DNA of 64,000 nt from Nitrososphaerota archaeon (lineage in GTDB: Archaea > Thermoproteota > Nitrososphaeria > Conexivisphaerales > UBA164): the NCBI GenBank assembly GCA_023381255.1, contig JAMCTX010000002.1, forward strand, positions 1-64,000. The letters run 5' to 3'. Made by a program: the position numbers and the translations under genes. A model generated the notes under the pieces. It was not told the origin of the DNA, searched no databases, and saw only the letters and a list, made by a program, of their open reading frames with translations. Positions 1 to 64,000 of the stretch are shown piece by piece. The number at the start of each line of letters is the position of its first letter. Position 1 is the first letter of the stretch.

Positions 1-89
1 GTCAGCTTCCCCGTCACAAAGGCGTAAGCGAAAGCCGCAACTATCAAGAATAATACGTATGGGGAATAACGCTGGTAATCGAAATTCAT
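1..89 (-). CDS. Small membrane protein, partial (3' end outside window)
   Basis: Reading from 89 downward gives a start ATG that overlaps the stop of the preceding gene (86-88) in an ATGA arrangement. The 29 visible residues begin MNFDYQRYSP and continue into a hydrophobic stretch (about residues 11-27, YVLFLIVAAFAYAFV) that looks like a transmembrane helix. Function unknown. It is probably a further membrane component of the cluster that encodes the secreted protein just upstream. Confidence 0.6.
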   Translation of the reverse strand, partial: MNFDYQRYSPYVLFLIVAAFAYAFVTGKL

Positions 90-1426
90 TGTTTCTTCGC
101 CTCATCAATGATTATTTCGTCGGCTTTGCGCTCCTCCATGGAATGCCAGAAGGCTACTATCAAGGCAATGACTATGACGGCAATTACTGCTACCGTTGTC
201 CACTCGTTGGTCTCCCAGTAATTGATTGTCTGGCTGATGTTTCCCTGGAAAGTGGTCATGTAGCTTGAAAGGCTCTGTATTGCCGAGCTGAGCTGTTTTA
301 CAGACTGCGTCAATTCGGTGTCCTGCCCGTTCAGCGAGTCAATCGGCGGCACGACGGTCTTGGTCACGTTCGATGTCACCGCGTTCGTGAATTTTTGGAG
401 CAGCGCACTTTCGTTTGCCGTCAATGCGGACGCTATCTCTTGCGCCGTAGGATAATGCGGGCCTATTATGCTTTCAATGTTAATCATCAGCATGACGTTC
501 TTGCTAAAAGTGTATTCGGGGATGGCTATTTTCTCCCCCATGGACTGACTGTATTCGGTTATGGTTATCTGGTGCCATTCTGCCGGGCCGGGGAACGAGA
601 ACGTGATATTCAATGTGTAGAAATTGGTCTGGTTTGTGCTGAATGAAACAAGCCCGGTCTCCACGTTTACGGAATAAGGTAGGTTGTACGTTTGCGTTAC
701 CCTGACGGTTTGCGTAGTGCCGCCGGGTGGGTTCTGCACAGCTATGATAAAGCCCCCCGGCGTAATGAGGGTGGATGTCAGGCTGAGAGATTGGGTGCCG
801 TATGGCGGGGCAGGCTGCGGTATAACAACCGTGATAATCTGCGAGTTGCTTGACGCCGTCGCTGTCCCTGTATATGTGTTAAGCGTCGCCGAAACGTTGA
901 TGGGGTAATCTGGCAGCGGAACCGTAAGCAGCCCCGACGAGTTGGTCTGCCCCGTGAATACTTTCACGCCATTCTGGAATATGGTTATGGCCGCACCGGG
1001 AGCCGGAACGCCGTTGGTGTAAAGAGATTGAATTGTCCACGGCACGCTGAAAGTGAAGTCAAAATTCGCGGTGTTCACTACTGGAGCTGTCGTGCTGTTC
1101 AATGCCCATTCGGCTTTCACGAGATATGTTCCAGTTGCCCATGTAGATTGCGGCTGCGCGCTGACGTTGTACGCCCCTTTTGAATTCAAAGGAACGGTTG
1201 AATGATAAACCGCCGAGCCGGCAGGGTTGTAGATGTAGATTGAAACGTTTGTTCCTGATGCCGGTGCCGGTATAACGCTGCCGAATATCGCTATTGGGGT
1301 AGAAGTTCCCGAATAGTCGGCATATCTTGTGCTTACGCCAAGCGAATAGCTTGTAGCCGCATGGACAGCAGTAGCTGAAATCAGCAATATTGAAAGCAGC
1401 GCAATTATGCTTATTCTTTTATCCAA
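86..1426 (-). CDS. Secreted, C-terminally membrane-anchored surface protein
   Basis: 446 residues. Residues 1-23 are a signal peptide ending near VHA-ATS. The body is rich in Ser, Thr, Asn and Gly with many N-x-S/T sequons. An Ig-like beta segment covers about residues 40-125, followed by a short region resembling carboxypeptidase-regulatory folds (GVPAPGAAITIF, then NSSGLLTVPLP). A helical stretch precedes one C-terminal transmembrane helix (about 408-430) and a charged cytoplasmic tail. Likely a surface or virion-type glycoprotein of the element; no specific family is recognised. It overlaps the upstream gene by 16 bases and the downstream gene by 4. Confidence 0.75.
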   Translation of the reverse strand: MDKRISIIALLSILLISATAVHAATSYSLGVSTRYADYSGTSTPIAIFGSVIPAPASGTNVSIYIYNPAGSAVYHSTVPLNSKGAYNVSAQPQSTWATGTYLVKAEWALNSTTAPVVNTANFDFTFSVPWTIQSLYTNGVPAPGAAITIFQNGVKVFTGQTNSSGLLTVPLPDYPINVSATLNTYTGTATASSNSQIITVVIPQPAPPYGTQSLSLTSTLITPGGFIIAVQNPPGGTTQTVRVTQTYNLPYSVNVETGLVSFSTNQTNFYTLNITFSFPGPAEWHQITITEYSQSMGEKIAIPEYTFSKNVMLMINIESIIGPHYPTAQEIASALTANESALLQKFTNAVTSNVTKTVVPPIDSLNGQDTELTQSVKQLSSAIQSLSSYMTTFQGNISQTINYWETNEWTTVAVIAVIVIALIVAFWHSMEERKADEIIIDEAKKQ

Positions 1427-1956
1427 ACTGCCCTCACCTCTTTTTTGTATTCCTCGGTTTTTGGGATTCCTTCAGGCTTGATTTCGCAGAATATGAGCCG
1501 CTTTGCGCCCCACATGGTCTGCTTTGACACGGCTTCAATCTTCAGGCGCGGCGCAAGTTGCATGATCCTCTTTGCGAGTATTGCTTCGTATGTCCGTCTT
1601 GAGATGAATTTCGTATCCTGCGCCCACTGCCTTATGTATTTCTTTATGACGATCGGGTCTATCGGCTCGGTTGCGGGCTTGGCAAACCTTTGCATGTATT
1701 CAATGATTATGTCGTCAGCCGTCTGCGGCTGCCTTGGCTCGGTGGTGAAAGTAAGCTGCACGTCCACGTTCATGGACTTTAGCTGTTTCCTTTCTTCTGC
1801 GGTAAGCACGCCTATGAACGGCGCGCTGTTGATGATTATCGCCCTGCCGTCAGCCTGCATGTTTTTGTAGCGGACAGCCGGCATAGACAGCTCTATCTTC
1901 CCCTTGCTGTCAAGGTATTTTATCAACATCCCGTTGATGCCAGTCTTTATCTCCAT
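1411..1956 (-). CDS. Hypothetical protein, 181 aa
   Basis: No family recognised. The protein is soluble, basic in the C-terminal half (KYIRQWAQDTKFISRRTYEAILAKR is helical and Arg/Lys rich), and has no Cys motif. A second Met at codon 10 (MLIKYL) is an alternative start. A TATCTATATA element lies immediately upstream of the first ATG, so a leaderless start at the second Met cannot be excluded. It is first gene of the small cluster that continues into the surface protein. Confidence 0.6.
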   Translation of the reverse strand: MEIKTGINGMLIKYLDSKGKIELSMPAVRYKNMQADGRAIIINSAPFIGVLTAEERKQLKSMNVDVQLTFTTEPRQPQTADDIIIEYMQRFAKPATEPIDPIVIKKYIRQWAQDTKFISRRTYEAILAKRIMQLAPRLKIEAVSKQTMWGAKRLIFCEIKPEGIPKTEEYKKEVRAVWIKE

Positions 1957-2027
1957 ACTATATAGATACGGACCGCTCTGAAAAATACTAACGAAGTAAA
2001 ATTACTATTTTATGATAAAAATAAAAC

Positions 2028-2053
2028 GTTATTTGCGTTATGATTGTTATTAT
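2028..2053. repeat. 26-base direct repeat, copy 1 (candidate operator)
   Basis: This segment starts GTTATTTGCGTTATG and matches 2486-2511 with only two or three differences over 26 bases. It lies 72 bases upstream of the 181-aa gene (start 1956), inside a 128-base AT-rich gap. The placement of both copies upstream of minus-strand genes suggests a shared regulator-binding site. Confidence 0.55.
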
Positions 2054-2084
2054 CTAAAAATAATTTTATTATAAAAATTAAAAA

Positions 2085-2471
2085 TCAGTTTTTGAGGTGG
2101 TATTTGCTGCTTGAAAGGCCCCATAAAGCCAGGTTCGCTATATAAAACGCCATAAGAGCTGTTCCCATTATTTCACTTGAAAACCATCCTTGAACCATCT
2201 GCGGATAGAATAATGTATTGAACCCAAGCAAAAAAACCGCATATATTCCCATTAAATAAAGGTATTTCCAGTAGTTGACAAGCAGCTTGAATCCAAAACG
2301 GTAAGCTATGATAAAATCCACCAGAATGGTCAGCATTATCAACGGAGTAAGCCCAATGAGGATGCTTATGCTATGGTCGGTCATGAGCATTATCAAAAGC
2401 GCAAGACCGCCAAGCATGAATGAAGCCATGTTGGTAAGCACTATTATCATCGTATCGTTAATTGTGTCCAT
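2085..2471 (-). CDS. Four-helix membrane protein
   Basis: 128 residues dominated by hydrophobic segments at about 12-30, 36-55, 67-86 and 100-118, with short polar tails (start MDTINDTM, end SSKYHLKN). No family recognised. Likely a membrane protein of the element. The start is preceded at 2486-2511 by the second copy of the 26-base direct repeat. The 113-base gap to the next gene downstream holds the first copy. Confidence 0.65.
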   Translation of the reverse strand: MDTINDTMIIVLTNMASFMLGGLALLIMLMTDHSISILIGLTPLIMLTILVDFIIAYRFGFKLLVNYWKYLYLMGIYAVFLLGFNTLFYPQMVQGWFSSEIMGTALMAFYIANLALWGLSSSKYHLKN

Positions 2472-2485
2472 GCATTATAGAACAT

Positions 2486-2511
2486 GTTATTTGTGTTATG
2501 ATTGTTATAAT
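2486..2511. repeat. 26-base direct repeat, copy 2 (candidate operator)
   Basis: This segment starts GTTATTTGTGTTATG and nearly matches 2028-2053. It sits 15 bases upstream of the start of the four-helix membrane protein gene at 2471, a position typical for an operator or core promoter element. Confidence 0.55.
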
Positions 2512-2676
2512 TGGCAGAATAGGTTTCATAATATATGGGGCGGCTCGCCCATCCGAGGGGTGGCATTGCACTTTGTCACTGCTTCCGCGGGCTGTTCCCC
2601 TGTCCCGTCTCGCTTTAGTGTCTTGCTGGATGCAATTGATGGGGTCATCGCCATAATGCCGTAACATATAGATAGG
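2512..2676. other. GC-richer stretch of unclear nature between two genes
   Basis: About 165 bases separate the HTH gene (ends 2677) from the membrane protein gene. Reading frames are open on both strands, but none encodes a credible protein (one minus frame, 2458-2667, gives 69 residues rich in R, D, H and P). The base composition is higher in GC than the flanking promoter-like DNA, and a short GGCG/CGCC hairpin is present near 2540. A TATCTATATG element at 2665-2676 reads toward it on the minus strand. A small RNA is possible; I see no known RNA family. Confidence 0.3.
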
Positions 2677-3249
2677 TCAAATCAGCTTCTTCGACAGCAG
2701 GTTCCAGTAAATATCGAAAATTTCCCCATCGGTTATTGCATCTGAAATATCAATATCATGCAAGTGCTTCAATGAAGCAACCTTCAGGGCTACGAGGGCG
2801 AACATTGCCAGGTGCGTCTTGCCTACCTTGTACTCTTTGTAGATTTCCCTGATATACAGTGCCGCGGTGTCCATCATTTCCCTGTTCGTGATGCTGTACA
2901 TTCCCGCATAATGTATCATGTAATTCAATGCTTTCTTTAGCAACGGCGGGTCGGTCTTGCGCCACGTGAACTGGTTGTCTGGAGGGCCGCCGTGGTTCCT
3001 GTGGTCGTCGATCTGGTTCACGTACATTGAAAGCCCCAACATGTCCTCGATTATCGGCATGATCCGTGCCATGGTCATTTTGTTTGGCTTAACCTTGCCA
3101 TGCTGCCAATAATATACGGTTGTCTTTGACACGCCAAATATTTTCGCCATAGCCGTATAGCTCATCGTAGCGTGCAGCTCGGTTATCAATCCATCAAACC
3201 CGGAAATTTCTTTTGCCATCATATTATATAGATATGCACCACCGTTCAA
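2677..3249 (-). CDS. HTH DNA-binding protein
   Basis: 190 residues with a Cro/resolvase-like helix-turn-helix near the N-terminus (MSYTAMAKIFGVSKTTVYYW) followed by a helical domain of unknown type. Two starts are possible: a TTG at 3249 overlapping the upstream stop (TTGA), or the ATG pair about 10 codons later, which is preceded by a TATCTATATA element. It is the last gene of the long operon and likely a transcription regulator of the element. Confidence 0.65.
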   Translation of the reverse strand: MNGGAYLYNMMAKEISGFDGLITELHATMSYTAMAKIFGVSKTTVYYWQHGKVKPNKMTMARIMPIIEDMLGLSMYVNQIDDHRNHGGPPDNQFTWRKTDPPLLKKALNYMIHYAGMYSITNREMMDTAALYIREIYKEYKVGKTHLAMFALVALKVASLKHLHDIDISDAITDGEIFDIYWNLLSKKLI

Positions 3250-3509
3250 TCATCATTGAACGCTTTGTTAAATTCGTTCAATCTTATTCCGTTAATTTTG
3301 ATGGTAATGCGCTCATCTATCTTTTTTTGGCCGTTCAGGTACGACCTTTCCTCCGCCGACAATAAGCGCATAAAGACCTGCTCGTTTATCTCCACTGCCG
3401 GGGCCGGCTGCTTGCCGTCGCGCTGCGTTGCGTGCTTTCTCCTGCCCTTCTTTGCGCCCCTTTTCATCAATCCAGGCTGCGCGGGCTTTGGCAATAGCTT
3501 CTTGCTCAT
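3246..3509 (-). CDS. Hypothetical basic protein, 87 aa
   Basis: The N-terminal half is very basic (KRGAKKGRRKHATQR) and probably disordered and nucleic-acid binding. The C-terminal half (VEINEQVFMRLLSAEERSYL, then a beta strand) may be a small fold. No family recognised. It overlaps both neighbours by 4 bases within the long operon. Confidence 0.55.
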   Translation of the reverse strand: MSKKLLPKPAQPGLMKRGAKKGRRKHATQRDGKQPAPAVEINEQVFMRLLSAEERSYLNGQKKIDERITIKINGIRLNEFNKAFNDD

Positions 3510-3802
3510 TGCTTGACCAGCCTCACAAAGTCGTCAAGGTCAATCATGACTATATTCTTTTTTGTGCCCGCTTCGTGAAATATGACCATCGGGATTTTGT
3601 TTTCTTCTTTTGCCTTTGCCACCGTTTCATTGTATGTTTTGTAGAACGGTATCTGCTTCCGGTACTTGATTTCGATAAAGAATTTATTATGCAGCGTGTC
3701 CGACTTTGTCATTCTGGAGTTGGAGCCGCTCAACGGTGTCCTTGTGGTGCCGAAAGCCTTGGCGATCCGCCGCTCCAGTTGTTTCCACGCCGGGTTTGTC
3801 AT
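3506..3802 (-). CDS. PD-(D/E)xK nuclease, Holliday-junction-resolvase-like
   Basis: 98 residues. An N-terminal helix with Glu10 (WKQLERRIAKAFG) is followed by GSNSRMTKSD with Asp35 and the strand FFIEIKYRK with Glu44 and Lys46. This E...D...ExK order is the active-site pattern of the PD-(D/E)xK superfamily as in small archaeal and viral Holliday junction resolvases. Likely cleaves branched or linear DNA during replication or recombination of the element. Assignment rests on motif pattern only. Confidence 0.6.
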   Translation of the reverse strand: MTNPAWKQLERRIAKAFGTTRTPLSGSNSRMTKSDTLHNKFFIEIKYRKQIPFYKTYNETVAKAKEENKIPMVIFHEAGTKKNIVMIDLDDFVRLVKQ

Positions 3803-4500
3803 TCTTGCACCACCATCGGGAACTCCCTGATTCGCAAATCTTTTGGAAAATCATTCAGGTCGCCCCCAGGTCTTGCGCCACCAAGCTGCTTCATCCAGAC
3901 CGCAACGCCCTGCTCCTTTGCCTGCCTGACGATTGAGCGCGCCCATTCGAGCCTCATTGGCCTGTGCCTCGGTCCCGATTCACCGCCGATGATTACGAGA
4001 TTTATACCCGTAAGGTTCAAATCCCCAAGCTCCCCAAGCAGCGGCTCAAAGGATACGAACTTTGTCCTTGCCGATGTTGAAACCAGGCTGTCAATCCTTT
4101 TCAGGTACAAAGGCAGCTCCACGGACACGCCAAGCCAGAGGTTTTGCGGGAACGGTTCCCCTATCCATGTTTCATAGGCAACCATCCTTTCGGCGCGCTT
4201 TGTCAGCACCTGGAATGTCACGTCGGGCCTGCTCGCTATCAACCCCATTGTTTCCTTCACGAATTCAAATGAGACATACTCGTGAAACAGGTCTGACATG
4301 CTGTTCACAAATACCTTTGCTCCTGCCGGCAGCTTTGAAACCTGCCCAAGCCTTTCCGGGTGTATCTGCACGTCAAAGCTCCTGCCGAACCTCCTTGACC
4401 ACGTCTCTGCATAGCAATTCTGACAGCCAGGCGACACCTTGCTGCAACCGGTAACCGGGTTCCATGTTATGTCCGTCCATGAAATGCCTGTTTTGTTCAT
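3799..4500 (-). CDS. DUF5131 (phage Gp37/Gp68-like) protein, radical-SAM-like Cys cluster
   Basis: 233 residues starting MNKTGISWTD, followed by the conserved NPVTGC...PGCQNCYAE region with Cys19, Cys26 and Cys29, a motif typical of DUF5131 proteins common in phages. These resemble radical SAM/spore photoproduct-lyase-like TIM barrels. Further family-typical segments are FVNSMSDLFHE, LTKRAERM, LWLGVSVE, FVSFEPLLGE and VIIGGESG. The biochemical role is unknown. Part of the 4-base-overlap operon. Confidence 0.85.
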   Translation of the reverse strand: MNKTGISWTDITWNPVTGCSKVSPGCQNCYAETWSRRFGRSFDVQIHPERLGQVSKLPAGAKVFVNSMSDLFHEYVSFEFVKETMGLIASRPDVTFQVLTKRAERMVAYETWIGEPFPQNLWLGVSVELPLYLKRIDSLVSTSARTKFVSFEPLLGELGDLNLTGINLVIIGGESGPRHRPMRLEWARSIVRQAKEQGVAVWMKQLGGARPGGDLNDFPKDLRIREFPMVVQE

Positions 4501-4829
4501 TCCGACTTGCCTCCTTTTGACCTGATTGTTCTCAGTATATTTTCAACCGGCCAGTCGAACATTCGTTCAATATCATGCATGTGCTCAAATTCGGTGTACA
4601 CACGGTGATTTTTGCGGTTAAATATCACGTCTATCGTTATGTCATAATAATTCATTTCATCGAAACCGTACTCAATGAACCAGTACAATTTGTTTTTTTG
4701 AAATCTGTATATGTCCCATTGCCTGCCCCACCGTTCCTGCGTCTTTATCGGCTTTATTTCGTTGCCATCGGCATCAATAATCTTTTCAGATTGGCGTTCA
4801 ATCCACATTTTGTAATATATGTCGGTCAT
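4497..4829 (-). CDS. Hypothetical protein, 110 aa
   Basis: Rich in aromatic and charged residues (WGRQWDIYRFQKNKLYWFIEYGF). Predicted mixed alpha/beta with no Cys motif or membrane segment. No family recognised. Start and stop each overlap the neighbouring gene by 4 bases, which supports translation. Confidence 0.5.
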   Translation of the reverse strand: MTDIYYKMWIERQSEKIIDADGNEIKPIKTQERWGRQWDIYRFQKNKLYWFIEYGFDEMNYYDITIDVIFNRKNHRVYTEFEHMHDIERMFDWPVENILRTIRSKGGKSE

Positions 4830-5047
4830 TCTGAATCCTCCGTTATACCATCAAGCAGCTCGGATACTTTGGTAAGCGTGTTATCAACGTCATCAATAAA
4901 TTTGGCATCAGTAGCCGGCTCCGGAAGGCTTTTTATCTCATCAAGGCTGTCACTTACACTTATGAGCTGTTCCTGTATAAACTCAATAAAATTATCAAGC
5001 TCTTCGATTTTGGTCATCAATTCCTGTAAAGTTTTGCTCTCACTCAT
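4826..5047 (-). CDS. Small acidic coiled-coil protein, 73 aa
   Basis: Almost entirely heptad-like helix (LMTKIEELDNFIEFIQEQL and LDEIKSLP), strongly acidic, without Cys or His motifs. Function unknown. The start overlaps the upstream stop by 8 bases, one of few junctions in this operon that is not a 4-base overlap. Confidence 0.5.
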   Translation of the reverse strand: MSESKTLQELMTKIEELDNFIEFIQEQLISVSDSLDEIKSLPEPATDAKFIDDVDNTLTKVSELLDGITEDSE

Positions 5048-5570
5048 TTTGTTCTGCCTCCCTGTTTATTTTCAAAACTGCGTATGCCGCCAGGTTGCGT
5101 TCTGGCTCATTAAATTCTGTTTCATAACCCGAATTCCAGTATTCCAGAACAAAATCAGATATGTTTATTCTCCCAAGGTTTTTCAGGCCATGAACCCTTA
5201 CTTTGCCGTCCTTGAATTGCGCATCAGATTGACCGTCAACCTTTGCGCGATAAAACTCCTGCACCATGACTGAACCGGTTTCGTATGAAATTTCTATTAT
5301 TGCGTTGCATTTTGGAATCTGCTGAACCTCATCACAAAGCTCGTTTTCATAGGCATATATGTATTTTTTGAATTCTTTGCTGACAAGCTTTACCGGCACG
5401 GTGAAAGCTGTTATGTCATATTCCGCATCATTAGAAAGCTTCACATCATAATATTTGTCGGCAAAAAGCAGTATTTTAAGCACCTTTTCGCGCCTTATAA
5501 TCAGGTCATAAACCAGCACGGCTATCAAGCCCGCGGTTGTAGTTGTTGCCATTGTTGAAATGAGATTCAT
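5040..5570 (-). CDS. Membrane-anchored hypothetical protein, 176 aa
   Basis: An N-terminal transmembrane helix (about residues 5-24, STMATTTTAGLIAVLVYDLI) is followed by RRE and a soluble, beta-rich domain (YYDVKLSNDAEYDITAFTVP onward). No family recognised. The start ATG overlaps the stop of a 52-codon gene in an ATGA junction. Confidence 0.55.
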   Translation of the reverse strand: MNLISTMATTTTAGLIAVLVYDLIIRREKVLKILLFADKYYDVKLSNDAEYDITAFTVPVKLVSKEFKKYIYAYENELCDEVQQIPKCNAIIEISYETGSVMVQEFYRAKVDGQSDAQFKDGKVRVHGLKNLGRINISDFVLEYWNSGYETEFNEPERNLAAYAVLKINREAEQNE

Positions 5571-5725
5571 TCTGTCTCTTCCTCCAGTATTTCATTGATT
5601 ATTTTCACGGAGTCGGTCTTAGCTTGGTTGTACATGGCTTTGTGGTATTCGCACAGCTCTATCCACGCATAGTTGCCTTCATCGTAGTAAAGGCAGCCGC
5701 ATTTCAGGTAGGTGGCGATTGTCAT
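5567..5725 (-). CDS. Small protein, 52 aa, with Cys/His pattern
   Basis: A short gene inferred from the minus strand: it starts MTIATYLKCGCLYYDEG and ends NEILEEETE. Both ends form exact ATGA overlaps, with the upstream gene at 5722-5725 and the downstream gene at 5567-5570, matching the rule of this operon. Cys9, Cys11, Cys25 and His28 could form a small metal site. Function unknown. Confidence 0.6.
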   Translation of the reverse strand: MTIATYLKCGCLYYDEGNYAWIELCEYHKAMYNQAKTDSVKIINEILEEETE

Positions 5726-6201
5726 TCTGTTCCTGCCTCCCGCCGTATTTTTGTGACAAGGAAAACAAGCATTCCGTTGCCTGGGTGCGATATTGGCGTT
5801 CCAATTAATTCATATACATCATTGACCCTGATAACCGGAAGCGATTTCTGGAATACATATACCGGCATTGTATAAAGGAACGGATATATTTCATCACCAA
5901 AATGGCGGTTAGGTTGTTCAATGGTAACTATGCTGATTATCGCATATTGGTCTATTATAACGTCTCCTTCAAGCTTTTTTATAATTTGTTTCAGCCTTTT
6001 CATCGATACCGAACCGTACGTTCCCAGTAATTTGAGTAGTTGCGGGTCTCCGTCATGAAAACTGAAATCAGGGCCTGACAATGGAACAACGAAGTTTGCA
6101 GATATATAGATTATTTTTGCCTTAACGATCAAGGTTTTATTGATATATTTAGGGTCAAGAATATCGGACGGGTTTTCAAGCCTTATTGGTTCGCCGCTCA
6201 T
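5722..6201 (-). CDS. Hypothetical protein, 159 aa
   Basis: The start is set at MSGEPIRLEN (6201) because this ATG overlaps the upstream stop by 4 bases; the longer frame to 6276 reads through the upstream gene. Content is alternating beta and helix (TLIVKAKIIYISANFVV, then RLKQIIKKLEGDVIIDQYAI). OB- or Sm-like folds are conceivable, but no family is recognised. Confidence 0.5.
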   Translation of the reverse strand: MSGEPIRLENPSDILDPKYINKTLIVKAKIIYISANFVVPLSGPDFSFHDGDPQLLKLLGTYGSVSMKRLKQIIKKLEGDVIIDQYAIISIVTIEQPNRHFGDEIYPFLYTMPVYVFQKSLPVIRVNDVYELIGTPISHPGNGMLVFLVTKIRREAGTE

Positions 6202-6476
6202 TCTATTCTCCCTCCGTGAAAATGCCATTCCGCATGGGCAAGCGCGTCTGAATAGGTCAATGACATGAAACCGCACGGCTTTACCACGTTCTTTTTCTGC
6301 TCTTTGTCAAACCGTATTATTGGCTTTTTGCAGGTATATTCCTTCCATGTCCTGTCACTCATGTACATGATCCTGATTTTGAAATTGAAGAGCAGTTTCT
6401 CGCTTTCTACCGGGCTGTCCTGCGAGTAGTATTCGTCTAATATGTATTTGCTGTTCTGCTGCACTTCCTCTGTCAT
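6198..6476 (-). CDS. Candidate zinc-finger protein, 92 aa
   Basis: The start MTEEVQQNS at 6476 forms an ATGA overlap with the gene upstream. Cys49 and Cys68 flank a short loop, followed by His81, His85 and His87 (HAEWHFHGG), giving a C-x18-C-x12-H-x3-H pattern that resembles a single zinc finger with a long knuckle. Possibly nucleic-acid binding. No named family. Confidence 0.5.
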   Translation of the reverse strand: MTEEVQQNSKYILDEYYSQDSPVESEKLLFNFKIRIMYMSDRTWKEYTCKKPIIRFDKEQKKNVVKPCGFMSLTYSDALAHAEWHFHGGRIE

Positions 6477-6859
6477 GGCCGTGCCTCCTCCAAAAGGTGC
6501 ATCGCATACCATGTGGCAAGCCCTTCCAGGTTGACCCTGATTTTAAGCCCGTGTTCAAAATCCTCGCTGAGGAGCATTACAACGTCTATGTTAGGGTCGT
6601 CAACTGCGTAATATGCAAGCAGCTCTATCTTTGCCATGTCGTTTATGCTGTCAAGCCTGAAAATCAGCGGGTTGCCGTTTATTTTTATTGCTATAAGTTC
6701 GTAAAGGTCTTTTCCAATCATTAATGAATATTCCTGTGTCTCCCAGTCAACTTCCCCGCCTTCCGGCAGCGTTCCTCCAGGCACCTTTACTATGACTTTG
6801 CCTTCAATGAACGCCAGGTTCATCGGCATTGCCGTTTTAATTAACTCCTGATAATTCAT
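6473..6859 (-). CDS. Hypothetical protein, 128 aa
   Basis: The start MNYQELIKTAMP at 6859 is chosen for its 4-base overlap with the upstream ATPase gene; an ATG three codons earlier is also possible. The protein is soluble with beta-strand-rich content (AFIEGKVIVKVPGG, SLMIGKDLYELIAIKI) and has no recognised motif. Confidence 0.5.
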   Translation of the reverse strand: MNYQELIKTAMPMNLAFIEGKVIVKVPGGTLPEGGEVDWETQEYSLMIGKDLYELIAIKINGNPLIFRLDSINDMAKIELLAYYAVDDPNIDVVMLLSEDFEHGLKIRVNLEGLATWYAMHLLEEARP

Positions 6860-8856
6860 TTCTTGCATGCCTCCATGTGATTCAGTGCTTCAGCGATTGT
6901 TGTTGTCGCAAAGCCGCATTTCATGCACGTATAGAGCTTCACTTCTTTGCCTTCCACATCCTTTAGATATACCCTGTATCCGCTAAGTTGCCTCTCTTCC
7001 TGTTCTGTGCTATTGATAGCAAGATATGTGTCAATTGTACGAGCGATAACATATTTCTTGTTATCTTCCTGCAAGTTTGTGCCCGATCCGGCATTTGTGC
7101 CCGTTGTGCCCGTTGTTAACGGGGTTTGAGCGGGTATTTTATCGTCTTTTTTGACGTTGCCGTTATTTTCCTTTTTTGTTTCATTGACTTGGTGTTCAGG
7201 GTCAATGTTGTCTAAACTGCCTGTTTTTTGTTCTGTTTTCCCCTTATTGATGGGCACATCGGGCACTTTTGGCATATCGGGCACAATTGACTTTAACGCC
7301 AATAGCTCATCCTTAGACCATATATATCCGTGGACTGTACTGGGGCCATCTCTCCATTTGGTTACATGCCCAAACAACTGTTCCTTGATTATTGACCCAA
7401 CCCAGTGTGTCGATATTACCCGGTTGTCATTTCCAATAAGCTTGGTTTCAGATTGCTTGCCTGTCTTGTCGATATAAGGCATCATCTCATCCTTAAGCCT
7501 TGACCATATTTGTTCAAACGGCACCCTTATTTTGTCATTCTCATACGAATAGTTGCTTTCCTTTGACATATCGAAAATTATGTTAATTATTGCGGTAATT
7601 GCACTGTTCCCTGTTTCCTCGTCCTTTTCTTTTAGATATTCTTTTACAAATTCACGCATTTCCTGTTCAAGCTCCGGGGATATCATTTTTGCCAGCGTTA
7701 TTATTCCGCCAAAGTGTTCCCAATCTCGCCCTTCCTCTATCTGGGAATCTTCGTCAGGAACCTCAAAGCTTGCATAATTGGCAACTTTCCACAACAACAA
7801 ATCGTTCCTGATCTGGTTAAGATTGGCCATAACGGCTTTGTTCCTGTAAAGCTGGCTCCTCGGTTTCTTTGGTTTCCCATGAATGGCGCGAATGAACATG
7901 TATCTGTCCGAATCTGCGTCATCGCCATGCAGCTTGTTTGACCCGACTATCCTTGACCCGTATATATGAAAATTGCGGACAACCATCCTGTCATATTCCT
8001 TGTCACTTCTTGGAACGGTTGCGCCGGGTATATCCCCTTCTCTTGCTATTTCTCTCATTGTGTCGTTTGCCTTTTCAAATTCCCTGATAATGATAAGCGG
8101 CGCATATTCAATTTCCCATCCAAGCGTCCTGTATATTGCGGGTTCGCTCGGTGTTACACCGCTGAACGGCCTGTACCCGAGAGATTCTGAAATGATTTGC
8201 AACGTTGTCTTGCCTGACCTTCTTGCCCCTATCAACCACAGAAACACCGAACCTATGCTTCTTGTCAGCATGTATGAATGTATTATGTACAGCGAAAGGA
8301 ACTTGTGGAGCCTCGGGTCGGAGTAATAGAAATAATCCGTTACAATTGAATGCACCTCTTCGTAAACACTTTTCAAATCCGGGGATTTGTTCTGATTAAT
8401 ATATTCATTATTGTCGTCAAACGTGTAAGGCTTAATATACTGAACCGGATGCACCCTGACCGTGTTTGCGTCTATGTAGTCGGAGAACATATACTTCCCC
8501 TTTTCATAGTATATGAACATGTCCTTCCCGGCTGTCCTGATCGCCTCATAGCATGTGTCTCCGTCAACCCAGAACGGCACATAATACTTCTGTTTGACAA
8601 CGGATTCATTGACAAGCTCAGGCATTATGGTGGCAAAGTTCCTGATTATTTCGGCGCGGGCTTCCTTCTTAATACCTAAACGGTTCAGCGTCTTGTCAAT
8701 TGCGTCAAGATAATTTTCTATCGTTGATTCATGGCTAATAAGGAAACTGAACACCTGCCCGTTGACCTCTAACCTGAAAAGCAACCCGTCATTTGTGATC
8801 GTGACGGTGCCATAGTCCTTGATTTCATACTCCTTTTTCTTTGCATCAATAACCAT
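6856..8856 (-). CDS. Replication-type P-loop ATPase with C-terminal zinc finger
   Basis: 666 residues, the largest gene of the element. A central ATPase carries the Walker A motif GARRSGKT at 210-217, an acidic Walker-B-like strand (LIIIREFE) and a later Arg-rich segment. The architecture resembles plasmid and virus replicative helicases (DUF927/SF3/Rep-like), probably driving replication of the element; the exact family is uncertain. A long polar linker (about 530-610) leads to a C-terminal single finger with Cys644, Cys647, His660 and Cys664. The start overlaps the upstream gene by 11 bases. Confidence 0.65.
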   Translation of the reverse strand: MVIDAKKKEYEIKDYGTVTITNDGLLFRLEVNGQVFSFLISHESTIENYLDAIDKTLNRLGIKKEARAEIIRNFATIMPELVNESVVKQKYYVPFWVDGDTCYEAIRTAGKDMFIYYEKGKYMFSDYIDANTVRVHPVQYIKPYTFDDNNEYINQNKSPDLKSVYEEVHSIVTDYFYYSDPRLHKFLSLYIIHSYMLTRSIGSVFLWLIGARRSGKTTLQIISESLGYRPFSGVTPSEPAIYRTLGWEIEYAPLIIIREFEKANDTMREIAREGDIPGATVPRSDKEYDRMVVRNFHIYGSRIVGSNKLHGDDADSDRYMFIRAIHGKPKKPRSQLYRNKAVMANLNQIRNDLLLWKVANYASFEVPDEDSQIEEGRDWEHFGGIITLAKMISPELEQEMREFVKEYLKEKDEETGNSAITAIINIIFDMSKESNYSYENDKIRVPFEQIWSRLKDEMMPYIDKTGKQSETKLIGNDNRVISTHWVGSIIKEQLFGHVTKWRDGPSTVHGYIWSKDELLALKSIVPDMPKVPDVPINKGKTEQKTGSLDNIDPEHQVNETKKENNGNVKKDDKIPAQTPLTTGTTGTNAGSGTNLQEDNKKYVIARTIDTYLAINSTEQEERQLSGYRVYLKDVEGKEVKLYTCMKCGFATTTIAEALNHMEACKK

Positions 8857-9172
8857 GCTTGCTCAACCACACACCAACTTTTTGTTTCTGCCCTTCATGC
8901 TTCATTATTTCCGGCTTGGGATTATTCGACAGTTTCGAATTGATGCTTTGCCATGCAGTTCTTACCTTTTCAATTGCGTTTAACCGGTCATTAAAACCAT
9001 CTATCGAATCAAAGGCTTTCATGGCCACCAGGTCGCCTAACGGTATGTCAAATGGTTGCCCCGGATTGTAATTCCACCTTGTAGGTGTTCCGTTGAATTT
9101 TACCTTGATAAGGCCATATTCATTGATTTCTACTTCAATTGAATTCTGTCCGTAGAATATAGTTCTGTTCAT
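8846..9172 (-). CDS. Hypothetical protein, 108 aa
   Basis: Starts with beta strands (TIFYGQNSIEVEINEYGLI) followed by a helical half (FNDRLNAIEKVRTAWQSINS). Its N-terminal part resembles in style the first 60 residues of the ATPase encoded next (YGTVTITNDGLLFRLEV, with a small domain ending in a helix), so it may be a related small domain. No named family. It overlaps the ATPase gene by 11 bases. Confidence 0.5.
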   Translation of the reverse strand: MNRTIFYGQNSIEVEINEYGLIKVKFNGTPTRWNYNPGQPFDIPLGDLVAMKAFDSIDGFNDRLNAIEKVRTAWQSINSKLSNNPKPEIMKHEGQKQKVGVWLSKHGY

Positions 9173-9510
9173 TGCCCCATGACCTCCGCTATGTATTCAA
9201 GTGCTATTTCATCGCCTGCCTGCTTTGCTTCATTGATATTCTTCATGTTTGGAAAATTGTGAATTATCCTGTTTACGATTTCTGTCCATGCTTCGTTTGC
9301 ATCTATGCCCTTTCTCGCCAGCACCTGCAAGAATTTCTTTCTTATGTCGATCCTGCCGACAGGGCCGACGTAACAATTCTTGGTCTCCGCCTGCCACTTG
9401 TGGTGGATGTACCAGTATTGCCTGTTGCCGCGCGCAAGCACTACAAGCTCGCCTACGGCATCATGCTTCACGCAGTAGCCGTGCTTCACTGTTTTTTGCT
9501 CGGCGATCAA
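9169..9510 (-). CDS. Hypothetical protein, 113 aa
   Basis: Contains His and Cys residues in the first half (HGYCVKHD, YIHHKWQAETKNCYVGPVGR) and a helical second half. The segment RQYWYIHHKW...YVGPVG resembles short DNA-binding domains seen in integrase-like or plasmid proteins, but this is weak. Both ends overlap neighbours by 4 bases. Confidence 0.5.
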   Translation of the reverse strand: MIAEQKTVKHGYCVKHDAVGELVVLARGNRQYWYIHHKWQAETKNCYVGPVGRIDIRKKFLQVLARKGIDANEAWTEIVNRIIHNFPNMKNINEAKQAGDEIALEYIAEVMGQ

Positions 9511-9752
9511 TGATACATGCCTCCCTGTTTTCCCTGAGGTTGCTTCACAAGGCCCTGCGGAACCTGGGCCAATCTCACCACGTTTGTAGTTTGCACCGCG
9601 TAGATTGGAATCCCGGTGTTCGGGTCGTTGCCCATCCTCATTACGCCGGCTATCTCCATTTTCACCTTCAGCACAGTGCCGTCCTTGAGCTTCAGCGTGA
9701 CCCAGTGGTCCGCCCCTTCATCGGCAAAGTCAACCAATTCAGGCGCGCTCAT
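9507..9752 (-). CDS. Small beta-barrel-like protein, 81 aa
   Basis: Consists of strands typical of a small Sm/OB-like barrel (HWVTLKLKDGTVLKVKME, then GVMRMGNDPNTGIPIYAVQ and TNVVRL). The GNDPNTGxPIY segment looks like a conserved archaeal signature, though I cannot name the family. Possibly nucleic-acid binding. Gln/Gly-rich C-terminal tail. Confidence 0.5.
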   Translation of the reverse strand: MSAPELVDFADEGADHWVTLKLKDGTVLKVKMEIAGVMRMGNDPNTGIPIYAVQTTNVVRLAQVPQGLVKQPQGKQGGMYH

Positions 9753-9991
9753 ATTTTTGCCTCCGCCTTCATTTTCTTATACAGTTCAAGCGCGCCAATT
9801 TCGGCCGCTTCAATATAACCGTGCTTATGCTCTATTCGTGAAGCGAAAGAATAATGTATTGAATGCTCAAATTTGCGGCGCAAACTGTCTATTTGGTTGC
9901 ATGTTTCGTTGTCTAAGCAGTCGAAATTCTCAAGAATGTCTATGAGGAAATCTATTTCATCCGTTTCTAAGCTGACCCTAATTTTACTCAT
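9749..9991 (-). CDS. Hypothetical helical protein, 80 aa
   Basis: Mostly helical and acidic near the start (EIDFLIDILENFDCLDNE), ending with ELYKKMKAEAKI. Two Cys occur without a partner motif. Function unknown; supported by 4-base overlaps on both sides. Confidence 0.45.
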   Translation of the reverse strand: MSKIRVSLETDEIDFLIDILENFDCLDNETCNQIDSLRRKFEHSIHYSFASRIEHKHGYIEAAEIGALELYKKMKAEAKI

Positions 9992-10368
9992 TCCTGCACC
10001 ACTTCCTCCTCTGTTTTGGGAACGAATGAATCCGGCACCCTGTATTTGATTTTATACATGTCATGCCATATGCGTGAAACACAATGGCTTGTGTCTAATT
10101 TGTCGATGGCCTTATGAACCAGGCGCGCTCCCCTCGTTTTATAGTCAAATATTATTGGGTACGGTATGAACAACGCCCTCTGGTAATTGCTTTCATCCGT
10201 AAAGTATAACCCCAATAGCCAGTAGTACCTGTCATCATTGATTTCGCATTCATCAAATTTATCTATGAGAACATATAGAGACTGTTCTAAGATATCACGC
10301 TCTTTAAGCAGCACCGCCGTGTCAAAGAACAGCTTGTTTTTTAGGTATAGGTATCCTTTTTGTTTCAT
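9988..10368 (-). CDS. Hypothetical protein, 126 aa
   Basis: Helical N-terminus (YLKNKLFFDTAVLLKERDILEQS by composition) and aromatic-rich middle (DDRYYWLLGLYFTDE). No motif or membrane segment. Ends with EEEVVQE. Unknown; held in the operon by 4-base overlaps. Confidence 0.45.
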   Translation of the reverse strand: MKQKGYLYLKNKLFFDTAVLLKERDILEQSLYVLIDKFDECEINDDRYYWLLGLYFTDESNYQRALFIPYPIIFDYKTRGARLVHKAIDKLDTSHCVSRIWHDMYKIKYRVPDSFVPKTEEEVVQE

Positions 10369-10841
10369 ATTTGCGCCACCTCCACAAGCCTCAGCACGCG
10401 ATCCGCAAGCCTGGGGTAGGTCTTTGACGTGTAGTGCGCCAAAGTCTGCATGTATGCTTCATCGCAAAGGTCGCAAAGGTATCCGTGTATCCTGCCGCTG
10501 ACTACGTGAATGTTGACATGGTAGCCGCCCCTTTCCAGGGTGAATTCGTGCCCGCATAGCTCACACGCTTGGGGCTTATATTGAATTGCCGCCGAAAGCA
10601 TGAATTCCTCTGACGGGAATCCCGCATTCTGCCTCCAGTCAAGCGGGAACGGGTTCCTTATCAAATCCCCTGAAATGCGCTGGTAGTAATACCACGTGTT
10701 CTTGATTAGCTGCGTCGGCTCGTTGTAGAACATGCATGCAATTTCAAAAGGCACGTAATTGTGGTCCACCACCTCCGCGCGCCTGTAAGCGTCATTCTTG
10801 GCCTTTAACGGTCTCCACGGCAGGCTTTCGATGTTGGTCAT
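10365..10841 (-). CDS. Recombination endonuclease VII-like zinc protein
   Basis: 158 residues. The second half has Cys93/Cys96 (CELCG), His108 and His112 (YHVNIHVVSGRIHG) and Cys123/Cys126 (CDLC). This order, CxxC-HVxxH-SGxxxG-LCxxC, matches endonuclease VII/HNH-type proteins of phages. However, the usual catalytic HVDH is replaced by HVNI-H, so catalysis is uncertain. It may resolve branched DNA, or be a nuclease partner for other systems in this operon. Three genes separate it from the Tas-like gene. Confidence 0.55.
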   Translation of the reverse strand: MTNIESLPWRPLKAKNDAYRRAEVVDHNYVPFEIACMFYNEPTQLIKNTWYYYQRISGDLIRNPFPLDWRQNAGFPSEEFMLSAAIQYKPQACELCGHEFTLERGGYHVNIHVVSGRIHGYLCDLCDEAYMQTLAHYTSKTYPRLADRVLRLVEVAQI

Positions 10842-11095
10842 TGCATGTGAACCTCCTTAGAAATGGAATCAGGCTGAATTTCATCTGTAATTTCGTGTGT
10901 ATATTCCACCTTTGCAGAAACGTATTTGACCCAATCTTCTACAACTATTCCATTTTTGTTCCTGATCTCTATTTCGTAATCCTGTATGTTCCATTTGTAA
11001 TATTCGCTGCTGTATGCATGCATCGTTGTTCCGTCATATATTTCGAGAACCATTCCAATCAGTTTTATTTTTTTGTATGTTTGTTCAGGGTTCAT
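10838..11095 (-). CDS. Hypothetical protein, 85 aa
   Basis: The start MNPEQTYKKIKLI (11095) overlaps the upstream stop by 4 bases, favoured over the frame start at 11122. Beta-rich (IKLIGMVLEIYDGTTMHAYS, YEIEIRNKNGIVVEDW), no recognised domain. Confidence 0.45.
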   Translation of the reverse strand: MNPEQTYKKIKLIGMVLEIYDGTTMHAYSSEYYKWNIQDYEIEIRNKNGIVVEDWVKYVSAKVEYTHEITDEIQPDSISKEVHMQ

Positions 11096-11382
11096 TGCTT
11101 GCAGCCTCCTTTTAAAAACCATTCTAAAGCGTCAATCTTTCCGCAGATGTACATTTCTTTTGCAAAGTCAGTTCCGGGGGTCGAGCTTCGCAAGATTTTA
11201 TACTCCCTTTCCAACGCCATTTCAGCCTGCCAATCGTCGCGAAATTTGAGAGATTCGTTTAAACCGTCGATCCACCCCTTGTATTCTTGCTCCCCTTCGG
11301 GCGCGGGAAGCGCGCTTTGGTAGTCTTGCAGGTTTTTACCCACATTGCCTATTAATTTGTTTATTTCGCTTTCGCTTCTCAT
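11092..11382 (-). CDS. Hypothetical helical protein, 96 aa
   Basis: Helical, with two helices around a Pro-rich turn (LPAPEGEQEYKGWIDGLNES) and the end EWFLKGGCKQ. No family recognised. Flanked by 4-base overlaps; its position directly after the Tas-like and 111-aa genes is the only functional clue. Confidence 0.45.
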   Translation of the reverse strand: MRSESEINKLIGNVGKNLQDYQSALPAPEGEQEYKGWIDGLNESLKFRDDWQAEMALEREYKILRSSTPGTDFAKEMYICGKIDALEWFLKGGCKQ

Positions 11383-11714
11383 TGTTCAATTGCCTCCTTT
11401 CTTACGATGAATATTCTCTGGGCTCCTATCGCCCCAAGCACATTCACGCTTCCCCTTCCCCGATATTTTTCAAAGTCGTGGCTGTATTTGCTTGCGAATA
11501 AACAAAAATCGTCGGTATCCAAGCCGGGATTGTTTTTGAAATAATCGGCGACACTCCTGATTAAGCCCCTGAATTCATCAACTTTCAATTTCATTTCAAT
11601 TGGCAGTGTCAGCACTATTCTTGTTGATGCTTCATAAAGCAGGAGATACGGCACTGCTGACTGCTTCATTGTGGTTTGGTTCGTTAATTTATTTTCGATT
11701 TCCGATAACTTCAT
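11379..11714 (-). CDS. Hypothetical protein, 111 aa
   Basis: Starts with a helix (MKLSEIENKLTNQ), then alternating strands and helices (YLLLYEASTRIVLTLPIEMK). No motif recognised. It is the gene immediately after the Tas-like gene, with a 4-base overlap, so it would be translationally coupled to it and is a candidate accessory factor. Confidence 0.45.
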   Translation of the reverse strand: MKLSEIENKLTNQTTMKQSAVPYLLLYEASTRIVLTLPIEMKLKVDEFRGLIRSVADYFKNNPGLDTDDFCLFASKYSHDFEKYRGRGSVNVLGAIGAQRIFIVRKEAIEQ

Positions 11715-12562
11715 TGCTTATTCTCCTCCTTGGTGTGGTTCAGGATCGCAACCGCGTATGGTTCATCCGGCGGCTGCCCGTTGACTTTACGCCAGTTTTC
11801 GTAATAGTCTGCGAGGAAGCGTTTAATCATCTTGCGCATAGCCCTCCTGTGCGCATGGAGCGGTGGCGACTTGCACCTGCCTACAATCCAGGCCTTTTGT
11901 TCCTTATCCCAGATTATTTCTGTGTAATTGGGGTTTTCGTGCATTTCAAGCACGCGCTTCTTCTCTTCGTCGTATATCTTCCTGTACGGCTGTGTCCTCT
12001 TTTTTAGCAGTGAATCGCCGACTTTCCAGCAAAAAGTCCTGAAATCGGGGTTGTAGTTGATTCTTCTGCCTTTCATCGGTTTTACGGTGTGCCCGTCAAC
12101 CGGCGCAAGACCGGCGTATTTCCATATCGAGCTCGCATGGTGGACTTTGGTCATGTCGATGTAGTATATCAGGCCCGCAGACAGGACAGGCCCAAGCCCC
12201 TTGATATATTTAAGGTATTGCTGGTAAATCGGCACCGTGCCGATCCAGTCCATCATAAGCGGCTTGTATTTCTCCTCGAATTTCTTCTCCTCTTTTGCCA
12301 CGTTGAGCAGGTTGTTGATGTATTCGTATTCCTCGGCTGCTATCTTGCCCTCGTTCTTGAGCCTCAGCAATATCCCAGGCAGCTTTTTGTCGGCGTACTT
12401 GTCGGCAAAGTCCTTTTCGTCCTTCTTCTTCTCAACTTCACGCAGGCTCTTACCTTCAGCCCTTGCCTTGATTATCGCCCTTATCCTGTTCATTGAGCGT
12501 ATGCGCAGGTCCTGGTGGTCATAGTATGACTGTATTGCGAGGTAACCTTCATCGTCCAGCAA
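11711..12562 (-). CDS. Tas-like protein: Nop / IS110 Transposase_20-like domain, no nuclease domain
   Basis: 283 residues. The first 110 are helical and charged, with coiled-coil character (about 35-100). Residues 118-200 hold a helix-hairpin-helix (GLGPVLSAGLI, 122-132) followed by SSIWKYAGLAP and KGRRINYNPDF. That is the arrangement of the C-terminal domain of IS110 transposases, which is related to the Nop domain of box C/D proteins. No N-terminal DEDD/RuvC domain is present, and the IS110 catalytic Ser region reads GHTVKP, so it should not be an active transposase. A helical basic C-terminus follows. The gene lies 30 bases from a tandem interspaced array, as tas genes do. The TTG start is set by a strong Shine-Dalgarno. 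Confidence 0.7.
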   Translation of the reverse strand: MLDDEGYLAIQSYYDHQDLRIRSMNRIRAIIKARAEGKSLREVEKKKDEKDFADKYADKKLPGILLRLKNEGKIAAEEYEYINNLLNVAKEEKKFEEKYKPLMMDWIGTVPIYQQYLKYIKGLGPVLSAGLIYYIDMTKVHHASSIWKYAGLAPVDGHTVKPMKGRRINYNPDFRTFCWKVGDSLLKKRTQPYRKIYDEEKKRVLEMHENPNYTEIIWDKEQKAWIVGRCKSPPLHAHRRAMRKMIKRFLADYYENWRKVNGQPPDEPYAVAILNHTKEENKQ

Positions 12563-12565
12563 GGC

Positions 12566-13645
12566 TCAGGCACCTCCTGCGCACGGAAAGAATGGGTATC
12601 TTTTGCGATTTGGCTCGCTACGTCTCGCTGGATATCTCCGGTCTTTTGGCTCGCTAGGGCTATCTGGATATCTGACATTTGATGGCTCGCTAGGCCTTAA
12701 TGGGTATCTAGCGCATTCTGGCTCGCTGGTGAGATTTGGGTAACTCGCATTTAGTGGCTCGCTAAATGTACTTGGGTATCTTTTTCGTTCAAGCTCGCTT
12801 CTGGAGAATGGATATCTTTCTGACTTTGGCTCGCTGTTTTTAGATGGATAGCTTACTATAATTGGCTCGCTAACTTCAGTTGGATATCTTTTCGTAAATG
12901 GCTCACTGATGCACAATGGGCATCTTTTTATTATTGGCTCGCTTGATTTTGCTGGGTATCTGGAGTTTGATGGCTCGCTAGTTATTGATGGATATCTTGC
13001 AAACATTGGCTCGCTAACTATTTTTGGGTATCTTGCGGTCCTTGGCTCGCTATTACCAAATGGGTACCTTACACACTCTGGCTCGCTGTTGACCCCTGGA
13101 TATCTCTTTTTTTTAGGCTCGCTATTTATCGCAGGGTATCTTGCAAGACCTGACCCGCTGAATGCAACTGGGCAACTTGGATCATACGGCTCGCTAACGA
13201 AATATGGGCATCTTTCATAAAATGGCTCGCTAGCCTTTAATGGGTATCTTCGATAACATGGCTCGCTTTCTATAATTGGGCATCTTTGGTCAATTGGCTC
13301 GCTATCTTTCAATGGATAACTTGCGGAGAGTGGCTCGCTAGGCGTATCTGGGTATCTTGCTTCATGTGGCTCGCTGACCGAGTTTGGGTAACTTTTGACA
13401 GTTAGCTCGCTACATAGATGGCTCGCTATGAGGCTGTGGGTATCTTCCCCGCAGTGGCTCGCTACTAACTGATGGGTATCTTTAGTTTTATGGCTCGCTT
13501 CATACAATTGGGTATCTTCTTCATAATGGCTCGCTATAATAGATTGGATGTCTTTTAGGTGATGACCCACTGGATAACATTGGGTATCTTTGCCTTTCTG
13601 GCCCGCTTCATACAATTGGGTATCTAACCCCTGTCCGCCATTCAT
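12566..13645 (-). CDS. Open frame across the array (12-residue repeat protein or incidental)
   Basis: A 359-codon frame runs through the whole array. The ATG overlaps the upstream stop by 4 bases (13642-13645) and the stop lies 3 bases before the Tas-like start. It reads x-ASH-x-DTQ type repeats for about 75 residues, then, after the 16-base step at 13403-13418, SEP-xxx-RYP-xxx repeats to the end. Frame openness over some 138 spacer codons suggests it may be translated, or that ribosome passage is needed. The boxes, however, persist across the frame change, so the peptide is unlikely to be the conserved product. Confidence 0.35.
   Translation of the reverse strand: MNGGQGLDTQLYEAGQKGKDTQCYPVGHHLKDIQSIIASHYEEDTQLYEASHKTKDTHQLVASHCGEDTHSLIASHLCSELTVKSYPNSVSEPHEARYPDTPSEPLSASYPLKDSEPIDQRCPIIESEPCYRRYPLKASEPFYERCPYFVSEPYDPSCPVAFSGSGLARYPAINSEPKKKRYPGVNSEPECVRYPFGNSEPRTARYPKIVSEPMFARYPSITSEPSNSRYPAKSSEPIIKRCPLCISEPFTKRYPTEVSEPIIVSYPSKNSEPKSERYPFSRSELERKRYPSTFSEPLNASYPNLTSEPECARYPLRPSEPSNVRYPDSPSEPKDRRYPARRSEPNRKRYPFFPCAGGA
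12571..12578 (-). promoter_or_regulatory. Strong Shine-Dalgarno deciding the TTG start of the Tas-like gene
   Basis: On the minus strand this reads AGGAGGTG, followed eight bases later by the TTG at 12562. Most other genes in the operon rely on start/stop overlaps. Here an independent ribosome site follows the array, so the protein does not depend on translation of the array. Confidence 0.65.
12593..13625 (-). repeat. TIGR-like tandem interspaced array: 58 nine-base boxes, 57 spacers
   Basis: Read on the plus strand, box A is TGGCTCGCT (21 of 29 copies exact) and box B is TGGGTATCT (12 of 29 exact, 6 more TGGATATCT). They alternate A-spacer-B-spacer. Box-to-box distance is 18 bases at 56 of 57 steps and 16 at one step (A at 13403 to A at 13419, where a B is missing). 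Spacers are 9 bases and essentially unrelated; one, TCATACAAT, occurs twice (13500 and 13608). The full unit of 36 bases with two 9-base spacers equals the published size of TIGR units and tigRNAs. Transcription with the operon would give the minus-strand forms AGCGAGCCA and AGATACCCA. Confidence 0.85.
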
Positions 13646-14292
13646 TGCTTTGCCCTCCTCCTCAGATATTTGTTATCGGTCGTGAATTCTTCCCCGCCGT
13701 GAATGTATTTTTTGTCCGGCGCGGTTTCAATCAGTGCTAATAGTGTCTCAACTTCAGGTATTTTTGATCCGTCCTTGTTAAGTGTGTAGGCCCATAAACT
13801 TCCGTCGTTGTTTTTGTTCCACTTGATACGGTTTATCATTTCGCCAATGTCGTCAGTTTCCTGCCTTTGCTCTATAAATTCCTCAGCGGACACTTCACCG
13901 CCACCTACCAGGTTGCTTATGGCCCTGTTAATTGCCCTTGTAGCGGCTTTGGTCTCTATATTGTGGACAGTTGCGGCAATGGCTCCTGAAAATTCGCTGC
14001 TGTCGCACGCCCCTATCTCTTCAGAAACCCTTCCCGATGGGGCGGTTGCCTTTGCCCTTGCCCTGACTATGTATATTCCATCCCGCGTTTCGTGTTCGAT
14101 TGAAGTTATTTCCACAGAAATGTTAAAAGCGAGGGCGATCTTGCGCCAGCCCGACCTCTTGATGTAGCGTTTTCCCGAAATGGTCACCGTGTCGTTGTCG
14201 TCAAGCAGCCTGGTCTTGAGCTGCTGGAATGCCTGCATGCTTTCCACCGCTTGAGCTACGTTAGGCATTACAACCGCAATGTCGTCAGTCAA
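13642..14292 (-). CDS. Rad52/Erf-like single-strand annealing protein (tentative)
   Basis: 216 residues. The segment SGKRYIKRSGWRKIALAFNI, the strand-rich region with RVSEEIGACDSSEF, and ETKAATRAINRAISNLVGGGEVSAEE resemble annealing proteins of viruses and archaeal elements. In these a beta-hairpin core precedes a helix with conserved A-x-TRAxxRA. The likely role is recombination-dependent replication of the element. It directly precedes the array, with a 4-base overlap into the frame that crosses it. Confidence 0.55.
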   Translation of the reverse strand: MTDDIAVVMPNVAQAVESMQAFQQLKTRLLDDNDTVTISGKRYIKRSGWRKIALAFNISVEITSIEHETRDGIYIVRARAKATAPSGRVSEEIGACDSSEFSGAIAATVHNIETKAATRAINRAISNLVGGGEVSAEEFIEQRQETDDIGEMINRIKWNKNNDGSLWAYTLNKDGSKIPEVETLLALIETAPDKKYIHGGEEFTTDNKYLRRRAKQ

Positions 14293-14669
14293 TATGGCTC
14301 CCTCATTTCTTTTAGCTGCATGAATGCCAATGTTTCATCCTGCTCCCTGACCTTTTGCTCAAGCTCCTTTTGCCTTTGTTTGATTTCAAGATATTCTTCC
14401 TTTGACACTATCACGAACCCGTCATTCATCCTGTATAAGTACCCGTTCCTGCCCGCAAGCAACTTGCTGATTTCACCGGGATGCAAAGTCGCCACCTCAA
14501 CTGTCTCCCTTACTCCGCGCGCAAAATAGGACCTGGTGAAGCGTATCATGCCGTCATCTTCTACCTTGTATGCGCTAACCCAGTAGCGCATGTTTCTATT
14601 CGTTATAACGGTGTGATAAAAGTGCTTTTGCTGTGATTCCCATTTTTCCTTGAATTCATCAAGGTTCAT
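14289..14669 (-). CDS. Hypothetical protein with C-terminal coiled coil, 126 aa
   Basis: N-terminal aromatic-rich domain (KHFYHTVITNRNMRYWVSAY), then strands, then a Glu/Gln-rich coiled coil (KQRQKELEQKVREQDETL). No family recognised. 4-base overlaps on both sides. Confidence 0.5.
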   Translation of the reverse strand: MNLDEFKEKWESQQKHFYHTVITNRNMRYWVSAYKVEDDGMIRFTRSYFARGVRETVEVATLHPGEISKLLAGRNGYLYRMNDGFVIVSKEEYLEIKQRQKELEQKVREQDETLAFMQLKEMREPY

Positions 14670-14815
14670 GCCGCGGACCTCTCCAGGAGTAGCTTTATGC
14701 TATTGACCTTTTCCTCGATCCTTGCAAGGTCCTTGATGACCTGGCTTCTCAGCTCTGCATTTTCCTGCTTCAGCCTCCTCAGCTCTGCCTTTTCAATTAG
14801 TGATTGTTGTGCCAT
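14666..14815 (-). CDS. Small coiled-coil protein, 49 aa
   Basis: A short gene read from the minus strand: it starts MAQQSLIEKAELRRLKQENA and ends KLLLERSAA, a continuous heptad-rich helix. Its stop overlaps the next ATG (14666-14669), and its ATG directly follows the TAA of the upstream gene (14816-14818). Function unknown; probably an oligomerisation or partner peptide. Confidence 0.55.
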   Translation of the reverse strand: MAQQSLIEKAELRRLKQENAELRSQVIKDLARIEEKVNSIKLLLERSAA

Positions 14816-15253
14816 TTATGCACTCACCATTAGAAATTCGTGTAACAGTTTTTGCAAGAAAGCTGGCACTGCGTTTATTGATCCTTCAGTATAGGGTAAT
14901 ATTTCACCGCCTAAACTTGTAGTTTCTGAATGATAATACAGGGTTATTTCATCATACCCATTTTTACTTGCCGGATTCCTGTTAAGCAAAGTTACAGAGC
15001 CATATAACGAGTTTTGTGAGGTTTCTTCATATTTGTAAAGAAATACTGTCTGGTCATATATTACCCATTCAAGTATGCGGCTGTCCATGGTAGTTAGTCC
15101 GTCTATTTTATTCTCAAATTCCGGCTTAATCTCCTCGCCATTCAGGCGGAAGATTCTGTTCTCCTCATAATTTATTATGTCTGAAAATAAGCTCTTTGTG
15201 GTTATGCCTTTATATTTAAAGAACGTGTTTTTTGCCGATTTCGCTTGCATCAT
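14816..15253 (-). CDS. Hypothetical protein, 145 aa
   Basis: Mixed alpha/beta, without Cys clusters or membrane segments (FSDIINYEENRIFRLNGEE, then WVIYDQTVFLYKYEE). Ends AFLQKLLHEFLMVSA. No family recognised. The start overlaps the stop of the ribbon-helix-helix gene by 4 bases; second gene of the long operon. Confidence 0.5.
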   Translation of the reverse strand: MMQAKSAKNTFFKYKGITTKSLFSDIINYEENRIFRLNGEEIKPEFENKIDGLTTMDSRILEWVIYDQTVFLYKYEETSQNSLYGSVTLLNRNPASKNGYDEITLYYHSETTSLGGEILPYTEGSINAVPAFLQKLLHEFLMVSA

Positions 15254-15456
15254 GCTTCTGCCTCCTCAAGTTTTTCGAGTGCCTTTTTCGTGTCCTTAAG
15301 ACTCCGGTTCTCCCCGTCTTTGGACGCAGAGCCGGCAACCGCACTTTTCATCAAACGTTGGACAAGCTGGTCGTATGTCTCTCGCTGATACAACTTCAAT
15401 GTATCAAGCTTCTTTTTTGTGGCTGGTTTTACGGGAACGTTAACATATCTGCTCAT
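15250..15456 (-). CDS. Ribbon-helix-helix regulator, 68 aa
   Basis: Starts MSRYVNVPVKPATKKKLDTL, a typical ribbon strand and first helix, followed by YDQLVQRLMKSA (second helix) and a charged helical tail. Likely a DNA-binding repressor. First gene of the long operon, so it probably controls its own transcription. The palindrome TGTTGCAACA at 15464-15473 lies eight bases before the ATG and a TATA-like AT run lies at 15480-15491. The ATG at 15456 is preferred over the upstream GTG at 15474, which lies inside the operator. Confidence 0.75.
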   Translation of the reverse strand: MSRYVNVPVKPATKKKLDTLKLYQRETYDQLVQRLMKSAVAGSASKDGENRSLKDTKKALEKLEEAEA

Positions 15457-15463
15457 TGCAATC

Positions 15464-15473
15464 TGTTGCAACA
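15464..15473. promoter_or_regulatory. Operator palindrome O1
   Basis: Perfect 10-base palindrome TGTTGCAACA between the promoter and the ATG of the ribbon-helix-helix gene. Same sequence as O2, one mismatch to O3. Binding here would block the long operon. Confidence 0.6.
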
Positions 15474-15479
15474 CGGAGC

Positions 15480-15491
15480 TATATAAATATT
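15480..15491 (-). promoter_or_regulatory. Promoter (TATA-like) of the long minus-strand operon
   Basis: Read on the minus strand, AATATTTATATA lies 24-35 bases before the ATG at 15456, the distance expected for a leaderless archaeal transcript. Confidence 0.55.
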
Positions 15492-15517
15492 GCTATTTGC
15501 GGCTACGAAAAGCTCAT

Positions 15518-15527
15518 TGTTGCAACA
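15518..15527. promoter_or_regulatory. Operator palindrome O2
   Basis: Perfect palindrome TGTTGCAACA in the centre of the divergent control region between the long operon and the AbrB-like gene, 54 bases from O1. A TATA-like run ATATATATTTAT (15531-15542) for the plus-strand gene follows directly. Confidence 0.6.
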
Positions 15528-15547
15528 AAAATATATATTTATACTAC

Positions 15548-15557
15548 TGTTGCAATA
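15548..15557. promoter_or_regulatory. Operator O3 before the AbrB-like gene
   Basis: TGTTGCAATA, one base off the palindrome of O1/O2, 12 bases before the ATG of the AbrB-like gene and just downstream of its TATA-like run. Suggests that the same regulator also represses the plus-strand gene. Confidence 0.5.
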
Positions 15558-15568
15558 GATTATTTGTA

Positions 15569-15778
15569 ATGAAGGAGGAAATAATTGGGTTGAGCAAAGT
15601 TAATAGGGCAAATAAAACAAATTCGTTACGCATAATTATCCCAGAAAGAATAGGCAAATTTCTCAACGTTACAGCAGGCGATTCCATCGCGTGGTATTTA
15701 GCGGAAACTACGGATGAAAATGGAAATACGGTAAAAATACTAACCATCAAAAAGGCTATGGGTCTTGAACGTCTGTAA
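15569..15778 (+). CDS. AbrB/SpoVT-type swapped-hairpin DNA-binding protein
   Basis: 69 residues. The core NSLRIIIPERIGKFLNVTAGDSIAWYLAE is the swapped-hairpin AbrB pattern (strand, IP, helix, G-D-x-I, strand). It is the only plus-strand gene of the element, divergent from the ribbon-helix-helix gene, and so a good candidate for the second half of a genetic switch. The ATG at 15569 fits a leaderless transcript from the TATA at 15531-15542; a TTG 21 bases later, preceded by GGAGG, is an alternative start. Its 3' end overlaps the convergent coiled-coil gene by 23 bases. Confidence 0.75.
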   Translation: MKEEIIGLSKVNRANKTNSLRIIIPERIGKFLNVTAGDSIAWYLAETTDENGNTVKILTIKKAMGLERL

Positions 15779-16064
15779 TGTCTATTAATGTATATTTTAT
15801 TTTATGTTTGCTTATTTTCTCTTTTAGCTCTCCGTTTTCCTTTTCAAGCTGTTTTATGCGCGCCTCCAAGTCCTCATTTTCCAGCCTGAGCCTTTTGTAT
15901 TCGCGGACAATAGGTTCAACTTTCTCCGCCGCAAGCCTTTCAATCCTTTCGTTTATCTCATCCGCATGTTCCTCATAATAGAGTTTTGCATCAAAATCTT
16001 CGCGCATCTCCCTTATCCGCTGCTCCATGACCTGCTCAAAAACACGGCCATAATAATCAGGCAT
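15756..16064 (-). CDS. Long coiled-coil protein, 102 aa
   Basis: Strongly charged heptad repeats over most of its length (LAAEKVEPIVREYKRLRLEN and RIKQLEKENGELKEK), no other motif. Function unknown. Lies outside the long operon, between the recombinase and the control region. Confidence 0.5.
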   Translation of the reverse strand: MPDYYGRVFEQVMEQRIREMREDFDAKLYYEEHADEINERIERLAAEKVEPIVREYKRLRLENEDLEARIKQLEKENGELKEKISKHKIKYTLIDITDVQDP

Positions 16065-16175
16065 GATATGGGTAGTGGAATTTCCGGCTTATAAACTGTT
16101 ATCGCCACAAAGGGGGGAGGGGGTATATTTTGCGTTTTTTTGCAAAAAAATTGAAATTCATTAGAAAATTACATT
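16065..16175. other. Intergenic segment with G-run and T7GCA7-like inverted repeat
   Basis: Contains a purine-rich GGGGGGAGGGGG at about 16117-16128 and, just after, TTTTTTTGCAAAAAAA, a near-perfect inverted repeat. May be a transcription end signal for the recombinase transcript or a recombination site; no direct evidence for either. Confidence 0.3.
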
Positions 16176-17312
16176 TCATTTTTCCACTTTTTTCTTTAAT
16201 TCCGCAATGTCCTTGAGAATGTCTGCCAACTTTTCAAGCAAATCCGCGTTAGGGATTGCGGACTTTGCAATTTCCTCCGGGTTCAGCGGCGACCCGCATT
16301 TGCCACAATATCTTTGCCCCGGCGTGTTCTCCGCGCCGCACCTGGGGCATTTCAGGGGCACGAATTCGGGTGCCTTGGGCTTGGTTTCCTTCCCCTTGTA
16401 GATTGCCGCCAGCTTGTCGTCAAGGTCCGCGCTTGCCATGTGGACATACCTGGAAGGTGTATCGCTGCCGGAAGCCCAGCCGTAGCGCAGCCTCATTTCA
16501 TACTCGGTCAGATAACGGGCGTTCGCGGTTGCGCTTGAATGCCTGAAAAGGTGCGGATAAATCCGTTTCTTTACCCCAGCCCTTTTCGCTGTCCTTTTCA
16601 GCATGACCCTGAGCTTCACGTATGACAGGTGCTTCCCCGGCAGCGATTCCCAGAGCCACGCATCGGGGTTCCCTTTCCCTGGGTGCTGGTCAAGCCATTG
16701 CGAAAGCAGCGGCACCGAGGTTATCAGCCTTTCCGTCCTGCCCCCGGTCTTGCCTGAAACGCGTATTTTGGCTCCCATGTCGTCAAAACTCACATCCCCT
16801 ATTTTTGCCGGCAAAATCTCGCCTATCCTGAACCCGCCGTCGTACAAGACCGCTATTATCGCCTTGTCTCTCGCCGTTTTTGCGCTGCTTATCAACGCCT
16901 TCACCTCATCCTCCGTGAGTATTTCCGGCTCCTTTGTTTCGTTTCGCTTGACACCGGTCCTGATCCACTTTACGATGTCGGGGTAGGGCGCGCTCTTTTC
17001 TATGCTCCCCGTAAGCAGCCAGCGGTAGAATATCTTAACGCCCCTGAGAGTCGTATCCCTTGTCCACGGGGTCTTTGTTTCCGTCATTTTCATGACAAAC
17101 CTTTCTAAGTCATCCTTTGTTGCATCGCGCAGCGGCCTGCCGAGAAACCGGGAAAGTATGATCAGCGTTTCAATGTGCCTGTATATCCTGCTGATTGAGT
17201 AATTGGACTTTTGCAGCGTCCTGACAAACTGCACGGCATCGGGGTCAAGCTTCAGCATCTCCCTTTCAACCTTGGTCTTGAAATAATAAATGTCGCTCAT
17301 TATGCTTGCCAT
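16176..17312 (-). CDS. Tyrosine recombinase/integrase with C-terminal zinc ribbon
   Basis: 378 residues. An N-terminal SAM-like core-binding domain covers about 20-105. The catalytic domain carries Arg162 (GGFRIGE), Lys188 (SGKTGGR), His254 and Arg257 (HLFRHS), Trp279 in the second His/Trp position, and the nucleophile Tyr289 (SRYVHM). All expected catalytic positions are present, so it should be active. A zinc ribbon follows, with Cys322/325 and Cys336/339, as in several archaeal XerC/D-like integrases. It lies at the right end of the element and probably integrates or excises it. Uninterrupted, so not the split SSV type. Confidence 0.93.
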   Translation of the reverse strand: MASIMSDIYYFKTKVEREMLKLDPDAVQFVRTLQKSNYSISRIYRHIETLIILSRFLGRPLRDATKDDLERFVMKMTETKTPWTRDTTLRGVKIFYRWLLTGSIEKSAPYPDIVKWIRTGVKRNETKEPEILTEDEVKALISSAKTARDKAIIAVLYDGGFRIGEILPAKIGDVSFDDMGAKIRVSGKTGGRTERLITSVPLLSQWLDQHPGKGNPDAWLWESLPGKHLSYVKLRVMLKRTAKRAGVKKRIYPHLFRHSSATANARYLTEYEMRLRYGWASGSDTPSRYVHMASADLDDKLAAIYKGKETKPKAPEFVPLKCPRCGAENTPGQRYCGKCGSPLNPEEIAKSAIPNADLLEKLADILKDIAELKKKVEK

Positions 17313-17390
17313 GGGATGCGTACCTTTTAATCTTTAGCCCACCCCCGGCTCCTTAATTAAAATATTTTCAGCTGCAAAAAAGGCAAATAA

Positions 17391-17398
17391 TTTATATT
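17391..17398 (+). promoter_or_regulatory. TATA box of the Rieske gene
   Basis: TTTATATT lies 23-30 bases before the ATG at 17421, the spacing of a leaderless archaeal promoter. Confidence 0.5.
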
Positions 17399-17420
17399 TT
17401 AACAATTAATTACTTTCAGC

Positions 17421-17753
17421 ATGAAAGTGAAAGTTCACGTGCACGCATTTGAAGAAAGGAACTCCTTGATTGTATGGCTAAACGGAAGGCCTGTGCTTGT
17501 TGCAAAAGAAGGTGATAAGTTCTATGGTATGGATGCCGTGTGCGCTCACATGGGATGTGCCATTTTAAGCGAAGTTAACGGGACAACTGCAGTATGCCCT
17601 GCCCACGGGGCCAAGTATGATATAACCAATGGCAAAATGATAGAAAAGCCAATGATCAAGCCCGAGATACAGTGCGAACAGGAAGAAATCAGGCTTCCGT
17701 TAAAAACCCACTCGGTCAAGGTGGGGCCTGACGGGCTACTTGACATAGAGTGA
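17421..17753 (+). CDS. Rieske [2Fe-2S] ferredoxin
   Basis: 110 residues, a soluble single-domain Rieske protein. Cluster ligands are Cys41 and His43 (CAHMGC) and Cys59 and His62 (CPAHGAKYD), exactly the CxH...CxxH pattern. No transmembrane anchor, so it is a cytoplasmic electron carrier, perhaps for a dioxygenase-like or other redox partner not visible here. First chromosomal gene right of the integrated element. Confidence 0.92.
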   Translation: MKVKVHVHAFEERNSLIVWLNGRPVLVAKEGDKFYGMDAVCAHMGCAILSEVNGTTAVCPAHGAKYDITNGKMIEKPMIKPEIQCEQEEIRLPLKTHSVKVGPDGLLDIE

Positions 17754-17794
17754 GCTCTAGAGTGCCATATAATTAATGCTCCCCCAAACGCCGG

Positions 17795-17813
17795 CTGCTG
17801 TAGGGGCCAGCAG
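17795..17813 (+). terminator. Small hairpin after the Rieske gene
   Basis: CTGCTG and CAGCAG pair across a seven-base loop (TAGGGGC) about 40 bases after the stop of the Rieske gene. Could mark the transcript end; weak evidence. Confidence 0.25.
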
Positions 17814-17850
17814 AAAATAACAATTTAAGGTCACGTTGCAGGCGCATAAA

Positions 17851-17863
17851 AAATATTTATATA
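17851..17863 (+). promoter_or_regulatory. TATA box of the phosphoesterase gene
   Basis: AAATATTTATATA lies 27-39 bases before the ATG at 17890. This supports the start at 17890 rather than an in-frame ATG at 17836, which lies upstream of the promoter. Confidence 0.55.
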
Positions 17864-17889
17864 GTATTTGCTATTATCTAGCATATGGC

Positions 17890-19911
17890 ATGAATAAAAA
17901 ATACCTTCAATTAAGTTCCTTGGCTTTTATAATACTTATATCTGTTTCAGGTCCTGTTTCATTTGCTTTTGCGCAGCCAAATTCCACTACTCCCATTAAG
18001 CATGTGATATACATTATGAAGGAAAACCAGTCGTTCGACGATTACTTTGGCGTTTATCCATACGGCCCCAATAATATGCTGGTTAACAATTCAATTGTAA
18101 AGGAACTTTCAGTCCCCTATGGGATCCAAAATGACACATCAAGCATAAAGGTCCCAAATTACCCTGGACTCGGATGGCTTTTGGGTTATTCACACTTATC
18201 TTACCTAAATTCGTCAACTCAGGTTGATCCGGGCGAAGGCTGGGTTGATTACCACGGCGACTGGGACTGGGGAAGAAACAACGGGTTTGCTGCATACTCT
18301 GGTTCCGCAAGCCTTGTATACGTTTCATACCAGCAGATCCCATTTTACTGGGATTATGCAGAGGAGTACGTGCTTGCAGACAACTACTATACACCTGTGC
18401 TGACAGAAACCCTTCCTAACAGGCTGGCTTCATTATCAGGCTATACTCCCGTATCAAACGACTTCGGGCCGCCTCCATACGTGAACCTTAACCAGACAAT
18501 ATTTTACCAGTTAAATCAAAAAGGGGTAAGCTGGGGGTATTTTGAGCTTTTCAGCTCCGCAACCAATCCGCCTTCAAGCGAAATCTATCCATTAAACTCT
18601 ATTCAGGGATTCACCAACAATCCGGCTTACATGAACAACGTTGAGAATCTTTCAGTGTTTCTAGCTGAAGCAAAGAACGGCACCCTGCCAGCGGTTTCAT
18701 TTGTTATGCCTTTTGGCCTTGCGGGTGAGGGAAATGTTCCTGATGTTTCAGAGCATCCACCGGCAAACATTACACTGGGGCAGGATTGGACGGTGAACTT
18801 GATTAATGCCGTAATGCAAGGACCAGACTGGAACAGCTCTGCTATATTTATAACGTGGGATGAATGGGGCGGCTTTTACGACAGCGTACCGCCTCCACAG
18901 ATGAATGCGTTTGGTTACGGGGGAAGGGTGCCACTTTTAATAATATCGCCATATGCGAAAGAGAATTATGTCGATAGCACAGTGCTAAATCATGACAGCA
19001 TACTGAAGTTTATAGATTATAACTGGAACATCCCATATCTCAGTTCTTGGGTTGCGCAATCCGGGAGCGTGCTAAGCGCGTTTGACTTTAACCAAAATCC
19101 AAGGCCGCCTATAATTCTTGGGCCGACTACCACCGTAGCGGGCACAAATGGCAACAGCGGTGGTTATATACAATTTGAAAACGGCAGCAAATTGTCATTA
19201 ACTGCTGAGCTAACTTCCGAGCAATACCCAATACCGCTGCAGATCCCATTGAGCTCTTTAAATTACACATCACCTCCGTTCAAGATGCCTGTATCAACAT
19301 ATGCTTTCAGCGTTCCACCAACATGGCTGTCATCTGCTCAGTTGTTCCTGATATTATTCTCCCTCATAGCGCTGATTGTGGCTTTGGTGATCAACAGGTT
19401 CAGCAACAGGCTGGGCCTGAGGCAGGTGCTGCTTATAATCAGCGTATTGTTCGGGTTGATTACTTCCGTACTAGGCATGATATGGACAGCCATACCTGCA
19501 CCGCCAGTGCCTCCCACAGAACCAACTTATTCATTTATAACCGATCTGGGTTTCATCATGATAGCCCTTGGAATAATAATTTTTGCATTTCCATACATAA
19601 GGAAGTACCTGCCCAAGGCTGAAAGCAACCCAATTCCAGACAACATTAAAATGGTGGCAAAGCTTGTAATTATAGGAGGAGCAGCTGCAGTAATAGCAAG
19701 CATAATGGCCACTCCGGGGATAATATTTCCAGTGAGCACGCTTACGCCGAGCCCCCTGAATCCACCTCAGACAGTGCTGCAGATGTTGCTTGCCACTTTA
19801 AGCCCTCTTACAGGAATTGGCGTTTTAATAACAGCAGCATCGCTGAGCGCGCTTTTAATACATACCATGAATATGCACAGAAAAGAAATGAAATTAAATC
19901 TAACCAATTAA
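17890..19911 (+). CDS. Secreted acid phosphatase/phospholipase C-type phosphoesterase with membrane C-terminus
   Basis: 673 residues from the ATG at 17890. A signal peptide (about residues 1-29, ending SFAFA) is followed by a phosphoesterase domain of the phospholipase C/acid phosphatase family: HVIYIMKENQSFDDYFG near the start, and TWDEWGGFYDSVPPP and GRVPLLIISPYAK near its end. A Ser/Thr-rich linker then leads to about five transmembrane helices. The enzyme should act outside the cell on phosphate esters, with its C-terminus anchored in the membrane. Ends 12 bases into the convergent luciferase-like gene. Confidence 0.85.
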   Translation: MNKKYLQLSSLAFIILISVSGPVSFAFAQPNSTTPIKHVIYIMKENQSFDDYFGVYPYGPNNMLVNNSIVKELSVPYGIQNDTSSIKVPNYPGLGWLLGYSHLSYLNSSTQVDPGEGWVDYHGDWDWGRNNGFAAYSGSASLVYVSYQQIPFYWDYAEEYVLADNYYTPVLTETLPNRLASLSGYTPVSNDFGPPPYVNLNQTIFYQLNQKGVSWGYFELFSSATNPPSSEIYPLNSIQGFTNNPAYMNNVENLSVFLAEAKNGTLPAVSFVMPFGLAGEGNVPDVSEHPPANITLGQDWTVNLINAVMQGPDWNSSAIFITWDEWGGFYDSVPPPQMNAFGYGGRVPLLIISPYAKENYVDSTVLNHDSILKFIDYNWNIPYLSSWVAQSGSVLSAFDFNQNPRPPIILGPTTTVAGTNGNSGGYIQFENGSKLSLTAELTSEQYPIPLQIPLSSLNYTSPPFKMPVSTYAFSVPPTWLSSAQLFLILFSLIALIVALVINRFSNRLGLRQVLLIISVLFGLITSVLGMIWTAIPAPPVPPTEPTYSFITDLGFIMIALGIIIFAFPYIRKYLPKAESNPIPDNIKMVAKLVIIGGAAAVIASIMATPGIIFPVSTLTPSPLNPPQTVLQMLLATLSPLTGIGVLITAASLSALLIHTMNMHRKEMKLNLTN

Positions 19912-20739
19912 TTTTTTTAAATAATTTATTTTTTCTTCAGGTGTATAATTTGATGTAAAATACGGGTATATAACTGGCACGTCTACCCCATTACTGACAA
20001 AAAAGTTTAAGGCATAATTGACCTCAGAAGCGGAGGGATTTACCAGCAGTACCCCCTTTTCCTGCAGCATCTTCATGTCTTTCCCTGTAATTTCCCTTGG
20101 CAAACCCGTAAGTATTTTTTCCTTCTCAAAAAGCGACGCGTACTGCGGCAGGTTGCTGTACTTGATAAATTCTTCCTTCGCCAAATTTTCAGCCCTTTCC
20201 CTTGACCAGGATACAAAAATTTTGAGGTAGGAAAACACGATTTTTCCACCCCCACTTTTGAATGTCCTGGCCATTCTGTTTGCATGGCTAAACGTGCTGA
20301 AGTTCAGAATTATGCCGTCAGCGGTTCCAGCAACCATTCTTGCGATTTTTTCTCTCAATGCCGCTGCATATATTTCGAGTCCAGCATTGGTAGAACGTAT
20401 CGAGTTTATCACGTTAACAAATCGCTTTATTGCTGCAGACGGTGCATCGGCTACAGTACCGGTTCCAACACCAAGGAAAAAGCGATTGTCAGTCAGGCTC
20501 TGAACAGTTTTAACCTGTTTGGTAAGATAGGAAAGGTCATGTTCAAACACTCTTATAACCCCGCTTCCGGCACGGCAGTCATCTCTTTTTGAAAGTATTG
20601 AAAGTGAAAGCGCTATCGGGTCAACTTCATTGGAAACATCCGGTATTAAAAAATACGAAAATGACCGCAATTCTGCTGACAGTTCAACCGATTCCTTGGG
20701 TGTAAATATATTTGACCGTAAAGCCAGTCCCAAATTCAC
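19900..20739 (-). CDS. Luciferase-like (flavin/F420-dependent) oxidoreductase
   Basis: 279 residues with the pattern of the bacterial luciferase-like family: DPIALSLSILSKRDD (early substrate strand), RFFLGVGTG (the typical LGVGxG turn), ARMVAGTADGIILNF and a C-terminal barrel. Probably an F420- or FMN-dependent oxidoreductase of unknown substrate. Its C-terminus overlaps the phosphoesterase gene tail by 12 bases. Confidence 0.75.
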   Translation of the reverse strand: MNLGLALRSNIFTPKESVELSAELRSFSYFLIPDVSNEVDPIALSLSILSKRDDCRAGSGVIRVFEHDLSYLTKQVKTVQSLTDNRFFLGVGTGTVADAPSAAIKRFVNVINSIRSTNAGLEIYAAALREKIARMVAGTADGIILNFSTFSHANRMARTFKSGGGKIVFSYLKIFVSWSRERAENLAKEEFIKYSNLPQYASLFEKEKILTGLPREITGKDMKMLQEKGVLLVNPSASEVNYALNFFVSNGVDVPVIYPYFTSNYTPEEKINYLKKLIG

Positions 20740-20790
20740 ATCAAAATACTATATGCAGCAAATTTAAACTTATTCTGCGCTTCCACAGTT

Positions 20791-21420
20791 TCAGCCCTCT
20801 ATAATTTCCCTTTGTTCCCGTTCCATTTTTACCTTGAGGAACTCGGGCATTCTGCTTTCGTATTGAGCTATTTTTGCATTATAATCCATTGTCACTTCAA
20901 TTTCGCTTTTGCCGCTCATCAGCCGTTTTCTGACCGATTCATCCATTTGAAATTCTACTGACTTGCCGCCATAGCTTACGCGTTTCTTTTCCAGATCTAC
21001 GGTAACTTCAAGGTTGCCGCTTTTTGCCATTTCCCCAATTTCCCTCAGTGTGTTAATGTCAAGCCTGACCAGTATAAGGCCATTTTTTACGGCATTTTCA
21101 TAAAATATATCACCGAAGGACTCTGCAAGCACGACCCTGAAGCCGTAATCGACCAGCGCCCAAACGGCATTTTCCCTTGACGACCCTATCCCGAAATTTC
21201 TAAGCCCTATCAGCACCGTGCCGTCCCTGAATTTGCTGTTGTTAAGCAGAAAGCCGGTGTTTTCATTGCCTTTTTGATCATATCTCCACCTGTAAAACAG
21301 ATACTTGCCCAATCCCTTTTTTTCCAGAAGCTTGAGAAATTCAGCGGGAATCAACTGGTCTGTGTCAACGTTGTCCATCAAAAGGGGAACCGCCTTTCCG
21401 CTGTACGACTTTAATGTCAT
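20791..21420 (-). CDS. leuD: 3-isopropylmalate dehydratase small subunit
   Basis: 209 residues. The swivel-domain signatures are NVDTDQLIPAEFLK at the start and GIGSSRENAVWALVDYGFRVV, the substrate loop. With LeuC it interconverts 2- and 3-isopropylmalate in leucine biosynthesis. Its length and motifs match bacterial-type LeuD (about 200 residues) rather than the short archaeal form (about 165), suggesting acquisition from bacteria. Follows leuC after two bases, so they form one transcript. Confidence 0.93.
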   Translation of the reverse strand: MTLKSYSGKAVPLLMDNVDTDQLIPAEFLKLLEKKGLGKYLFYRWRYDQKGNENTGFLLNNSKFRDGTVLIGLRNFGIGSSRENAVWALVDYGFRVVLAESFGDIFYENAVKNGLILVRLDINTLREIGEMAKSGNLEVTVDLEKKRVSYGGKSVEFQMDESVRKRLMSGKSEIEVTMDYNAKIAQYESRMPEFLKVKMEREQREIIEG

Positions 21421-21422
21421 TT

Positions 21423-22823
21423 CTAATTCATCTCACTTACATCCACAAAATGACCATATATGGCCGCCGCTGCTGCCATTGATGGACTTACAAGGTGTGT
21501 CCTGCCACCCACTCCCTGGCGGTTTTCAAAGTTTCTGTTGGATGTAGATGCCCCATGCTGTCCCGGGCGCAGCGAGTCACCGTTCATTGCTATGCACATG
21601 CTGCATCCGGCATGCCTCCACTCAAAGCCAGCCTCCATAAATATATCATGAATGCCCATCCTTTCCGCCTGTCTTTTTACCCACTCTGAGCCAGGAACTG
21701 CTATTGCCCTGACGCCTTCCTTGACCTTTTTGCCCCTTAATATTTTTGCCGCCTCAACCAGGTCATTGAGCCTGGCATTTGTGCATGATCCAATGAAGAC
21801 CACGTCAACGTTTATATCTTCAATTTTAGTGCCTGGTTTTAACCCCATATAAGTAAGAGCCTTTTCAACTTCCTCCCTCTTGTTTTTATCGCTGAATTCT
21901 TCCGGGTTTGGCACGTAACCATTTATCTCGCTGGCCATTGACGGGTTTGTGCCCCACGTTACCATTGGTTTTAGTCCCGATACATCGAATTTTATTTCCT
22001 TATCATATTTTGCGCCGGGGTCTGTTTTCAGCTTGTCCCATTCCTGCACTGCCATGTCAAATTCCTCCCCTTTTGGCGCAAACGGCCTGCCCTTCACATA
22101 ATCATACACCTTCTGGTCTGGAGCAATTATTGCACTCCGGGCTCCTGCTTCAATTGACATATTGCACAGCGTCATTCTTCCTTCAACGTCCAGGTTGGCT
22201 ATTGTTGTTCCATCATATTCAATTATATGCCCCAGCGCGCCACCCGTACCTATTTTGGTGATCAGGTAAAGCGCCAGGTCTTTTGCTGTTACACCGTTTC
22301 TGAGTTCTCCGTCCATGCGAACCCTGAACTGCCTGGGCTTTTTCAGCCACAACGTCTGAGTCACAAAAACATGCTCAACTTCGCTCGTGCCTATTCCAAA
22401 TGAAAGTGCTCCCAAGGCTCCGTGAGTGCTTGTGTGACTATCGCCTGCAGCGACTGTTGCCATCGGTATCGTAAGTCCAAGCTCCGGGCCTATCACATGG
22501 ATTATCCCCTGATATGGGCTGTAGAAGTCAAGAAGAGGCACGTTAAAGAACCTGCTGTTTTCCCACAGGGCGTCCATTTCCTTCTTTGATAGCGGTTCCA
22601 TCGTGGGCCTTTCCTTAGAATTTGTGGGAACATTGTGGTCCATTACCGCCAGCGTCAGGTCGGGCCTTCTCACACTGTATCCTCTTGCTTTCATGTCGCT
22701 AAACGCGACCGGGGATGTAACTTCATGGGTATAATGCCTGTCAATATATATCAAAGACCTTCCATCCTCATCAGTGGTTACCTGATGAAAATTCCATATT
22801 TTATCAACTATAGTGCTACTCAT
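21423..22823 (-). CDS. leuC: 3-isopropylmalate dehydratase large subunit
   Basis: 466 residues, the bacterial-type length. An aconitase-type [4Fe-4S] enzyme: DHNVPT near residue 60, GDSHTSTHGALGALSFGIGTSEVEHV, the cluster ligand in FIGSCTNARLNDL, and the last two ligands in WRHAGCSMCIAMN. Works with LeuD in leucine synthesis. Transcribed toward leuD; the 220-base upstream gap is shared with the divergent exchanger gene. Confidence 0.95.
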   Translation of the reverse strand: MSSTIVDKIWNFHQVTTDEDGRSLIYIDRHYTHEVTSPVAFSDMKARGYSVRRPDLTLAVMDHNVPTNSKERPTMEPLSKKEMDALWENSRFFNVPLLDFYSPYQGIIHVIGPELGLTIPMATVAAGDSHTSTHGALGALSFGIGTSEVEHVFVTQTLWLKKPRQFRVRMDGELRNGVTAKDLALYLITKIGTGGALGHIIEYDGTTIANLDVEGRMTLCNMSIEAGARSAIIAPDQKVYDYVKGRPFAPKGEEFDMAVQEWDKLKTDPGAKYDKEIKFDVSGLKPMVTWGTNPSMASEINGYVPNPEEFSDKNKREEVEKALTYMGLKPGTKIEDINVDVVFIGSCTNARLNDLVEAAKILRGKKVKEGVRAIAVPGSEWVKRQAERMGIHDIFMEAGFEWRHAGCSMCIAMNGDSLRPGQHGASTSNRNFENRQGVGGRTHLVSPSMAAAAAIYGHFVDVSEMN

Positions 22824-22968
22824 CGTAACTGCTGATTTTAAAATAGTATAAAAACTTTGCTAATATTGTAAAAAAACGAAAAAACATGTGCGAATTAAGT
22901 ACATTGATAATTTTGGCTACATTTGCCAGCAGGAGCAAAAACATTTCCGATATGTTATTAAAAATCAA

Positions 22969-22980
22969 ATTTTAGGAAAT
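22969..22980. promoter_or_regulatory. Half-site of the TTTCCTAAAA operator
   Basis: ATTTTAGGAAAT in the leuC/exchanger intergenic region matches one arm of the palindrome at 23017-23042 in inverted orientation. May be an accessory binding site. Confidence 0.35.
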
Positions 22981-23016
22981 ATTTGGCATAGATGCAACTT
23001 TGTTTCATGCTAATTA

Positions 23017-23042
23017 TTTCCTAAAAGTAATCTTTGAGGAAA
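23017..23042. promoter_or_regulatory. 26-base operator palindrome before the exchanger gene
   Basis: Left arm TTTCCTAAAAG (23017-23027), four-base centre, right arm CTTTGAGGAAA (23032-23042), with one mismatch. It ends directly at the ATG at 23043. The same palindrome with the same left arm occurs at 52620-52645 upstream of an HTH regulator gene, suggesting a common regulator. Position between TATA region and start suggests repression. Confidence 0.65.
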
Positions 23043-24017
23043 ATGGCACTAATAATATTAATATTTGAACAAATCAATCAGCAAATTATGGTTTGGCTGT
23101 TAATAGCCGTTATCGGCATGGCGTTCTTCTCATACCTTCTAGTAACTGGAATAGAATCCCTTGCTGGGATATTAAATTTAAGGGATTATACATTTATGTT
23201 AATCGCTTTTCCCGTATTTTCCAGCCTGCCGGACCTGATAATAATTTTGCTGAATTTGGTTTATGGCGGAACACTTGGGCCTGGGATGGCAATTTCAGCA
23301 GCAGTTGGTGAACCGTTTATAGTGGTTGTCATGGGAATCCCTGCGGTTTTAACCCTAAGCTTGGTCAGATACGGCAGGAGAGGTTTAAGGCTTTTCAATG
23401 ATTCTAAAGAAAGAATAAACCGGATTCTGTATATCCCAATCATAGTTTCGGTATTTGCGTATATAACCATGATTTTTTTAGCCAAAATTTATATTGTAAT
23501 CGCTCTTGTTGCAATCATAATTACAGCATTCTATATCTATGCAAGGAATTTAAAAAAGGAGGTTTCTGAAAGCGTTAAAAAAATGTCCGTAATGCTTGCC
23601 ATTATATTTATTATTGCAGGATTTGCCGGGTTGGTCTTGTTTGGAAAATTACTTGTTGAATCTGTGATCGAGGTATCATCGATAACCAAAATAAGCCCAT
23701 TTGCGCAATCGTTTATAGTTTTTCCACTATCAGCAGCGATGCCGGAATTTTTCGCATCATTTTCTTTGATATTAAAGGGAAAAAGGGAAGCGGCTATAGC
23801 TTCGCTGCTAGGTGAAATAGTGATTACTGCAACGTTGTACCCAGCGCTTATTTTTGCATTTGTAAATCCCGTGCTTTCATTTGCAGTGGTTTTCGGGATG
23901 GTTTTGGAAATTATTTCTGCCATAGCTACAATCCTAATAAGCATAAAGACTTCCATGATTTACATTATGCCATTGGATTTGGCCGTGATTTTTTTATTTG
24001 CAATATTTATTCTGTAA
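23043..24017 (+). CDS. Sodium/calcium exchanger-like cation antiporter (CaCA superfamily)
   Basis: 324 residues, about ten transmembrane helices in two halves. Each half carries an alpha-repeat-like signature: VFSSLPDLIIILLN with ISAAVGEPF in the first, and PLSAAMPEFFASFSL with ASLLGEIV in the second. The acidic residue after Pro (SLPD, AMPE) is the ion-binding position in this family; the first repeat has Asp in place of the usual Glu. Probably exchanges Ca2+ or another cation for Na+/H+. The ATG at 23043 is chosen over the TTG at 23034, which lies within the operator palindrome. Confidence 0.8.
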   Translation: MALIILIFEQINQQIMVWLLIAVIGMAFFSYLLVTGIESLAGILNLRDYTFMLIAFPVFSSLPDLIIILLNLVYGGTLGPGMAISAAVGEPFIVVVMGIPAVLTLSLVRYGRRGLRLFNDSKERINRILYIPIIVSVFAYITMIFLAKIYIVIALVAIIITAFYIYARNLKKEVSESVKKMSVMLAIIFIIAGFAGLVLFGKLLVESVIEVSSITKISPFAQSFIVFPLSAAMPEFFASFSLILKGKREAAIASLLGEIVITATLYPALIFAFVNPVLSFAVVFGMVLEIISAIATILISIKTSMIYIMPLDLAVIFLFAIFIL

Positions 24018-24066
24018 AGTAGAATACGGCAAAAGTTAAAAATATAGCAGTTAAAAATTAGCATGC

Positions 24067-24141
24067 GCGGTTGTCGTCTAGCCTGGTTTGGACGTCAGCT
24101 TCCCAAGCTGAAGGCCGCGGGTTCAAATCCCGCCAACCGCA
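24067..24141 (+). tRNA. tRNA-Gly (anticodon CCC)
   Basis: Full cloverleaf: acceptor GCGGTTG/CAACCGC with discriminator A, anticodon stem TCAGC/GCTGA with loop TTCCCAA (anticodon CCC), T arm GCGGG-TTCAAAT-CCCGC. All expected invariant residues (T8, T33, T54-T55-C56) are present. No intron. Confidence 0.95.
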
Positions 24142-24207
24142 ATTCTTTTTAGATATGTTTGATTCAATTTGGTAAGTATTTTATAAAAAATATTTCGCTA
24201 ATTAAAT

Positions 24208-24684
24208 TTAAAGGAAACCGGCTGCAACCATGGAGCTAACAGCCAGTAGCATAAATACTAACTCGATTATGGATGTAATCCTGAATTTTTTGTTAGTATT
24301 GGCTAGCTGGTTTATCAGCTTAAAATTCTGAGGTTCGTTTTGCAGCATTTTTAACAATCGGGTAATGCTTCTTGTAAGCGGTGTCATGCCTGCTAATCCG
24401 ATTAAATATGCTGTAATACCAAATGTAGCACCAAAAATTATAAACAAAGAAAATTCTTGAAGCGAAAAAACAAGCAGCACACCGAACAGCACAGTCATAG
24501 TCGAAACCACAAGCTCAAACACCTCGATTCTTTTCATTGAGCTTAGCAGCAGCTCACCACGGCTTTGCGGGGAAAGGCTTGAAATAACAGGCCCTAATAC
24601 AACGGCAAAAAACAGGGCAGAGCCCAACCAGCATATTGCAAAGAATATATGAAACCATGCAATAACTGCTGCTAATGCTGCCAT
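24208..24684 (-). CDS. Four-helix membrane protein, CopD/DUF2269-like
   Basis: 158 residues with four transmembrane helices (about 3-30, 55-75, 80-102, 135-157). The first contains AWFHIFFAICWLGSALFF, the His and GS pattern seen in CopD-like and related integral membrane proteins, which may bind heme or copper. Role unknown. A promoter gap of 150 bases separates it from the divergent glycerate kinase gene. Confidence 0.6.
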   Translation of the reverse strand: MAALAAVIAWFHIFFAICWLGSALFFAVVLGPVISSLSPQSRGELLLSSMKRIEVFELVVSTMTVLFGVLLVFSLQEFSLFIIFGATFGITAYLIGLAGMTPLTRSITRLLKMLQNEPQNFKLINQLANTNKKFRITSIIELVFMLLAVSSMVAAGFL

Positions 24685-24837
24685 TCCTTATCACCTTGCT
24701 TTCTTTTAGCAACGTTATGTTTTATCATAACTTGTTGCAAGCAGCCCCATTTATTTTTGTTAGGTTTACATGCTATTGGTAAACCCGGAAATTTTGATAA
24801 TTAATTTTAAAAGCGCTGGCCTATCATAACAGCAGTA

Positions 24838-26205
24838 ATGATTATACGCAATTATAAACAGCTGATCGGCAATTCTTATGATGAACGTGTGCTAAATGCA
24901 AGAAAAGCGGTTATTGATGCACTTGAAAAGGCGATTATTTCAGTAAAGCCGGATAAACTCATTACGGATTACATGACATATAATGGTAATTTTCTTAGAA
25001 TAAATGGTGATTCGTTTGATCTAAATAAGTTTGACAATGTTTACGTTATTGGAGCAGGCAAGGCTTCCGGTGGAATGGCCGAGTTTATTGAAACTATAAT
25101 TGGGGATAAAATTACTGCCGGCATTATAAACGTCCCAGAGGAGCTCACAAGGCAATATAAAACGCAAAAGATAAAGTTACATCCAGCCACTCATCCCTTG
25201 CCATCGGAAGAAGGAATGGAAGGAACAAAGGAAATGATAAGCATGGTTAAGAACTCTGAAAAAACTTTGGTTTTATGCCTGATATCTGGCGGGGGTTCTG
25301 CATTGATGCCATTACCAAAAGAGGAAATAACCCTTGAAGAAAAGGTGGAAACCACGGAAGCTCTGCTCAATTCCGGTGCTGACATTCATGAGCTAAATAC
25401 TGTAAGAAAGCATTTATCCGAAATAAAGGGTGGCCAGCTTGCAGAAAAACTTTATCCGTCTACCGTAATTGGTTTAATAATATCTGATGTAATGGGAGAC
25501 GATCTGGACACCATAGCCTCTGGCCCGCTTACCCCTGATAAAACCACATATGCAGAAGCCTACAGGATCATTGAAAAATATAACCTGGTTCATAAATTAT
25601 CACCGGGTGTTATATCGCTGATAAAGAATGGCGTTGCGGGTAAAATAAGCGAAACGCCAAAGCCAGGCAATAGAATATTTGACAGAATTCACCAATATAT
25701 AATAGGAAATAATAAAACTGCGATTGAAGCTGCAAAGAATTACCTGGAGTCCAGAGGCATAAAACTGCATTTGGAAGCTGAACTTTCTGGTGATGCGCGT
25801 TTAACCGGCTTAAGTCTGGGCGAAAAAGCAAATTTAATGGCCGGGCTGACAGAAAAGGACGGCCTTCCAAGATATATCATAGCTGGCGGTGAAACCACCG
25901 TTAAAGTAACCGGAAACGGGAAGGGCGGTAGAAACCAGCATGCGTCAGCAGCCGCAAGCCTTGGGCTAAAAAGAAAAGGGGTTGCGCTTGCGTTCATGGG
26001 AACAGACGGAATAGATGGCCCTACCGATGCAGCTGGGGCAGTAGTTGACAAGTCAACCGTTTTAAGGGCCGGGGGCAAAGCCGTGGTGTTAAAATACTTG
26101 GGTGACGATAACACATACACGCTTTTTAAAGGGCTCAATGACTTGGTAATAACAGGCTACACGGGCACAAACGTCAATGATATTTTTGTAGCAGTATCCT
26201 TTTAA
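24838..26205 (+). CDS. Glycerate 2-kinase (MOFRL/DUF4147 family)
   Basis: 455 residues. Conserved blocks are GAGKASGGMAEF, CLISGGGSALMPLP, ELNTVRKHLSEIKGGQLA, SDVMGDDLDTIASGPL, and in the MOFRL domain GGETTVKV, GKGGRNQ and MGTDGIDGPTDAAG. Makes 2-phosphoglycerate from glycerate and ATP, the step that links the non-phosphorylative Entner-Doudoroff route of Thermoplasmata-type archaea to lower glycolysis. Full length. Followed after 14 bases by an Lrp-type regulator. Confidence 0.92.
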   Translation: MIIRNYKQLIGNSYDERVLNARKAVIDALEKAIISVKPDKLITDYMTYNGNFLRINGDSFDLNKFDNVYVIGAGKASGGMAEFIETIIGDKITAGIINVPEELTRQYKTQKIKLHPATHPLPSEEGMEGTKEMISMVKNSEKTLVLCLISGGGSALMPLPKEEITLEEKVETTEALLNSGADIHELNTVRKHLSEIKGGQLAEKLYPSTVIGLIISDVMGDDLDTIASGPLTPDKTTYAEAYRIIEKYNLVHKLSPGVISLIKNGVAGKISETPKPGNRIFDRIHQYIIGNNKTAIEAAKNYLESRGIKLHLEAELSGDARLTGLSLGEKANLMAGLTEKDGLPRYIIAGGETTVKVTGNGKGGRNQHASAAASLGLKRKGVALAFMGTDGIDGPTDAAGAVVDKSTVLRAGGKAVVLKYLGDDNTYTLFKGLNDLVITGYTGTNVNDIFVAVSF

Positions 26206-26219
26206 GAAACTCAATATTA

Positions 26220-26675
26220 ATGAAGGGTATGAGTCTTGACCAGATGGATTACAAAATAATAGGCGCACTTACGGAAGATTCGCGCAAGCCCCTGAGAGAA
26301 CTTGCAAATGAACTGGGAATACCATTCAGCACTCTGTACAGCAAAATCAAGCGGCTTGAAAATATGAAAATAATCACAAAATACGTGGCTGTGTGCGATT
26401 ATAGCAGACTTGGATACGCCTTAACCGCAATAACAGAGATCACTGTTTCCAAGGGGAAACTTGTTGAAATAGAAAAAAAAGTGGCTGTGATGAACAACGT
26501 AATTTCAGTTTACGATGTAACCGGTGAATCAGACATTATGATTGTAACTAAATTTAGAACCCCTGAAGAATTAAGCGCTTTCACAAAAAAGCTGTTGTCG
26601 CTTGAATATGTTGAGAGGACATACACTCACGTAGTATTAAATATAATAAAGGAAGATTTAAAGATGAATATTTAA
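26220..26675 (+). CDS. Lrp/AsnC-family transcription regulator
   Basis: 151 residues. N-terminal winged HTH (LRELANELGIPFSTLYSKIKR), then the ligand-sensing RAM/beta-alpha-beta domain with VYDVTGESDIMIVTKF. Such proteins sense amino acids or metabolites as octamers. Its position just behind the glycerate kinase gene suggests co-transcription. A second Met four codons in is an alternative start. Confidence 0.9.
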   Translation: MKGMSLDQMDYKIIGALTEDSRKPLRELANELGIPFSTLYSKIKRLENMKIITKYVAVCDYSRLGYALTAITEITVSKGKLVEIEKKVAVMNNVISVYDVTGESDIMIVTKFRTPEELSAFTKKLLSLEYVERTYTHVVLNIIKEDLKMNI

Positions 26676-26732
26676 ACCAAAAATTTTGGTTTATGATAAA
26701 ATTTATTAAATGCCATTATTTTAAGTAAAAAT

Positions 26733-27935
26733 GTGGAATATCTCAGTATATTTTACATGGCTATAGAGACTCTGCTTACTGTGTTTGGCCTATACTGGGG
26801 TATAATTATTGTGGCGGGATTTTTACATAACACTGGAAACAAAAATGCCGGTTTAGCTGGCAACACAGAAATCCCCTTTTCTGTGATAATACCTGCTAAA
26901 AACGAAGAAAAAACACTGGGAAGGCTGCTGGAAAGGCTAACCAGGGTCAATTATCCTAAGGATAAACTGGAAATAATAGTTGTCGAAGATGGGTCAACAG
27001 ATTCAACCCCTGAAATAGCAGGCTGGTATTCAAGGGAATTTTCCAATGTCAAATACTATCATCTTGAAAAAAACAGGGGCGGCAAGGCTGCAGCTCTTAA
27101 TTACGGCGTAAATGCCTCGCATGGTAGCATAATAGCATTTTTTGATGCTGATGCGCTTCCTGAATTGGACTACTTCAGAAAAGCGGTGAAGGGCTACCTT
27201 GAAGGAAAGGAAGTGCAAAATGGCTTTTACAGGTTCATAAATACAAGAGAAAGCTGGCTGCCTACAATATCTTCGCTTGAAGCGGAAGTAGCCAAGTACA
27301 TTGCGCGGGGCAGCGAAAGGCTGGGTCTTCCGGTTCCGATTTTCGGGTATAACCTGATAATAAGCAGGCGCGCGCTTGATGAAGTGGGCTCATTTAAAAA
27401 ATCGCTTACGGAAGACATAGACCTCTGGGTGAGGCTTGTCAAGGCCAAGATTAAGCCACATTACTTTGACGGCGAAGTTCTTATTGAATCTCCGTCATCG
27501 GTAAAAGATTTTGTCAACCAAAGGATCAGATGGTACAGGGGTTTCCTGGATACTATAACGCTGTACAAGCTTAATTTCAGCAGCAAGAATGAGCTGCATG
27601 TATGGTTGTATCTGACAATGCCATTATTTGCGGCAATATCGTTCACGATGTACCTTGTAGCCCCAACCGCAATAATGCTTTCCCATCATCTTTACGGTTT
27701 ACTTATGCTTGGAGGGGTGACTTCAAACATAGTGGGCATGTCCTTGGGCGCGGCCATTTACCTGTATTACGTTTACAGGGATAAGAGTGTCAGTTTTAAA
27801 GGCCCATTGTCCGTGGTTTACACTTTTGCACTGCTGTATTCCAGCTTTTTGGCTCTTGTATCAAAAATATTTAAGACCAACATCAGCTGGAATGTAACAA
27901 AGAAAACCGGGTACATGGATGTCAAAAAATTATAA
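26733..27935 (+). CDS. Processive family-2 glycosyltransferase, membrane bound
   Basis: 400 residues. N-terminal transmembrane helix (about 8-30), then a GT-A domain: SVIIPAKNEEKTLGRLL, VEDGSTDSTPE, FFDADALP (metal-binding DAD), TEDIDLW (catalytic acidic region) and QRIRW, the QxxRW motif of processive enzymes. Three further helices follow at the C-terminus. Should add sugars from a nucleotide donor at the cytoplasmic face of the membrane, for polysaccharide or glycolipid synthesis. The GTG start at 26733 is not certain. Confidence 0.85.
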   Translation: MEYLSIFYMAIETLLTVFGLYWGIIIVAGFLHNTGNKNAGLAGNTEIPFSVIIPAKNEEKTLGRLLERLTRVNYPKDKLEIIVVEDGSTDSTPEIAGWYSREFSNVKYYHLEKNRGGKAAALNYGVNASHGSIIAFFDADALPELDYFRKAVKGYLEGKEVQNGFYRFINTRESWLPTISSLEAEVAKYIARGSERLGLPVPIFGYNLIISRRALDEVGSFKKSLTEDIDLWVRLVKAKIKPHYFDGEVLIESPSSVKDFVNQRIRWYRGFLDTITLYKLNFSSKNELHVWLYLTMPLFAAISFTMYLVAPTAIMLSHHLYGLLMLGGVTSNIVGMSLGAAIYLYYVYRDKSVSFKGPLSVVYTFALLYSSFLALVSKIFKTNISWNVTKKTGYMDVKKL

Positions 27936-28046
27936 AAAGCTCTCCTGTTATTTGATATTGTTAGAAATATAACACATTGAACTTTCGAAATATAATTCAA
28001 AATGTGTAATTAAGGTTATATACTAGCGTTTTATGGCTATCATAAA

Positions 28047-28619
28047 TTGAACGCCAACGTCGCCATAGCGATTAATACGAAAAGGGCCGGAAGGAAGCCG
28101 TATTATTCAAAGGATAGCGGATATATTAGCAGGCTTGTCAGCCTCTACAACAGTGGTGCTAGTGTTTACCAGATATCGGAACAATTGGACGTATCTGTTC
28201 CCACAGTTTACAGATGGCTAAAGGGCATAGGCCTGTTTAAGGGCAGAGAAAGGGACCTTGAACGGATCATGCTTGAAGTAGAGCTTAATGGTTTTGCTAA
28301 AATAGACAAATTTATCGAAGGAAAGAGGCTGGAAAAGGCCGAACCCGGATTAAGAACAGTCAGGGTCAATTTTGGCGTAGGAATGGAAGGAAGGAAGTTT
28401 TCCAGCACGGCGTTTTTTGGCAGCAGACCGCCCGTAATGTTTTTTGTGGTAAAGGACGAAAACCAGTTTAAATTTCACATATCAAAGCTAATGGAGGGGC
28501 TGTTTTACGAGCACAACCCTAAGCCCGAACAAAACCTCAAAAAGGCATTTACGCATTTTGTACATTCATTCGGATTTCCCAGAACAATAAATAACAGCCC
28601 ATTTGAAAATATCGTTTAA
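28047..28619 (+). CDS. HTH protein with C-terminal domain of unknown function
   Basis: 190 residues from a TTG start. Residues about 25-55 form a resolvase/Hin-type helix-turn-helix (SVYQISEQLDVSVPTVYRWLKG). The rest is alpha/beta, with FFVVKDENQFKFHISKLMEG, and is not recognised. Likely a DNA-binding regulator. Its end overlaps the convergent moaA gene by 4 bases. Confidence 0.6.
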   Translation: MNANVAIAINTKRAGRKPYYSKDSGYISRLVSLYNSGASVYQISEQLDVSVPTVYRWLKGIGLFKGRERDLERIMLEVELNGFAKIDKFIEGKRLEKAEPGLRTVRVNFGVGMEGRKFSSTAFFGSRPPVMFFVVKDENQFKFHISKLMEGLFYEHNPKPEQNLKKAFTHFVHSFGFPRTINNSPFENIV

Positions 28620-29590
28620 CCGCCAAGCTTATACATGGACCTTATGTAACTTGGCAAATCGTTCTTTTCAATGTACTCTATAACACCTCTAAATTTACCA
28701 TTTACTGCGCCCTTGATTATCTCCTTTATTTTATCATCATCCAGGCCGCTTTCCAGCGGCTTTTTTAGATCAACTTCAAAATGAGAATACATGCACGGGA
28801 CAAGTTTGCCGTCTGCCGTAACCCTCAATCTGTTGCAATCCTGGCAAAATGGCGCAGAAACTGACGGTATTATGCCTATTTTGCCTGAACCGTTAACATC
28901 GTAATAGGTTGACGTGCTATGCAGCTCCCTCAGAGAGTGTGTCAGCCGGTATTTTGCTGAGATTTTATCCAGTATTTCCTTGGCGCTTACAAATTCAGAT
29001 GACGCCCACGCCTCCCTGCCATTAAAGGGCTCATACTCAAGGAACCTGACTATTATGCCCCTCTTCAGCCCAAAATCCACAAAATCAAGTATTTCGTCAT
29101 CGTTGAAACCCCTCATTACAGTCATATTTACCTTGAGCGGGACCATTCCAAGGTCAATCGCGGTGTTTATTCCATCCATTGCAACCTTTAAATTTCCGCC
29201 GCCGGTTATTTTCCTGTATTTATTTTCGTTCAATGAATGCACGCTTACGTTTAACCTTGAAAGCCCAGATTTTTGCAGTTCAGGTAGCCTTCTGGCCAAG
29301 TAATATCCGTTTGTTGTCATGCTTATTGCCTTTACATGAGCGTGAACAGCTTCAATAATGGACGGAAGGTCGTTTCTGGCAAGCGGCTCTCCCCCGGTAA
29401 GCTTTACCTCGTCAACGCCCATTGAAGAGAATAATTTTACTAGCCTGTCAATTTCGGGTACTGTAAGCAATTCTTCCTTTTTAAAAAACTTGGGATTGGC
29501 TGGCATGCAAAAAATGCATCTATAGTTGCACTCATCAGTAACAGAAAGCCTCAGCTTTGTCATGGTCCTGCCATAGGTGTCGTTAAGCAT
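28616..29590 (-). CDS. moaA: GTP 3',8-cyclase (molybdenum cofactor biosynthesis)
   Basis: 324 residues from MLNDTYGRTMTKLRLSVTDE, the typical MoaA N-terminus; a longer frame to 29689 reads into AT-rich upstream DNA and is rejected. A radical SAM enzyme with an N-terminal cluster CNYRCIFC, GGEPLARND, and a C-terminal second cluster in FCQDCNRLRVTADGKLVPCMY. It makes the first intermediate of molybdopterin. The C-terminal GG motif of MoaA is present as LGG. Confidence 0.95.
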   Translation of the reverse strand: MLNDTYGRTMTKLRLSVTDECNYRCIFCMPANPKFFKKEELLTVPEIDRLVKLFSSMGVDEVKLTGGEPLARNDLPSIIEAVHAHVKAISMTTNGYYLARRLPELQKSGLSRLNVSVHSLNENKYRKITGGGNLKVAMDGINTAIDLGMVPLKVNMTVMRGFNDDEILDFVDFGLKRGIIVRFLEYEPFNGREAWASSEFVSAKEILDKISAKYRLTHSLRELHSTSTYYDVNGSGKIGIIPSVSAPFCQDCNRLRVTADGKLVPCMYSHFEVDLKKPLESGLDDDKIKEIIKGAVNGKFRGVIEYIEKNDLPSYIRSMYKLGG

Positions 29591-29732
29591 TAAATGCAGT
29601 ATAAAATAGCCCTTAATTAATCCTTTTTGATTAATTTTTAGGATAATTTTATTGATTTTAAATGATTGAAAGCAAATGTTTTCATTCAAAGCACGGAAAA
29701 TTTTTTAAATCAGCCGCATTTCTCTTAGCTGA

Positions 29733-30548
29733 TTGAAATCACCAGTAGTGGTAAAGGTTGGAACCTCTGTCCTATCGATTGACGGCAATTTAGATAAAGC
29801 CGCCATAGATTCCATAGCCAGGCAGGCAAGCCTGTCAATCAGTGAAACAGGGTTGCCAATTGTCATTGTAACTTCAGGTGCTATACTTGCCGGAATTTCG
29901 CTCCTTGGCTGGAATGCTAAACCCAGGGACCTTGACCTTACGCAGAAACAGGTTTCAGCAGCCGTTGGCCAGCCAATTTTGATAAAAATGTACATAGACA
30001 GTTTTGGGGCTAACGGGCTTACCGTGGCCCAGATCCTGATTACGGAAGAAGATTTGATGATAAAGAACTGTTACAACAATTTTTTACACACAATCGAGTC
30101 ACTTCTAAGGCTGAATATAATCCCGATAATAAACGAAAATGACGCGGTGTCAGTGAAGGAACTTCTTAATTTAAATAATATAAAAAACGAGGTTCAGTTT
30201 GGGGACAACGACAGGCTCTCAGCCATTATAGCAAAGGGGATAGGAGCCAAAAAGCTGGTTCTCCTGACAGATGTTGACGGCGTATACATGATTGACGGCA
30301 AGGAAAAGAAAACTTTGGATATTATAGAGCCAAATGATAAAAAAATATATGATGAAGTGGAGGGTATGAGCGAATTCGGGAGGGGCGGGATAAAATCCAA
30401 ACTGGATGCCGCTTTTATTGCTTCGTCAGCAGGCATTGAAACCTATATAGTAAATGGTAAAAAAGAAGGCTCAATGCTCAGAGCGATAAAAGGAGAAAAA
30501 GTGGGAACAAAAATAGTCGGTAAAAAACAAGAGTTTATTAATAAATGA
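29733..30548 (+). CDS. proB: Glutamate 5-kinase
   Basis: 271 residues from a TTG start. Amino-acid kinase fold: VVKVGTSVLS, VIVTSGAILAG, INENDAVSV, FGDNDRLSAIIA and VLLTDVDGVYM. It phosphorylates glutamate for proline synthesis. It lacks the C-terminal PUA domain of many bacterial enzymes, and no proA lies next to it here. The next gene starts 17 bases after its stop, so the two are likely co-transcribed. Confidence 0.88.
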   Translation: MKSPVVVKVGTSVLSIDGNLDKAAIDSIARQASLSISETGLPIVIVTSGAILAGISLLGWNAKPRDLDLTQKQVSAAVGQPILIKMYIDSFGANGLTVAQILITEEDLMIKNCYNNFLHTIESLLRLNIIPIINENDAVSVKELLNLNNIKNEVQFGDNDRLSAIIAKGIGAKKLVLLTDVDGVYMIDGKEKKTLDIIEPNDKKIYDEVEGMSEFGRGGIKSKLDAAFIASSAGIETYIVNGKKEGSMLRAIKGEKVGTKIVGKKQEFINK

Positions 30549-30564
30549 AGGTTAAATTACATGC

Positions 30565-32076
30565 ATGCAACTTATAGCACAAATACTTGATATCGAAGCC
30601 AATAAGAAATCTGCCATAATAAATGAGCTTGACGCTGAAAAATTCGGCTTGGCTCTGAATGACAGGCTGCGCATTTCTTCTCAGAAGGGCAGTATAACCT
30701 GTATCGTAGAATTGTCTTCATCCCTTGTTAAACCGGGCACAATAGCCCTTTATAAAAATGTTGCGAAGTCAATTTTAGCGGATAACGGCGAAAGATTGGA
30801 AGTGAATTACGAACCCACACCACAGTCGGTGGAATTTATAAGGAAAAAAATGAATGGTGGAAAGCTCAGCGAGGGAGAAATTAAAAGCATCATAAGCGAC
30901 CTTGTCAAGATGGAACTTAGTGACCTGGATATCTCGGCTTTTTTGCTGGCCTCCAATTATGTCGGGTTAGATCAGGAAGAAATAAAAAATATTACCGTAT
31001 CAATGGCTGAAACAGGGCAAAAGCTGAATTTGGGGGGTTTCACAGTGGACAAGCATTCTATCGGAGGGGTACCCGGCAATAAAGTGTCACTGCTGATAGT
31101 TCCCACTGTAGCTCTGACAGAGCTTTTAATACCAAAAACAAGCAGCAGGGCAATAACCAGCCCTTCAGGCACCGCTGATACAATGTCAGTGCTGGCTAAC
31201 GTAAAGTTTGGGTTAAATGAGATAAAATCCATTGTTGAAAAGGTTCACGGATGTATTGTTTGGGGAGGAGCGCTCAACATTGCGCCGGCGGATGACTTGC
31301 TTATAAGGATTGAAAATCCTCTGAGGATTGATCCAAGGGGGCTAATGATAGCAAGCATTTTGTCAAAAAAGCTGGCAGTTGGTGCTAAAGTGGTAGCACT
31401 TGACATTCCGGTGGGAAGGGGGGCAAAAATCAGCGGTTCAGCTGAGGGGGAAAGGCTTGCTAAAGAATTTATAGAGATAGGGAAGGCCTTGGGAATTAAT
31501 ATAAGAGCCGGGATAACGTATGGCGGCCAACCTGTTGGAAAAGCTATTGGGCCGGCGCTTGAGGCCAGGGAAGCACTTTCAGCGCTGATAGACCCTGGTT
31601 CGGCAAGCATGAGCCTGCTTTCCAAAGCATCTTCTTTGGCGGGGATTCTGCTGGAAACAGCCGGGTTGGCGCCAAACAATACAGGATACGATATCTCCAT
31701 GGGTAACATATTAAACGGCAAGTCGTACAATAAAATGAAGCAAATAATAGCGGAACAGGGTGGTAACCCGGAAGTAAAGCCTGATCAAATACCCGTGGGT
31801 AATTATAAGCATGAATTTAAGGCTGACAGCGACGGCTATATCACTCTGGTGGATAATGAATCGATAGTGAGGATTGCCAAAGCTGCAGGAGCTCCAGTTG
31901 ACAGCGGTTCGGGGATTATTTTACATCAAAAGCAGGGTTATAAAGTCAAGAAGGGAGACATTTTATTTGAGATATATTCAGACAAGAGCTCAAAGCTCTC
32001 TGAGGCAGTCAACATAGCAAATTATGACCCGCCCATTATAATAGAGGGGATGCTGCTGAAGGTTTACCCGTCATGA
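30565..32076 (+). CDS. deoA: AMP phosphorylase
   Basis: 503 residues. The archaeal DeoA-type family: an N-terminal small barrel domain (about 1-85) followed by the pyrimidine-phosphorylase-like core with SVEFIRKKMNGGKLSEGEI, KHSIGGVPGNKVSLLIVP, SRAITSPSGTADTMSVL and GGALNIAPADDLLIRIE. Converts nucleoside monophosphates and phosphate to free base and ribose 1,5-bisphosphate in archaeal NMP degradation. The next enzyme of that route, ribose-1,5-bisphosphate isomerase, is a candidate at 47824-48639. Confidence 0.92.
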   Translation: MQLIAQILDIEANKKSAIINELDAEKFGLALNDRLRISSQKGSITCIVELSSSLVKPGTIALYKNVAKSILADNGERLEVNYEPTPQSVEFIRKKMNGGKLSEGEIKSIISDLVKMELSDLDISAFLLASNYVGLDQEEIKNITVSMAETGQKLNLGGFTVDKHSIGGVPGNKVSLLIVPTVALTELLIPKTSSRAITSPSGTADTMSVLANVKFGLNEIKSIVEKVHGCIVWGGALNIAPADDLLIRIENPLRIDPRGLMIASILSKKLAVGAKVVALDIPVGRGAKISGSAEGERLAKEFIEIGKALGINIRAGITYGGQPVGKAIGPALEAREALSALIDPGSASMSLLSKASSLAGILLETAGLAPNNTGYDISMGNILNGKSYNKMKQIIAEQGGNPEVKPDQIPVGNYKHEFKADSDGYITLVDNESIVRIAKAAGAPVDSGSGIILHQKQGYKVKKGDILFEIYSDKSSKLSEAVNIANYDPPIIIEGMLLKVYPS

Positions 32077-32180
32077 ATATGCAGGATGCAGGACAAAAAT
32101 CGATTTTTTTGGAGTATCGCAGTTACAGTGCAACAAGCCAGCTGGAAAAAGTAAATTAACTCATCTTTTTAATACTGGCC

Positions 32181-32723
32181 ATGGATGGCAACAAAGCGCC
32201 TAAATTAATAGAAAGAGAAGAAATCTATAAGGCAAGAACTTTCAAACTCTTTAAGGAGATATACCGCGGCGAAAACGGTGATGTTCTTATTGAAGCTGTG
32301 CGGCACAGGGGTGCCGTGGCAATACTTCCGCTTCTGCTTGATGGTAAAATTATCCTCGAAAGGCAATACAGGTACACCATTGCAAAATGGATAATAGAGG
32401 CTCCGGCCGGAACTTTGGAAGAGGGGGAAAGCGATGAAACCTGTGCATCAAGGGAGCTCATGGAAGAAACCGGTTTCAGGGCAAAAAAGCTAATAAAAGT
32501 GGGGTCAATAGTAATGACACCTGGATACGACGACGAAATGATAAGGCTGTTTGTGGCGTTTGTAGATGATAAGCCCGAATCAACCAATCTTGACGAAGAT
32601 GAATTGATTAGCATTGTTCCATTTAGTGCTCAGCAAATAACTGACATGATAAAAAAAGGAGAAATATTTGACGCAAAAACAATAGCTTTATTTTTTATGT
32701 CCAGAGAACTAGGTGTTTTCTAG
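32181..32723 (+). CDS. NUDIX hydrolase, ADP-ribose pyrophosphatase type
   Basis: 180 residues. The Nudix box runs from GTLEEGESDETCASRELMEE onward (about residues 80-102) and matches GX5EX7REUXEEXGU. RHRGAVAILPLL and a C-terminal FDAKTIALFF are typical of ADP-ribose pyrophosphatases. Its end overlaps the convergent neighbour by 4 bases. Confidence 0.88.
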   Translation: MDGNKAPKLIEREEIYKARTFKLFKEIYRGENGDVLIEAVRHRGAVAILPLLLDGKIILERQYRYTIAKWIIEAPAGTLEEGESDETCASRELMEETGFRAKKLIKVGSIVMTPGYDDEMIRLFVAFVDDKPESTNLDEDELISIVPFSAQQITDMIKKGEIFDAKTIALFFMSRELGVF

Positions 32724-33457
32724 ATTTCCACTTCTAGTTTTTCGGTTGGTTTTAGCGGATATGTTTTCTTAAGCACTTCCTCTGATACCGGCCTTTCTCC
32801 GAAGAGGTTTCTTTCCTTTAACTTTGGTTTAACTACATTGTTCCATGTTTCCCTGTCGATGTAATACACCCTTGACCCTCCGAGTTCATGCTGCACCTGT
32901 GGCCATGGCTTGGTTGTATGAACATACCTGAACCCCATTCTGAAACCGAACGGGCTTTCAAAGGTGGCCCACCATTCATTGACTCCCACAAAGTCAAAGG
33001 CGTGCTCTATTTTTGACGCATAAGCCATTATCCCCAAATTGGATTTCCTCTTGAATGTGATTGTGTGCAGGCTTATTGCAACATTATCATCCCAGAACCT
33101 GTGGTTCACTATTGACTGCCGTTCGCCGTCAGGAGAAGTAACTACAATGACATATGAGTCTTTAATCCTGTTTTGAGCCCAGGCCAATATTTCGGAATAC
33201 GTTCTGACTCCTACAAGATGATAGAAGTCCCTGTCATATTTGTGATCAATCAGCTGTTTTAGGGTCTGCAGCATTGCTTCAGCTTCTTCTTTCTTTGCTT
33301 CCCTTATTATAACTTCGTCTCCGTCCTTGGTTTTCCATAGCTTTGGCACGTACGGCGTTTGAAATTTTGGGTTTACTGGACCGCTAAGAAAATCTTCAAT
33401 ATCCTCTATCGAAAACTTTAGATCAGTTACAGAAATCGGAACCTGTGGTTTTCCCAT
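32720..33457 (-). CDS. GNAT-like acetyltransferase-fold protein (tentative)
   Basis: 245 residues. The middle reads VIIREAKKEEAEAMLQTLKQ, then YVIVVTSPDGERQSIVNHRF, with later strands and FESPFGFRMGFRYVHTTKPWP, consistent with a GNAT N-acyltransferase fold in which a late strand carries the substrate site. No clear acetyl-CoA loop (R/Q-x-x-G-x-G/A) is visible, so the function is open. Looks like a conserved archaeal protein. Confidence 0.5.
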   Translation of the reverse strand: MGKPQVPISVTDLKFSIEDIEDFLSGPVNPKFQTPYVPKLWKTKDGDEVIIREAKKEEAEAMLQTLKQLIDHKYDRDFYHLVGVRTYSEILAWAQNRIKDSYVIVVTSPDGERQSIVNHRFWDDNVAISLHTITFKRKSNLGIMAYASKIEHAFDFVGVNEWWATFESPFGFRMGFRYVHTTKPWPQVQHELGGSRVYYIDRETWNNVVKPKLKERNLFGERPVSEEVLKKTYPLKPTEKLEVEI

Positions 33458-33522
33458 TGCGCTTTATATTCTTGTTTTTAATTTAATAAACTTTTATTTT
33501 GACAAGTGCCTGCTAAATCATG

Positions 33523-33597
33523 CGGGCCCGGCGGGATTCGAACCCGCGACCTCCGGCTTCGCAGGCCAGCGCTCTATCCATGCTGAGCTACGGGCCC
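33523..33597 (-). tRNA. tRNA-Arg (anticodon GCG)
   Basis: Minus-strand cloverleaf: acceptor GGGCCCG/CGGGCCC, D arm GCTC...GAGC, anticodon stem CTGGC/GCCGG with loop CTGCGAA (anticodon GCG), T arm GCGGG-TTCGAAT-CCCGC. Canonical T33, T54 and T55. No intron. Confidence 0.95.
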
Positions 33598-33606
33598 CCT
33601 ATAAGC

Positions 33607-34905
33607 TCAACTCATTGAGCCCAGAACATATATATTGGGCTTGCCGTAGAGCACGCCCCTTGCGTCAAACACTATTGGCGAGTTGCCTGTCATTTTGGAA
33701 ATTTTTTCGTAATCAAGATTCTTGTACAATGAATGGTCTGTGACAATTATTACGCCGTCGGCGCCTGCTAGGGCTTCATTTATGTTATCTGTAAGGTAGA
33801 TGTTGGCGCCTGTGGATTTTACAAACGGGTCATGCACTTTTACATTGACCTGCAGGCTTTTCAGTCTCTTAACGATTTCGTATGTTGGTGAAAGCCTGTC
33901 GTCATCAACGTCCCCCCTGAATGCAAGCCCCAGAATAGACGCTGTCTTCAGACTTTTTTTGCTTGTTATAAAAAGCTCTATAAACTCACTTACCACTACG
34001 GTGGGCATCCTTTCGTTCATTTTTCTGCTTACTTCTGTCAATCTTAGTTGGGAGCCAACGGTGCCCGCTGAATAAATAAGAAAGTACGGGTATACTGGTA
34101 TGCAGTTGCCCCCAACCCCGGCACCAGGCTTGTGTATATTGCAGTATGGCTGAGAGTTTGCGGCATTCCTGACTTCCCAGAAATCGATTTTCATTTTACC
34201 GCACAGCAATGCCAGTTCGTTAGCCAGTGCTATATTTACATCCCTGTATATTCCTTCAGCCAGCTTTTCCATTTCAGCCGCCTCTATTGACGACATTTTC
34301 ACTACTCCCTTCTTGGCTATTTTTCCGTAAAATTCAGACACAACTTTCAGGCTCCTTTCTCCGGATCCAGATATGATTTTTGGGTAGTTTTCTTCTATAT
34401 CCTTTATAGCCCTTCCTTCATAAATTCTTTCAGGGCTGTATGATACATAGAAATCTTTTTCCACCTTCATTTTGAGGCTCTTCTCAATGGCTGCTATCAC
34501 CTGCCTCCTTGTGGTGCCTGGAGGCACGCTGGATTCAAGCACTACCAGGTCGCCTTCCTTTATACCCGAGCTTATTGCCCCCACGGCCGACTTTAGCGCG
34601 CTGAAATCTGGTATTTTATCCATCAAAAATACCGGAACCGTTATTATCTTAAACCTGGAATCGCTTGAAGCGCCCTTGCCGTCAACTGTAAACCTGGCGC
34701 TCCCATTTTTTAACGCCCGGGCAAAGGTTTGATCCACTTCCGGTTCATTGGGCAAGATTGGAACGCCTTCATTTATCATTTTTATTTTCTCCGGGTCAAC
34801 ATCGACGCCTATGACGTTGTATCCTGCTCTGATTAGAGCGGCAGCAAGGGGACCCCCCACCTTCCCTATTCCAAATACGGCCGCCGTATTTTCTCGCATA
34901 TCCAT
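33607..34905 (-). CDS. UDP-sugar / nucleotide-sugar dehydrogenase
   Basis: 432 residues. N-terminal Rossmann motif GIGKVGGPLAAALIRAGYNV, central GxCIPxxP catalytic region (AGVGGNCIPVYPYFL with the nucleophilic Cys), and a C-terminal domain with GLAFRGDVDDDRLSPTYEIV and KVHDPFVKST. Oxidises a UDP-sugar twice to the uronic acid (UDP-glucose or UDP-ManNAc type; not resolved). Supports glycan synthesis together with the glycosyltransferases in this window. Starts 52 bases from the divergent Trm112-like gene. Confidence 0.9.
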   Translation of the reverse strand: MDMRENTAAVFGIGKVGGPLAAALIRAGYNVIGVDVDPEKIKMINEGVPILPNEPEVDQTFARALKNGSARFTVDGKGASSDSRFKIITVPVFLMDKIPDFSALKSAVGAISSGIKEGDLVVLESSVPPGTTRRQVIAAIEKSLKMKVEKDFYVSYSPERIYEGRAIKDIEENYPKIISGSGERSLKVVSEFYGKIAKKGVVKMSSIEAAEMEKLAEGIYRDVNIALANELALLCGKMKIDFWEVRNAANSQPYCNIHKPGAGVGGNCIPVYPYFLIYSAGTVGSQLRLTEVSRKMNERMPTVVVSEFIELFITSKKSLKTASILGLAFRGDVDDDRLSPTYEIVKRLKSLQVNVKVHDPFVKSTGANIYLTDNINEALAGADGVIIVTDHSLYKNLDYEKISKMTGNSPIVFDARGVLYGKPNIYVLGSMS

Positions 34906-34957
34906 CTAAATTATTGATTAAATTTAAATGTATCTTAATGCTAATGTGTGGTGGTAT

Positions 34958-35269
34958 ATGAAATATAAGCTTGTAGATATACTGGCATGCCCTGAATGCA
35001 AAAATTATCCCCTTGAATTGCATGTGAAAGAAGTCACAGGGCCTTCCAATAAAGGCGGGTCCAGCGCAAAACCTGAATGCGAGCTGTTTTGCAGTTACCT
35101 GAATAAGGAAGTTAAAAGCCTGTCAAACGCCCCCTGCGATGAATGCAATTCTGTAAAAATAAAAGAAGGCTATTTTGTATGCAGTAAATGCAACAGGTGG
35201 TATCCCATTGTAGATGATATACCCGAACTGCTGCCGGACTACATGAGGGAAACAAAGCGGAATCTGTAA
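34958..35269 (+). CDS. Trm112-like zinc protein
   Basis: 103 residues from MKYKLVDILACPECKNYPLE; the in-frame ATG at 34928 is less likely. CPEC near residue 11, then paired Cys in CDEC and CSKC, and the end RWYPIVDDIPELLP, which is the conserved finish of Trm112/UPF0434 proteins. These are small zinc-binding activators of methyltransferases acting on tRNA, rRNA and release factor. Unusually long insertion between the first and last Cys pairs. Confidence 0.82.
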   Translation: MKYKLVDILACPECKNYPLELHVKEVTGPSNKGGSSAKPECELFCSYLNKEVKSLSNAPCDECNSVKIKEGYFVCSKCNRWYPIVDDIPELLPDYMRETKRNL

Positions 35270-35305
35270 TAGCAAGTTCTCTTGGAATAAGAGTTAAAGG
35301 GCCAT

Positions 35306-36067
35306 TCATTGAACGCTGAATTTCACGCCGTTCTGCTTTAACCATGTTTCTATTTCATTATATTCAGCATCAATCGCGTTATCGCTGAACTGGGTTTTCA
35401 GCTCTATTTTTACACGCGAGATCCCGCTTTCAGAAGCTGGATGAGTTTTAATGTACACCTGAGGGTATTTGTCGGCCATTTTAGCGACCAGCGGCGCAAG
35501 TTCCGCTTCATATATATTTTCAGTCAAAATCACGATTTCCTTTGATTTGTTGCTCCCAAACATGGGTTCCACGTATCTGGTAAACATGTCCTGCATCTCG
35601 GCAGGCACGCCTGGCATTATTACGATTTTTGTGTGCCCCCTTTCAATAAGTGCGCCTGGCGCGGAACCGGCATAGTTAAACAGTGGCGTGCTTCCTTCGG
35701 GAAGCGTTGCCATTTTTTCATATGCCAGCCTTACATTTTCGCTTTCAGGCGTTCTTCTCCCTGTCATGAATTTCACTGCTTGATCATTTAATTTCATTTT
35801 TAACCCAAGTGCGTGCGCTACCGAGCCCATGGTAATGTCATCATACGTTGGACCGAGCCCGCCGGTTGTCAAGATCAGGTCTGGGCCTTCCCCGACTGAA
35901 GCTGCAATTGCTTCCGCGATGTCACTCTTTATATCTCTTATAATAGTTGCCCGTTTCAGGTAACCGCCAAGGTCAAAAATTCTTGCGCCAAGCCAGAACA
36001 GATTCTGGTTGACAGTTCTCCCTATAAGAAGCTCGTTGCCCACGTTTATTATTTCTACTTTCAGCAT
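35306..36067 (-). CDS. CinA-family MoCF-domain protein
   Basis: 253 residues from MLKVEIINVGNELLIGRTVN. The molybdopterin-binding-like fold has DLILTTGGLGPTYDDIT and GSAPGALIERG, MPGVPAEM. This is the COG1058 domain of CinA; in characterised CinA it hydrolyses ADP-ribose-type pyrophosphates. The deamidase domain of bacterial CinA is absent, as is common in archaea. A start six codons upstream (36085) is possible. Confidence 0.85.
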   Translation of the reverse strand: MLKVEIINVGNELLIGRTVNQNLFWLGARIFDLGGYLKRATIIRDIKSDIAEAIAASVGEGPDLILTTGGLGPTYDDITMGSVAHALGLKMKLNDQAVKFMTGRRTPESENVRLAYEKMATLPEGSTPLFNYAGSAPGALIERGHTKIVIMPGVPAEMQDMFTRYVEPMFGSNKSKEIVILTENIYEAELAPLVAKMADKYPQVYIKTHPASESGISRVKIELKTQFSDNAIDAEYNEIETWLKQNGVKFSVQ

Positions 36068-36120
36068 ACAGTTATCAAAAAACACATTAATAAATAAATA
36101 AATCTAAAAAAATCAAATAT

Positions 36121-37146
36121 TTAATGCGCATTTCCAGCCAGAAGTGCAAGCACTGATGCCCTTGTGTAAAGAAGGTTCTCTGCCTGATCCAGTATCACGC
36201 TGTGGGATCCATCCATCACGTCGTCGTCAGCTTCCTGCCCCCTAAAAACTGGTAGAACGTGCGTAACAATTGCATTCTTATCCATTACGTCTACTAGTTG
36301 TTTCGTCAGCTTCCAGTCGGTGTACTTTTTATGCAGTTCAACTTCCTTGTCCTTCCCGAATCTGTTCATGCCAGTTGTAACACAGGCATGGCTTGCCCAG
36401 CTTCTTGGAAATACCACTTGGGCTCCTTCCAGCGCGGACTTCAAATCGTGTGATATCTCAACCTTGGCACCTGTATTTGAAGCGTTCTGCTTGGCCGTTT
36501 CAACCATTTTTTCGTCAATGTCGAATCCGGGCGGATATGCAAGCGTGACGTCCATCCCAAATTTGGATGCGATAAGCATTTCATCCTGAACGCTTCCCCA
36601 GCTTCTTACGTGATCGCTGTACGCCCACATTATAACGTATTTTTTCTTTTCGTATTTTCCGTACAGCTTTTCGTCCACAGTCATCATGTCTGCAATTGCC
36701 TGTGTTGGATGATACATGTCGTCCGCCATGTTAATTACCGGAATCTTTGAGTGCTGTGCGTACTCCCTGATAACTGAATTGCCGGCGCCGTAAACGTAGT
36801 CAACCGCATCTTCCAGTATCCTTACACCGAGTGCCTGTCCTAATCTTTCATACATGTGGGCTATATCAGCCCTGCTTTCTCCCTCAGAGCCCCTTGTAGT
36901 TTTGAAATCAATAAACTGCGCGTGGCCCCCTAGCATTGTTGCTGCTGCTTCGAAACTTGACCTTGTGCGTGTGCTTGTATTGTAGAACAGCATGAAAAAT
37001 GTTTTGTTCTTGAAAAGCTCAGGAACGTTCCCCGAATAGTATCCCCTCTTGATATCTTTGGCTGTGTCTATCGCAAACTGCAGTTCTTCTCTACTCCATT
37101 CTTGTGTTGAAATCAGATCTTTTCCATGTAAGTCATAAATTGACAT
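36121..37146 (-). CDS. Carbamoyltransferase, ornithine-carbamoyltransferase-like
   Basis: 341 residues. The carbamoyl-phosphate loop is STRTRSSFEAA, then HPTQAIADMMT and DQAENLLYTRASVLAL. The substrate regions are atypical: VVFPRSWASH replaces the ornithine-binding SMG loop, and HVLPVFRG replaces HCLP. The SW element recalls acetylornithine/succinylornithine-type and YgeW-type carbamoyltransferases, so the acceptor may not be ornithine. It might still be the arginine-pathway enzyme of this organism. Confidence 0.75.
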   Translation of the reverse strand: MSIYDLHGKDLISTQEWSREELQFAIDTAKDIKRGYYSGNVPELFKNKTFFMLFYNTSTRTRSSFEAAATMLGGHAQFIDFKTTRGSEGESRADIAHMYERLGQALGVRILEDAVDYVYGAGNSVIREYAQHSKIPVINMADDMYHPTQAIADMMTVDEKLYGKYEKKKYVIMWAYSDHVRSWGSVQDEMLIASKFGMDVTLAYPPGFDIDEKMVETAKQNASNTGAKVEISHDLKSALEGAQVVFPRSWASHACVTTGMNRFGKDKEVELHKKYTDWKLTKQLVDVMDKNAIVTHVLPVFRGQEADDDVMDGSHSVILDQAENLLYTRASVLALLAGNAH

Positions 37147-37350
37147 TCTTGATCGCTATGGCTTCGGCAGTGTGCCTTTTAACATTTTTGATGGAATGCT
37201 AATGAATGCAACGGCCTTCACAAAGTTAAACTGCACTGATTGCGAAAGGGATTACGGAAATCGTAGAACTCTTCCACTGAAGAAAATGGTTAGCAAGTAG
37301 CCAGAAAAAGGTTCAGCAGACGGCTTGCAGGGCCCATATTTGCGCGCCGT

Positions 37351-38088
37351 TCATTCTTTCTTGTCTTCGCCGCCCTTGAAAATCCTTGATATTTCAGCCT
37401 TTAATTCCAACATTCCGCTGCCAGTGGCTGCTGATGTAAAAAACGCCGGAGATAATAAACCGCTGGACCTGGCAACCCTGTACACCTTGGAAAGCGCCTG
37501 GGCGTTTTTGCCCAGATCGTCGGTTGGCAGCTCTGGTTTTAGAAACCATTCCTTTACCCTTTTTGCAGTGGCTTCATCAAGGTCAATTTTATTGATAACC
37601 TGCAATGCTGGGCTGTTGTACTTGGAAGACATTGCGGAAAATAAAATTTGCATCATCAAAAAATTGCTAATTTCTGACAAAAGAAAAATGTCAGACACAA
37701 ACATCAGGGCTTTATTTTCACCGCCTATTCTCTGGAACAGGTATTGACCGCTCTGCCTGAACATAAACAGTTCAAGCTGCCCGGCTGTATCCACGATCAG
37801 GTAGTCGGCATCTTCAACCTCGCTTAACACCCCATCTATTATTGTCGCAAGCATATCCATTGAAAATACCATGGCGCCGTTGGCCCCCAGCCCGTATTTT
37901 CGTGATAGGTCATTGTAATCAATGTAATTTCTTACATCGACAGTAGGTTCATACGTTAAATTGTCAGAAAACGGATCCAGGTTAAGCGTGGCTGAGCTCC
38001 AGCCATCATCACTAAGTGATTTGCTGATTGCGCTTGTCATCATGGATTTGCCAGATCCGGCTGTCCCCACAATAAAAATGACGTCCAT
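37351..38088 (-). CDS. GPN-loop GTPase family protein
   Basis: 245 residues. P-loop GTAGSGKS (8-15), NLDPFSDNLTYEPTVDVRNY, the GPN-loop region KYGLGANGAMVFSMDML, switch DTAGQLELFMF and base-specificity NKIDL. The signature Gly-Pro-Asn reads Gly-Ala-Asn here (68-70). Archaeal GPN GTPases are dimers of poorly known role; eukaryotic homologues help RNA polymerase assembly. Confidence 0.85.
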   Translation of the reverse strand: MDVIFIVGTAGSGKSMMTSAISKSLSDDGWSSATLNLDPFSDNLTYEPTVDVRNYIDYNDLSRKYGLGANGAMVFSMDMLATIIDGVLSEVEDADYLIVDTAGQLELFMFRQSGQYLFQRIGGENKALMFVSDIFLLSEISNFLMMQILFSAMSSKYNSPALQVINKIDLDEATAKRVKEWFLKPELPTDDLGKNAQALSKVYRVARSSGLLSPAFFTSAATGSGMLELKAEISRIFKGGEDKKE

Positions 38089-38094
38089 GCAAAT

Positions 38095-39222
38095 TTATTT
38101 TCGAACCACGTTAAAAACACTGCCTTTGGCAAACTCAATTAAGAATACAATCAGGTTCAATGAAAGAAAAAACACGGCAAATGCTGAAATACCGGCTATA
38201 TAATTGAGCTGGCTAATCAGTATTCCGCCTATGACGGATGAAAGGATTTCACTGGCTCCTGAAGACGCATTGTAAACAAGGTAGCCCATGAGCTTGTCAT
38301 TTGAATTCTTGAGAAAGCCGTACAGCAGTAGAGGGGAAAAAATGCCATGAGCCAAACCCAGAATGAACATTGAAACAAAGAAAATCAGCGGTTGCCTGAA
38401 AATCACGCCAGTAAAAATTGAAATTCCATAAAGCACGACAGAAAATTTCTGAACCCTGCTGCCCGGCATTTCATGCAACTTATACACCACCATCCTGATA
38501 ATCGCGGAAGTCAGGACTGAAATTAAGAACGCAATTGACACCATTATGAGTGAGAAATTTAGAAATTTGTATGCGTACACCCCCAAAAATGAGACGGCAA
38601 AAGGCCATGCCATTGAGCCAGAAACGGAATTAATTATATTTTCCATAATATCCTTGGAAGATAGCAGCTTTTTAACTCCTGAAATGCTCCATTCGCCAGA
38701 AGAGCTGGCTTTTTTAAATGGATAAAACACGGCTGTCAGTAAAATTAACACAAGCACGATCAGCGATAACGCAATAAAATTTTTTATATCAAAAAACAAA
38801 AGTTGCGCCAGCATTGCTACTGTGAGTCCGAAAGCCAGTCCGGCGCTGTATATTGAAACCCCCCTGTGCCCGGAACCTTCAACGTAGGAACTGGATCCGC
38901 TACCTGCGCTGAAGGCAGAAACCATCATAAAAATTATGTAAATTGAAAGGAGCAGCAATATCTTTATGTCAGAGGCCAGCAAAACTGCCATGATTATAGT
39001 AATAAAAAATGAGATGGTGACAATCAGCCTGTTACCTAGGAGCTTGGAGTAAAGCGCGCCCAGCAACCCGAAGATCCAGAGGACCAGTATGAAATACCAG
39101 TATGACCTTGCAGAAGCCATGTCAAAGTAAATCAGGATCAGGGGCAACGTTGCCTGGAAGAAAAAGCTTATAATCCTTAAAGAAAAAGCTGAAACAAAAA
39201 GTTTCAGATTATATTTTATCAT
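38095..39222 (-). CDS. Major-facilitator-like membrane transporter
   Basis: 375 residues with about twelve hydrophobic helices, short loops, and a central polar loop after helix 6 (FYPFKKASSSGEWSISGVKKL). General MFS layout, substrate unknown. Overlaps the end of the upstream glycosyltransferase gene by 14 bases and precedes the GPN GTPase gene by 6 bases, so the three are likely one transcript. Confidence 0.65.
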   Translation of the reverse strand: MIKYNLKLFVSAFSLRIISFFFQATLPLILIYFDMASARSYWYFILVLWIFGLLGALYSKLLGNRLIVTISFFITIIMAVLLASDIKILLLLSIYIIFMMVSAFSAGSGSSSYVEGSGHRGVSIYSAGLAFGLTVAMLAQLLFFDIKNFIALSLIVLVLILLTAVFYPFKKASSSGEWSISGVKKLLSSKDIMENIINSVSGSMAWPFAVSFLGVYAYKFLNFSLIMVSIAFLISVLTSAIIRMVVYKLHEMPGSRVQKFSVVLYGISIFTGVIFRQPLIFFVSMFILGLAHGIFSPLLLYGFLKNSNDKLMGYLVYNASSGASEILSSVIGGILISQLNYIAGISAFAVFFLSLNLIVFLIEFAKGSVFNVVRK

Positions 39223-40234
39223 AAACCTCCTTTACCATCTTTGATATTTTAACCGGATCGTGAGCAGTTGAAACCTTTTCAAGTGCACGCTTTGACATGT
39301 CGGATCTTAGACTGTCGCTGTCAATTAGCTTTAGAAGCCTATCATGCAATGCATCATCGCTACTGCCGGAAAATCCATTTACTCCATCATCAATAATTTC
39401 TCCTAGCGCACCGGCTCTTGAGCTAACAACCGGAACTCCGTGAGCAAGAGCCTCAAGGGCCGCAATCCCGTAAGCCTCTTCCCTTGTTGGGAACAGAAAA
39501 ATATCAGCAATAGGAAATATCCGGTTGTCAAGAAAGGCAGATGAAACTGATGAATAATATTTCAGCCATTCATGCTTGTCCGGAACGCCTTTTCCAACGT
39601 AAAGCATCCTAACCCCTTTTCTTTCCCGGGAGATTCTTTCCATTATTTTTAAAGCGGAATCGCCACCTTTTCTCTTCAAGTCCCTGCCAATGAACAGCAC
39701 ATTTATTCCGTCATGCTCCGATTTGAACGGTTTGGTTTCATAAGGCAGGGGTATGATTTTTATCTTTTCCTTCCCAACCCCATCGTTTCTAAATCCTCTG
39801 CCTGCCCACTGTGACCAAGTGATTATAAATTCCGCCTCGTTCAGAACAGCACCCAGCATGCTTGCCACCTTTTCGCCGAACCCGTTCTTTATTTTCATAT
39901 AATCCATTATTGCCTGCGATGGCGACTGGTCATTTTCATGTATCCAAGGCCTTCTGTACCTGTAAAACGTCCAAAAAAAAGAATGTATGAATTTTGCGTC
40001 AGTATTGACAACCTGTGAGCGCAAAAAAAGGGCCTTTACCAGCATGTAAAAGCTGGTCATTTTATTAAACGTGATGTTCCTGATGTAATTTGATTGGGAG
40101 AATTTATCTGTCATTATTTCATACGTATACCCGGGCACTCCATACTTTATTCTAAGGCCAGGTCCGCTTTTCAGCTTTCCAGTGATTGTATCTCTTTCTG
40201 TAACCAACAGGACTCTTGTGCCCAAGCTATGCAT
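39209..40234 (-). CDS. Family-4 glycosyltransferase
   Basis: 341 residues, GT-B fold. N-terminal RVLLVTERD and GYTYEIM; the C-terminal donor domain has NVLFIGRDLKRKGGDSALK and FPTREEAYGIAALEALAHG, the Glu-x7-Glu motif of GT4 enzymes, then VPVVSSRAGALGEII. Transfers a sugar from a nucleotide donor, probably for surface glycans or glycolipids. Confidence 0.85.
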   Translation of the reverse strand: MHSLGTRVLLVTERDTITGKLKSGPGLRIKYGVPGYTYEIMTDKFSQSNYIRNITFNKMTSFYMLVKALFLRSQVVNTDAKFIHSFFWTFYRYRRPWIHENDQSPSQAIMDYMKIKNGFGEKVASMLGAVLNEAEFIITWSQWAGRGFRNDGVGKEKIKIIPLPYETKPFKSEHDGINVLFIGRDLKRKGGDSALKIMERISRERKGVRMLYVGKGVPDKHEWLKYYSSVSSAFLDNRIFPIADIFLFPTREEAYGIAALEALAHGVPVVSSRAGALGEIIDDGVNGFSGSSDDALHDRLLKLIDSDSLRSDMSKRALEKVSTAHDPVKISKMVKEVYDKI

Positions 40235-40342
40235 ACCACATAAATCATCCGTTTATAAATAATTTTATGAACGTGATAATGCCTCGGACCTTTCAGCAAA
40301 ATCGCTCGTAAAGCTTATTATTATGTGCTTATTCAAGAGCTT

Positions 40343-40594
40343 ATGCTGGTATTTGTAAATATATTCGTGGAGTCCCCAATGATGGACACAGTGCTGTCTT
40401 CGTTAACCAGTATACCTGAAGTTGTGGAACTGTATGAAGTCACAGGCGAATTTGACATAATATCCCTTGTGATGTGCAGGGACATAGAGGATTTCAGGCA
40501 TATACTTAAGGACAAAATATTGAAAATAAACGGCGTCAAGAGCACCGTAAGCGCCGTTGTGCTGCATGTTCACAAGGGCGACAAAGAAGAGTAA
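40343..40594 (+). CDS. Stand-alone Lrp/AsnC ligand-binding (RAM) domain protein
   Basis: 83 residues from MLVFVNIFVESP; a GTG six codons earlier (40325) is also possible. Strand-helix-strand with VVELYEVTGEFDIISLVMCR, the sensor-domain signature of Lrp proteins, without an HTH. May assemble with full-length Lrp proteins. Its stop TAATGA arrangement overlaps the ATG of the tRNA-thiolation gene, so they are coupled. Confidence 0.82.
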   Translation: MLVFVNIFVESPMMDTVLSSLTSIPEVVELYEVTGEFDIISLVMCRDIEDFRHILKDKILKINGVKSTVSAVVLHVHKGDKEE

Positions 40595-41514
40595 TGAGCG
40601 TGCAGAAGGCATGTTCCAGATGCGGGAAGCCGGCCTTCTACTTTAAGCCATACTCAGGGGAGTATCTGTGCAAAAAATGCTTCGTAAAATCGATTTATGA
40701 ACTGACGCTGAAAGCGATAAGAAAGCACCAGATGATAAAATACCATGACAGGATAGGAATTGCCGTATCTGGGGGCAAGGACAGCATATCGCTTCTTTAT
40801 ATAATAGCCAAGTTCTTCAAGGACAATGAAATAGTGGCCATAACTCTTGATGAAGGAATAGAGGGTTACAGGAATGAAGCCATCATGATAGTGGAAGACA
40901 TGGTGGCCAAATTAAACATAAAAAACGTCGTGTATAAGTATAAGGACATGTTTGGCTATACCGTTGATGATGTCCAACCCATTAGAAAAGAAACATCTTC
41001 ATGCACAATATGTGGAATATTCAGGAGGAGGGGGCTTGATATGGTTGCAAAGGAACTTGGCCTGGATGTTTTGCTCACTGCGCACAACCTTGACGACTTG
41101 CTTCAGAGTTACCTTATCATGCTATTTAACGGTGATATCAATAAAATGATGACGTTTTCTCCGGCTGTAGAGGCTTCGGAAGCCTTTGGGATAACCAAGG
41201 CCCACCCCCTTATGTATGTTTATGAAAAGGAAATGAGCATGTTCACATACCTAAAGGGATTCAAAATGCAGACGGTAACGTGCCCGTACATGAATCAGGG
41301 GATAAGGTCAGAAGTGAGGGAGTACCTCAACAGAATGGAAGAGGAACATCCGGGGATCAAATACCAGATGCTGAATTCTTTTATCAGGCTGAGAAATGCT
41401 AACGGCAGCGCTTCTGGCGGATTCTGCAAAAACTGCGGGTGGCCAGCCAGGGGCGGTGTATGCCAGGTATGCAAAACAGTGGAAAAGCTGAATATGAATA
41501 AATTGAAGGTGTAA
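40594..41514 (+). CDS. tRNA 2-thiolation PP-loop enzyme (TtuA/Ncs6 family)
   Basis: 306 residues. An N-terminal zinc ribbon (CSRCGKP...CKKCF), PP-loop AVSGGKDSISLL, a Cys in CTICG and a second conserved Cys region (TVTCPYM) that together with it would bind a [4Fe-4S] cluster, and a C-terminal zinc ribbon CKNCGWP...CQVCK. Activates a tRNA uridine with ATP and replaces oxygen with sulfur (position 34 or 54; not resolved). Confidence 0.88.
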   Translation: MSVQKACSRCGKPAFYFKPYSGEYLCKKCFVKSIYELTLKAIRKHQMIKYHDRIGIAVSGGKDSISLLYIIAKFFKDNEIVAITLDEGIEGYRNEAIMIVEDMVAKLNIKNVVYKYKDMFGYTVDDVQPIRKETSSCTICGIFRRRGLDMVAKELGLDVLLTAHNLDDLLQSYLIMLFNGDINKMMTFSPAVEASEAFGITKAHPLMYVYEKEMSMFTYLKGFKMQTVTCPYMNQGIRSEVREYLNRMEEEHPGIKYQMLNSFIRLRNANGSASGGFCKNCGWPARGGVCQVCKTVEKLNMNKLKV

Positions 41515-41520
41515 AGCAGG

Positions 41521-42489
41521 TTGTCCATCCTCCTTGCGCTATTTTCCATCGTGTTGACTTTTTTTGTAGTGCTACTGCTCTCGATTTTTTTTGAGAAATT
41601 GCTTACCAGAATGGGTTTGATGGTGCCTGACGCCCATAAGCCGGATAAAAAAATGGTGCCAAGACCCGGGGGACCGGCTATCTACATAGGAATCATAATT
41701 GTAATATTCATCGTTGTCAGGAATATAACTGTAATAGCCTTGGTTGCATCGGCATCAATAGCCCTGCTTGCCGGGCTGTTTGATGACTTTTTCAGGTTTG
41801 GCGGCATTGAAAAACCAGTGCTTACGGCCATAGCTGCAGCGCCGTTTATAATACTTGGAACCTACAATCCTAACCCGTATGTTCCATTCGTGGGGACAGT
41901 GACAATCAAAATACTTTACCCGTTGCTTCTTATAGCCGGATTTTCGATATATTCTAACGCCACAAACATGCTTGACATATACAACGGGCTTCTCACAGGA
42001 AGCATGATACTGGCCACGGTGCCGCTTTCCTTTTATTTCTACATAAGGGGGGAGTACCAGATACTTCTCATTTCTTTGATTTTTATTGCAGGCCTTTCAG
42101 GGTTCCTCGTAAGGCATGTATATCCATCCAAATTGTTCCCCGGGGACAGCGGCACGCTGTTTATCGGGGCATTTTACTTTGCATTGATGGTTTTAGGCAG
42201 GGCGGAAATTATCGGTGTTATTGCAACTCTGCCACTGATCTTTAACGGATTTTTCATACTCACTTCAATAAGGGGATTCAAGGAGCATTCAAAAGTCCAG
42301 CGCCCGGTCATTATTACAAACGAAGGAAAAATCCTTGCCGTTAAAGGCAGGGGAGTGCCAATAACCCTTGCCAGGCTTTTTGCCTCCGAAGGCGCAGTCA
42401 CTGAGAAGGAAATTATTAACGGCGTATGGCTGATGTTTGCTGTTTCAGCACTTCTTTCAATATTTACGGCGCTGGTGTTCTTCAAATGA
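41521..42489 (+). CDS. aglH: Dolichyl-phosphate GlcNAc-1-phosphate transferase, AglH/MraY family
   Basis: 322 residues from a TTG start, about ten transmembrane helices. Conserved cytoplasmic loops: DAHKPDKKMVPRPGG, FDDFF (metal-binding), NATNMLDIYNGL and FPGDSGTLFIGA. Moves GlcNAc-1-P or a related sugar phosphate from UDP-sugar to a polyprenyl phosphate, the first step of archaeal N-glycosylation. Starts six bases after the tRNA-thiolation gene. Confidence 0.85.
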   Translation: MSILLALFSIVLTFFVVLLLSIFFEKLLTRMGLMVPDAHKPDKKMVPRPGGPAIYIGIIIVIFIVVRNITVIALVASASIALLAGLFDDFFRFGGIEKPVLTAIAAAPFIILGTYNPNPYVPFVGTVTIKILYPLLLIAGFSIYSNATNMLDIYNGLLTGSMILATVPLSFYFYIRGEYQILLISLIFIAGLSGFLVRHVYPSKLFPGDSGTLFIGAFYFALMVLGRAEIIGVIATLPLIFNGFFILTSIRGFKEHSKVQRPVIITNEGKILAVKGRGVPITLARLFASEGAVTEKEIINGVWLMFAVSALLSIFTALVFFK

Positions 42490-42710
42490 AAAAGCCGGCG
42501 CTGGTGCTAATTGCTGTAGTAGTGGTTTCATGGATGCTTTTGCTCCTATCTTTTTTTGGAATGGCAATGGCGTTTAAACTGACGGCCGGCCTTCACGGCC
42601 TGAGTATAACAATTATAAGGGACCTGCTGGGGCTTTTACTCTTTGCCATATGGGCGGCCCTTTTCTTCATAATGAGGCAGCTTGCTGCAAAGGCATTAAA
42701 GCTGTATTGA
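42486..42710 (+). CDS. Small two-helix membrane protein, 74 aa
   Basis: The ATG at 42486 overlaps the aglH stop by 4 bases, so the product starts MKKPALVLIAVVVVSWML. Two transmembrane helices (about 5-27 and 46-64) connected by a short loop. Unknown role; coupling suggests a partner of the GlcNAc-phosphate transferase. Confidence 0.65.
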   Translation: MKKPALVLIAVVVVSWMLLLLSFFGMAMAFKLTAGLHGLSITIIRDLLGLLLFAIWAALFFIMRQLAAKALKLY

Positions 42711-42790
42711 GGTTGCAAATTTTGAACTGGATGGCCTCAGAAAAGTGCCATCATAAATTGCTTAAATATCGGCGAGATATAGCGGTAGTT

Positions 42791-42955
42791 ATGAACAGGA
42801 AGGGGCAGGATACAATTTCAGGTGCGTCAAAGCTTCCAGCCGGTTATCGTGCAAAATTGGCGTCTAAATTTGATAACTTCATGCCGCAGCCATTTTTTGG
42901 CGCAGGATGGCAGCCCCCATTAACATCCCAGGTGATAGCCTATGCCCCATTATAG
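42791..42955 (+). CDS. Possible small protein, 54 aa
   Basis: A short frame starting MNRKGQDTISGASKLPAG. A TATA-like CTTAAATAT lies about 25 bases before its ATG, the spacing of a leaderless promoter, and it overlaps the start of the PhoU-like gene by 14 bases. No family recognised; it could equally be the untranslated leader of the PhoU-like gene. Confidence 0.3.
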   Translation: MNRKGQDTISGASKLPAGYRAKLASKFDNFMPQPFFGAGWQPPLTSQVIAYAPL

Positions 42956-43823
42956 AAAGCTCCAAAAAATAGGGGGCTCATCGTATTTTATAACCCTCCC
43001 CAAGAGCTGGGTTCAGAAAAATTCGCTTGATAAAAACGCAATAATCTCGCTTACAGAAAGCGCAACTGGTGATCTGATAGTTACGCCTCAAAATTTTACA
43101 GAAAGTGTCAGGACAGCCAATTTGACCTTAAATAAAACTAATTATGATGTGATGGTCAGGATGGCAGCTTCAGCATATATAAACGGATGCACAGAAATGA
43201 CCATCTCGTCTCCAGATAAACAAAGCCTGAAAAACATTGAAAAATACATACAGAGCAGGTTTCCCGGCTTTATACTGACCAGGGAGGGGGATGACTTCTT
43301 TTCAATGAAGTTTGTGGTGGATTTAACCTCTGTAAATTTTATGGAGCTTTTCGAGCGGATGGACAGGCTGACCTCGTTCATGTGCGACGAAATAGCCGAT
43401 GCAGGCGCGTTAAAGGATTATGACATAGAGGTTGACAGCCTGTACTTTTTATTGATAAGGATACTCAGAACGGCCATAATGGACAGCTCCCTGGTCAAGG
43501 TGATAGGCCTCACACCGGTTCAAATACTTGATTTCAGGCTTGTGCTCCACGCTTTAGAGAGATTCGGAGATGAGCTTGTAGTTTTGTCCGGCCGGCCTGT
43601 TGAACAATCGATGCAAAAAATAAAGGAATTAAAGGAAGGGGCCATAAAGGCATTCAACGGAAATCCGGGCATTGTCCCAAGCAAAATTGAAGATTTAAAG
43701 GCAGATGCTTATAGCTCGCTCGATGCCGCTGACCATGACAGCAAACCCCACCTGTGGAGACTGATAGAGCTGGCCTCTGACATAGCTGATCTTTCAGAAA
43801 CTCTTTACAAGTTCAACGTTTAA
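42942..43823 (+). CDS. PhoU-like regulator with N-terminal AbrB domain
   Basis: 293 residues. Residues 1-50 form a SpoVT/AbrB swapped hairpin (YRKLQKIGGSSYFITLPKSWV), and the rest is two PhoU-type helical bundles (about 90-290). This archaeal fusion is thought to link phosphate-transport control to DNA binding. No phosphate transporter genes are nearby in the window. Confidence 0.85.
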   Translation: MPHYRKLQKIGGSSYFITLPKSWVQKNSLDKNAIISLTESATGDLIVTPQNFTESVRTANLTLNKTNYDVMVRMAASAYINGCTEMTISSPDKQSLKNIEKYIQSRFPGFILTREGDDFFSMKFVVDLTSVNFMELFERMDRLTSFMCDEIADAGALKDYDIEVDSLYFLLIRILRTAIMDSSLVKVIGLTPVQILDFRLVLHALERFGDELVVLSGRPVEQSMQKIKELKEGAIKAFNGNPGIVPSKIEDLKADAYSSLDAADHDSKPHLWRLIELASDIADLSETLYKFNV

Positions 43824-43857
43824 TCACAGATATTCAGAAATCTTTTTAATCACATAC

Positions 43858-44427
43858 ATGAATGGAGATAACGTGCAAGCGTATCCCGGTGATAATCTGG
43901 CAGTGATCGAGGAATTTGAGCCATTGGGCGATTATTTTATTGAAAATGGTCAAATAATTGCGTCCAAGGTTTCCAAGGTAAAAAAGGATAAAACAAATAA
44001 ACAAATAGAAGTGCTGGGGCTGGTCAGGAAATATATCAGGAAAGGCGATATTGTAACAGGGCAGGTAGATTATATGCAAAAGCCGTTCGCGCACGTTATA
44101 ATATTTAGGGTAAACGACAAAAAACTATACGGGGACATCAAGGCAATGCTTTACTTTGATCCAGACCTGAGATTGGCACCTTTTAATGAAGGAGCCATAA
44201 TCCGGGCCAGAGTGATAGGGCTTACAGCAGGCCATTTGATGATTGACATACAGGATGAGGAGATGGGCGTACTTGAAGCTAAGTGCCCAAATTGCGGGGG
44301 GCCGCTGGTAAAAAGGGGTAGGAACATGCTGCGATGCTTAAAATGCGGAAAGAGCTCGTTCATGAAACTGGCACCTGATTTCTATTCAAGCAAAGCAAGG
44401 CACATTAATTACAGCAATATTTTTTAA
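43858..44427 (+). CDS. csl4: Exosome RNA-binding subunit Csl4
   Basis: 189 residues. N-terminal barrel with YPGDNLAVIEEFEP, a central S1 domain (about 55-140, KGDIVTGQVDYM) and a C-terminal zinc ribbon CPNCGGPLV...CLKCGK. Csl4 caps the archaeal exosome and brings in RNA substrates and DnaG. Full length. Confidence 0.9.
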   Translation: MNGDNVQAYPGDNLAVIEEFEPLGDYFIENGQIIASKVSKVKKDKTNKQIEVLGLVRKYIRKGDIVTGQVDYMQKPFAHVIIFRVNDKKLYGDIKAMLYFDPDLRLAPFNEGAIIRARVIGLTAGHLMIDIQDEEMGVLEAKCPNCGGPLVKRGRNMLRCLKCGKSSFMKLAPDFYSSKARHINYSNIF

Positions 44428-44449
44428 AAGGCGGATTTAAACACATATA

Positions 44450-45523
44450 ATGAGCGACGATCAGAACGATATTATCGAAAGGCTCAAGAAAGTTATCGAC
44501 CCCGAGCTGAACAAGGACATTGTTTCGCTGGGATTTATAAAAAATGTAAAGGTTGATGCAAAACAGGTGAGCATTGATCTTAACCTTACTTCCCCAGCCT
44601 GCCCGTTTCTGGAAACCATAGTATCAGATATCAATAAAACACTAGAAGGGTATTTTGTAAATATCAACCTGGGGTACATAGTGCCTTCAGGGGCACTGAC
44701 CAGAAAGCAGGGCATCCAGAAGGTGAAAAATATAATAGGCATAGGCAGCGGCAAAGGCGGGGTTGGAAAATCAACAATTGCAATTTTAACCGCACTGGCA
44801 CTGAAGGAAACGGGTGCCAGGGTTGGAATCCTTGACGCTGATTTTTACGGGGCCACCATTCCTTCAATGCTTGGAGCAATAGAGCAGCCAAACGTTAATG
44901 AAAACCAAATGGTTGAACCGGTGGAATATTATGGAATGAAGATAATTTCGATGTCTTATTTTCTACCCCCCGGTGCAAGCCTGATCTGGAGAGGACCGCT
45001 CCTTGCCAAGGCGATAGATGATTTTGTTACAAAGGTGGAATGGGGCGAACTGGATTACCTTGTTATTGACATGCCTCCCGGCACGGGGGATGTGCCGCTT
45101 ACCTTCTCGCAGGAAAGGTTGATAAACGCGGCGGTAATTGTAAGCACACCCCAGCCAGCCGCGTTGAACGTGGCATTGAAAATGGTGGACGTTTTCAACA
45201 AGCTCAATGTCCCGATTGTCGGCATTATTGAAAACATGAGTTACCTGATTTGCCCGGGAAGCAATGAAAGGGTTGACCTGTTTGGCCAGGGTGTAGTTGA
45301 AAAGAAGGCAAAGGAGATCGGCATAGATTATCTCGGTTCCATGCCATTGCTTCCCAAGTTAAGGGAGGCTGAGGATGTGGGCCTCAATCTGGATCAGATG
45401 GCGGATGTGATTAAAATGTATGTGCCAATTGCCAAAAAGATGGCCGGAAGGATAAGCATAATAGACTTTAACGCCAAAGACAAGCCGTTTTTCCTGAATC
45501 TGCAGAAAAAGCCCAAACAGTGA
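44450..45523 (+). CDS. Mrp/NBP35-family Fe-S cluster carrier ATPase
   Basis: 357 residues. An N-terminal MIP18/DUF59 domain (1-80) with SPACPFLETI, deviant Walker A GSGKGGVGKS (99-108), DMPPGTGD, and C-terminal NMSYLICPG. The family uses CxxC near residue 268 to hold a cluster between two monomers; here only Cys268 remains and the second position is Ser/Asn (CPGSN). Cluster carriage may thus depend on other Cys. Confidence 0.88.
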   Translation: MSDDQNDIIERLKKVIDPELNKDIVSLGFIKNVKVDAKQVSIDLNLTSPACPFLETIVSDINKTLEGYFVNINLGYIVPSGALTRKQGIQKVKNIIGIGSGKGGVGKSTIAILTALALKETGARVGILDADFYGATIPSMLGAIEQPNVNENQMVEPVEYYGMKIISMSYFLPPGASLIWRGPLLAKAIDDFVTKVEWGELDYLVIDMPPGTGDVPLTFSQERLINAAVIVSTPQPAALNVALKMVDVFNKLNVPIVGIIENMSYLICPGSNERVDLFGQGVVEKKAKEIGIDYLGSMPLLPKLREAEDVGLNLDQMADVIKMYVPIAKKMAGRISIIDFNAKDKPFFLNLQKKPKQ

Positions 45524-45534
45524 TGCCTCAGGGA

Positions 45535-46902
45535 TTATTTTTCAGTTTCAGACATAATTTTCTCAGCAGCTTCAATGCCAGATACCCCGCTTGAGGCCAC
45601 GCCAACGCCGTTGTAAGGCGCTCCAGCGAGATACATGTTCGGTGGTACAGTTTCGTTTATTTTTTTAATTAATTCGGAATGGCCTATTGCGTAAACGGGA
45701 AGGGCTGAATCCCAGACCTTTACAGAGGATTTTTCAGGATAGCCTTCTGTTATTCCTATTTGAGCCAATTCCTCGGCGGCGCTTTGCGTATAATATTCCT
45801 CCGGTTTTAAAGGATCCCTGTTTATAAAACACCTTATCAGTTCATGGTCTTTCATCCTGGCATAGCTCCATTTGCGGCTCATCAGAGTGCACCCGCGAAG
45901 TTTAAACCCAGAATTGCTTGGCACCAAAAAGCCAGAAAACTTTTCGTGCAATCTGACAGAAGCCTCTTTGTAAACCAGATTTGCAGTGGTTATGCCCGAA
46001 TATTTTATAGACGACAGCAAAAAGCTTAGATTTTTATCAATGTCACGCACAAGTTTCGAGGCAACATAAGAAGGGACGGCCATGATCAGCCTGCTGCATT
46101 TTATTCTATCTGTCTCGGTGTTTATATTCCAGTTGCCGTTCATATATTCAACGCTTTTAACTGCCATGCCGGTAATTATTTTAACCCCGTTTTTTTCAGC
46201 ATACTTTCTGAGCATTTCGACAATGCCACGCAGGCCATTTAAAGTGGATGTTATTTTGAAGTGCCTGGTTCCCCGTTTCCTGCTAAAGTAAATTGAAAGG
46301 CTCTTGCCATCCTTTGCAACCTGGTAGATGTATGGAACATAAGACCTGGAGCTTATTATCGAAATATCTGCTCCCATTATGCCCCCAAACAGGGGGTCAA
46401 TCACGTTTTTTGTGAATTCCGACCCGAATTTTTTTTCGAATAATGCTCTGATGCTCAGATCGTCTGAAAGGCCGTTTATTTTAAAAAACGGCTCTAGCAT
46501 GGCGCGGGCATATCCTTTTGGCGAAAGAAGACCTGAAGTTACAAAATTATATATATCGTTCAAATTAAATGACGGTATGCCGGTTATCAGCGATTCTGGG
46601 AATCTCCTTAGCCTGTTTCTGGAATATATATAAAATCTTGACGTTTCCGGGTATATTAAACTGTCAAATACATTCGCACGAGTTAAAAGCTCGTCAAATT
46701 TTTTATAACCGGTAATCAATTCGTCAGGGCCTTCCTCAGTCAGGGTTTCTGTTAAGCTCAAAGTCCTGATTTTGCCGCCGAGCTCGTTTTGGGATTCCAG
46801 TAACAGGATTTTTCTGCCAGCTTCAGCTAGCTTTATTGAAGCCGACAGGCCTGATATCCCGCCGCCTATTACTACAGCATCATATTTCTGATTGCCCAGC
46901 AC
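45535..46902 (-). CDS. hemY: Protoporphyrinogen oxidase, HemY type
   Basis: 455 residues. N-terminal FAD site GGGISGLSASIKLAEAG with ESQNELGGKIRT, and C-terminal YLAGAPYNGVGVASSGVSGIEAAE, the flavin/substrate end typical of HemY-type oxidases. Makes protoporphyrin IX (or coproporphyrin) in heme synthesis. Other flavin amine oxidases are less likely. A 34-base palindrome lies 65 bases upstream of its start. Confidence 0.82.
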   Translation of the reverse strand: MLGNQKYDAVVIGGGISGLSASIKLAEAGRKILLLESQNELGGKIRTLSLTETLTEEGPDELITGYKKFDELLTRANVFDSLIYPETSRFYIYSRNRLRRFPESLITGIPSFNLNDIYNFVTSGLLSPKGYARAMLEPFFKINGLSDDLSIRALFEKKFGSEFTKNVIDPLFGGIMGADISIISSRSYVPYIYQVAKDGKSLSIYFSRKRGTRHFKITSTLNGLRGIVEMLRKYAEKNGVKIITGMAVKSVEYMNGNWNINTETDRIKCSRLIMAVPSYVASKLVRDIDKNLSFLLSSIKYSGITTANLVYKEASVRLHEKFSGFLVPSNSGFKLRGCTLMSRKWSYARMKDHELIRCFINRDPLKPEEYYTQSAAEELAQIGITEGYPEKSSVKVWDSALPVYAIGHSELIKKINETVPPNMYLAGAPYNGVGVASSGVSGIEAAEKIMSETEK

Positions 46903-46966
46903 AGAAGCTTATCCAAATATATGGATAAAAAGTTTCCAATCATCGATTGCCATTGTGCACCGGGGC

Positions 46967-47000
46967 TGCATATCTTGCTAGATATCTAGCAAGATATGCA
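46967..47000. promoter_or_regulatory. 34-base perfect palindrome between hemY and the adenosine kinase gene
   Basis: The sequence from 46967 is its own reverse complement over all 34 bases with no loop (left arm TGCATATCTTGCTAGAT). It lies 65 bases before hemY and 18 after the end of the preceding gene. Perfect symmetry without a loop points to a dimer/tetramer-binding operator rather than a plain terminator hairpin. Confidence 0.6.
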
Positions 47001-47017
47001 ATAAAGATGATCTTTAA

Positions 47018-47497
47018 CTACCTTTTATACCCTATTTTTCTTAAAAATTCCCTTCTTTCCTCTTTGTCCTGTGATTCTTCTATGCCCTTGGGCTTTATGC
47101 CGTCTATAATGCCCATTATGCCGCGCCCCTTTCCGTTGTCTGCGATTAAAATGGTTATCGGATTTGCAGTGGCTGCGTAAACATTCACGACTTCCTGAAC
47201 GGCCTTTATCCGGTCAAGTATATTTATTGGGAAGCTGCCGTTCAAATAAATTATAAATGAATGGCCTGCCCCGATTAAACTGGCGCTGCTTACGGCCAGG
47301 TCAATACATTCTTTATCTGTCCCGTCAAATCTTATAAGTGCCTTCCCGCTTGATTCGCAGAAAGCCATGCCAAATTTTATTCCGGGCGAAGCGGTGACCA
47401 CTGCTTCGTATATGTCCTCGACCGTTTTTATAAAGTGGGATTGGCCCAGAATTATATTATAACCCTCAGGGACGCTTAATTCCACTTCTTCTATATT
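47018..47497 (-). CDS. Adenosine-specific kinase
   Basis: 159 residues from MNIEEVELSVPEGYN. All family blocks are present: FGMAFCESSGKALIRFDG, AGHSFIIYL, NVYAATANPITILIAD, GRGIMGIIDGIKPKGIE and the end REFLRKIGYK. Phosphorylates adenosine to AMP. Full length compared with the archaeal family (about 160). A longer frame to 47521 adds eight residues and is less likely. Confidence 0.9.
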   Translation of the reverse strand, partial: NIEEVELSVPEGYNIILGQSHFIKTVEDIYEAVVTASPGIKFGMAFCESSGKALIRFDGTDKECIDLAVSSASLIGAGHSFIIYLNGSFPINILDRIKAVQEVVNVYAATANPITILIADNGKGRGIMGIIDGIKPKGIEESQDKEERREFLRKIGYKR

Positions 47498-47568
47498 CAT
47501 GAAATATAAAAACAAGCACAATTTAATATCCTTTGCGGAATCAATTAAAGTTCATAGAAAGGTTTAAG

Positions 47569-47576
47569 TTTATATA
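47569..47576 (+). promoter_or_regulatory. TATA box of rpoK
   Basis: TTTATATA lies 23-30 bases before the ATG at 47599. The in-frame ATG at 47533 is upstream of this box and is therefore rejected. Confidence 0.55.
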
Positions 47577-47598
47577 CGCAACCCTTTTAAAGAAGGAT

Positions 47599-47853
47599 AT
47601 GAGTGAAGAATTTGCAGTTAAAATCGGTCCCCCCAGGTTAACAAAATATGAATTTGCCAGAATTGTCGGTGCAAGGGCACTGATGCTGTCTTTTGGAGCC
47701 CCCTCATTTGTTCAGGGGAACTTCAAAAACACCTTTGAAATGGCAGAGTATGAAATAAGGCAGAAGGTATTGCCCATAATAATAAGAAGGTCCCTGCCGA
47801 CAAATGAATACCAGGATGTGCCGTTAAGGTTTCTCAACGTGCCCATTATTTAA
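47599..47853 (+). CDS. rpoK: DNA-directed RNA polymerase subunit K
   Basis: 84 residues from MSEEFAVKIGPPRLTKYEFA. The core LTKYEFARIVGARALMLSFGAP and EIRQKVLPIIIRRSLP matches archaeal RpoK/eukaryotic Rpb6 and bacterial omega. Its last 30 bases overlap the convergent gene. Confidence 0.92.
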   Translation: MSEEFAVKIGPPRLTKYEFARIVGARALMLSFGAPSFVQGNFKNTFEMAEYEIRQKVLPIIIRRSLPTNEYQDVPLRFLNVPII

Positions 47854-48639
47854 TATCGATTTTGTAAAAAAGTTTTTGATGTCGGATACATCATTTGGCC
47901 CCAGCTCCTTTTTGCTTCCAGCATCGGTAATGAGCTCTGAAATAAAAGACAGGGGCACCCTTTCAAACAATCCTATGTTTATGCCCCTGTAATCAACCTT
48001 TAACGGCGGAGGCGGGAACCCTTCTGTTGCTTTATAGGATTCACCAACCGCCACCACCGGTAATTTTAGATGATTTGAAATGCAAACCAGCGGGAGGGAA
48101 CCGACCTTGTTTGTGAGGTATCCGCCTGAATACAGGCCGTCAAACCCGATGACGGCATAATCGGAAAACTCAGCGAACTGGGAAACAGATGAATCCGGGA
48201 TGACGGTCACGTCCGCAAACTTGGAAAGTTCAGTTTTGGCTGTTTGAACTTCGTCCCCCGGGACTGATTCCATGAGGTAAATCCTCTTTATTCCGCTTGC
48301 CATTAAAAGCTCTTTAACTGCAGATGAATTGCTGATTGTGATTACGGTGTTTGCTTCTATCAAATTCTCAGAAATTTTCTTCCTGGCAATTTTTCCAAAG
48401 GCCTTTAAGTTATTTATAGCTTCTTTCAATCTGTCAGTGGGCATGGCGGACAGTATTTCAATTATATTTGATATTGAAGCCATTCCTGGCCTGACATCAG
48501 ACAGGTTGTCTAGCGCTGCACTGATGTTTCCCACATATTTTTCAACATATTCTATGGACATCTCATAGTACCACGATGAGCCGTGCACGTAATCCTTTTT
48601 CATGGATTCCAGCAATTCTTCTGCACTGAGCGAATTCAT
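47824..48639 (-). CDS. eIF2B-alpha-like / ribose-1,5-bisphosphate isomerase-like protein
   Basis: 271 residues of the eIF2B alpha-beta-delta/MtnA fold: N-terminal helical part (about 1-90), then TVITISNSSAVKELL, IYLMESVPGDE and AVIGFDGLYSGGYLTNKVGSLPLV, with the acidic GxDxxxxGG element read as GFDGLYSGG. In archaea this family includes the isomerase that follows AMP phosphorylase and makes ribulose 1,5-bisphosphate. AMP phosphorylase is encoded at 30565-32076, so this is a good candidate. Its stop region overlaps rpoK by 30 bases. Confidence 0.75.
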   Translation of the reverse strand: MNSLSAEELLESMKKDYVHGSSWYYEMSIEYVEKYVGNISAALDNLSDVRPGMASISNIIEILSAMPTDRLKEAINNLKAFGKIARKKISENLIEANTVITISNSSAVKELLMASGIKRIYLMESVPGDEVQTAKTELSKFADVTVIPDSSVSQFAEFSDYAVIGFDGLYSGGYLTNKVGSLPLVCISNHLKLPVVAVGESYKATEGFPPPPLKVDYRGINIGLFERVPLSFISELITDAGSKKELGPNDVSDIKNFFTKSILNNGHVEKP

Positions 48640-49223
48640 CAGTAGCTTCCTCCATTTTCATACGGAATTGTGCCCAGATTTAGCGTTTCAAGCAATGATT
48701 TTAATATCCTGTAAGTCATGCCCCATACGGTAATTCCGTCATACATGAGGGTCCAGTTTTCGTATGATCCTTTCATTTTTTGTTTTAAAAGTGTTGTATC
48801 ACGCAGGTCTAGCGGAAGCCAGTGAAAGCTTTCCAGCTCCTCCCTGCTTATTTTTACATCGCCGACTTCATGCGCTGTGAATACCACAGGTAAAACTCTT
48901 ACCGAAAGTTCATTGGACGGCTTGTAGATTTCCATTACGCCCATAAAATTGGAACTGCCAAGGTCGATTCCCGTTTCTTCCAGCGTTTCCCGCATAGCTG
49001 TTCCTACAAGATCCCCATCAACGCTGCTGTATCTCCCGCCTGGAAATGCCACATCGCCGCTCCACGGGTCATCCTGACGAGCAATTCTTTTGATCACCAG
49101 CGTGCTTTTCCTGCTGTCATCAATTATTATGGCAACAGCTGCCCACTGTCCTTCATTTGTCGGAATCGGTCTAATGCGCGATAATTTTTTAAAATCCAAT
49201 ACCGCCAAATTGGTTTTCACCAA
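48639..49223 (-). CDS. NUDIX hydrolase, CoA-pyrophosphatase-like
   Basis: 194 residues. Nudix box from GGRYSSVDGDLVGTAMRETL to EETGID (about 78-103) with Arg-Glu-x-x-x-Glu-Glu intact. DPWSGDVAFPGGR preceding it matches the NUDIX/CoA (NudL) signature. Likely cleaves CoA or related dinucleotide-type substrates. Shares one base with the following gene. Confidence 0.83.
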   Translation of the reverse strand: MVKTNLAVLDFKKLSRIRPIPTNEGQWAAVAIIIDDSRKSTLVIKRIARQDDPWSGDVAFPGGRYSSVDGDLVGTAMRETLEETGIDLGSSNFMGVMEIYKPSNELSVRVLPVVFTAHEVGDVKISREELESFHWLPLDLRDTTLLKQKMKGSYENWTLMYDGITVWGMTYRILKSLLETLNLGTIPYENGGSY

Positions 49224-49238
49224 ATAAAAGCATTTATC

Positions 49239-50336
49239 TTAAATGTGAACCGGGGAATTTAAAATGCAGGCCGGGTCAGACCCAAGCGGGTCTCCAAAGT
49301 ACGCGAATGACCTTGCTCTGCTGCCACCGCATTCCCACCTATATTTGCATGTGCCGCAGTTGCCATTGAATGACCTGTTTCTGATGCTTTTCAGTAGCGA
49401 AGATTCTCTGTACACCTTAACCAGATCGTCATTTCTTACATTTCCAATCGGCAAGGGCAAAAATCCACCAGGATAAATTGTCCCCTTGTGGTCAATAAAA
49501 ATTATCCCGTCGCCGTCAAGCGTCCCCCTCTGGCCCAGCGTTGATTGTGATATGGGTTCTCCCATTTGTTTTACCAGTTCCTCATTCAGCTTTCTATATA
49601 TGGGCGACGTGCACTTCTTTCCCTCGCTTCTTTCCTTCAGCACTCTTCTTATGAACGGACATTCAACGGTCCTGATCTGTACATTATACTGCGATGCGTC
49701 GTAAAGGAAGTTGCAAACTGCCTCGTATTCTTCGGGCGTAAGGTCAAGAAGTTCCGAACCCCTTCCTGTCTGTATAAGGAAAAAAACTTCCCAAATCTTT
49801 ATTCCGAGGTCATAAATTACCTTAAAAATCATGGGCAGCTCCATATAATTGATTTTCATGACTGCAGTGTTTACCTGAACCGTAATACCAGATTTAATTC
49901 CGTCATTTATCGCTTTGATTGTTTCCTGGTACACTCCGCTTATGCCCCTTATTTTTTCGTGTGTCGAGGATAGGCCGTCCAGGCTGATTGACATAAATTT
50001 TGCCCCAGCGTTTTTCATTATTGTCAGCGAATCCTGATTTAGCTTTTGGGATACAGCGGGCGATATCGCGACCGGCAACCCTGCCGACGACGCGCTTTTT
50101 ATTAATTCATATATGTCGTCCCTTATCAACGGGTTGCCGCCAGTCATAATTAAAACCGGGGGCCTGGCAAGTTGGGCAAGCTGGCCAAACAAGTTTTTTG
50201 CCTCTTCAGTTGTAAGCTCTTCAGGGGACCTTGACTCGATTGCAGAGGCCCTGCAGTGAATGCACTTCAATTCGCAGGCCTTGGTGGTTTCCCAGAAAAC
50301 TATAAGCGGTCCGTTATCGTATGAAAGTTTTAACAT
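49239..50336 (-). CDS. Radical SAM/SPASM protein, AhbC/AhbD/NirJ-like
   Basis: 365 residues. Radical SAM cluster CELKCIHC (near 18-25), TGGNPLIRDD, a barrel ending in RRVL, and a C-terminal SPASM-type Cys set (GNCGTCKYRWECGG and PAC). The arrangement resembles enzymes that modify tetrapyrrole side chains in alternative heme or heme d1 synthesis, and peptide maturases. Heme-related function fits hemY nearby, but this is not decisive. Confidence 0.7.
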   Translation of the reverse strand: MLKLSYDNGPLIVFWETTKACELKCIHCRASAIESRSPEELTTEEAKNLFGQLAQLARPPVLIMTGGNPLIRDDIYELIKSASSAGLPVAISPAVSQKLNQDSLTIMKNAGAKFMSISLDGLSSTHEKIRGISGVYQETIKAINDGIKSGITVQVNTAVMKINYMELPMIFKVIYDLGIKIWEVFFLIQTGRGSELLDLTPEEYEAVCNFLYDASQYNVQIRTVECPFIRRVLKERSEGKKCTSPIYRKLNEELVKQMGEPISQSTLGQRGTLDGDGIIFIDHKGTIYPGGFLPLPIGNVRNDDLVKVYRESSLLKSIRNRSFNGNCGTCKYRWECGGSRARSFAYFGDPLGSDPACILNSPVHI

Positions 50337-50451
50337 ACGCTGTAAGCATAATTTAATTTTAAATATATTGTTTGCTGAGTTTTTTAGGCGGCATAATTCT
50401 CATGCCTTTTCGCTATAAGCAAATTGTATGTGAGGAAGCCTTTTCCAGCAT

Positions 50452-51285
50452 TCAGTAGATCCTCAACAGCATATAGATGCCTACCAAAATTATGATGGCG
50501 CCGTATACTAATCGTAATGTATTGCGCGGCGCCTTTACCGCAAGGCTTGTTCCCGCGTATCCCCCCACAACGCCCCCCACAACATAAAGAATGGCTATCG
50601 CAATCAGGGATTCGCCAAAAGCGGCATATTCAAGCCCGCTGGCTACGCCAAATGTGCCCACGCTCAGCAGGCTTGTTCCTATGGCCCTGGTAATGCAGAG
50701 CCCAGAAGAAAACATCAGACTTGGAACTATGAGGAACCCGCCTCCAATCCCGAAGTATCCGCTCAGCAATCCAACCAAAAACCCAAGACCGCCGACCTTC
50801 ATGGACGTATTCTTTGTTAATTTTGGGCACTTCTTTAACGAATCATTTAGCCTGTCAGATTCAGCAACCGTGCCGGCTGAAGCTGACTCCTTCCTTATTG
50901 TCATGTAGGCCCCCAAAACTATCATTGCAATTGCAAAATATGTCAATAAATCACTGCCAGGGGTGATCCTGCCCATATATGCGCCTATAAGAGACCCTAT
51001 TAAGCCAAGCACAGCAAACACTGATCCTACCCGGAGTGCCACGTTCTTCTTTCTCAAGTGCATGTAAGAGTTTATATACGCATTGATTCCAACCGCCAGT
51101 GCTGTGGTGCCGATGGCTATGTGAGCGGCATTGGGCAGCGTATCGAGGCCGACAAAATACAGAAACAGCGGCACAGCAAGTATCGAACCCCCTCCGCCTA
51201 TCAAGCCAAGCGAAAATCCCACAAGTATGCCTGATATCACCGCCAGCAAAAACTGGATAGTCGTTATCATTTCTAAATATATCAT
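50452..51285 (-). CDS. TSUP (TauE/SafE) family anion exporter
   Basis: 277 residues, eight transmembrane helices in two repeats, each with the glycine-rich signature: GFSLGLIGGGGSILAVPLF and GLLSGYFGIGGGFLIVPSL. Members move sulfite, sulfoacetate or related anions. A Cys- and Lys-rich loop in the middle (SLKKCPKLTKN) is cytoplasmic. Substrate unknown. Confidence 0.85.
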   Translation of the reverse strand: MIYLEMITTIQFLLAVISGILVGFSLGLIGGGGSILAVPLFLYFVGLDTLPNAAHIAIGTTALAVGINAYINSYMHLRKKNVALRVGSVFAVLGLIGSLIGAYMGRITPGSDLLTYFAIAMIVLGAYMTIRKESASAGTVAESDRLNDSLKKCPKLTKNTSMKVGGLGFLVGLLSGYFGIGGGFLIVPSLMFSSGLCITRAIGTSLLSVGTFGVASGLEYAAFGESLIAIAILYVVGGVVGGYAGTSLAVKAPRNTLRLVYGAIIILVGIYMLLRIY

Positions 51286-51397
51286 TGATACATTTTATAA
51301 ATATTGCTAAAAAATCAATTATAAGAATTTGTATCTTAAATTAGAAGATGCGCGGTTTAGTTAAACTTATATTAATTGATATTTAAAACAATGCAGC

Positions 51398-51473
51398 GCG
51401 GTTGTCGTCTAGCCTGGTCTAGGACGTCAGCCCTCCAAGCTGAAGATCGCGGGTCCAAATCCCGCCGACCGCA
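51398..51473 (+). tRNA. tRNA-Gly (anticodon TCC) with C33 and C55
   Basis: Cloverleaf: acceptor GCGGTTG/CGACCGC (one G-U pair) with discriminator A, anticodon stem TCAGC/GCTGA, loop CCTCCAA (anticodon TCC), T arm GCGGG-TCCAAAT-CCCGC. Two almost invariant residues are changed: position 33 is C, not T, and position 55 is C, not T. All stems pair. It is otherwise very similar to tRNA-Gly(CCC) at 24067. May be a functional variant, an edited tRNA or a decaying copy. Confidence 0.8.
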
Positions 51474-51515
51474 TGCGCGAACTAAAAATTTCTCAGAAAC
51501 GATTATCAACGCTAA

Positions 51516-52073
51516 ATGGAGCTGATTTTCATGGTTGAAGATAGGGTACTGGGACCCACGCTCCTTAAAAACCCAGTCAGAAAGCTCGTAGAACCAAGGA
51601 ACAGGGTATTGAAAAGGATAAAAAAATACATAGGTGATGGCATGTCGGTGCTTGACGCCGGCTCTGGCCCGGGCTACTATACGGAAGAGCTGCTGAAGGC
51701 GGTTGGGATGAGCGGCACTGTAGCCGCCGTTGACCCAAATCCAAAATCAATAAGCGAACTCAAAAAGTTAAATTACGGCAATCTCACGGCTGTCGTGGGG
51801 TCAGCCACCGACCTGAAATTTGAAGACAACTCCTTTGATTTTGTATTTTCAAACCTGCTTTTGTGTTGCGTATACAATTATAAAAAAGCTTTAGAAGAAA
51901 TGATAAGGGTGTTGAAACCCAATGCCACGTCATACATAAGCGTTTCACGCTCATTCATAAACGTCAAACCGGGCATAAATGCTGATGAATGGAAAGAAAT
52001 ACTGTCAAAATTCAAAGTGCTTGAAACTGGGGAAGGCATTACTGACAGGTGGGCTGTCGTTCAAAAAATTTGA
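51516..52073 (+). CDS. Class I SAM-dependent methyltransferase
   Basis: 185 residues. Motif I VLDAGSGPGYYTEELLKAVG, motif II region VAAVDPNP, then FVFSNLLLCCVYNYKKALEEMIRVLKPN. Substrate unknown; UbiE/Coq5-like small-molecule or lipid methylation is plausible. An ATG five codons in (MVEDRV) is an alternative start. Ends 13 bases into the convergent HTH gene. Confidence 0.85.
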   Translation: MELIFMVEDRVLGPTLLKNPVRKLVEPRNRVLKRIKKYIGDGMSVLDAGSGPGYYTEELLKAVGMSGTVAAVDPNPKSISELKKLNYGNLTAVVGSATDLKFEDNSFDFVFSNLLLCCVYNYKKALEEMIRVLKPNATSYISVSRSFINVKPGINADEWKEILSKFKVLETGEGITDRWAVVQKI

Positions 52074-52582
52074 TTGCCATATTTGGAGCTCTTTTCAAGG
52101 TCATACTTTATCTGCCGCATTTTTTCAAGAGTTGATTTATCAAGCATGACCCTGCAGAACGAATCGAGGGTATTGTATATTGAATAATCAACTATGTTTT
52201 TAACAGATGCCGGCACCTCGTTTGGCGACATGATGTTAGCTATTATTGCCTGCTGAATTTCAACATATAATTTGAGCGCCTCCTTGAGCGTTTGGTCCTT
52301 GGGTTCAAAGCTCATTGGCTTGGCCGGTTGATATGAAAGCGCAGCAGCCCTGTAAAATTTTTTCTGCATGTTTTTCACGTTTTCGGATTTCACCAATTCT
52401 ATTATTCCAGATTCTGATAATTTTACAATCCTTCTCCACAGCTTCACCGTGGGGAGTTTCAGCTTTCTCGACAGGTCAGTTACCGAATACTCATTAAACA
52501 CAAGTTCCTTTAAAATGCTCTGATTTATAGGGTCAAGCAACAACTTGTGACGCTTGTCGTCCAGCATCATGATTTTTTTCAT
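52061..52582 (-). CDS. Winged-HTH (ArsR-like) transcription regulator
   Basis: 173 residues. N-terminal winged helix (LLDPINQSILKELVFNEYS, VTDLSRKLKLPTVKLWRRIVKL, wing ESGIIELV), then a helical region (about 95-165). Its promoter has TTTAAATA about 25 bases before the ATG and, just upstream, the palindrome at 52620-52645 that also occurs before the cation exchanger gene. This suggests autoregulation and control of the exchanger. Confidence 0.75.
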   Translation of the reverse strand: MKKIMMLDDKRHKLLLDPINQSILKELVFNEYSVTDLSRKLKLPTVKLWRRIVKLSESGIIELVKSENVKNMQKKFYRAAALSYQPAKPMSFEPKDQTLKEALKLYVEIQQAIIANIMSPNEVPASVKNIVDYSIYNTLDSFCRVMLDKSTLEKMRQIKYDLEKSSKYGNQIF

Positions 52583-52619
52583 AATCTGTTTTTGCCAGCG
52601 CGCTATTTAAAGATAAATA

Positions 52620-52645
52620 TTTCCTAAAAGTGTTCTTTTGGGAAA
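52620..52645. promoter_or_regulatory. 26-base operator palindrome before the HTH regulator gene
   Basis: Left arm TTTCCTAAAAG (52620-52630), centre TGTT, right arm CTTTTGGGAAA (52635-52645), one mismatch. It has the same left arm, spacing and length as 23017-23042. It lies 38 bases before the regulator ATG, next to its TATA region, fitting autoregulation. Confidence 0.65.
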
Positions 52646-52695
52646 TAGTTTAATGAAAGCAAACCGAACTTTTGCTGTATTTTCCTAAAACTTCG

Positions 52696-52720
52696 CATTT
52701 TTTACAATTATAGGAAAAAA
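52696..52720. repeat. 25-base direct repeat, copy 1
   Basis: Starts CATTTTTTACAATTA and ends AGGAAAAAA; it matches 54442-54466 with two transitions. The copies flank the gene for a secreted protein, about 1.75 kb apart. Could be regulatory sites related to the TTTCCTA operator (AGGAAA arm) or edges of an inserted unit. Confidence 0.5.
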
Positions 52721-52951
52721 CTATGCTTATAATTATCGATGATTGGTCTTAAATACCGGTTTAAGCATCTGTAGTTTGTTAGCCGCATAATAGCAATAAT
52801 CCCTTAACGAGGATCAAGACAATATTTGCTTATTGCAAAGCCATAGCTTAGCTTCTGATGGAATTTAAAAAATCCCGTACATGGAAGCGCAATTTGCGTG
52901 GGTGAAGCTGGACGTGATGCACTTTGGCAAGACATAGTTCACAGATTTTCA

Positions 52952-54277
52952 TTAATGGCGCTTTTTTGCATATCTAACCAGCAAGACCGTGGAGATGGCC
53001 GCTACAGTAACTATTATAGGCACAGAATAGGGATAAGCTATATACCATGGGCTAACTACCTTCCAATTATTTATTATGATGACATGATGAATATATTTCA
53101 CGAGTATTGTGGTGCCAGAATTTATAACTCCATCATTCCCTTCCAATTTAGCAGATGACTCCGTCGATATGGATGAAAAATTTATTACATGCACCAGGCT
53201 GGTCTCAAGAGGCACCAGCGCACTGTGAACAAAATTCCCTGCTAAAATTGTGTTCAAGATTGCCAAATCTGTGCCTGGCATTTGCGTATATACTTCAAAT
53301 TGGGTGAAAGAGCGAATACCGTTTGGAGTATCAAATGAATGCGCATACTCTGTAGCTCCGGTAGGCGGATAAAACGTTCCACCGCTTCCTGCCATTGTAG
53401 AAGGTGGATATGTAGCCCCTGCCATAAACCCGTTGTCAGCACTTGAACTTGAACTATTGGCATAATATACATTGTTTAGATAATTGTTTCCAGCAAAGAA
53501 TGAACCATATACTACAAATGCCGAGTTTGTAAAGTCTCCATAATTACTTTCATTTATCTCAAGTCCGATCGATGGATAGAAGTAATTGCCATTAACATCT
53601 ATACCAGCACCTACGTTCCCTATGCTAGTAACGCCAACTAAAGTTCCTTTAATAATATATCCATTAATAAAAGCATATATATTTCCTGAAGGTGTAATTA
53701 CTGCCAAATAATATACAGTAGTAGGCAATGTCCCTGTCCCAAGACCCAATATGTACCACCATCCAGTATACCCATCATATGTAGTATAATTTAATTGCAT
53801 AAAAGCTATCTGCCCATTCGGTGAAATTTGTATTGAAGTCCAAGCAATAGGAGAAATACCAGTTATATAAGTTGGTGAAAATGCCCATACTTGAAATGAA
53901 GGATAATATTCCCCTGTGTTAGTTATAGTAACCACCGCTTGAATCCATACTTCAATCGTTTGGCTACCGTCAGGCATAGTACCCGTAGCTTCTACAGGCA
54001 CATTGAGCAGTACTCCACCATAATTTATACTTGATGAATTTATATCACTTGGAATCCATTGAAATTGATATTGGCTATATCCCGTGGCCTCTGAGTATCC
54101 ACCTATTGCCCAATCTATTGAATTTGACGAAGATTGAATCTGCGCATTGGCAACATTTGGTGAAATATTATGGAAGACTGTCAGCCCATCCAGTGCAATG
54201 GTGGCAGTCAATGCAATTACCAATACCAGCGATAAGGCCTTCATATTTTTATTATTATATTTTTGATTATTAAGCAT
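52952..54277 (-). CDS. Secreted, C-terminally membrane-anchored beta-rich protein
   Basis: 441 residues. A signal/anchor helix (about 12-35) is followed by a Ser/Thr/Asn/Tyr-rich domain full of beta strands (WIQAVVTITNTGEYYPSFQV, GYTGWWYILGLGTGTLP) and many N-x-S/T sequons. A C-terminal transmembrane helix (about 415-435) ends in RYAKKRH. No enzyme motif recognised; possibly a surface lectin-like or protease-like protein of an acidophile. Flanked by the two 25-base repeats. Confidence 0.65.
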   Translation of the reverse strand: MLNNQKYNNKNMKALSLVLVIALTATIALDGLTVFHNISPNVANAQIQSSSNSIDWAIGGYSEATGYSQYQFQWIPSDINSSSINYGGVLLNVPVEATGTMPDGSQTIEVWIQAVVTITNTGEYYPSFQVWAFSPTYITGISPIAWTSIQISPNGQIAFMQLNYTTYDGYTGWWYILGLGTGTLPTTVYYLAVITPSGNIYAFINGYIIKGTLVGVTSIGNVGAGIDVNGNYFYPSIGLEINESNYGDFTNSAFVVYGSFFAGNNYLNNVYYANSSSSSADNGFMAGATYPPSTMAGSGGTFYPPTGATEYAHSFDTPNGIRSFTQFEVYTQMPGTDLAILNTILAGNFVHSALVPLETSLVHVINFSSISTESSAKLEGNDGVINSGTTILVKYIHHVIIINNWKVVSPWYIAYPYSVPIIVTVAAISTVLLVRYAKKRH

Positions 54278-54547
54278 AAGGTGAAATTTGTGTTTTACCT
54301 TTTAATGAATACTCCATTGTTAAAGCATTATGAATGTTTTATTAGTATACATAGAGTCAGTTTGCTGGCGCATTATTATATAAAATTCCATCTTACCTTC
54401 ATATCAGTTACATGCTATACCGCTAAGCATATATTCTCTAACATTTTTTGCAATTACAGGAAAAAATTTAGCATGTAAAAATTGTTGTTGGTTTGACAGA
54501 TTTTTTTAAAAAATGGGATGCAAAAAATATGAGATAAATTGCTTATT
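54278..54547. other. 270-base non-coding region
   Basis: AT-rich. Contains the second 25-base repeat (54442-54466). Small frames present here are not credible. Presumed promoter of the secreted-protein gene at its left end and transcript end of the AIM24-like gene at its right end. Confidence 0.45.
54442..54466. repeat. 25-base direct repeat, copy 2
   Basis: Starts CATTTTTTGCAATTA and ends AGGAAAAAA. Two differences to copy 1 at 52696-52720, same orientation. Confidence 0.5.
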
Positions 54548-55243
54548 TTATATATTAATTGATAATCCGCCGCGCTGGCCGCCTGAATTTGGCAAAAATG
54601 GTATGAGAGCCTGAGCCAATTGCAACGCAGTAAGCGAGTGCACCCATACGCTGCCCGGCCCCTCAATGTCAACGAAAAAGAGCCCCTCATGCGAAAACAG
54701 CATTGATTTTAGCCCGCCTACTCTGCTTATTCCATATTTCATGTTTGACTGAAAGGCAAGAAGGTGGGCTGCTTCAACCTGTATTTTCTGCCCGGGCTGC
54801 AGAGTTATCTGATCAAGTGCCCCGTATGCATGCAGAAACAATTTTCCTGATCCGGTGAACCTGGCAAGGAAAAGGCCTTCGCCACCAAATATGCCGGCTG
54901 AAAGTTTTGCCATCTGCGAATCATAATTTACGCTGTTTTCTGCCACCAAAAATGAGTGCGCTTCCGCCAATATGGGTTGGTCAACATCAATTTGGAAAAC
55001 CTTCCCCGGAAATATCCCAGCAAATGCTGCTTCTCCTGGGCCGCTTACCTGTGTCACAAAAAAGGTGGAACCCGTTATTTCTCTTTTCAGTGCTCCAAAT
55101 AACCCCCCCTTCATTATGGTTTGCATCGAGACCGTTTCAGATTTGGTTAGCATATGACCTGCATCGCCGTAGACGCTTTCTCCTGGGCCCAGTTTCACCT
55201 TGACATACTGCAAATCATTTCCTTGAATGTTAAATTCGACCAT
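54548..55243 (-). CDS. AIM24/TIGR00266 family protein
   Basis: 231 residues. Family blocks: GESVYGDAGHMLTKSETVSM, LKREITGSTFFVTQVSG, GEAAFAGIFPGKVFQIDV, GEGLFLARFTGSGKLFLHAYG and the end VDIEGPGSVWVHSLTALQLA, with a Gly-rich tail. A double beta-helix-like fold; role unknown in prokaryotes, and the yeast relative is linked to mitochondrial membrane organisation. Confidence 0.88.
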   Translation of the reverse strand: MVEFNIQGNDLQYVKVKLGPGESVYGDAGHMLTKSETVSMQTIMKGGLFGALKREITGSTFFVTQVSGPGEAAFAGIFPGKVFQIDVDQPILAEAHSFLVAENSVNYDSQMAKLSAGIFGGEGLFLARFTGSGKLFLHAYGALDQITLQPGQKIQVEAAHLLAFQSNMKYGISRVGGLKSMLFSHEGLFFVDIEGPGSVWVHSLTALQLAQALIPFLPNSGGQRGGLSINI

Positions 55244-55320
55244 GCAATTTAATAATCAATTTATTGTTTTATATAATTTGCGTTTTATAAAGATGGTTTA
55301 ATTAAATCAGCAGTCAGGCA

Positions 55321-55356
55321 CATAAAATATATCTAACTAGATATCGAGCTAGAATA
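55321..55356. promoter_or_regulatory. CTAGATATC-type inverted repeat
   Basis: The gap between the MptE-like and AIM24-like genes contains ACTAGATATCGAGCTAG, which shares CTAGATATC with the centre of the 34-base palindrome at 46967-47000. It could be a weaker site for the same factor. Confidence 0.3.
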
Positions 55357-55373
55357 CCACCAAGAACCTTAAA

Positions 55374-56168
55374 TTACCTACCTTTGATGATATTAATTAT
55401 GTCATCAATTTTTGCGGGTTTGAACCCGTTAATGCTGTTGCCAGACAGTGTCATGTTATAAAGCTCAATGTTGCCATGCATTATGGCAAATTTTTCCAGC
55501 AGCTGTTTGCCTATTCTGAGCTTTGCGATTTTCCTTGCCTTATCCTTTTTTGATATATTTGAAAAATTGCCGATTTCCTCCCCAAAATCCATGCCTATCA
55601 GCACGATCATTTCCGGGCCAAGTACGAGCGCGAATTGAGCACTCCTATCGCCATCAGTGAATCCCCCGAAATTGTAAAGATTTCCGCGGGGCTCGCATTG
55701 CGTGGTTCCGATTAAACTTTTTAGCTGGTGCACGTAACTGGTTAATGCATCAATGTTGTCTCCATGAGAATGCACAACAGTCACGGAGCCGTCGTTTGAC
55801 ATTTTGACCTCCTCTTCCGGATAACCGTCAAGGTCAGTGACTATGAAATCTGGATTGGTGCCGGTTATTTTCTTTAATGCGTAAGAAGCCCCATCCGCAG
55901 CTATCGTCACAAAATTTTCTAGGATGGAGTTTGCCATCAAAGATTCCAGGTCGGCTTCCAGGGAAGGGCCTGCACCCAAAACCAGAACTTTCCTGCCGCC
56001 ATACTGCTTAACGATTTTTCTCAGATCGATTGCCGGCTTCCTGTCCATAAGCCGGTTAAGGTATGACGAACTCATGTAATCCTTGCCGATATCCAACCCG
56101 AGTTTGTCGGCTATTTCAAAATAAGAACCTGCGTCCCATCCGTTAAGGTGAAAGTACTGCCCGTCCAA
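55374..56168 (-). CDS. mptE: 6-hydroxymethyl-7,8-dihydropterin pyrophosphokinase, archaeal MptE type
   Basis: 264 residues of the DUF115 family: GRKVLVLGAGPSLEADLESL, VTIAADGASYALKKI, PDFIVTDLDG, VVHSHGDN and FGGFTDGDRSAQFAL, IGMDFG. Activates 6-hydroxymethylpterin with ATP for methanopterin- or folate-type coenzymes in archaea. Overlaps the alcohol dehydrogenase gene by 26 bases. Confidence 0.88.
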   Translation of the reverse strand: MDGQYFHLNGWDAGSYFEIADKLGLDIGKDYMSSSYLNRLMDRKPAIDLRKIVKQYGGRKVLVLGAGPSLEADLESLMANSILENFVTIAADGASYALKKITGTNPDFIVTDLDGYPEEEVKMSNDGSVTVVHSHGDNIDALTSYVHQLKSLIGTTQCEPRGNLYNFGGFTDGDRSAQFALVLGPEMIVLIGMDFGEEIGNFSNISKKDKARKIAKLRIGKQLLEKFAIMHGNIELYNMTLSGNSINGFKPAKIDDIINIIKGR

Positions 56169-57153
56169 CTATCCTTCCATCCTTCATCATTTTTAAAACT
56201 TCATTGGCTTCAGCCACTTTAAACCTTGTGGTTTTAATTTTTATTTTACCCTTTGATGCCAGGTACAAAACTTCATTCATGTCGCTGCGAGGCCCAATCA
56301 TGGACCCCCTGACCTTAATCTCCTTTACAAACCTGAAATCGTGAATATCCCCGAAGACGCCCATCACAAACGTTCCCCTCTTTTTTACAAGCCTGAGGGA
56401 AGCGTCAATTGCTTTTTGCGATGGCGAAAACACTATCACAGAACCTGCACTATCATGGTATTTTTCAAGATTATCATAGTTCCTGTTTGTCATTATTACA
56501 TCGTCAGCCCCCATTTCCTTTGCCAGCTGGGCATGTTCATCACTTGTAGACACCGCGATCACGCGGGCACCAAACAGTTTGGAAGTCTGTATTGCTACAT
56601 GCCCCACTCCCCCTATACCAACCACATAGACCGTGCTTTCTGGGCCAAGGGCTGCCATCTTTGAGGCCCTGTAAGCCGTTACGCCAGGGCAGAACAGAGG
56701 CGCATCCGACTGCAAGTCTATCCCTTCCGGTATGCTGTACACGTAGTTTGCCTTTGCAAGCACGTATTCTGCATAGCCTCCGTCAACGGTTTCGCCAGTT
56801 ATCTGCGCGCTGTCACATAAATGCTCATTGCCTGTAAGGCAGTGTTCACACCTTCCGCAGCTGTTCCATAGTGGTGACAAGCCCACGGGCTGGCCAGCCT
56901 TCAGGTTATTCACCCCTTCCCCAAGCTCAGCAACTTTGCCTATTATTTCATGCCCGGGAATTATTGGCAATTTAGCGGGCACCCCGTACTGAACCCAGTC
57001 GCCCTCTATCATATGAAGATTTGAATGGCAGACGCCGGTTGATATGATCTTTACCAGGATTTCGCCGGTTGAAGGTTTGGGGGTAGGATAATCTTCGTAT
57101 TTTAGCGGATTAGATTCAATTTTTCCAACATCATGCAGGACCATCGCTTTCAT
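56143..57153 (-). CDS. Zinc-dependent alcohol dehydrogenase
   Basis: 336 residues, medium-chain family. Catalytic zinc ligands in GVCHSNLHMIEGDW (Cys, then Ser-Asn) and GHEIIGKV, structural zinc Cys set CGRCEHCLTGNEHLC, Rossmann motif VVGIGGVGHVAIQTSK with an acidic/Ser site after the second strand. Oxidises alcohols or reduces aldehydes with NAD(P). Complete zinc sites suggest an active enzyme. Confidence 0.9.
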   Translation of the reverse strand: MKAMVLHDVGKIESNPLKYEDYPTPKPSTGEILVKIISTGVCHSNLHMIEGDWVQYGVPAKLPIIPGHEIIGKVAELGEGVNNLKAGQPVGLSPLWNSCGRCEHCLTGNEHLCDSAQITGETVDGGYAEYVLAKANYVYSIPEGIDLQSDAPLFCPGVTAYRASKMAALGPESTVYVVGIGGVGHVAIQTSKLFGARVIAVSTSDEHAQLAKEMGADDVIMTNRNYDNLEKYHDSAGSVIVFSPSQKAIDASLRLVKKRGTFVMGVFGDIHDFRFVKEIKVRGSMIGPRSDMNEVLYLASKGKIKIKTTRFKVAEANEVLKMMKDGRIVGRAVLSP

Positions 57154-57306
57154 GCATATTATTTGATGCCATTAATTTAAAAAGCTATATGAAGATGTTA
57201 AACCTGTGCACAGGCGGTTTTCATACCAAAAATTTATCGCAAACCAGGCATTCACGTTGCGCACAACCTGAAATGTGCACTCGGTCATTATGTTTATTTA
57301 GATGGT

Positions 57307-57645
57307 ATGAAAATAATATATAAAATGACAAAAGCGAAAAATCCAAAGGGCCTTCTTGAAGCCTGCGCGCTTTATCTTTCATCCAAGTATCCATTTACAG
57401 GGAAAGATCTAATGGACTTCACAAGTAAAATCACCGCCGGCGCCTGGAAACCAAGTCCGGGTTCTGTCTACCCTCTGCTGGAAAGGCTTAAGATGCGGGG
57501 GTTAATTTATTCGGTCTCTTCTGAAAGATATATAATTACGGACAGCGGCAAACAGGAACTGAATAACCTGGTATTGCAGCTTAAAAATATCAAAGGCATG
57601 ATAGATGCAGTACTGGATAATATCAAAACTGACCAAACAAAATAA
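57307..57645 (+). CDS. PadR-family transcription regulator
   Basis: 112 residues. Winged helix with FTGKDLMDFTSKITAGAW, the hallmark PSPGSVYPLLERLKMRGLI and wing YIITDSGKQEL, then a dimerisation helix. Divergent from the alcohol dehydrogenase gene, which is a plausible target. An ATG seven codons in is an alternative start. Confidence 0.88.
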   Translation: MKIIYKMTKAKNPKGLLEACALYLSSKYPFTGKDLMDFTSKITAGAWKPSPGSVYPLLERLKMRGLIYSVSSERYIITDSGKQELNNLVLQLKNIKGMIDAVLDNIKTDQTK

Positions 57646-57830
57646 GGCGCAAGTTAAACGCGACTCAGACAAATGCCTTCATATCACTGATCACCATAAC
57701 TCTGAATCATCACAGTCGCTGACCGGTATATTATAACCAAACTTAATTAATTTACCTGAGTCACAACACGGAAAAATCATACCAAACAGGCCTCCTATAC
57801 ATCAACCAATTCAGTTGGTAAATTGAAACA

Positions 57831-57842
57831 TAAATATTTATT
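57831..57842 (+). promoter_or_regulatory. TATA box of the ribosomal-protein operon
   Basis: TAAATATTTATT lies 25-35 bases before a GTG at 57868 and 36-47 bases before the proposed AUA start of L3. Hence a short leader with a Shine-Dalgarno is expected, unlike the leaderless genes around it. Confidence 0.5.
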
Positions 57843-57864
57843 AACACTTAAAACAAGTGTTGGG

Positions 57865-57871
57865 AAGGTGA
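57865..57871 (+). promoter_or_regulatory. Shine-Dalgarno before the AUA start of L3
   Basis: AAGGTGA can pair with the 3' end of 16S rRNA and is six bases from the ATA at 57878. This spacing supports initiation at that non-standard codon. Confidence 0.5.
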
Positions 57872-57877
57872 AGGCTT

Positions 57878-58780
57878 ATAGGCCACAGAAAGCATCATGC
57901 ACCACATAGAGGATCTTTGGCGTTTTATCCAAGGGTGAGGACGTCTCACATTATGCCCAGGATAAGATACGTTAGTCAGGATAGTAATCTTGGACTAGCG
58001 GCAGCTGTTGGATTAAAGGCTGGTATGGGCCACGCTTTAATTGTCGATGACAGGAGCGGGAGCCCAAATTTTGGCAAACCGCTTTTTGTTTCTTATACGG
58101 TTGTTGCAATTCCTCAAATCAAGGTGGTTGATGCGAAAATTTACAAGGAAATTGACGGGTATCTCAAAAACACCGGTAAGCTGGGACAGGATTCTGATAT
58201 CAAGGGCGCTGATGAAATAAGGGCAATAGCCCAGATTGTCCCCAAGGATTCTGGTTTTTCGCAGAAAAAACCGTTTGAAATTGAAATCCCCATTACAGGA
58301 AAAAACAACGAAGAAAAGGCCGAATTTGTAAAAAAGTATATCGGGCAGTCTTTTGACCAAAACGAGGTTCTGTCAAAATGGAGCTATGTAGATATAGTCG
58401 GGATCACTAAGGGCAGAGGGTTTCAGGGACCAGTAAAGAGGTTTGGGATAAAGAGGAAGCAGCACAAATCCAGGAAAAGCGTCAGGGCTGTAGGGACAAT
58501 AGGTCCCTGGCATCCCGCATCCGTAATGTATACTGTTCCAAGAGCCGGGCAAATGGGATACCACAGAAGGACGATATACAACCTGAGAATCATGGGCATT
58601 TCCAAAGAGCCCGGAATTCAGCTTACGACCAAGACAGTAAAAGGCAACTATCTGCTGCTGAAGGGCACCGTGCCAGGACCGGTTGGAAGGCCAGTGGTGA
58701 TAAGGAAGGCAGTGAGGATAAAGGCGCAGGCAAAAATGCCATCCATAATAAATTTAAGCTTAAATGGTGTTAAAATATGA
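57878..58780 (+). CDS. rpl3: Ribosomal protein L3, apparent AUA start
   Basis: 300 residues if read from ATA at 57878: x-GHRKHHAPHRGSLAFYPRVRT, which is the conserved L3 N-terminus. No ATG, GTG or TTG exists in frame between the stop just upstream (TGA at 57869) and the TTG coding for Leu of GSLAFYP (57917). Starting at that TTG would remove the conserved HRGS segment. The rest is a normal archaeal L3 (FGIKRKQHKSRKSVRAVG, GPWHPASVMYTVPRAGQMGYH). Either an AUA start or a one-base sequence error near a GTG at 57868. First gene of the operon. Confidence 0.9.
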   Translation: MGHRKHHAPHRGSLAFYPRVRTSHIMPRIRYVSQDSNLGLAAAVGLKAGMGHALIVDDRSGSPNFGKPLFVSYTVVAIPQIKVVDAKIYKEIDGYLKNTGKLGQDSDIKGADEIRAIAQIVPKDSGFSQKKPFEIEIPITGKNNEEKAEFVKKYIGQSFDQNEVLSKWSYVDIVGITKGRGFQGPVKRFGIKRKQHKSRKSVRAVGTIGPWHPASVMYTVPRAGQMGYHRRTIYNLRIMGISKEPGIQLTTKTVKGNYLLLKGTVPGPVGRPVVIRKAVRIKAQAKMPSIINLSLNGVKI

Positions 58781-59526
58781 AAGCTCCTGTATATGATTTG
58801 GAAGGAAAAAAGGGAAGAAAAACTGAACTGCCGGAAATATTCGATTCAAGGGTCAATTCCACGCTGATAAATAGGGCATTTTGGATAATGTTTACCCATA
58901 ATTTGCAGCCTCAGGGCAGGGATCCCATGGCAGGAATGAAGGTAAGCGCTTTGTCATGGAATACCGGACATGGCATGTCAAGGATTGCGAGGATAAAAGG
59001 CGCAGGAACCAGAAGGGCAGGGCAGGCCGGCGGGGTTGCCGGCGTCGTAAAGGGAAGGCTAACCCATCCGCCTACTTCATTAAAGGTAGTGTATAAAAAA
59101 ATAAATAAAAGGGAAAAAATCTCGGCAACAATGTCGGCTTTGGCAGCTACCGCAAGTTCAGATATGGTTAGCTTGAGGGGCCATAAGATAGATCAGGACA
59201 TTTCCGTGCCAATCGTTTTAGTAGACGAATTTGAATCGTTATCCAAGACCAAGGATATAATCCAGGCACTTCTAAAGCTAAAGCTAAATGAAGAGCTTGA
59301 AAGGGTAAAGGAAAAAGGCGTGGGGCCGCTGATAGTTACCTCTACCAGGAACAGTTTATACAGGGCTGCCAATAACATATCAGGCCTTGAAGCTGTTACT
59401 GCAAGCGACGTCAGCGTTCTGCACCTGGCTCCCGGAGGAGTGCCGGGAAGGCTTGCGATATACACAAAATCTTCATTAAAAGCATTGGCAAAGAGGTTTG
59501 ATGGGGTGGGCGCATATGGACGTTGA
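58777..59526 (+). CDS. rpl4: Ribosomal protein L4
   Basis: 249 residues, starting [20 protein letters not shown], with the conserved loop [19 protein letters not shown] and the C-terminal archaeal extension. Start overlaps the L3 stop by 4 bases (ATGA). Confidence 0.95.
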
Positions 59527-59782
59527 CACAGCTCATAACATAATAAAAGGAGTATACAAGACAGAAAAGAGCGTTGACCTTATTTCAAAGGAGAACAAGC
59601 TGGCCTTTGTTGTTGACAGCAACGCTAATAAACGGCAAATAAAAGAGGCAATTGAATTGTTATACGATGTAAAGGTTGTTCAGGTAAATGTATTGAAGGG
59701 AATAAAGGGTAAAAAGGCCTATGCAAAGCTGGCGCCGCAGAATCTGGCAAGCGAGCTGGCAACGAAATTAAGCGTGATTTAA
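59516..59782 (+). CDS. rpl23: Ribosomal protein L23
   Basis: 88 residues from [20 protein letters not shown], with [20 protein letters not shown] and the usual end [19 protein letters not shown]. Overlaps the L4 stop by 11 bases; upstream in-frame Met codons at 59498 lie deeper in L4 and are less likely. Confidence 0.95.
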
Positions 59783-59783
59783 A

Positions 59784-60497
59784 ATGGGAAAGCATATTCT
59801 AACCCAAAGAAGGGGAAGGGGGACACCCCAGTTCCGTTCAAGAAAAACTGCAAAGGTAAGTTCAACCAGGTACCCGATAACTGACCCCTCTAAGACCGTG
59901 GAATATACGGTAAGAAACATAATACATGAAAGCGGAAGGCTTGCCCCATTGATGGTTGTATATGGGCAGGGTCATACGTACTATCTGCCGGCGGTAAAAG
60001 GACTGGAAGAAGGCAGAAAAATATTCATAGGCCCGGGGGCGCCTGTAAAGGACGGCAACATAATTCCTGTTGGCAATTTGCCTGAAGGAAGCCTCGTTTA
60101 TAATATTGAGAAAGTGCTGAACGATGGCGGCAAATTTGTTAAAAGCGCCGGGGGATATGCCATTATAATGGGCCATGAAGCAGGGTGGACAAGCATCAAA
60201 ATGCCATCAGGAAAAAAGATAACGTTTCCATCAAGCGTCAGGGCAACTGTCGGGATAGTCGCAGGGGGCGGAGTAAATGAAAAACCCATACTCAAAGCCA
60301 CACTGCACAAGATGACTATGAGGGCAAGGGGAAGGAAATATCCAACCGTAAGGGGAATTGCGATGTCTGCAGTTTACCATCCGCATGGCGGAGGGAGGCA
60401 CCAGCATCCAGGCAAATCTACAACAGTTTCAAGGCTAACGCCGCCAGGCAGAAAGGTCGGCAACATTGCAGCCAGGAAGACAGGCAGGGGCAAGTGA
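59784..60497 (+). CDS. rpl2: Ribosomal protein L2
   Basis: 237 residues, starting MGKHILTQRRGRGTPQFRSR, with MPSGKKITFPSSVRATVGIV and the peptidyl-transferase-proximal loop RGIAMSAVYHPHGGGRHQHP, containing the conserved His. Starts one base after the L23 stop. Confidence 0.96.
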   Translation: MGKHILTQRRGRGTPQFRSRKTAKVSSTRYPITDPSKTVEYTVRNIIHESGRLAPLMVVYGQGHTYYLPAVKGLEEGRKIFIGPGAPVKDGNIIPVGNLPEGSLVYNIEKVLNDGGKFVKSAGGYAIIMGHEAGWTSIKMPSGKKITFPSSVRATVGIVAGGGVNEKPILKATLHKMTMRARGRKYPTVRGIAMSAVYHPHGGGRHQHPGKSTTVSRLTPPGRKVGNIAARKTGRGK

Positions 60498-60543
60498 ACA
60501 TGACAGAAATATTTTTATTTAGCGCGGTTTGGAGTGGGTCTTA

Positions 60544-60933
60544 ATGCCAAGGGAATTCAAATACCGCGGATACTCTGCAAATGACCTGGTTAATATGCCG
60601 TATGATCAGCTTTTTCAGATACTCCCCTCCAGAGCCAGAAGAAGCCTGAACAGGCTTGGTTCAGAAATGAATCCGGGCAAAAAGGTTCTTTTTGAAAAGC
60701 TCAAACTGGAGAGGGAAACGACAAAAACCCATGACCGCGACACAGTAATTTTGCCGTTCATGATCGGCAAGAAGCTGTCCGTATATACAGGCAAGGAATT
60801 TGTTCAAATAGAAATAAAACCTGAGATGATAGGGCACTATCTTGGGGAATACGTAAGCCCGATAAAGAAAGTAGTTCATGGAACGCCAGGAATCGGTGCA
60901 AGCAGAAGCTCGCTATACGTTCCGCTCAAATGA
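60544..60933 (+). CDS. rps19: Ribosomal protein S19
   Basis: 129 residues from MPREFKYRGYSANDLVNMP. The conserved core THDRDTVILPFMIGKKLSVYTGKEF and GEYVSP...HGTPGIGASRSS is complete. Last gene of this block: L22 and S3, which normally follow in the S10 operon, are absent, and a convergent gene overlaps its last 8 bases. Confidence 0.95.
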   Translation: MPREFKYRGYSANDLVNMPYDQLFQILPSRARRSLNRLGSEMNPGKKVLFEKLKLERETTKTHDRDTVILPFMIGKKLSVYTGKEFVQIEIKPEMIGHYLGEYVSPIKKVVHGTPGIGASRSSLYVPLK

Positions 60934-61849
60934 TTTCATAAACGCCGCCTGCAACTTCCGTCTTTTTTACAGTTACACTTATGTTAAATTTGCCATAGAT
61001 TTTTGCTATTACGCTTTCAAAATTTTCATTTGACGATAAAATTAAGAGAGAAGGCCCGGCACCGCTCAAACAGACGCCGTCGGCGCCATTGCTTATGAGC
61101 CCCGCCTTTATTTCATCAAAAAAAGGAATCAAAGATGCCCCTGCCCTCATTTTCTGGTGGTAGCTATCTTCGTTTATTGCTGCTGCAATGTCAGCATAGT
61201 CCCCGTACAGGACGCCCTTTACCAGCTTTATGAGCGCATATTTCTCATTTACGTACTGCGCAAAATCAACAGGCTGGCCCAGCGACGCCCTGGCCTTTTT
61301 TGTTTTTGATTCGCTGATTTTGACGTCTGGAATGGCAACGTAGAACCTCATGTTTCTGTATATTGAAAAGGCGTTAAACGGGTTTTTTGAATAAACAAAC
61401 GAAAAGCCTCCCAACAGGCTTGCCGAAACGTTATCGGCATGGGGCGTTCCCGAAAATGCGCCCTCCGCTTTCGCGGCTATGTCCACAAGCTCGTTTAAAT
61501 CCAGCCTGGAATTTATCATCAGGTTCGCCGCAAACGCGCCTGCCGCGGCCGAAGCGCCGCTTGAACCCAGCCCCCTGCCTGCTGGTATTCCTTTGATGAG
61601 CTTTACATCAATTCCAAAACCAGTTCCGGCCCTTTCGAAAACCTCCCTGGCAGCTATTGTGGCTGTGTTCTCAGCCGGAACTTCGCCCATTCCCGTTACT
61701 GTGCTGTTTATTTTATCGCTTCCGTTGTAGGCCATTTCAACTTCATCATAGAACGCATCAAGCGCGACGGCAGCCGTGTCAAATCCGGCAGAAAGGTTGG
61801 CCGAACTGCTGTACGCCCTTACTTTTACCCTTTTCCTTGAAGGCTTCAT
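60926..61849 (-). CDS. thrB: Homoserine kinase
   Basis: 307 residues of the GHMP family: N-terminal ASSANLSAGFDTAAVALDAF, ATP loop KGIPAGRGLGSSGASAAAGA, GTPHADNVSASLLGGF and the C-terminal GVCLSGAGPSLLIL. Phosphorylates homoserine for threonine synthesis. The order of signature motifs favours ThrB over other GHMP kinases. Start overlaps the upstream gene by 4 bases. Confidence 0.9.
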   Translation of the reverse strand: MKPSRKRVKVRAYSSSANLSAGFDTAAVALDAFYDEVEMAYNGSDKINSTVTGMGEVPAENTATIAAREVFERAGTGFGIDVKLIKGIPAGRGLGSSGASAAAGAFAANLMINSRLDLNELVDIAAKAEGAFSGTPHADNVSASLLGGFSFVYSKNPFNAFSIYRNMRFYVAIPDVKISESKTKKARASLGQPVDFAQYVNEKYALIKLVKGVLYGDYADIAAAINEDSYHQKMRAGASLIPFFDEIKAGLISNGADGVCLSGAGPSLLILSSNENFESVIAKIYGKFNISVTVKKTEVAGGVYEII

Positions 61850-62742
61850 TTGCTGCTCACCCCTATCCTGTCCAGAATTTCAGTTGCGACTTTCATGTCA
61901 GCCAGCCCTTCATCGATGCCTGCGGGGAACTTGCCTCCGCCGAGATATTTAATGAAAGCCTGGTCTTCGTCTTTTAGCAGATCGTCCTCGTTTCCGCCCT
62001 TTGTTATTTTTTTGCCGCCCATCGTGCAGCTTGACTCACGAGATATAAAATTGGAGGAGACAACGGCGTCAGAACAAACGCCTATCCCCATCCTGAGCCT
62101 TTCCCTGGATGCCCACGAGGCCACCAGGTGCGCGGTTCCCCCGCTGCCTTCAAGGGTTGATGTTACAAAGACTTCCCTTCCGCCCTCATCCTTTTCACTC
62201 CACGCGCTCAATACCGTGAGCTGGCCGAAAATGCGGTTTGCTATGTTGATATCATGAATCATCGTGTCCAAAACAACCCCCACGTCCCTGATTCTTTCGG
62301 GGCGCCTTCCAACCCTGTAGAGTGCAACGGATTTGGCGTCTTTGCGTTCAAGGCAGTCTATCAGAGATATAACGGCCGGGTTAAACCTTTCTTCATAGCC
62401 AATTGCCAGCCTGCTTTCGCTATTCATCGCATTTTTTATTGCAAGCGCCTGTTCCAGGTTTACGGCAAGGGGTTTTTCAATCAGGAGGCCCTTGCCGGCT
62501 TTTAGAATTTTTACGGCGATCTGCGAGTGGGTTGAGGCCGGCGTGGCCAAAACTATTCCATTAACATCCGATCTGAGCATTTCATCAAGATCCTGCAGCG
62601 CCCTTACACCGTATCGGTCTGCAATGGTTTTTGCCCTGCTGAAGTCAACATCGTAAATGCAGCAAAGTGCTTTGAGGTTGCTGAGCGCATTTGCATGGTT
62701 AGACCCCCACATTCCCGCACCTATTACACCAATTTTGGTCAT
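61846..62742 (-). CDS. Gfo/Idh/MocA-family oxidoreductase
   Basis: 298 residues from MTKIGVIGAGMWGSNHANAL (Rossmann GAGMWG). Then GIVLATPASTHSQIAV, the EKPLAV motif with catalytic Lys, and IHDINIANRIFGQL with the catalytic-type His/Asp. NAD(P)-dependent sugar or sugar-nucleotide dehydrogenase; UDP-GlcNAc 3-dehydrogenase-like enzymes are possible. A start eight codons upstream (62766) is possible. Co-transcribed with thrB. Confidence 0.85.
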   Translation of the reverse strand: MTKIGVIGAGMWGSNHANALSNLKALCCIYDVDFSRAKTIADRYGVRALQDLDEMLRSDVNGIVLATPASTHSQIAVKILKAGKGLLIEKPLAVNLEQALAIKNAMNSESRLAIGYEERFNPAVISLIDCLERKDAKSVALYRVGRRPERIRDVGVVLDTMIHDINIANRIFGQLTVLSAWSEKDEGGREVFVTSTLEGSGGTAHLVASWASRERLRMGIGVCSDAVVSSNFISRESSCTMGGKKITKGGNEDDLLKDEDQAFIKYLGGGKFPAGIDEGLADMKVATEILDRIGVSSK

Positions 62743-62785
62743 TTTTTCCATAATAGTTTTACACATGGTTTAATAAAGCTTCACC

Positions 62786-63271
62786 ATGGACCCCGTTGAT
62801 CTGTTGCTTTACGAACATTCAGCGCTGAGAGTTCTCAAATCCGAATGGGAAGGCGGATATCAGAGAGTGGACTTTAAAATGTTGAACGACTTTGTGGTCA
62901 ACCATCATGCCAGGGTGGAGGACGTTTATGTCTTCCCCATGATCAAGGCCTCCAATCCGGATGACCTTGAACTGGCAAAAAACGTTGACAGAATAAGCGC
63001 CGACCATAAATTAATCGAGACGCTAGGAAGCAACATAGTAAAGTGGATCAGCAGCAACGATACAGATATGCTGAAAAGGAGAATCCCGGTCTACTGGAAA
63101 ATACTTTCGGAGCACAACATGACAGAAGAAAAAACTGTATTTTACAGGCTGAAGGGCACCCTGGACAGCGTAAACGGCATAGTCGAAAGCATAAAATCAT
63201 TTGGAATAGATGAATACATTAAAATTACAGGCATTTCCAGTTCAATGCTGGAGATGTATTTTTCGCCATGA
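62786..63271 (+). CDS. Hemerythrin-like HHE-domain protein
   Basis: 161 residues, four-helix bundle. Probable iron ligands: His in LLLYEHSALR, NHHARVEDVYVFPMI (His and Glu), DHKLIETL and EHNMTEEKTVFY. Likely a non-heme di-iron O2/NO-binding or stress protein. Starts in the divergent gap after the Gfo/Idh gene and overlaps the hydrolase gene by 4 bases. Confidence 0.85.
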   Translation: MDPVDLLLYEHSALRVLKSEWEGGYQRVDFKMLNDFVVNHHARVEDVYVFPMIKASNPDDLELAKNVDRISADHKLIETLGSNIVKWISSNDTDMLKRRIPVYWKILSEHNMTEEKTVFYRLKGTLDSVNGIVESIKSFGIDEYIKITGISSSMLEMYFSP

Positions 63272-63858
63272 GCAAGGAAGTAAATATTGACATAGACGGA
63301 TACAACGTAAGGTATTTTGAAAAGGGCACGGGAAAGCCGGTTGTAATCCTGCACGGGGCTTCTTTCAACGCCGAAATATGGGTTAAAACCGGAACCCTGG
63401 ATGCGATAGCCGGTTCCGGCTGGAGGCCGATTTCCGTGGACATGCCAGGGTTCGGGAAAACCGAGCGCGGCGGATATGACACCGTTGCGTCGTTTCTTGA
63501 CAGGCTTTTCGGGAAACTCGGCATAGAGAAGGCGGTTATCGCAGGGGCGTCGCTGGGGGGAAGGGAGGCACTTGCATTCTCGGTCAAATACCCGCAGAGG
63601 GTGACCGGGCTGGTTCTCGTTGGCGCGGTAAGCGTGTGGATGTATGAGGACATGCTTGAAAGGATAAAGGGGGTGCCCGCGCTGCTGATCTGGGGAAGCG
63701 AAGATAACATATCGCCAAAGGAGAATTACCAGATAATCATGAAGCATCTGACGAATTCCAGGCTTGCTATAATAGGAAAAATACACCCCTGCTATCTTGA
63801 AGAGCCCGCTAAATTTAACATGGAACTGACGGATTTTCTAAAATCCATTACTGCTTAG
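63268..63858 (+). CDS. Alpha/beta-fold hydrolase
   Basis: 196 residues. Oxyanion strand VVILHGASFNAEIW, nucleophile elbow AGASLGGREAL (G-x-S-x-G with Ser), acid in LLIWGSEDNISPKENY and catalytic His in IIGKIHPCYLEEP. Compact, with almost no lid domain. Substrate unknown. Overlaps the hemerythrin-like gene by 4 bases (ATGA). Confidence 0.87.
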   Translation: MSKEVNIDIDGYNVRYFEKGTGKPVVILHGASFNAEIWVKTGTLDAIAGSGWRPISVDMPGFGKTERGGYDTVASFLDRLFGKLGIEKAVIAGASLGGREALAFSVKYPQRVTGLVLVGAVSVWMYEDMLERIKGVPALLIWGSEDNISPKENYQIIMKHLTNSRLAIIGKIHPCYLEEPAKFNMELTDFLKSITA

Positions 63859-64000
63859 CTGCCAGTTTATTTTTTATGGAACAAAACGAGCATATTTCCC
63901 TGTCCTTCGTAGTCGGCCTGCCGCACAGCTTGCACCTTCCCACATCTTCATCCCTTGAATATATGTCATGAAGGGCAGGCCTTATCTGCTTTTCAAACGT
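63848..64000 (-). CDS. C-terminal zinc ribbon of a protein, partial (5' part outside window)
   Basis: The minus strand is open from the window edge to a TAA at 63848 and encodes IRPALHDIYSRDEDVG followed by CKLCGRPTTK and CSFCSIKNKL, a CxxC...CxxC zinc ribbon. This end resembles that of PP-loop tRNA-thiolation proteins and other archaeal RNA-modifying enzymes, but the main domain is not visible. Overlaps the hydrolase gene end by 11 bases. Confidence 0.6.
   Translation of the reverse strand, partial: TFEKQIRPALHDIYSRDEDVGRCKLCGRPTTKDREICSFCSIKNKLAAKQ

Follow-up and report, generated by a model that had tools for sequence, protein, structure and literature searches.

A TIGR-TasA locus of a likely archaeal mobile element with its guide array inside a stop-free frame in phase with tas

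TIGR-Tas systems, built around a TasA, TasR or TasH protein, are known from phages, archaeal viruses, archaea and CPR bacteria, and their dual-repeat arrays give rise to 36-nt tigRNAs that target DNA through tandem spacers (Faure et al., 2025; PMC12045711). In the main text of that report the arrays mostly have between 5 and 15 units, as a rule with a terminator after them, and are treated as guide-RNA arrays; the repeats of TasR systems take the form UG...CCA, and for TasA both interference between elements and help to integrases are discussed as possibilities (PMC12045711). Among known effectors whose own mRNA supplies the guide, TnpB comes nearest as a precedent (PMC10278001). An earlier note on the DNA analysed here, made from the sequence alone, had held that a TIGR-Tas system would be new or little described in archaeal elements. 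Because such systems have already been published from archaea and archaeal viruses (PMC12045711), that view does not stand, and the locus adds a member to TIGR-TasA rather than a new kind. No description of arrays lying within a reading frame was found in the literature searched, which included, by term, the main text of PMC12045711 and the review PMC12385481.

The locus lies on the minus strand of a 64-kb window, the whole stretch of DNA that was analysed. Its tas gene (11711–12562, with a TTG start at 12562) encodes a 283-aa Nop-domain protein of the TasA type without a nuclease domain, which scores 168.6 bits against the NCBIfam TIGR_Tas family (cut-off 100) and 19.5 bits against NCBIfam IS110 (cut-off 140). 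The sole Pfam match above cut-off is PF02371 (Transposase_20; 24.2 bits, cut-off 21.3), and Pfam finds no nuclease family in the protein, neither HNH nor RuvC, as in TasA, nor DEDD, in agreement with the Nop/IS110 (Transposase_20)-like, nuclease-free domain that the earlier note had described. The AlphaFold model of the protein (pLDDT 90) opens directly with a long helix and finds its best solved matches in TasR and TasH, both of which clearly outscore IS621, itself also a match. The check suggested in that note, an HMM and structure search, hence points to the Tas family and the TasR/TasH fold and not to IS110, and the proposed nuclease-less, TasA-like TIGR-Tas member is upheld by the TIGR_Tas score together with the closeness of the model to TasR and TasH. 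A decayed IS110 transposase lying beside an unrelated array would account for the lone Transposase_20 match and for the structural resemblance to IS621, but this reading can practically be discounted against the IS110 and TIGR_Tas scores, the position of IS621 clearly behind TasR and TasH, and the presence of 36-nt arrays at 103 of 133 Tas loci (gathered by Tas similarity, some of them near-copies), where they lie within 2.5 kb in 167 segments. Neither the N-terminal DEDD domain nor the IS110-level score that membership of IS110 entails was found. What the window holds is thus a genuine TIGR-Tas system, nuclease-less and of the TasA type.

The array (12593–13625, minus strand) lies directly upstream of tas and is co-oriented with it, as had been noted before, and comprises 58 boxes and 57 spacers in 36-nt units, with 29 boxes of the AGCGAGCCA type and 29 of the AGATACCCA type alternating from 13625 to 12593. 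The spacers are 9 nt long in 56 of 57 cases and 7 nt in one; of the 57 box-to-box steps, 56 measure 18 nt and the remaining one 16 nt, in line with the earlier account of 36-base units made of two 9-base boxes and two 9-base spacers. Exact copies number 21 for AGCGAGCCA and 12 for AGATACCCA, and neither sequence has an exact copy outside the array on either strand of the window. Both repeats begin with AG and end with CCA, the shared box D and box C motifs required of TIGR-Tas, and as two alternating repeats with spacers of about 9 nt adjoining tas they match the description of a TIGR array, with its repeats of 8–12 nt. The TGCG after the final spacer, interpreted as a truncated 3' edge, and the array layout of the Salicola phage suggest that AGCGAGCCA is the edge box and AGATACCCA the loop box. 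At 13403–13427 (minus strand) an edge box is followed by a 7-nt spacer and another edge box, the loop box and about 20 nt being gone; this loss, at 13427–13411, puts the boxes beyond it into another reading phase, and the frame remains open. A point missed in the earlier note is that the array is itself a stop-free open reading frame (ORF), running from 13645 to 12566.

This array ORF (12566–13645, minus strand) starts with ATG, encodes 359 aa and is stop-free across the whole array, the other two minus-strand frames holding 20 and 31 stops. When spacer letters were permuted with the boxes fixed, in 20,000 trials each, 13.4 stops were expected from the pooled shuffle and 13.1 from the shuffle within spacers, and 0 stops were seen in 0 of 20,000 trials of either. 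The open frame is one continuous frame on both sides of the loss of about 20 nt, with [0,6,6] and [0,14,26] stops per frame on the two sides and 3.6 (P = 0.019) and 9.4 (0/4,000) stops expected in the open one. Under a stricter null, in which only columns were permuted between units so that the base bias of each position was preserved, the window's 22-unit segment gave P = 0.001 (0.0005 in a second run) and its 5-unit segment only P = 0.085. In the encoded peptide the boxes read D-T-Q and A-S-H before 13411, and R-Y-P and S-E-P after it. The box consensus is identical in both reading phases; it follows that the boxes are kept as nucleotide sequence and that the open frame is kept as well.

Putative translation signals lie at both ends of the frame. 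A ribosome-binding-site-like sequence, GGAGGAGGG, which would presumably serve the array ORF, precedes its ATG (13653–13661, minus strand), and the start and the upstream gene's stop share 4 nt, ATGA (13642–13645, minus strand). This upstream gene, which belongs to the same gene row (13642–14292, minus strand), encodes 216 aa and matches phrog_22961 (E 5e-8). A second such sequence, AGGAGGTG, lies within the 3' end of the array ORF ahead of the tas TTG (12571–12578, minus strand), where it may serve tas. Only a lone TGA (12566–12568, minus strand) separates the array ORF from tas in the same frame (TGA GCC TTG), so that tas starts three bases beyond the end of the array ORF. The idea that the locus is embedded in a replication operon was not borne out, no replication family scoring above cut-off in the operon genes scanned; for the 666-aa and 216-aa operon proteins no useful solved-structure match was found. 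With the array in a stop-free frame in phase with tas, one transcript is likely to be both guide precursor and messenger. The reading preferred here, at a probability of roughly 0.78, is therefore that of a TIGR-TasA system whose guide array lies inside a stop-free frame in phase with tas, and in which a single transcript probably serves as guide precursor and as translated messenger.

The search for related arrays on other archaeal elements, which had been suggested at the outset, has now been run and yields further cases. In L004, on a viral contig, and L061, from a Hadarchaeum, array and Tas share one uninterrupted frame, and L062, from a Bathyarchaeota member, carries its array in the tas frame with 3 stops. 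The L004 frame has a TTG after GGAGGAGGGG immediately ahead of the array and no ATG, GTG or TTG between the array and the conserved YYDVQD core; with no start codon in this interval, read-through of the array is the best explanation for how the L004 Tas is made. The model of this fused protein shows an N-terminal tail with a pLDDT of about 42–62 to residue 80, a core from about residue 95 and a second low-confidence tail at the C-terminus. In L061 a GTG follows GGAGGTGAT ahead of the array and a second GTG (1470) lies behind it, so that read-through is not forced; its array is open, but only 1.5 stops are expected. The L062 array frame ends in TGA, followed by AAG and the ATG of tas in the same frame, and holds 3 stops where 8.5 are expected (P = 0.016), the box spacing shifting by one base three times. 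Ribosome-binding-site-like sequences lie ahead of the array in the window, L004 and L061. Among other relatives, the array of L005, downstream of tas, is not open, L007 has downstream box-like repeats, also not open, below the detector threshold, no array was detected in L006, and stops and shifts interrupt the array of L011. L117–L119, which were left out of the counts, likewise showed an array-like stretch in frame with tas. A match was found in 2 of 398 genomes of the window's own phylum (its own and G379), in 1 of 28 genomes of the L061 phylum and in 1 of 256 genomes of the L062 class, in the last two cases the known locus. With P0001 as sole query no viral relative was found; plasmids yielded no relatives, and phages three records that represent two phages.

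The 3' end of the L004 ORF (5666–5710) contains a further exact loop-edge-loop series of boxes with 9-nt spacers, in a codon phase different from that of its 5' array and hence encoding different peptides; AGCG lies a further 9 nt beyond, as a truncated edge would give. These boxes bear on the reading in which the ORF encodes a functional protein of 12-residue repeats, the boxes are merely codons and no guides are made. Such a protein would agree with the open frame, its start and stop and the ribosome-binding-site-like sequence ahead of it, and with position 6 of the loop box, which varies as a silent TAC/TAT change in the R-Y-P part. It is nonetheless very improbable given that the same nucleotides are conserved in two phases with different peptides, both in the window and within one L004 ORF, that the spacers vary freely, that the edge box equals a box of the validated Salicola phage array and that a Tas protein adjoins the array. 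Spacer codon usage is only marginally gene-like (P = 0.05 against stop-free shuffles), and is not read as a sign of selection on the peptide.

Protein sequences extend the set of loci at which the preferred reading, a guide array in phase with tas, might apply. The 121 Tas-family proteins examined comprise a first six, one of them encoded in the window, and a further 115 from the 120 that were listed out of 238 found. Of the 121, 28 contain runs of at least 4 alternating boxes with a 6-residue period, and neither shuffled nor reversed controls contain any; by place, 29 runs are N-terminal, 5 C-terminal and 2 internal, in two phases, the 121 proteins not all being independent. A looser box rule with a threshold of six finds N-terminal arrays in 22 of the 121, 16 in the S-E-P and 6 in the A-S-Q phase, and the reversed controls reach at most 5. 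The S-E-P phase has the lowest number of expected stops (0.43 per unit); the third phase, represented by one run of 3 boxes in the 121 proteins, is hardly used at all, in keeping with the 0.89 stops per unit that it would bring. P0148 and P0141 carry box runs of differing phase at their two ends, P0172 has a long C-terminal run, P0188 combines an N-terminal run with one of 17 boxes within the Tas domain, and P0165 has 4 boxes within that domain. All are predicted proteins; P0131 is the L004 protein itself and P0130 is close to that of L061, the others of the 28 were seen as protein sequence alone, and the viral contigs scanned gave no DNA of P0188 or P0148. Fusions seen as protein alone depend on where gene callers place the start, a placement biased towards open tails, and the statistical claim accordingly rests on the window, the proteins being used for recurrence.

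Control arrays bear on whether the frame could be open by chance, in an otherwise ordinary TIGR-TasA locus whose long ORF, like the fused proteins, would be an artefact of gene calling. In SpTIGR, the locus of Salicola phage CGphi29 (L069) that has been used in experiments, none of the three forward frames of the array is free of stops, and their numbers are not clearly below expectation. Eight of 66 distinct tas-anchored segments of at least 7 units have a stop-free frame (L004, L017, L028, L037, L038, L061, L067 and the window), and since five of these eight lie outside the archaeal set, short arrays can be open by chance; L028 (P = 0.003–0.004) may be a further open-array case. A box-pattern scan matched 111 stretches, which reduce to 47 distinct box-matched viral arrays of at least 7 units, one of them with a stop-free frame, on L004's own contig. 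Chance opening thus finds some footing in short viral arrays that are likewise stop-free in one frame, and in the low stop expectation of the S-E-P phase, but it appears improbable in the face of 0 stops against 13 expected over 57 spacers, a frame kept through a change of phase, and the ribosome-binding-site-like sequences ahead of three of the arrays; furthermore, the runs inside the Tas domain of P0188 and P0165 are no start-site artefact.

The tree places the rows labelled as array-in-frame in two supported groups (the window and P0004; P0005, L004, L061 and L062), with support of 99/86 including P0003 and 100/99 including L011. Both groups fall inside a larger clade of 12 rows, itself supported (96/85), which is completed by L005, L006, L007 and P0006, the last a protein only; wherever a host is named or inferred for a member of this clade, it is archaeal. 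The array-in-frame label needs 3 changes on this tree, with L062 scored as array-in-frame despite its stops and P0003, for which there is no upstream DNA, scored as lacking it; L024, which aligned poorly, was left out of the structure alignment and kept in the tree as a long branch. It appears an even bet that in this group of archaeal elements the coding sequence of the effector doubles as a guide library, with units in frame before, inside or behind the domain, a transcript that is either translated or cut, and a spacer repertoire subject both to targeting and to a rule against stops.

Under the preferred reading of a transcript that is both messenger and guide precursor, ribosomes would cross the array, the RNA would be cut into 36-nt tigRNAs and the guides would lead Tas to DNA. 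Ribosomes would load ahead of the array and read through it; in the window they would terminate at the TGA beside tas and restart on tas, and in the relatives reading through the array would yield a Tas with a long disordered tail. As Tas accumulates, it may bind the box pairs of its own transcript, which would be cut into guides, and this cutting would remove that copy as a messenger. Since cutting would destroy the messenger, Tas would limit its own production, and any one transcript would yield either Tas or guides, which would build a balance into the system. The loaded complex, lacking a nuclease, might act by binding and bending DNA, for instance blocking the transcription or replication of a rival element or assisting the element's integrase. 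Alternatively, the frame might be kept only so that ribosomes shield the operon from premature termination of transcription, or couple translation to that of tas, guides and Tas not competing for the transcript. The gene row continues with tight overlaps on both sides of the array, no minus-strand terminator-like site was found in 11600–14700, and factor-dependent termination exists in archaea (reported in PMC11616081), all of which would suit shielding or coupling. Since it would leave the box runs inside or behind the Tas domain unexplained, this alternative is considered rather unlikely. It overlaps the best explanation in all but the feedback. The canonical layout of an untranslated array, with no selected frame and a terminator at its end, which is no defining trait of TIGR-Tas, is not that of the window.

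The TIGR-Tas locus is likely to sit on a mobile element of an archaeon. The window encodes a radical-SAM protein that shares 86% identity with one from a Conexivisphaerales archaeon, and a tyrosine integrase with a C-terminal zinc ribbon (16176–17312, minus strand) lies close to the array locus. Targets were sought with 28 units (edge-A-loop-B), joining spacer B to the reverse-complemented spacer A with gaps of 0–2. The best match in the window, 17/18 at 46758–46775, falls in a gene that we take to be protoporphyrinogen-oxidase-like and is suggestive at best, an equally good match being found in 1 of 27 re-paired rotation controls and in 18 of 150 trials of random re-pairing, in which original pairs could remain. 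Other host DNA, 213.5 kb in all, held no match with two or fewer mismatches, the controls averaging 1.2 matches with two; the 585 kb of Tas loci gave 8 two-mismatch matches against 6.25 in the control, which is no excess, and a less stringent scan of the window, in which every pair of adjacent spacers was tried in either order, gave no clear excess at 2 or 3 mismatches. No convincing target of the array spacers is claimed in any of these three sets.

Guide arrays have been thought of as non-coding, and here one stretch of DNA seems to be held to two codes. Two codes would give TIGR-Tas a possible control circuit, setting the level of Tas against that of the guides, and the arrangement may let effector and guides control each other, which raises a question for the bench: whether making guides destroys the Tas messenger. 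They would also narrow the choice of spacers that can persist. What look like translated guide arrays are already present in protein databases, labelled as Tas or hypothetical proteins, and array searches confined to intergenic DNA would miss such systems.

Compared with known systems, the locus differs from the IS110/IS621 bridge-RNA recombinases in having an array instead of a bridge RNA, and no DEDD family was found in it. Box C/D sRNPs, built on Nop5, use guides to direct RNA methylation; the window differs from them in carrying a compact array beside the effector. With TnpB and its omegaRNA (Nety et al., 2023; PMC10278001) it shares an effector on a mobile element and, in TnpB as described there, the processing of the effector's own mRNA into a guide RNA, which in the window would be the presumed fate of the transcript; it departs from that system in having a multi-guide array within, or in phase with, the coding sequence. 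The closest counterpart is TIGR-TasA as described in the main text of PMC12045711, which likewise pairs a solo Nop-domain protein with a dual-repeat array of 9-nt spacers and 36-nt units. The AGCGAGCCA box is common to the window and the Salicola phage CGphi29 array (SpTIGR; PMC12045711), and the repeats of that phage array are of the same AG...CCA form. What sets the window apart from described TIGR-TasA systems is the lack of any terminator-like site on the minus strand of 11600–14700, the size of the array, with its 58 boxes, and a stop-free frame that runs in phase with tas.

Outside the archaeal clade of the Tas tree, three arrays on viral contigs retrieved by Tas similarity (L028, 1667-2290; L038, 5852-6259; L093, 5789-6565) each show one frame with few or no stops, and are possible further cases of an array lying in an open frame. 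In the cyanophage Microcystis phage Mvi-JY20 (L070; PP438412.1, 19095-24550), a 36-nt array is located behind the gene for a Tas relative annotated as "hypothetical protein", and stops occur in every forward frame of this array. Two relatives known as predicted proteins carry translated box runs within the Tas domain itself, at residues 296-406 (P0188) and 229-249 (P0165).

The Bathyarchaeota array (L062) contains a box-spacer-box-spacer stretch in two copies, at about 110-153 and 541-584, that differ by a single base, suggesting array growth through segment duplication.

The target scan returned a match at window positions 46758-46775, identical at 17 of 18 bases, in the predicted geometry, to the unit with its edge box starting at 12979. 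This stretch lies in a gene that we take to encode a protoporphyrinogen-oxidase-like protein. Because one of the 27 re-paired spacer controls yielded an equally good match, its assignment as a target of this unit is suggestive at best.

The gene row of the window's array includes a DUF5131/phrog_2045 gene (3799-4500), and a tyrosine integrase carrying a zinc ribbon at its C-terminus is encoded near the array locus (16176-17312). Elsewhere in the same genome (G000), two IS110-type genes (C3:99649-99906 and C21:37191-37448) match Transposase_20 at 89 bits each, scoring far above the Tas protein.
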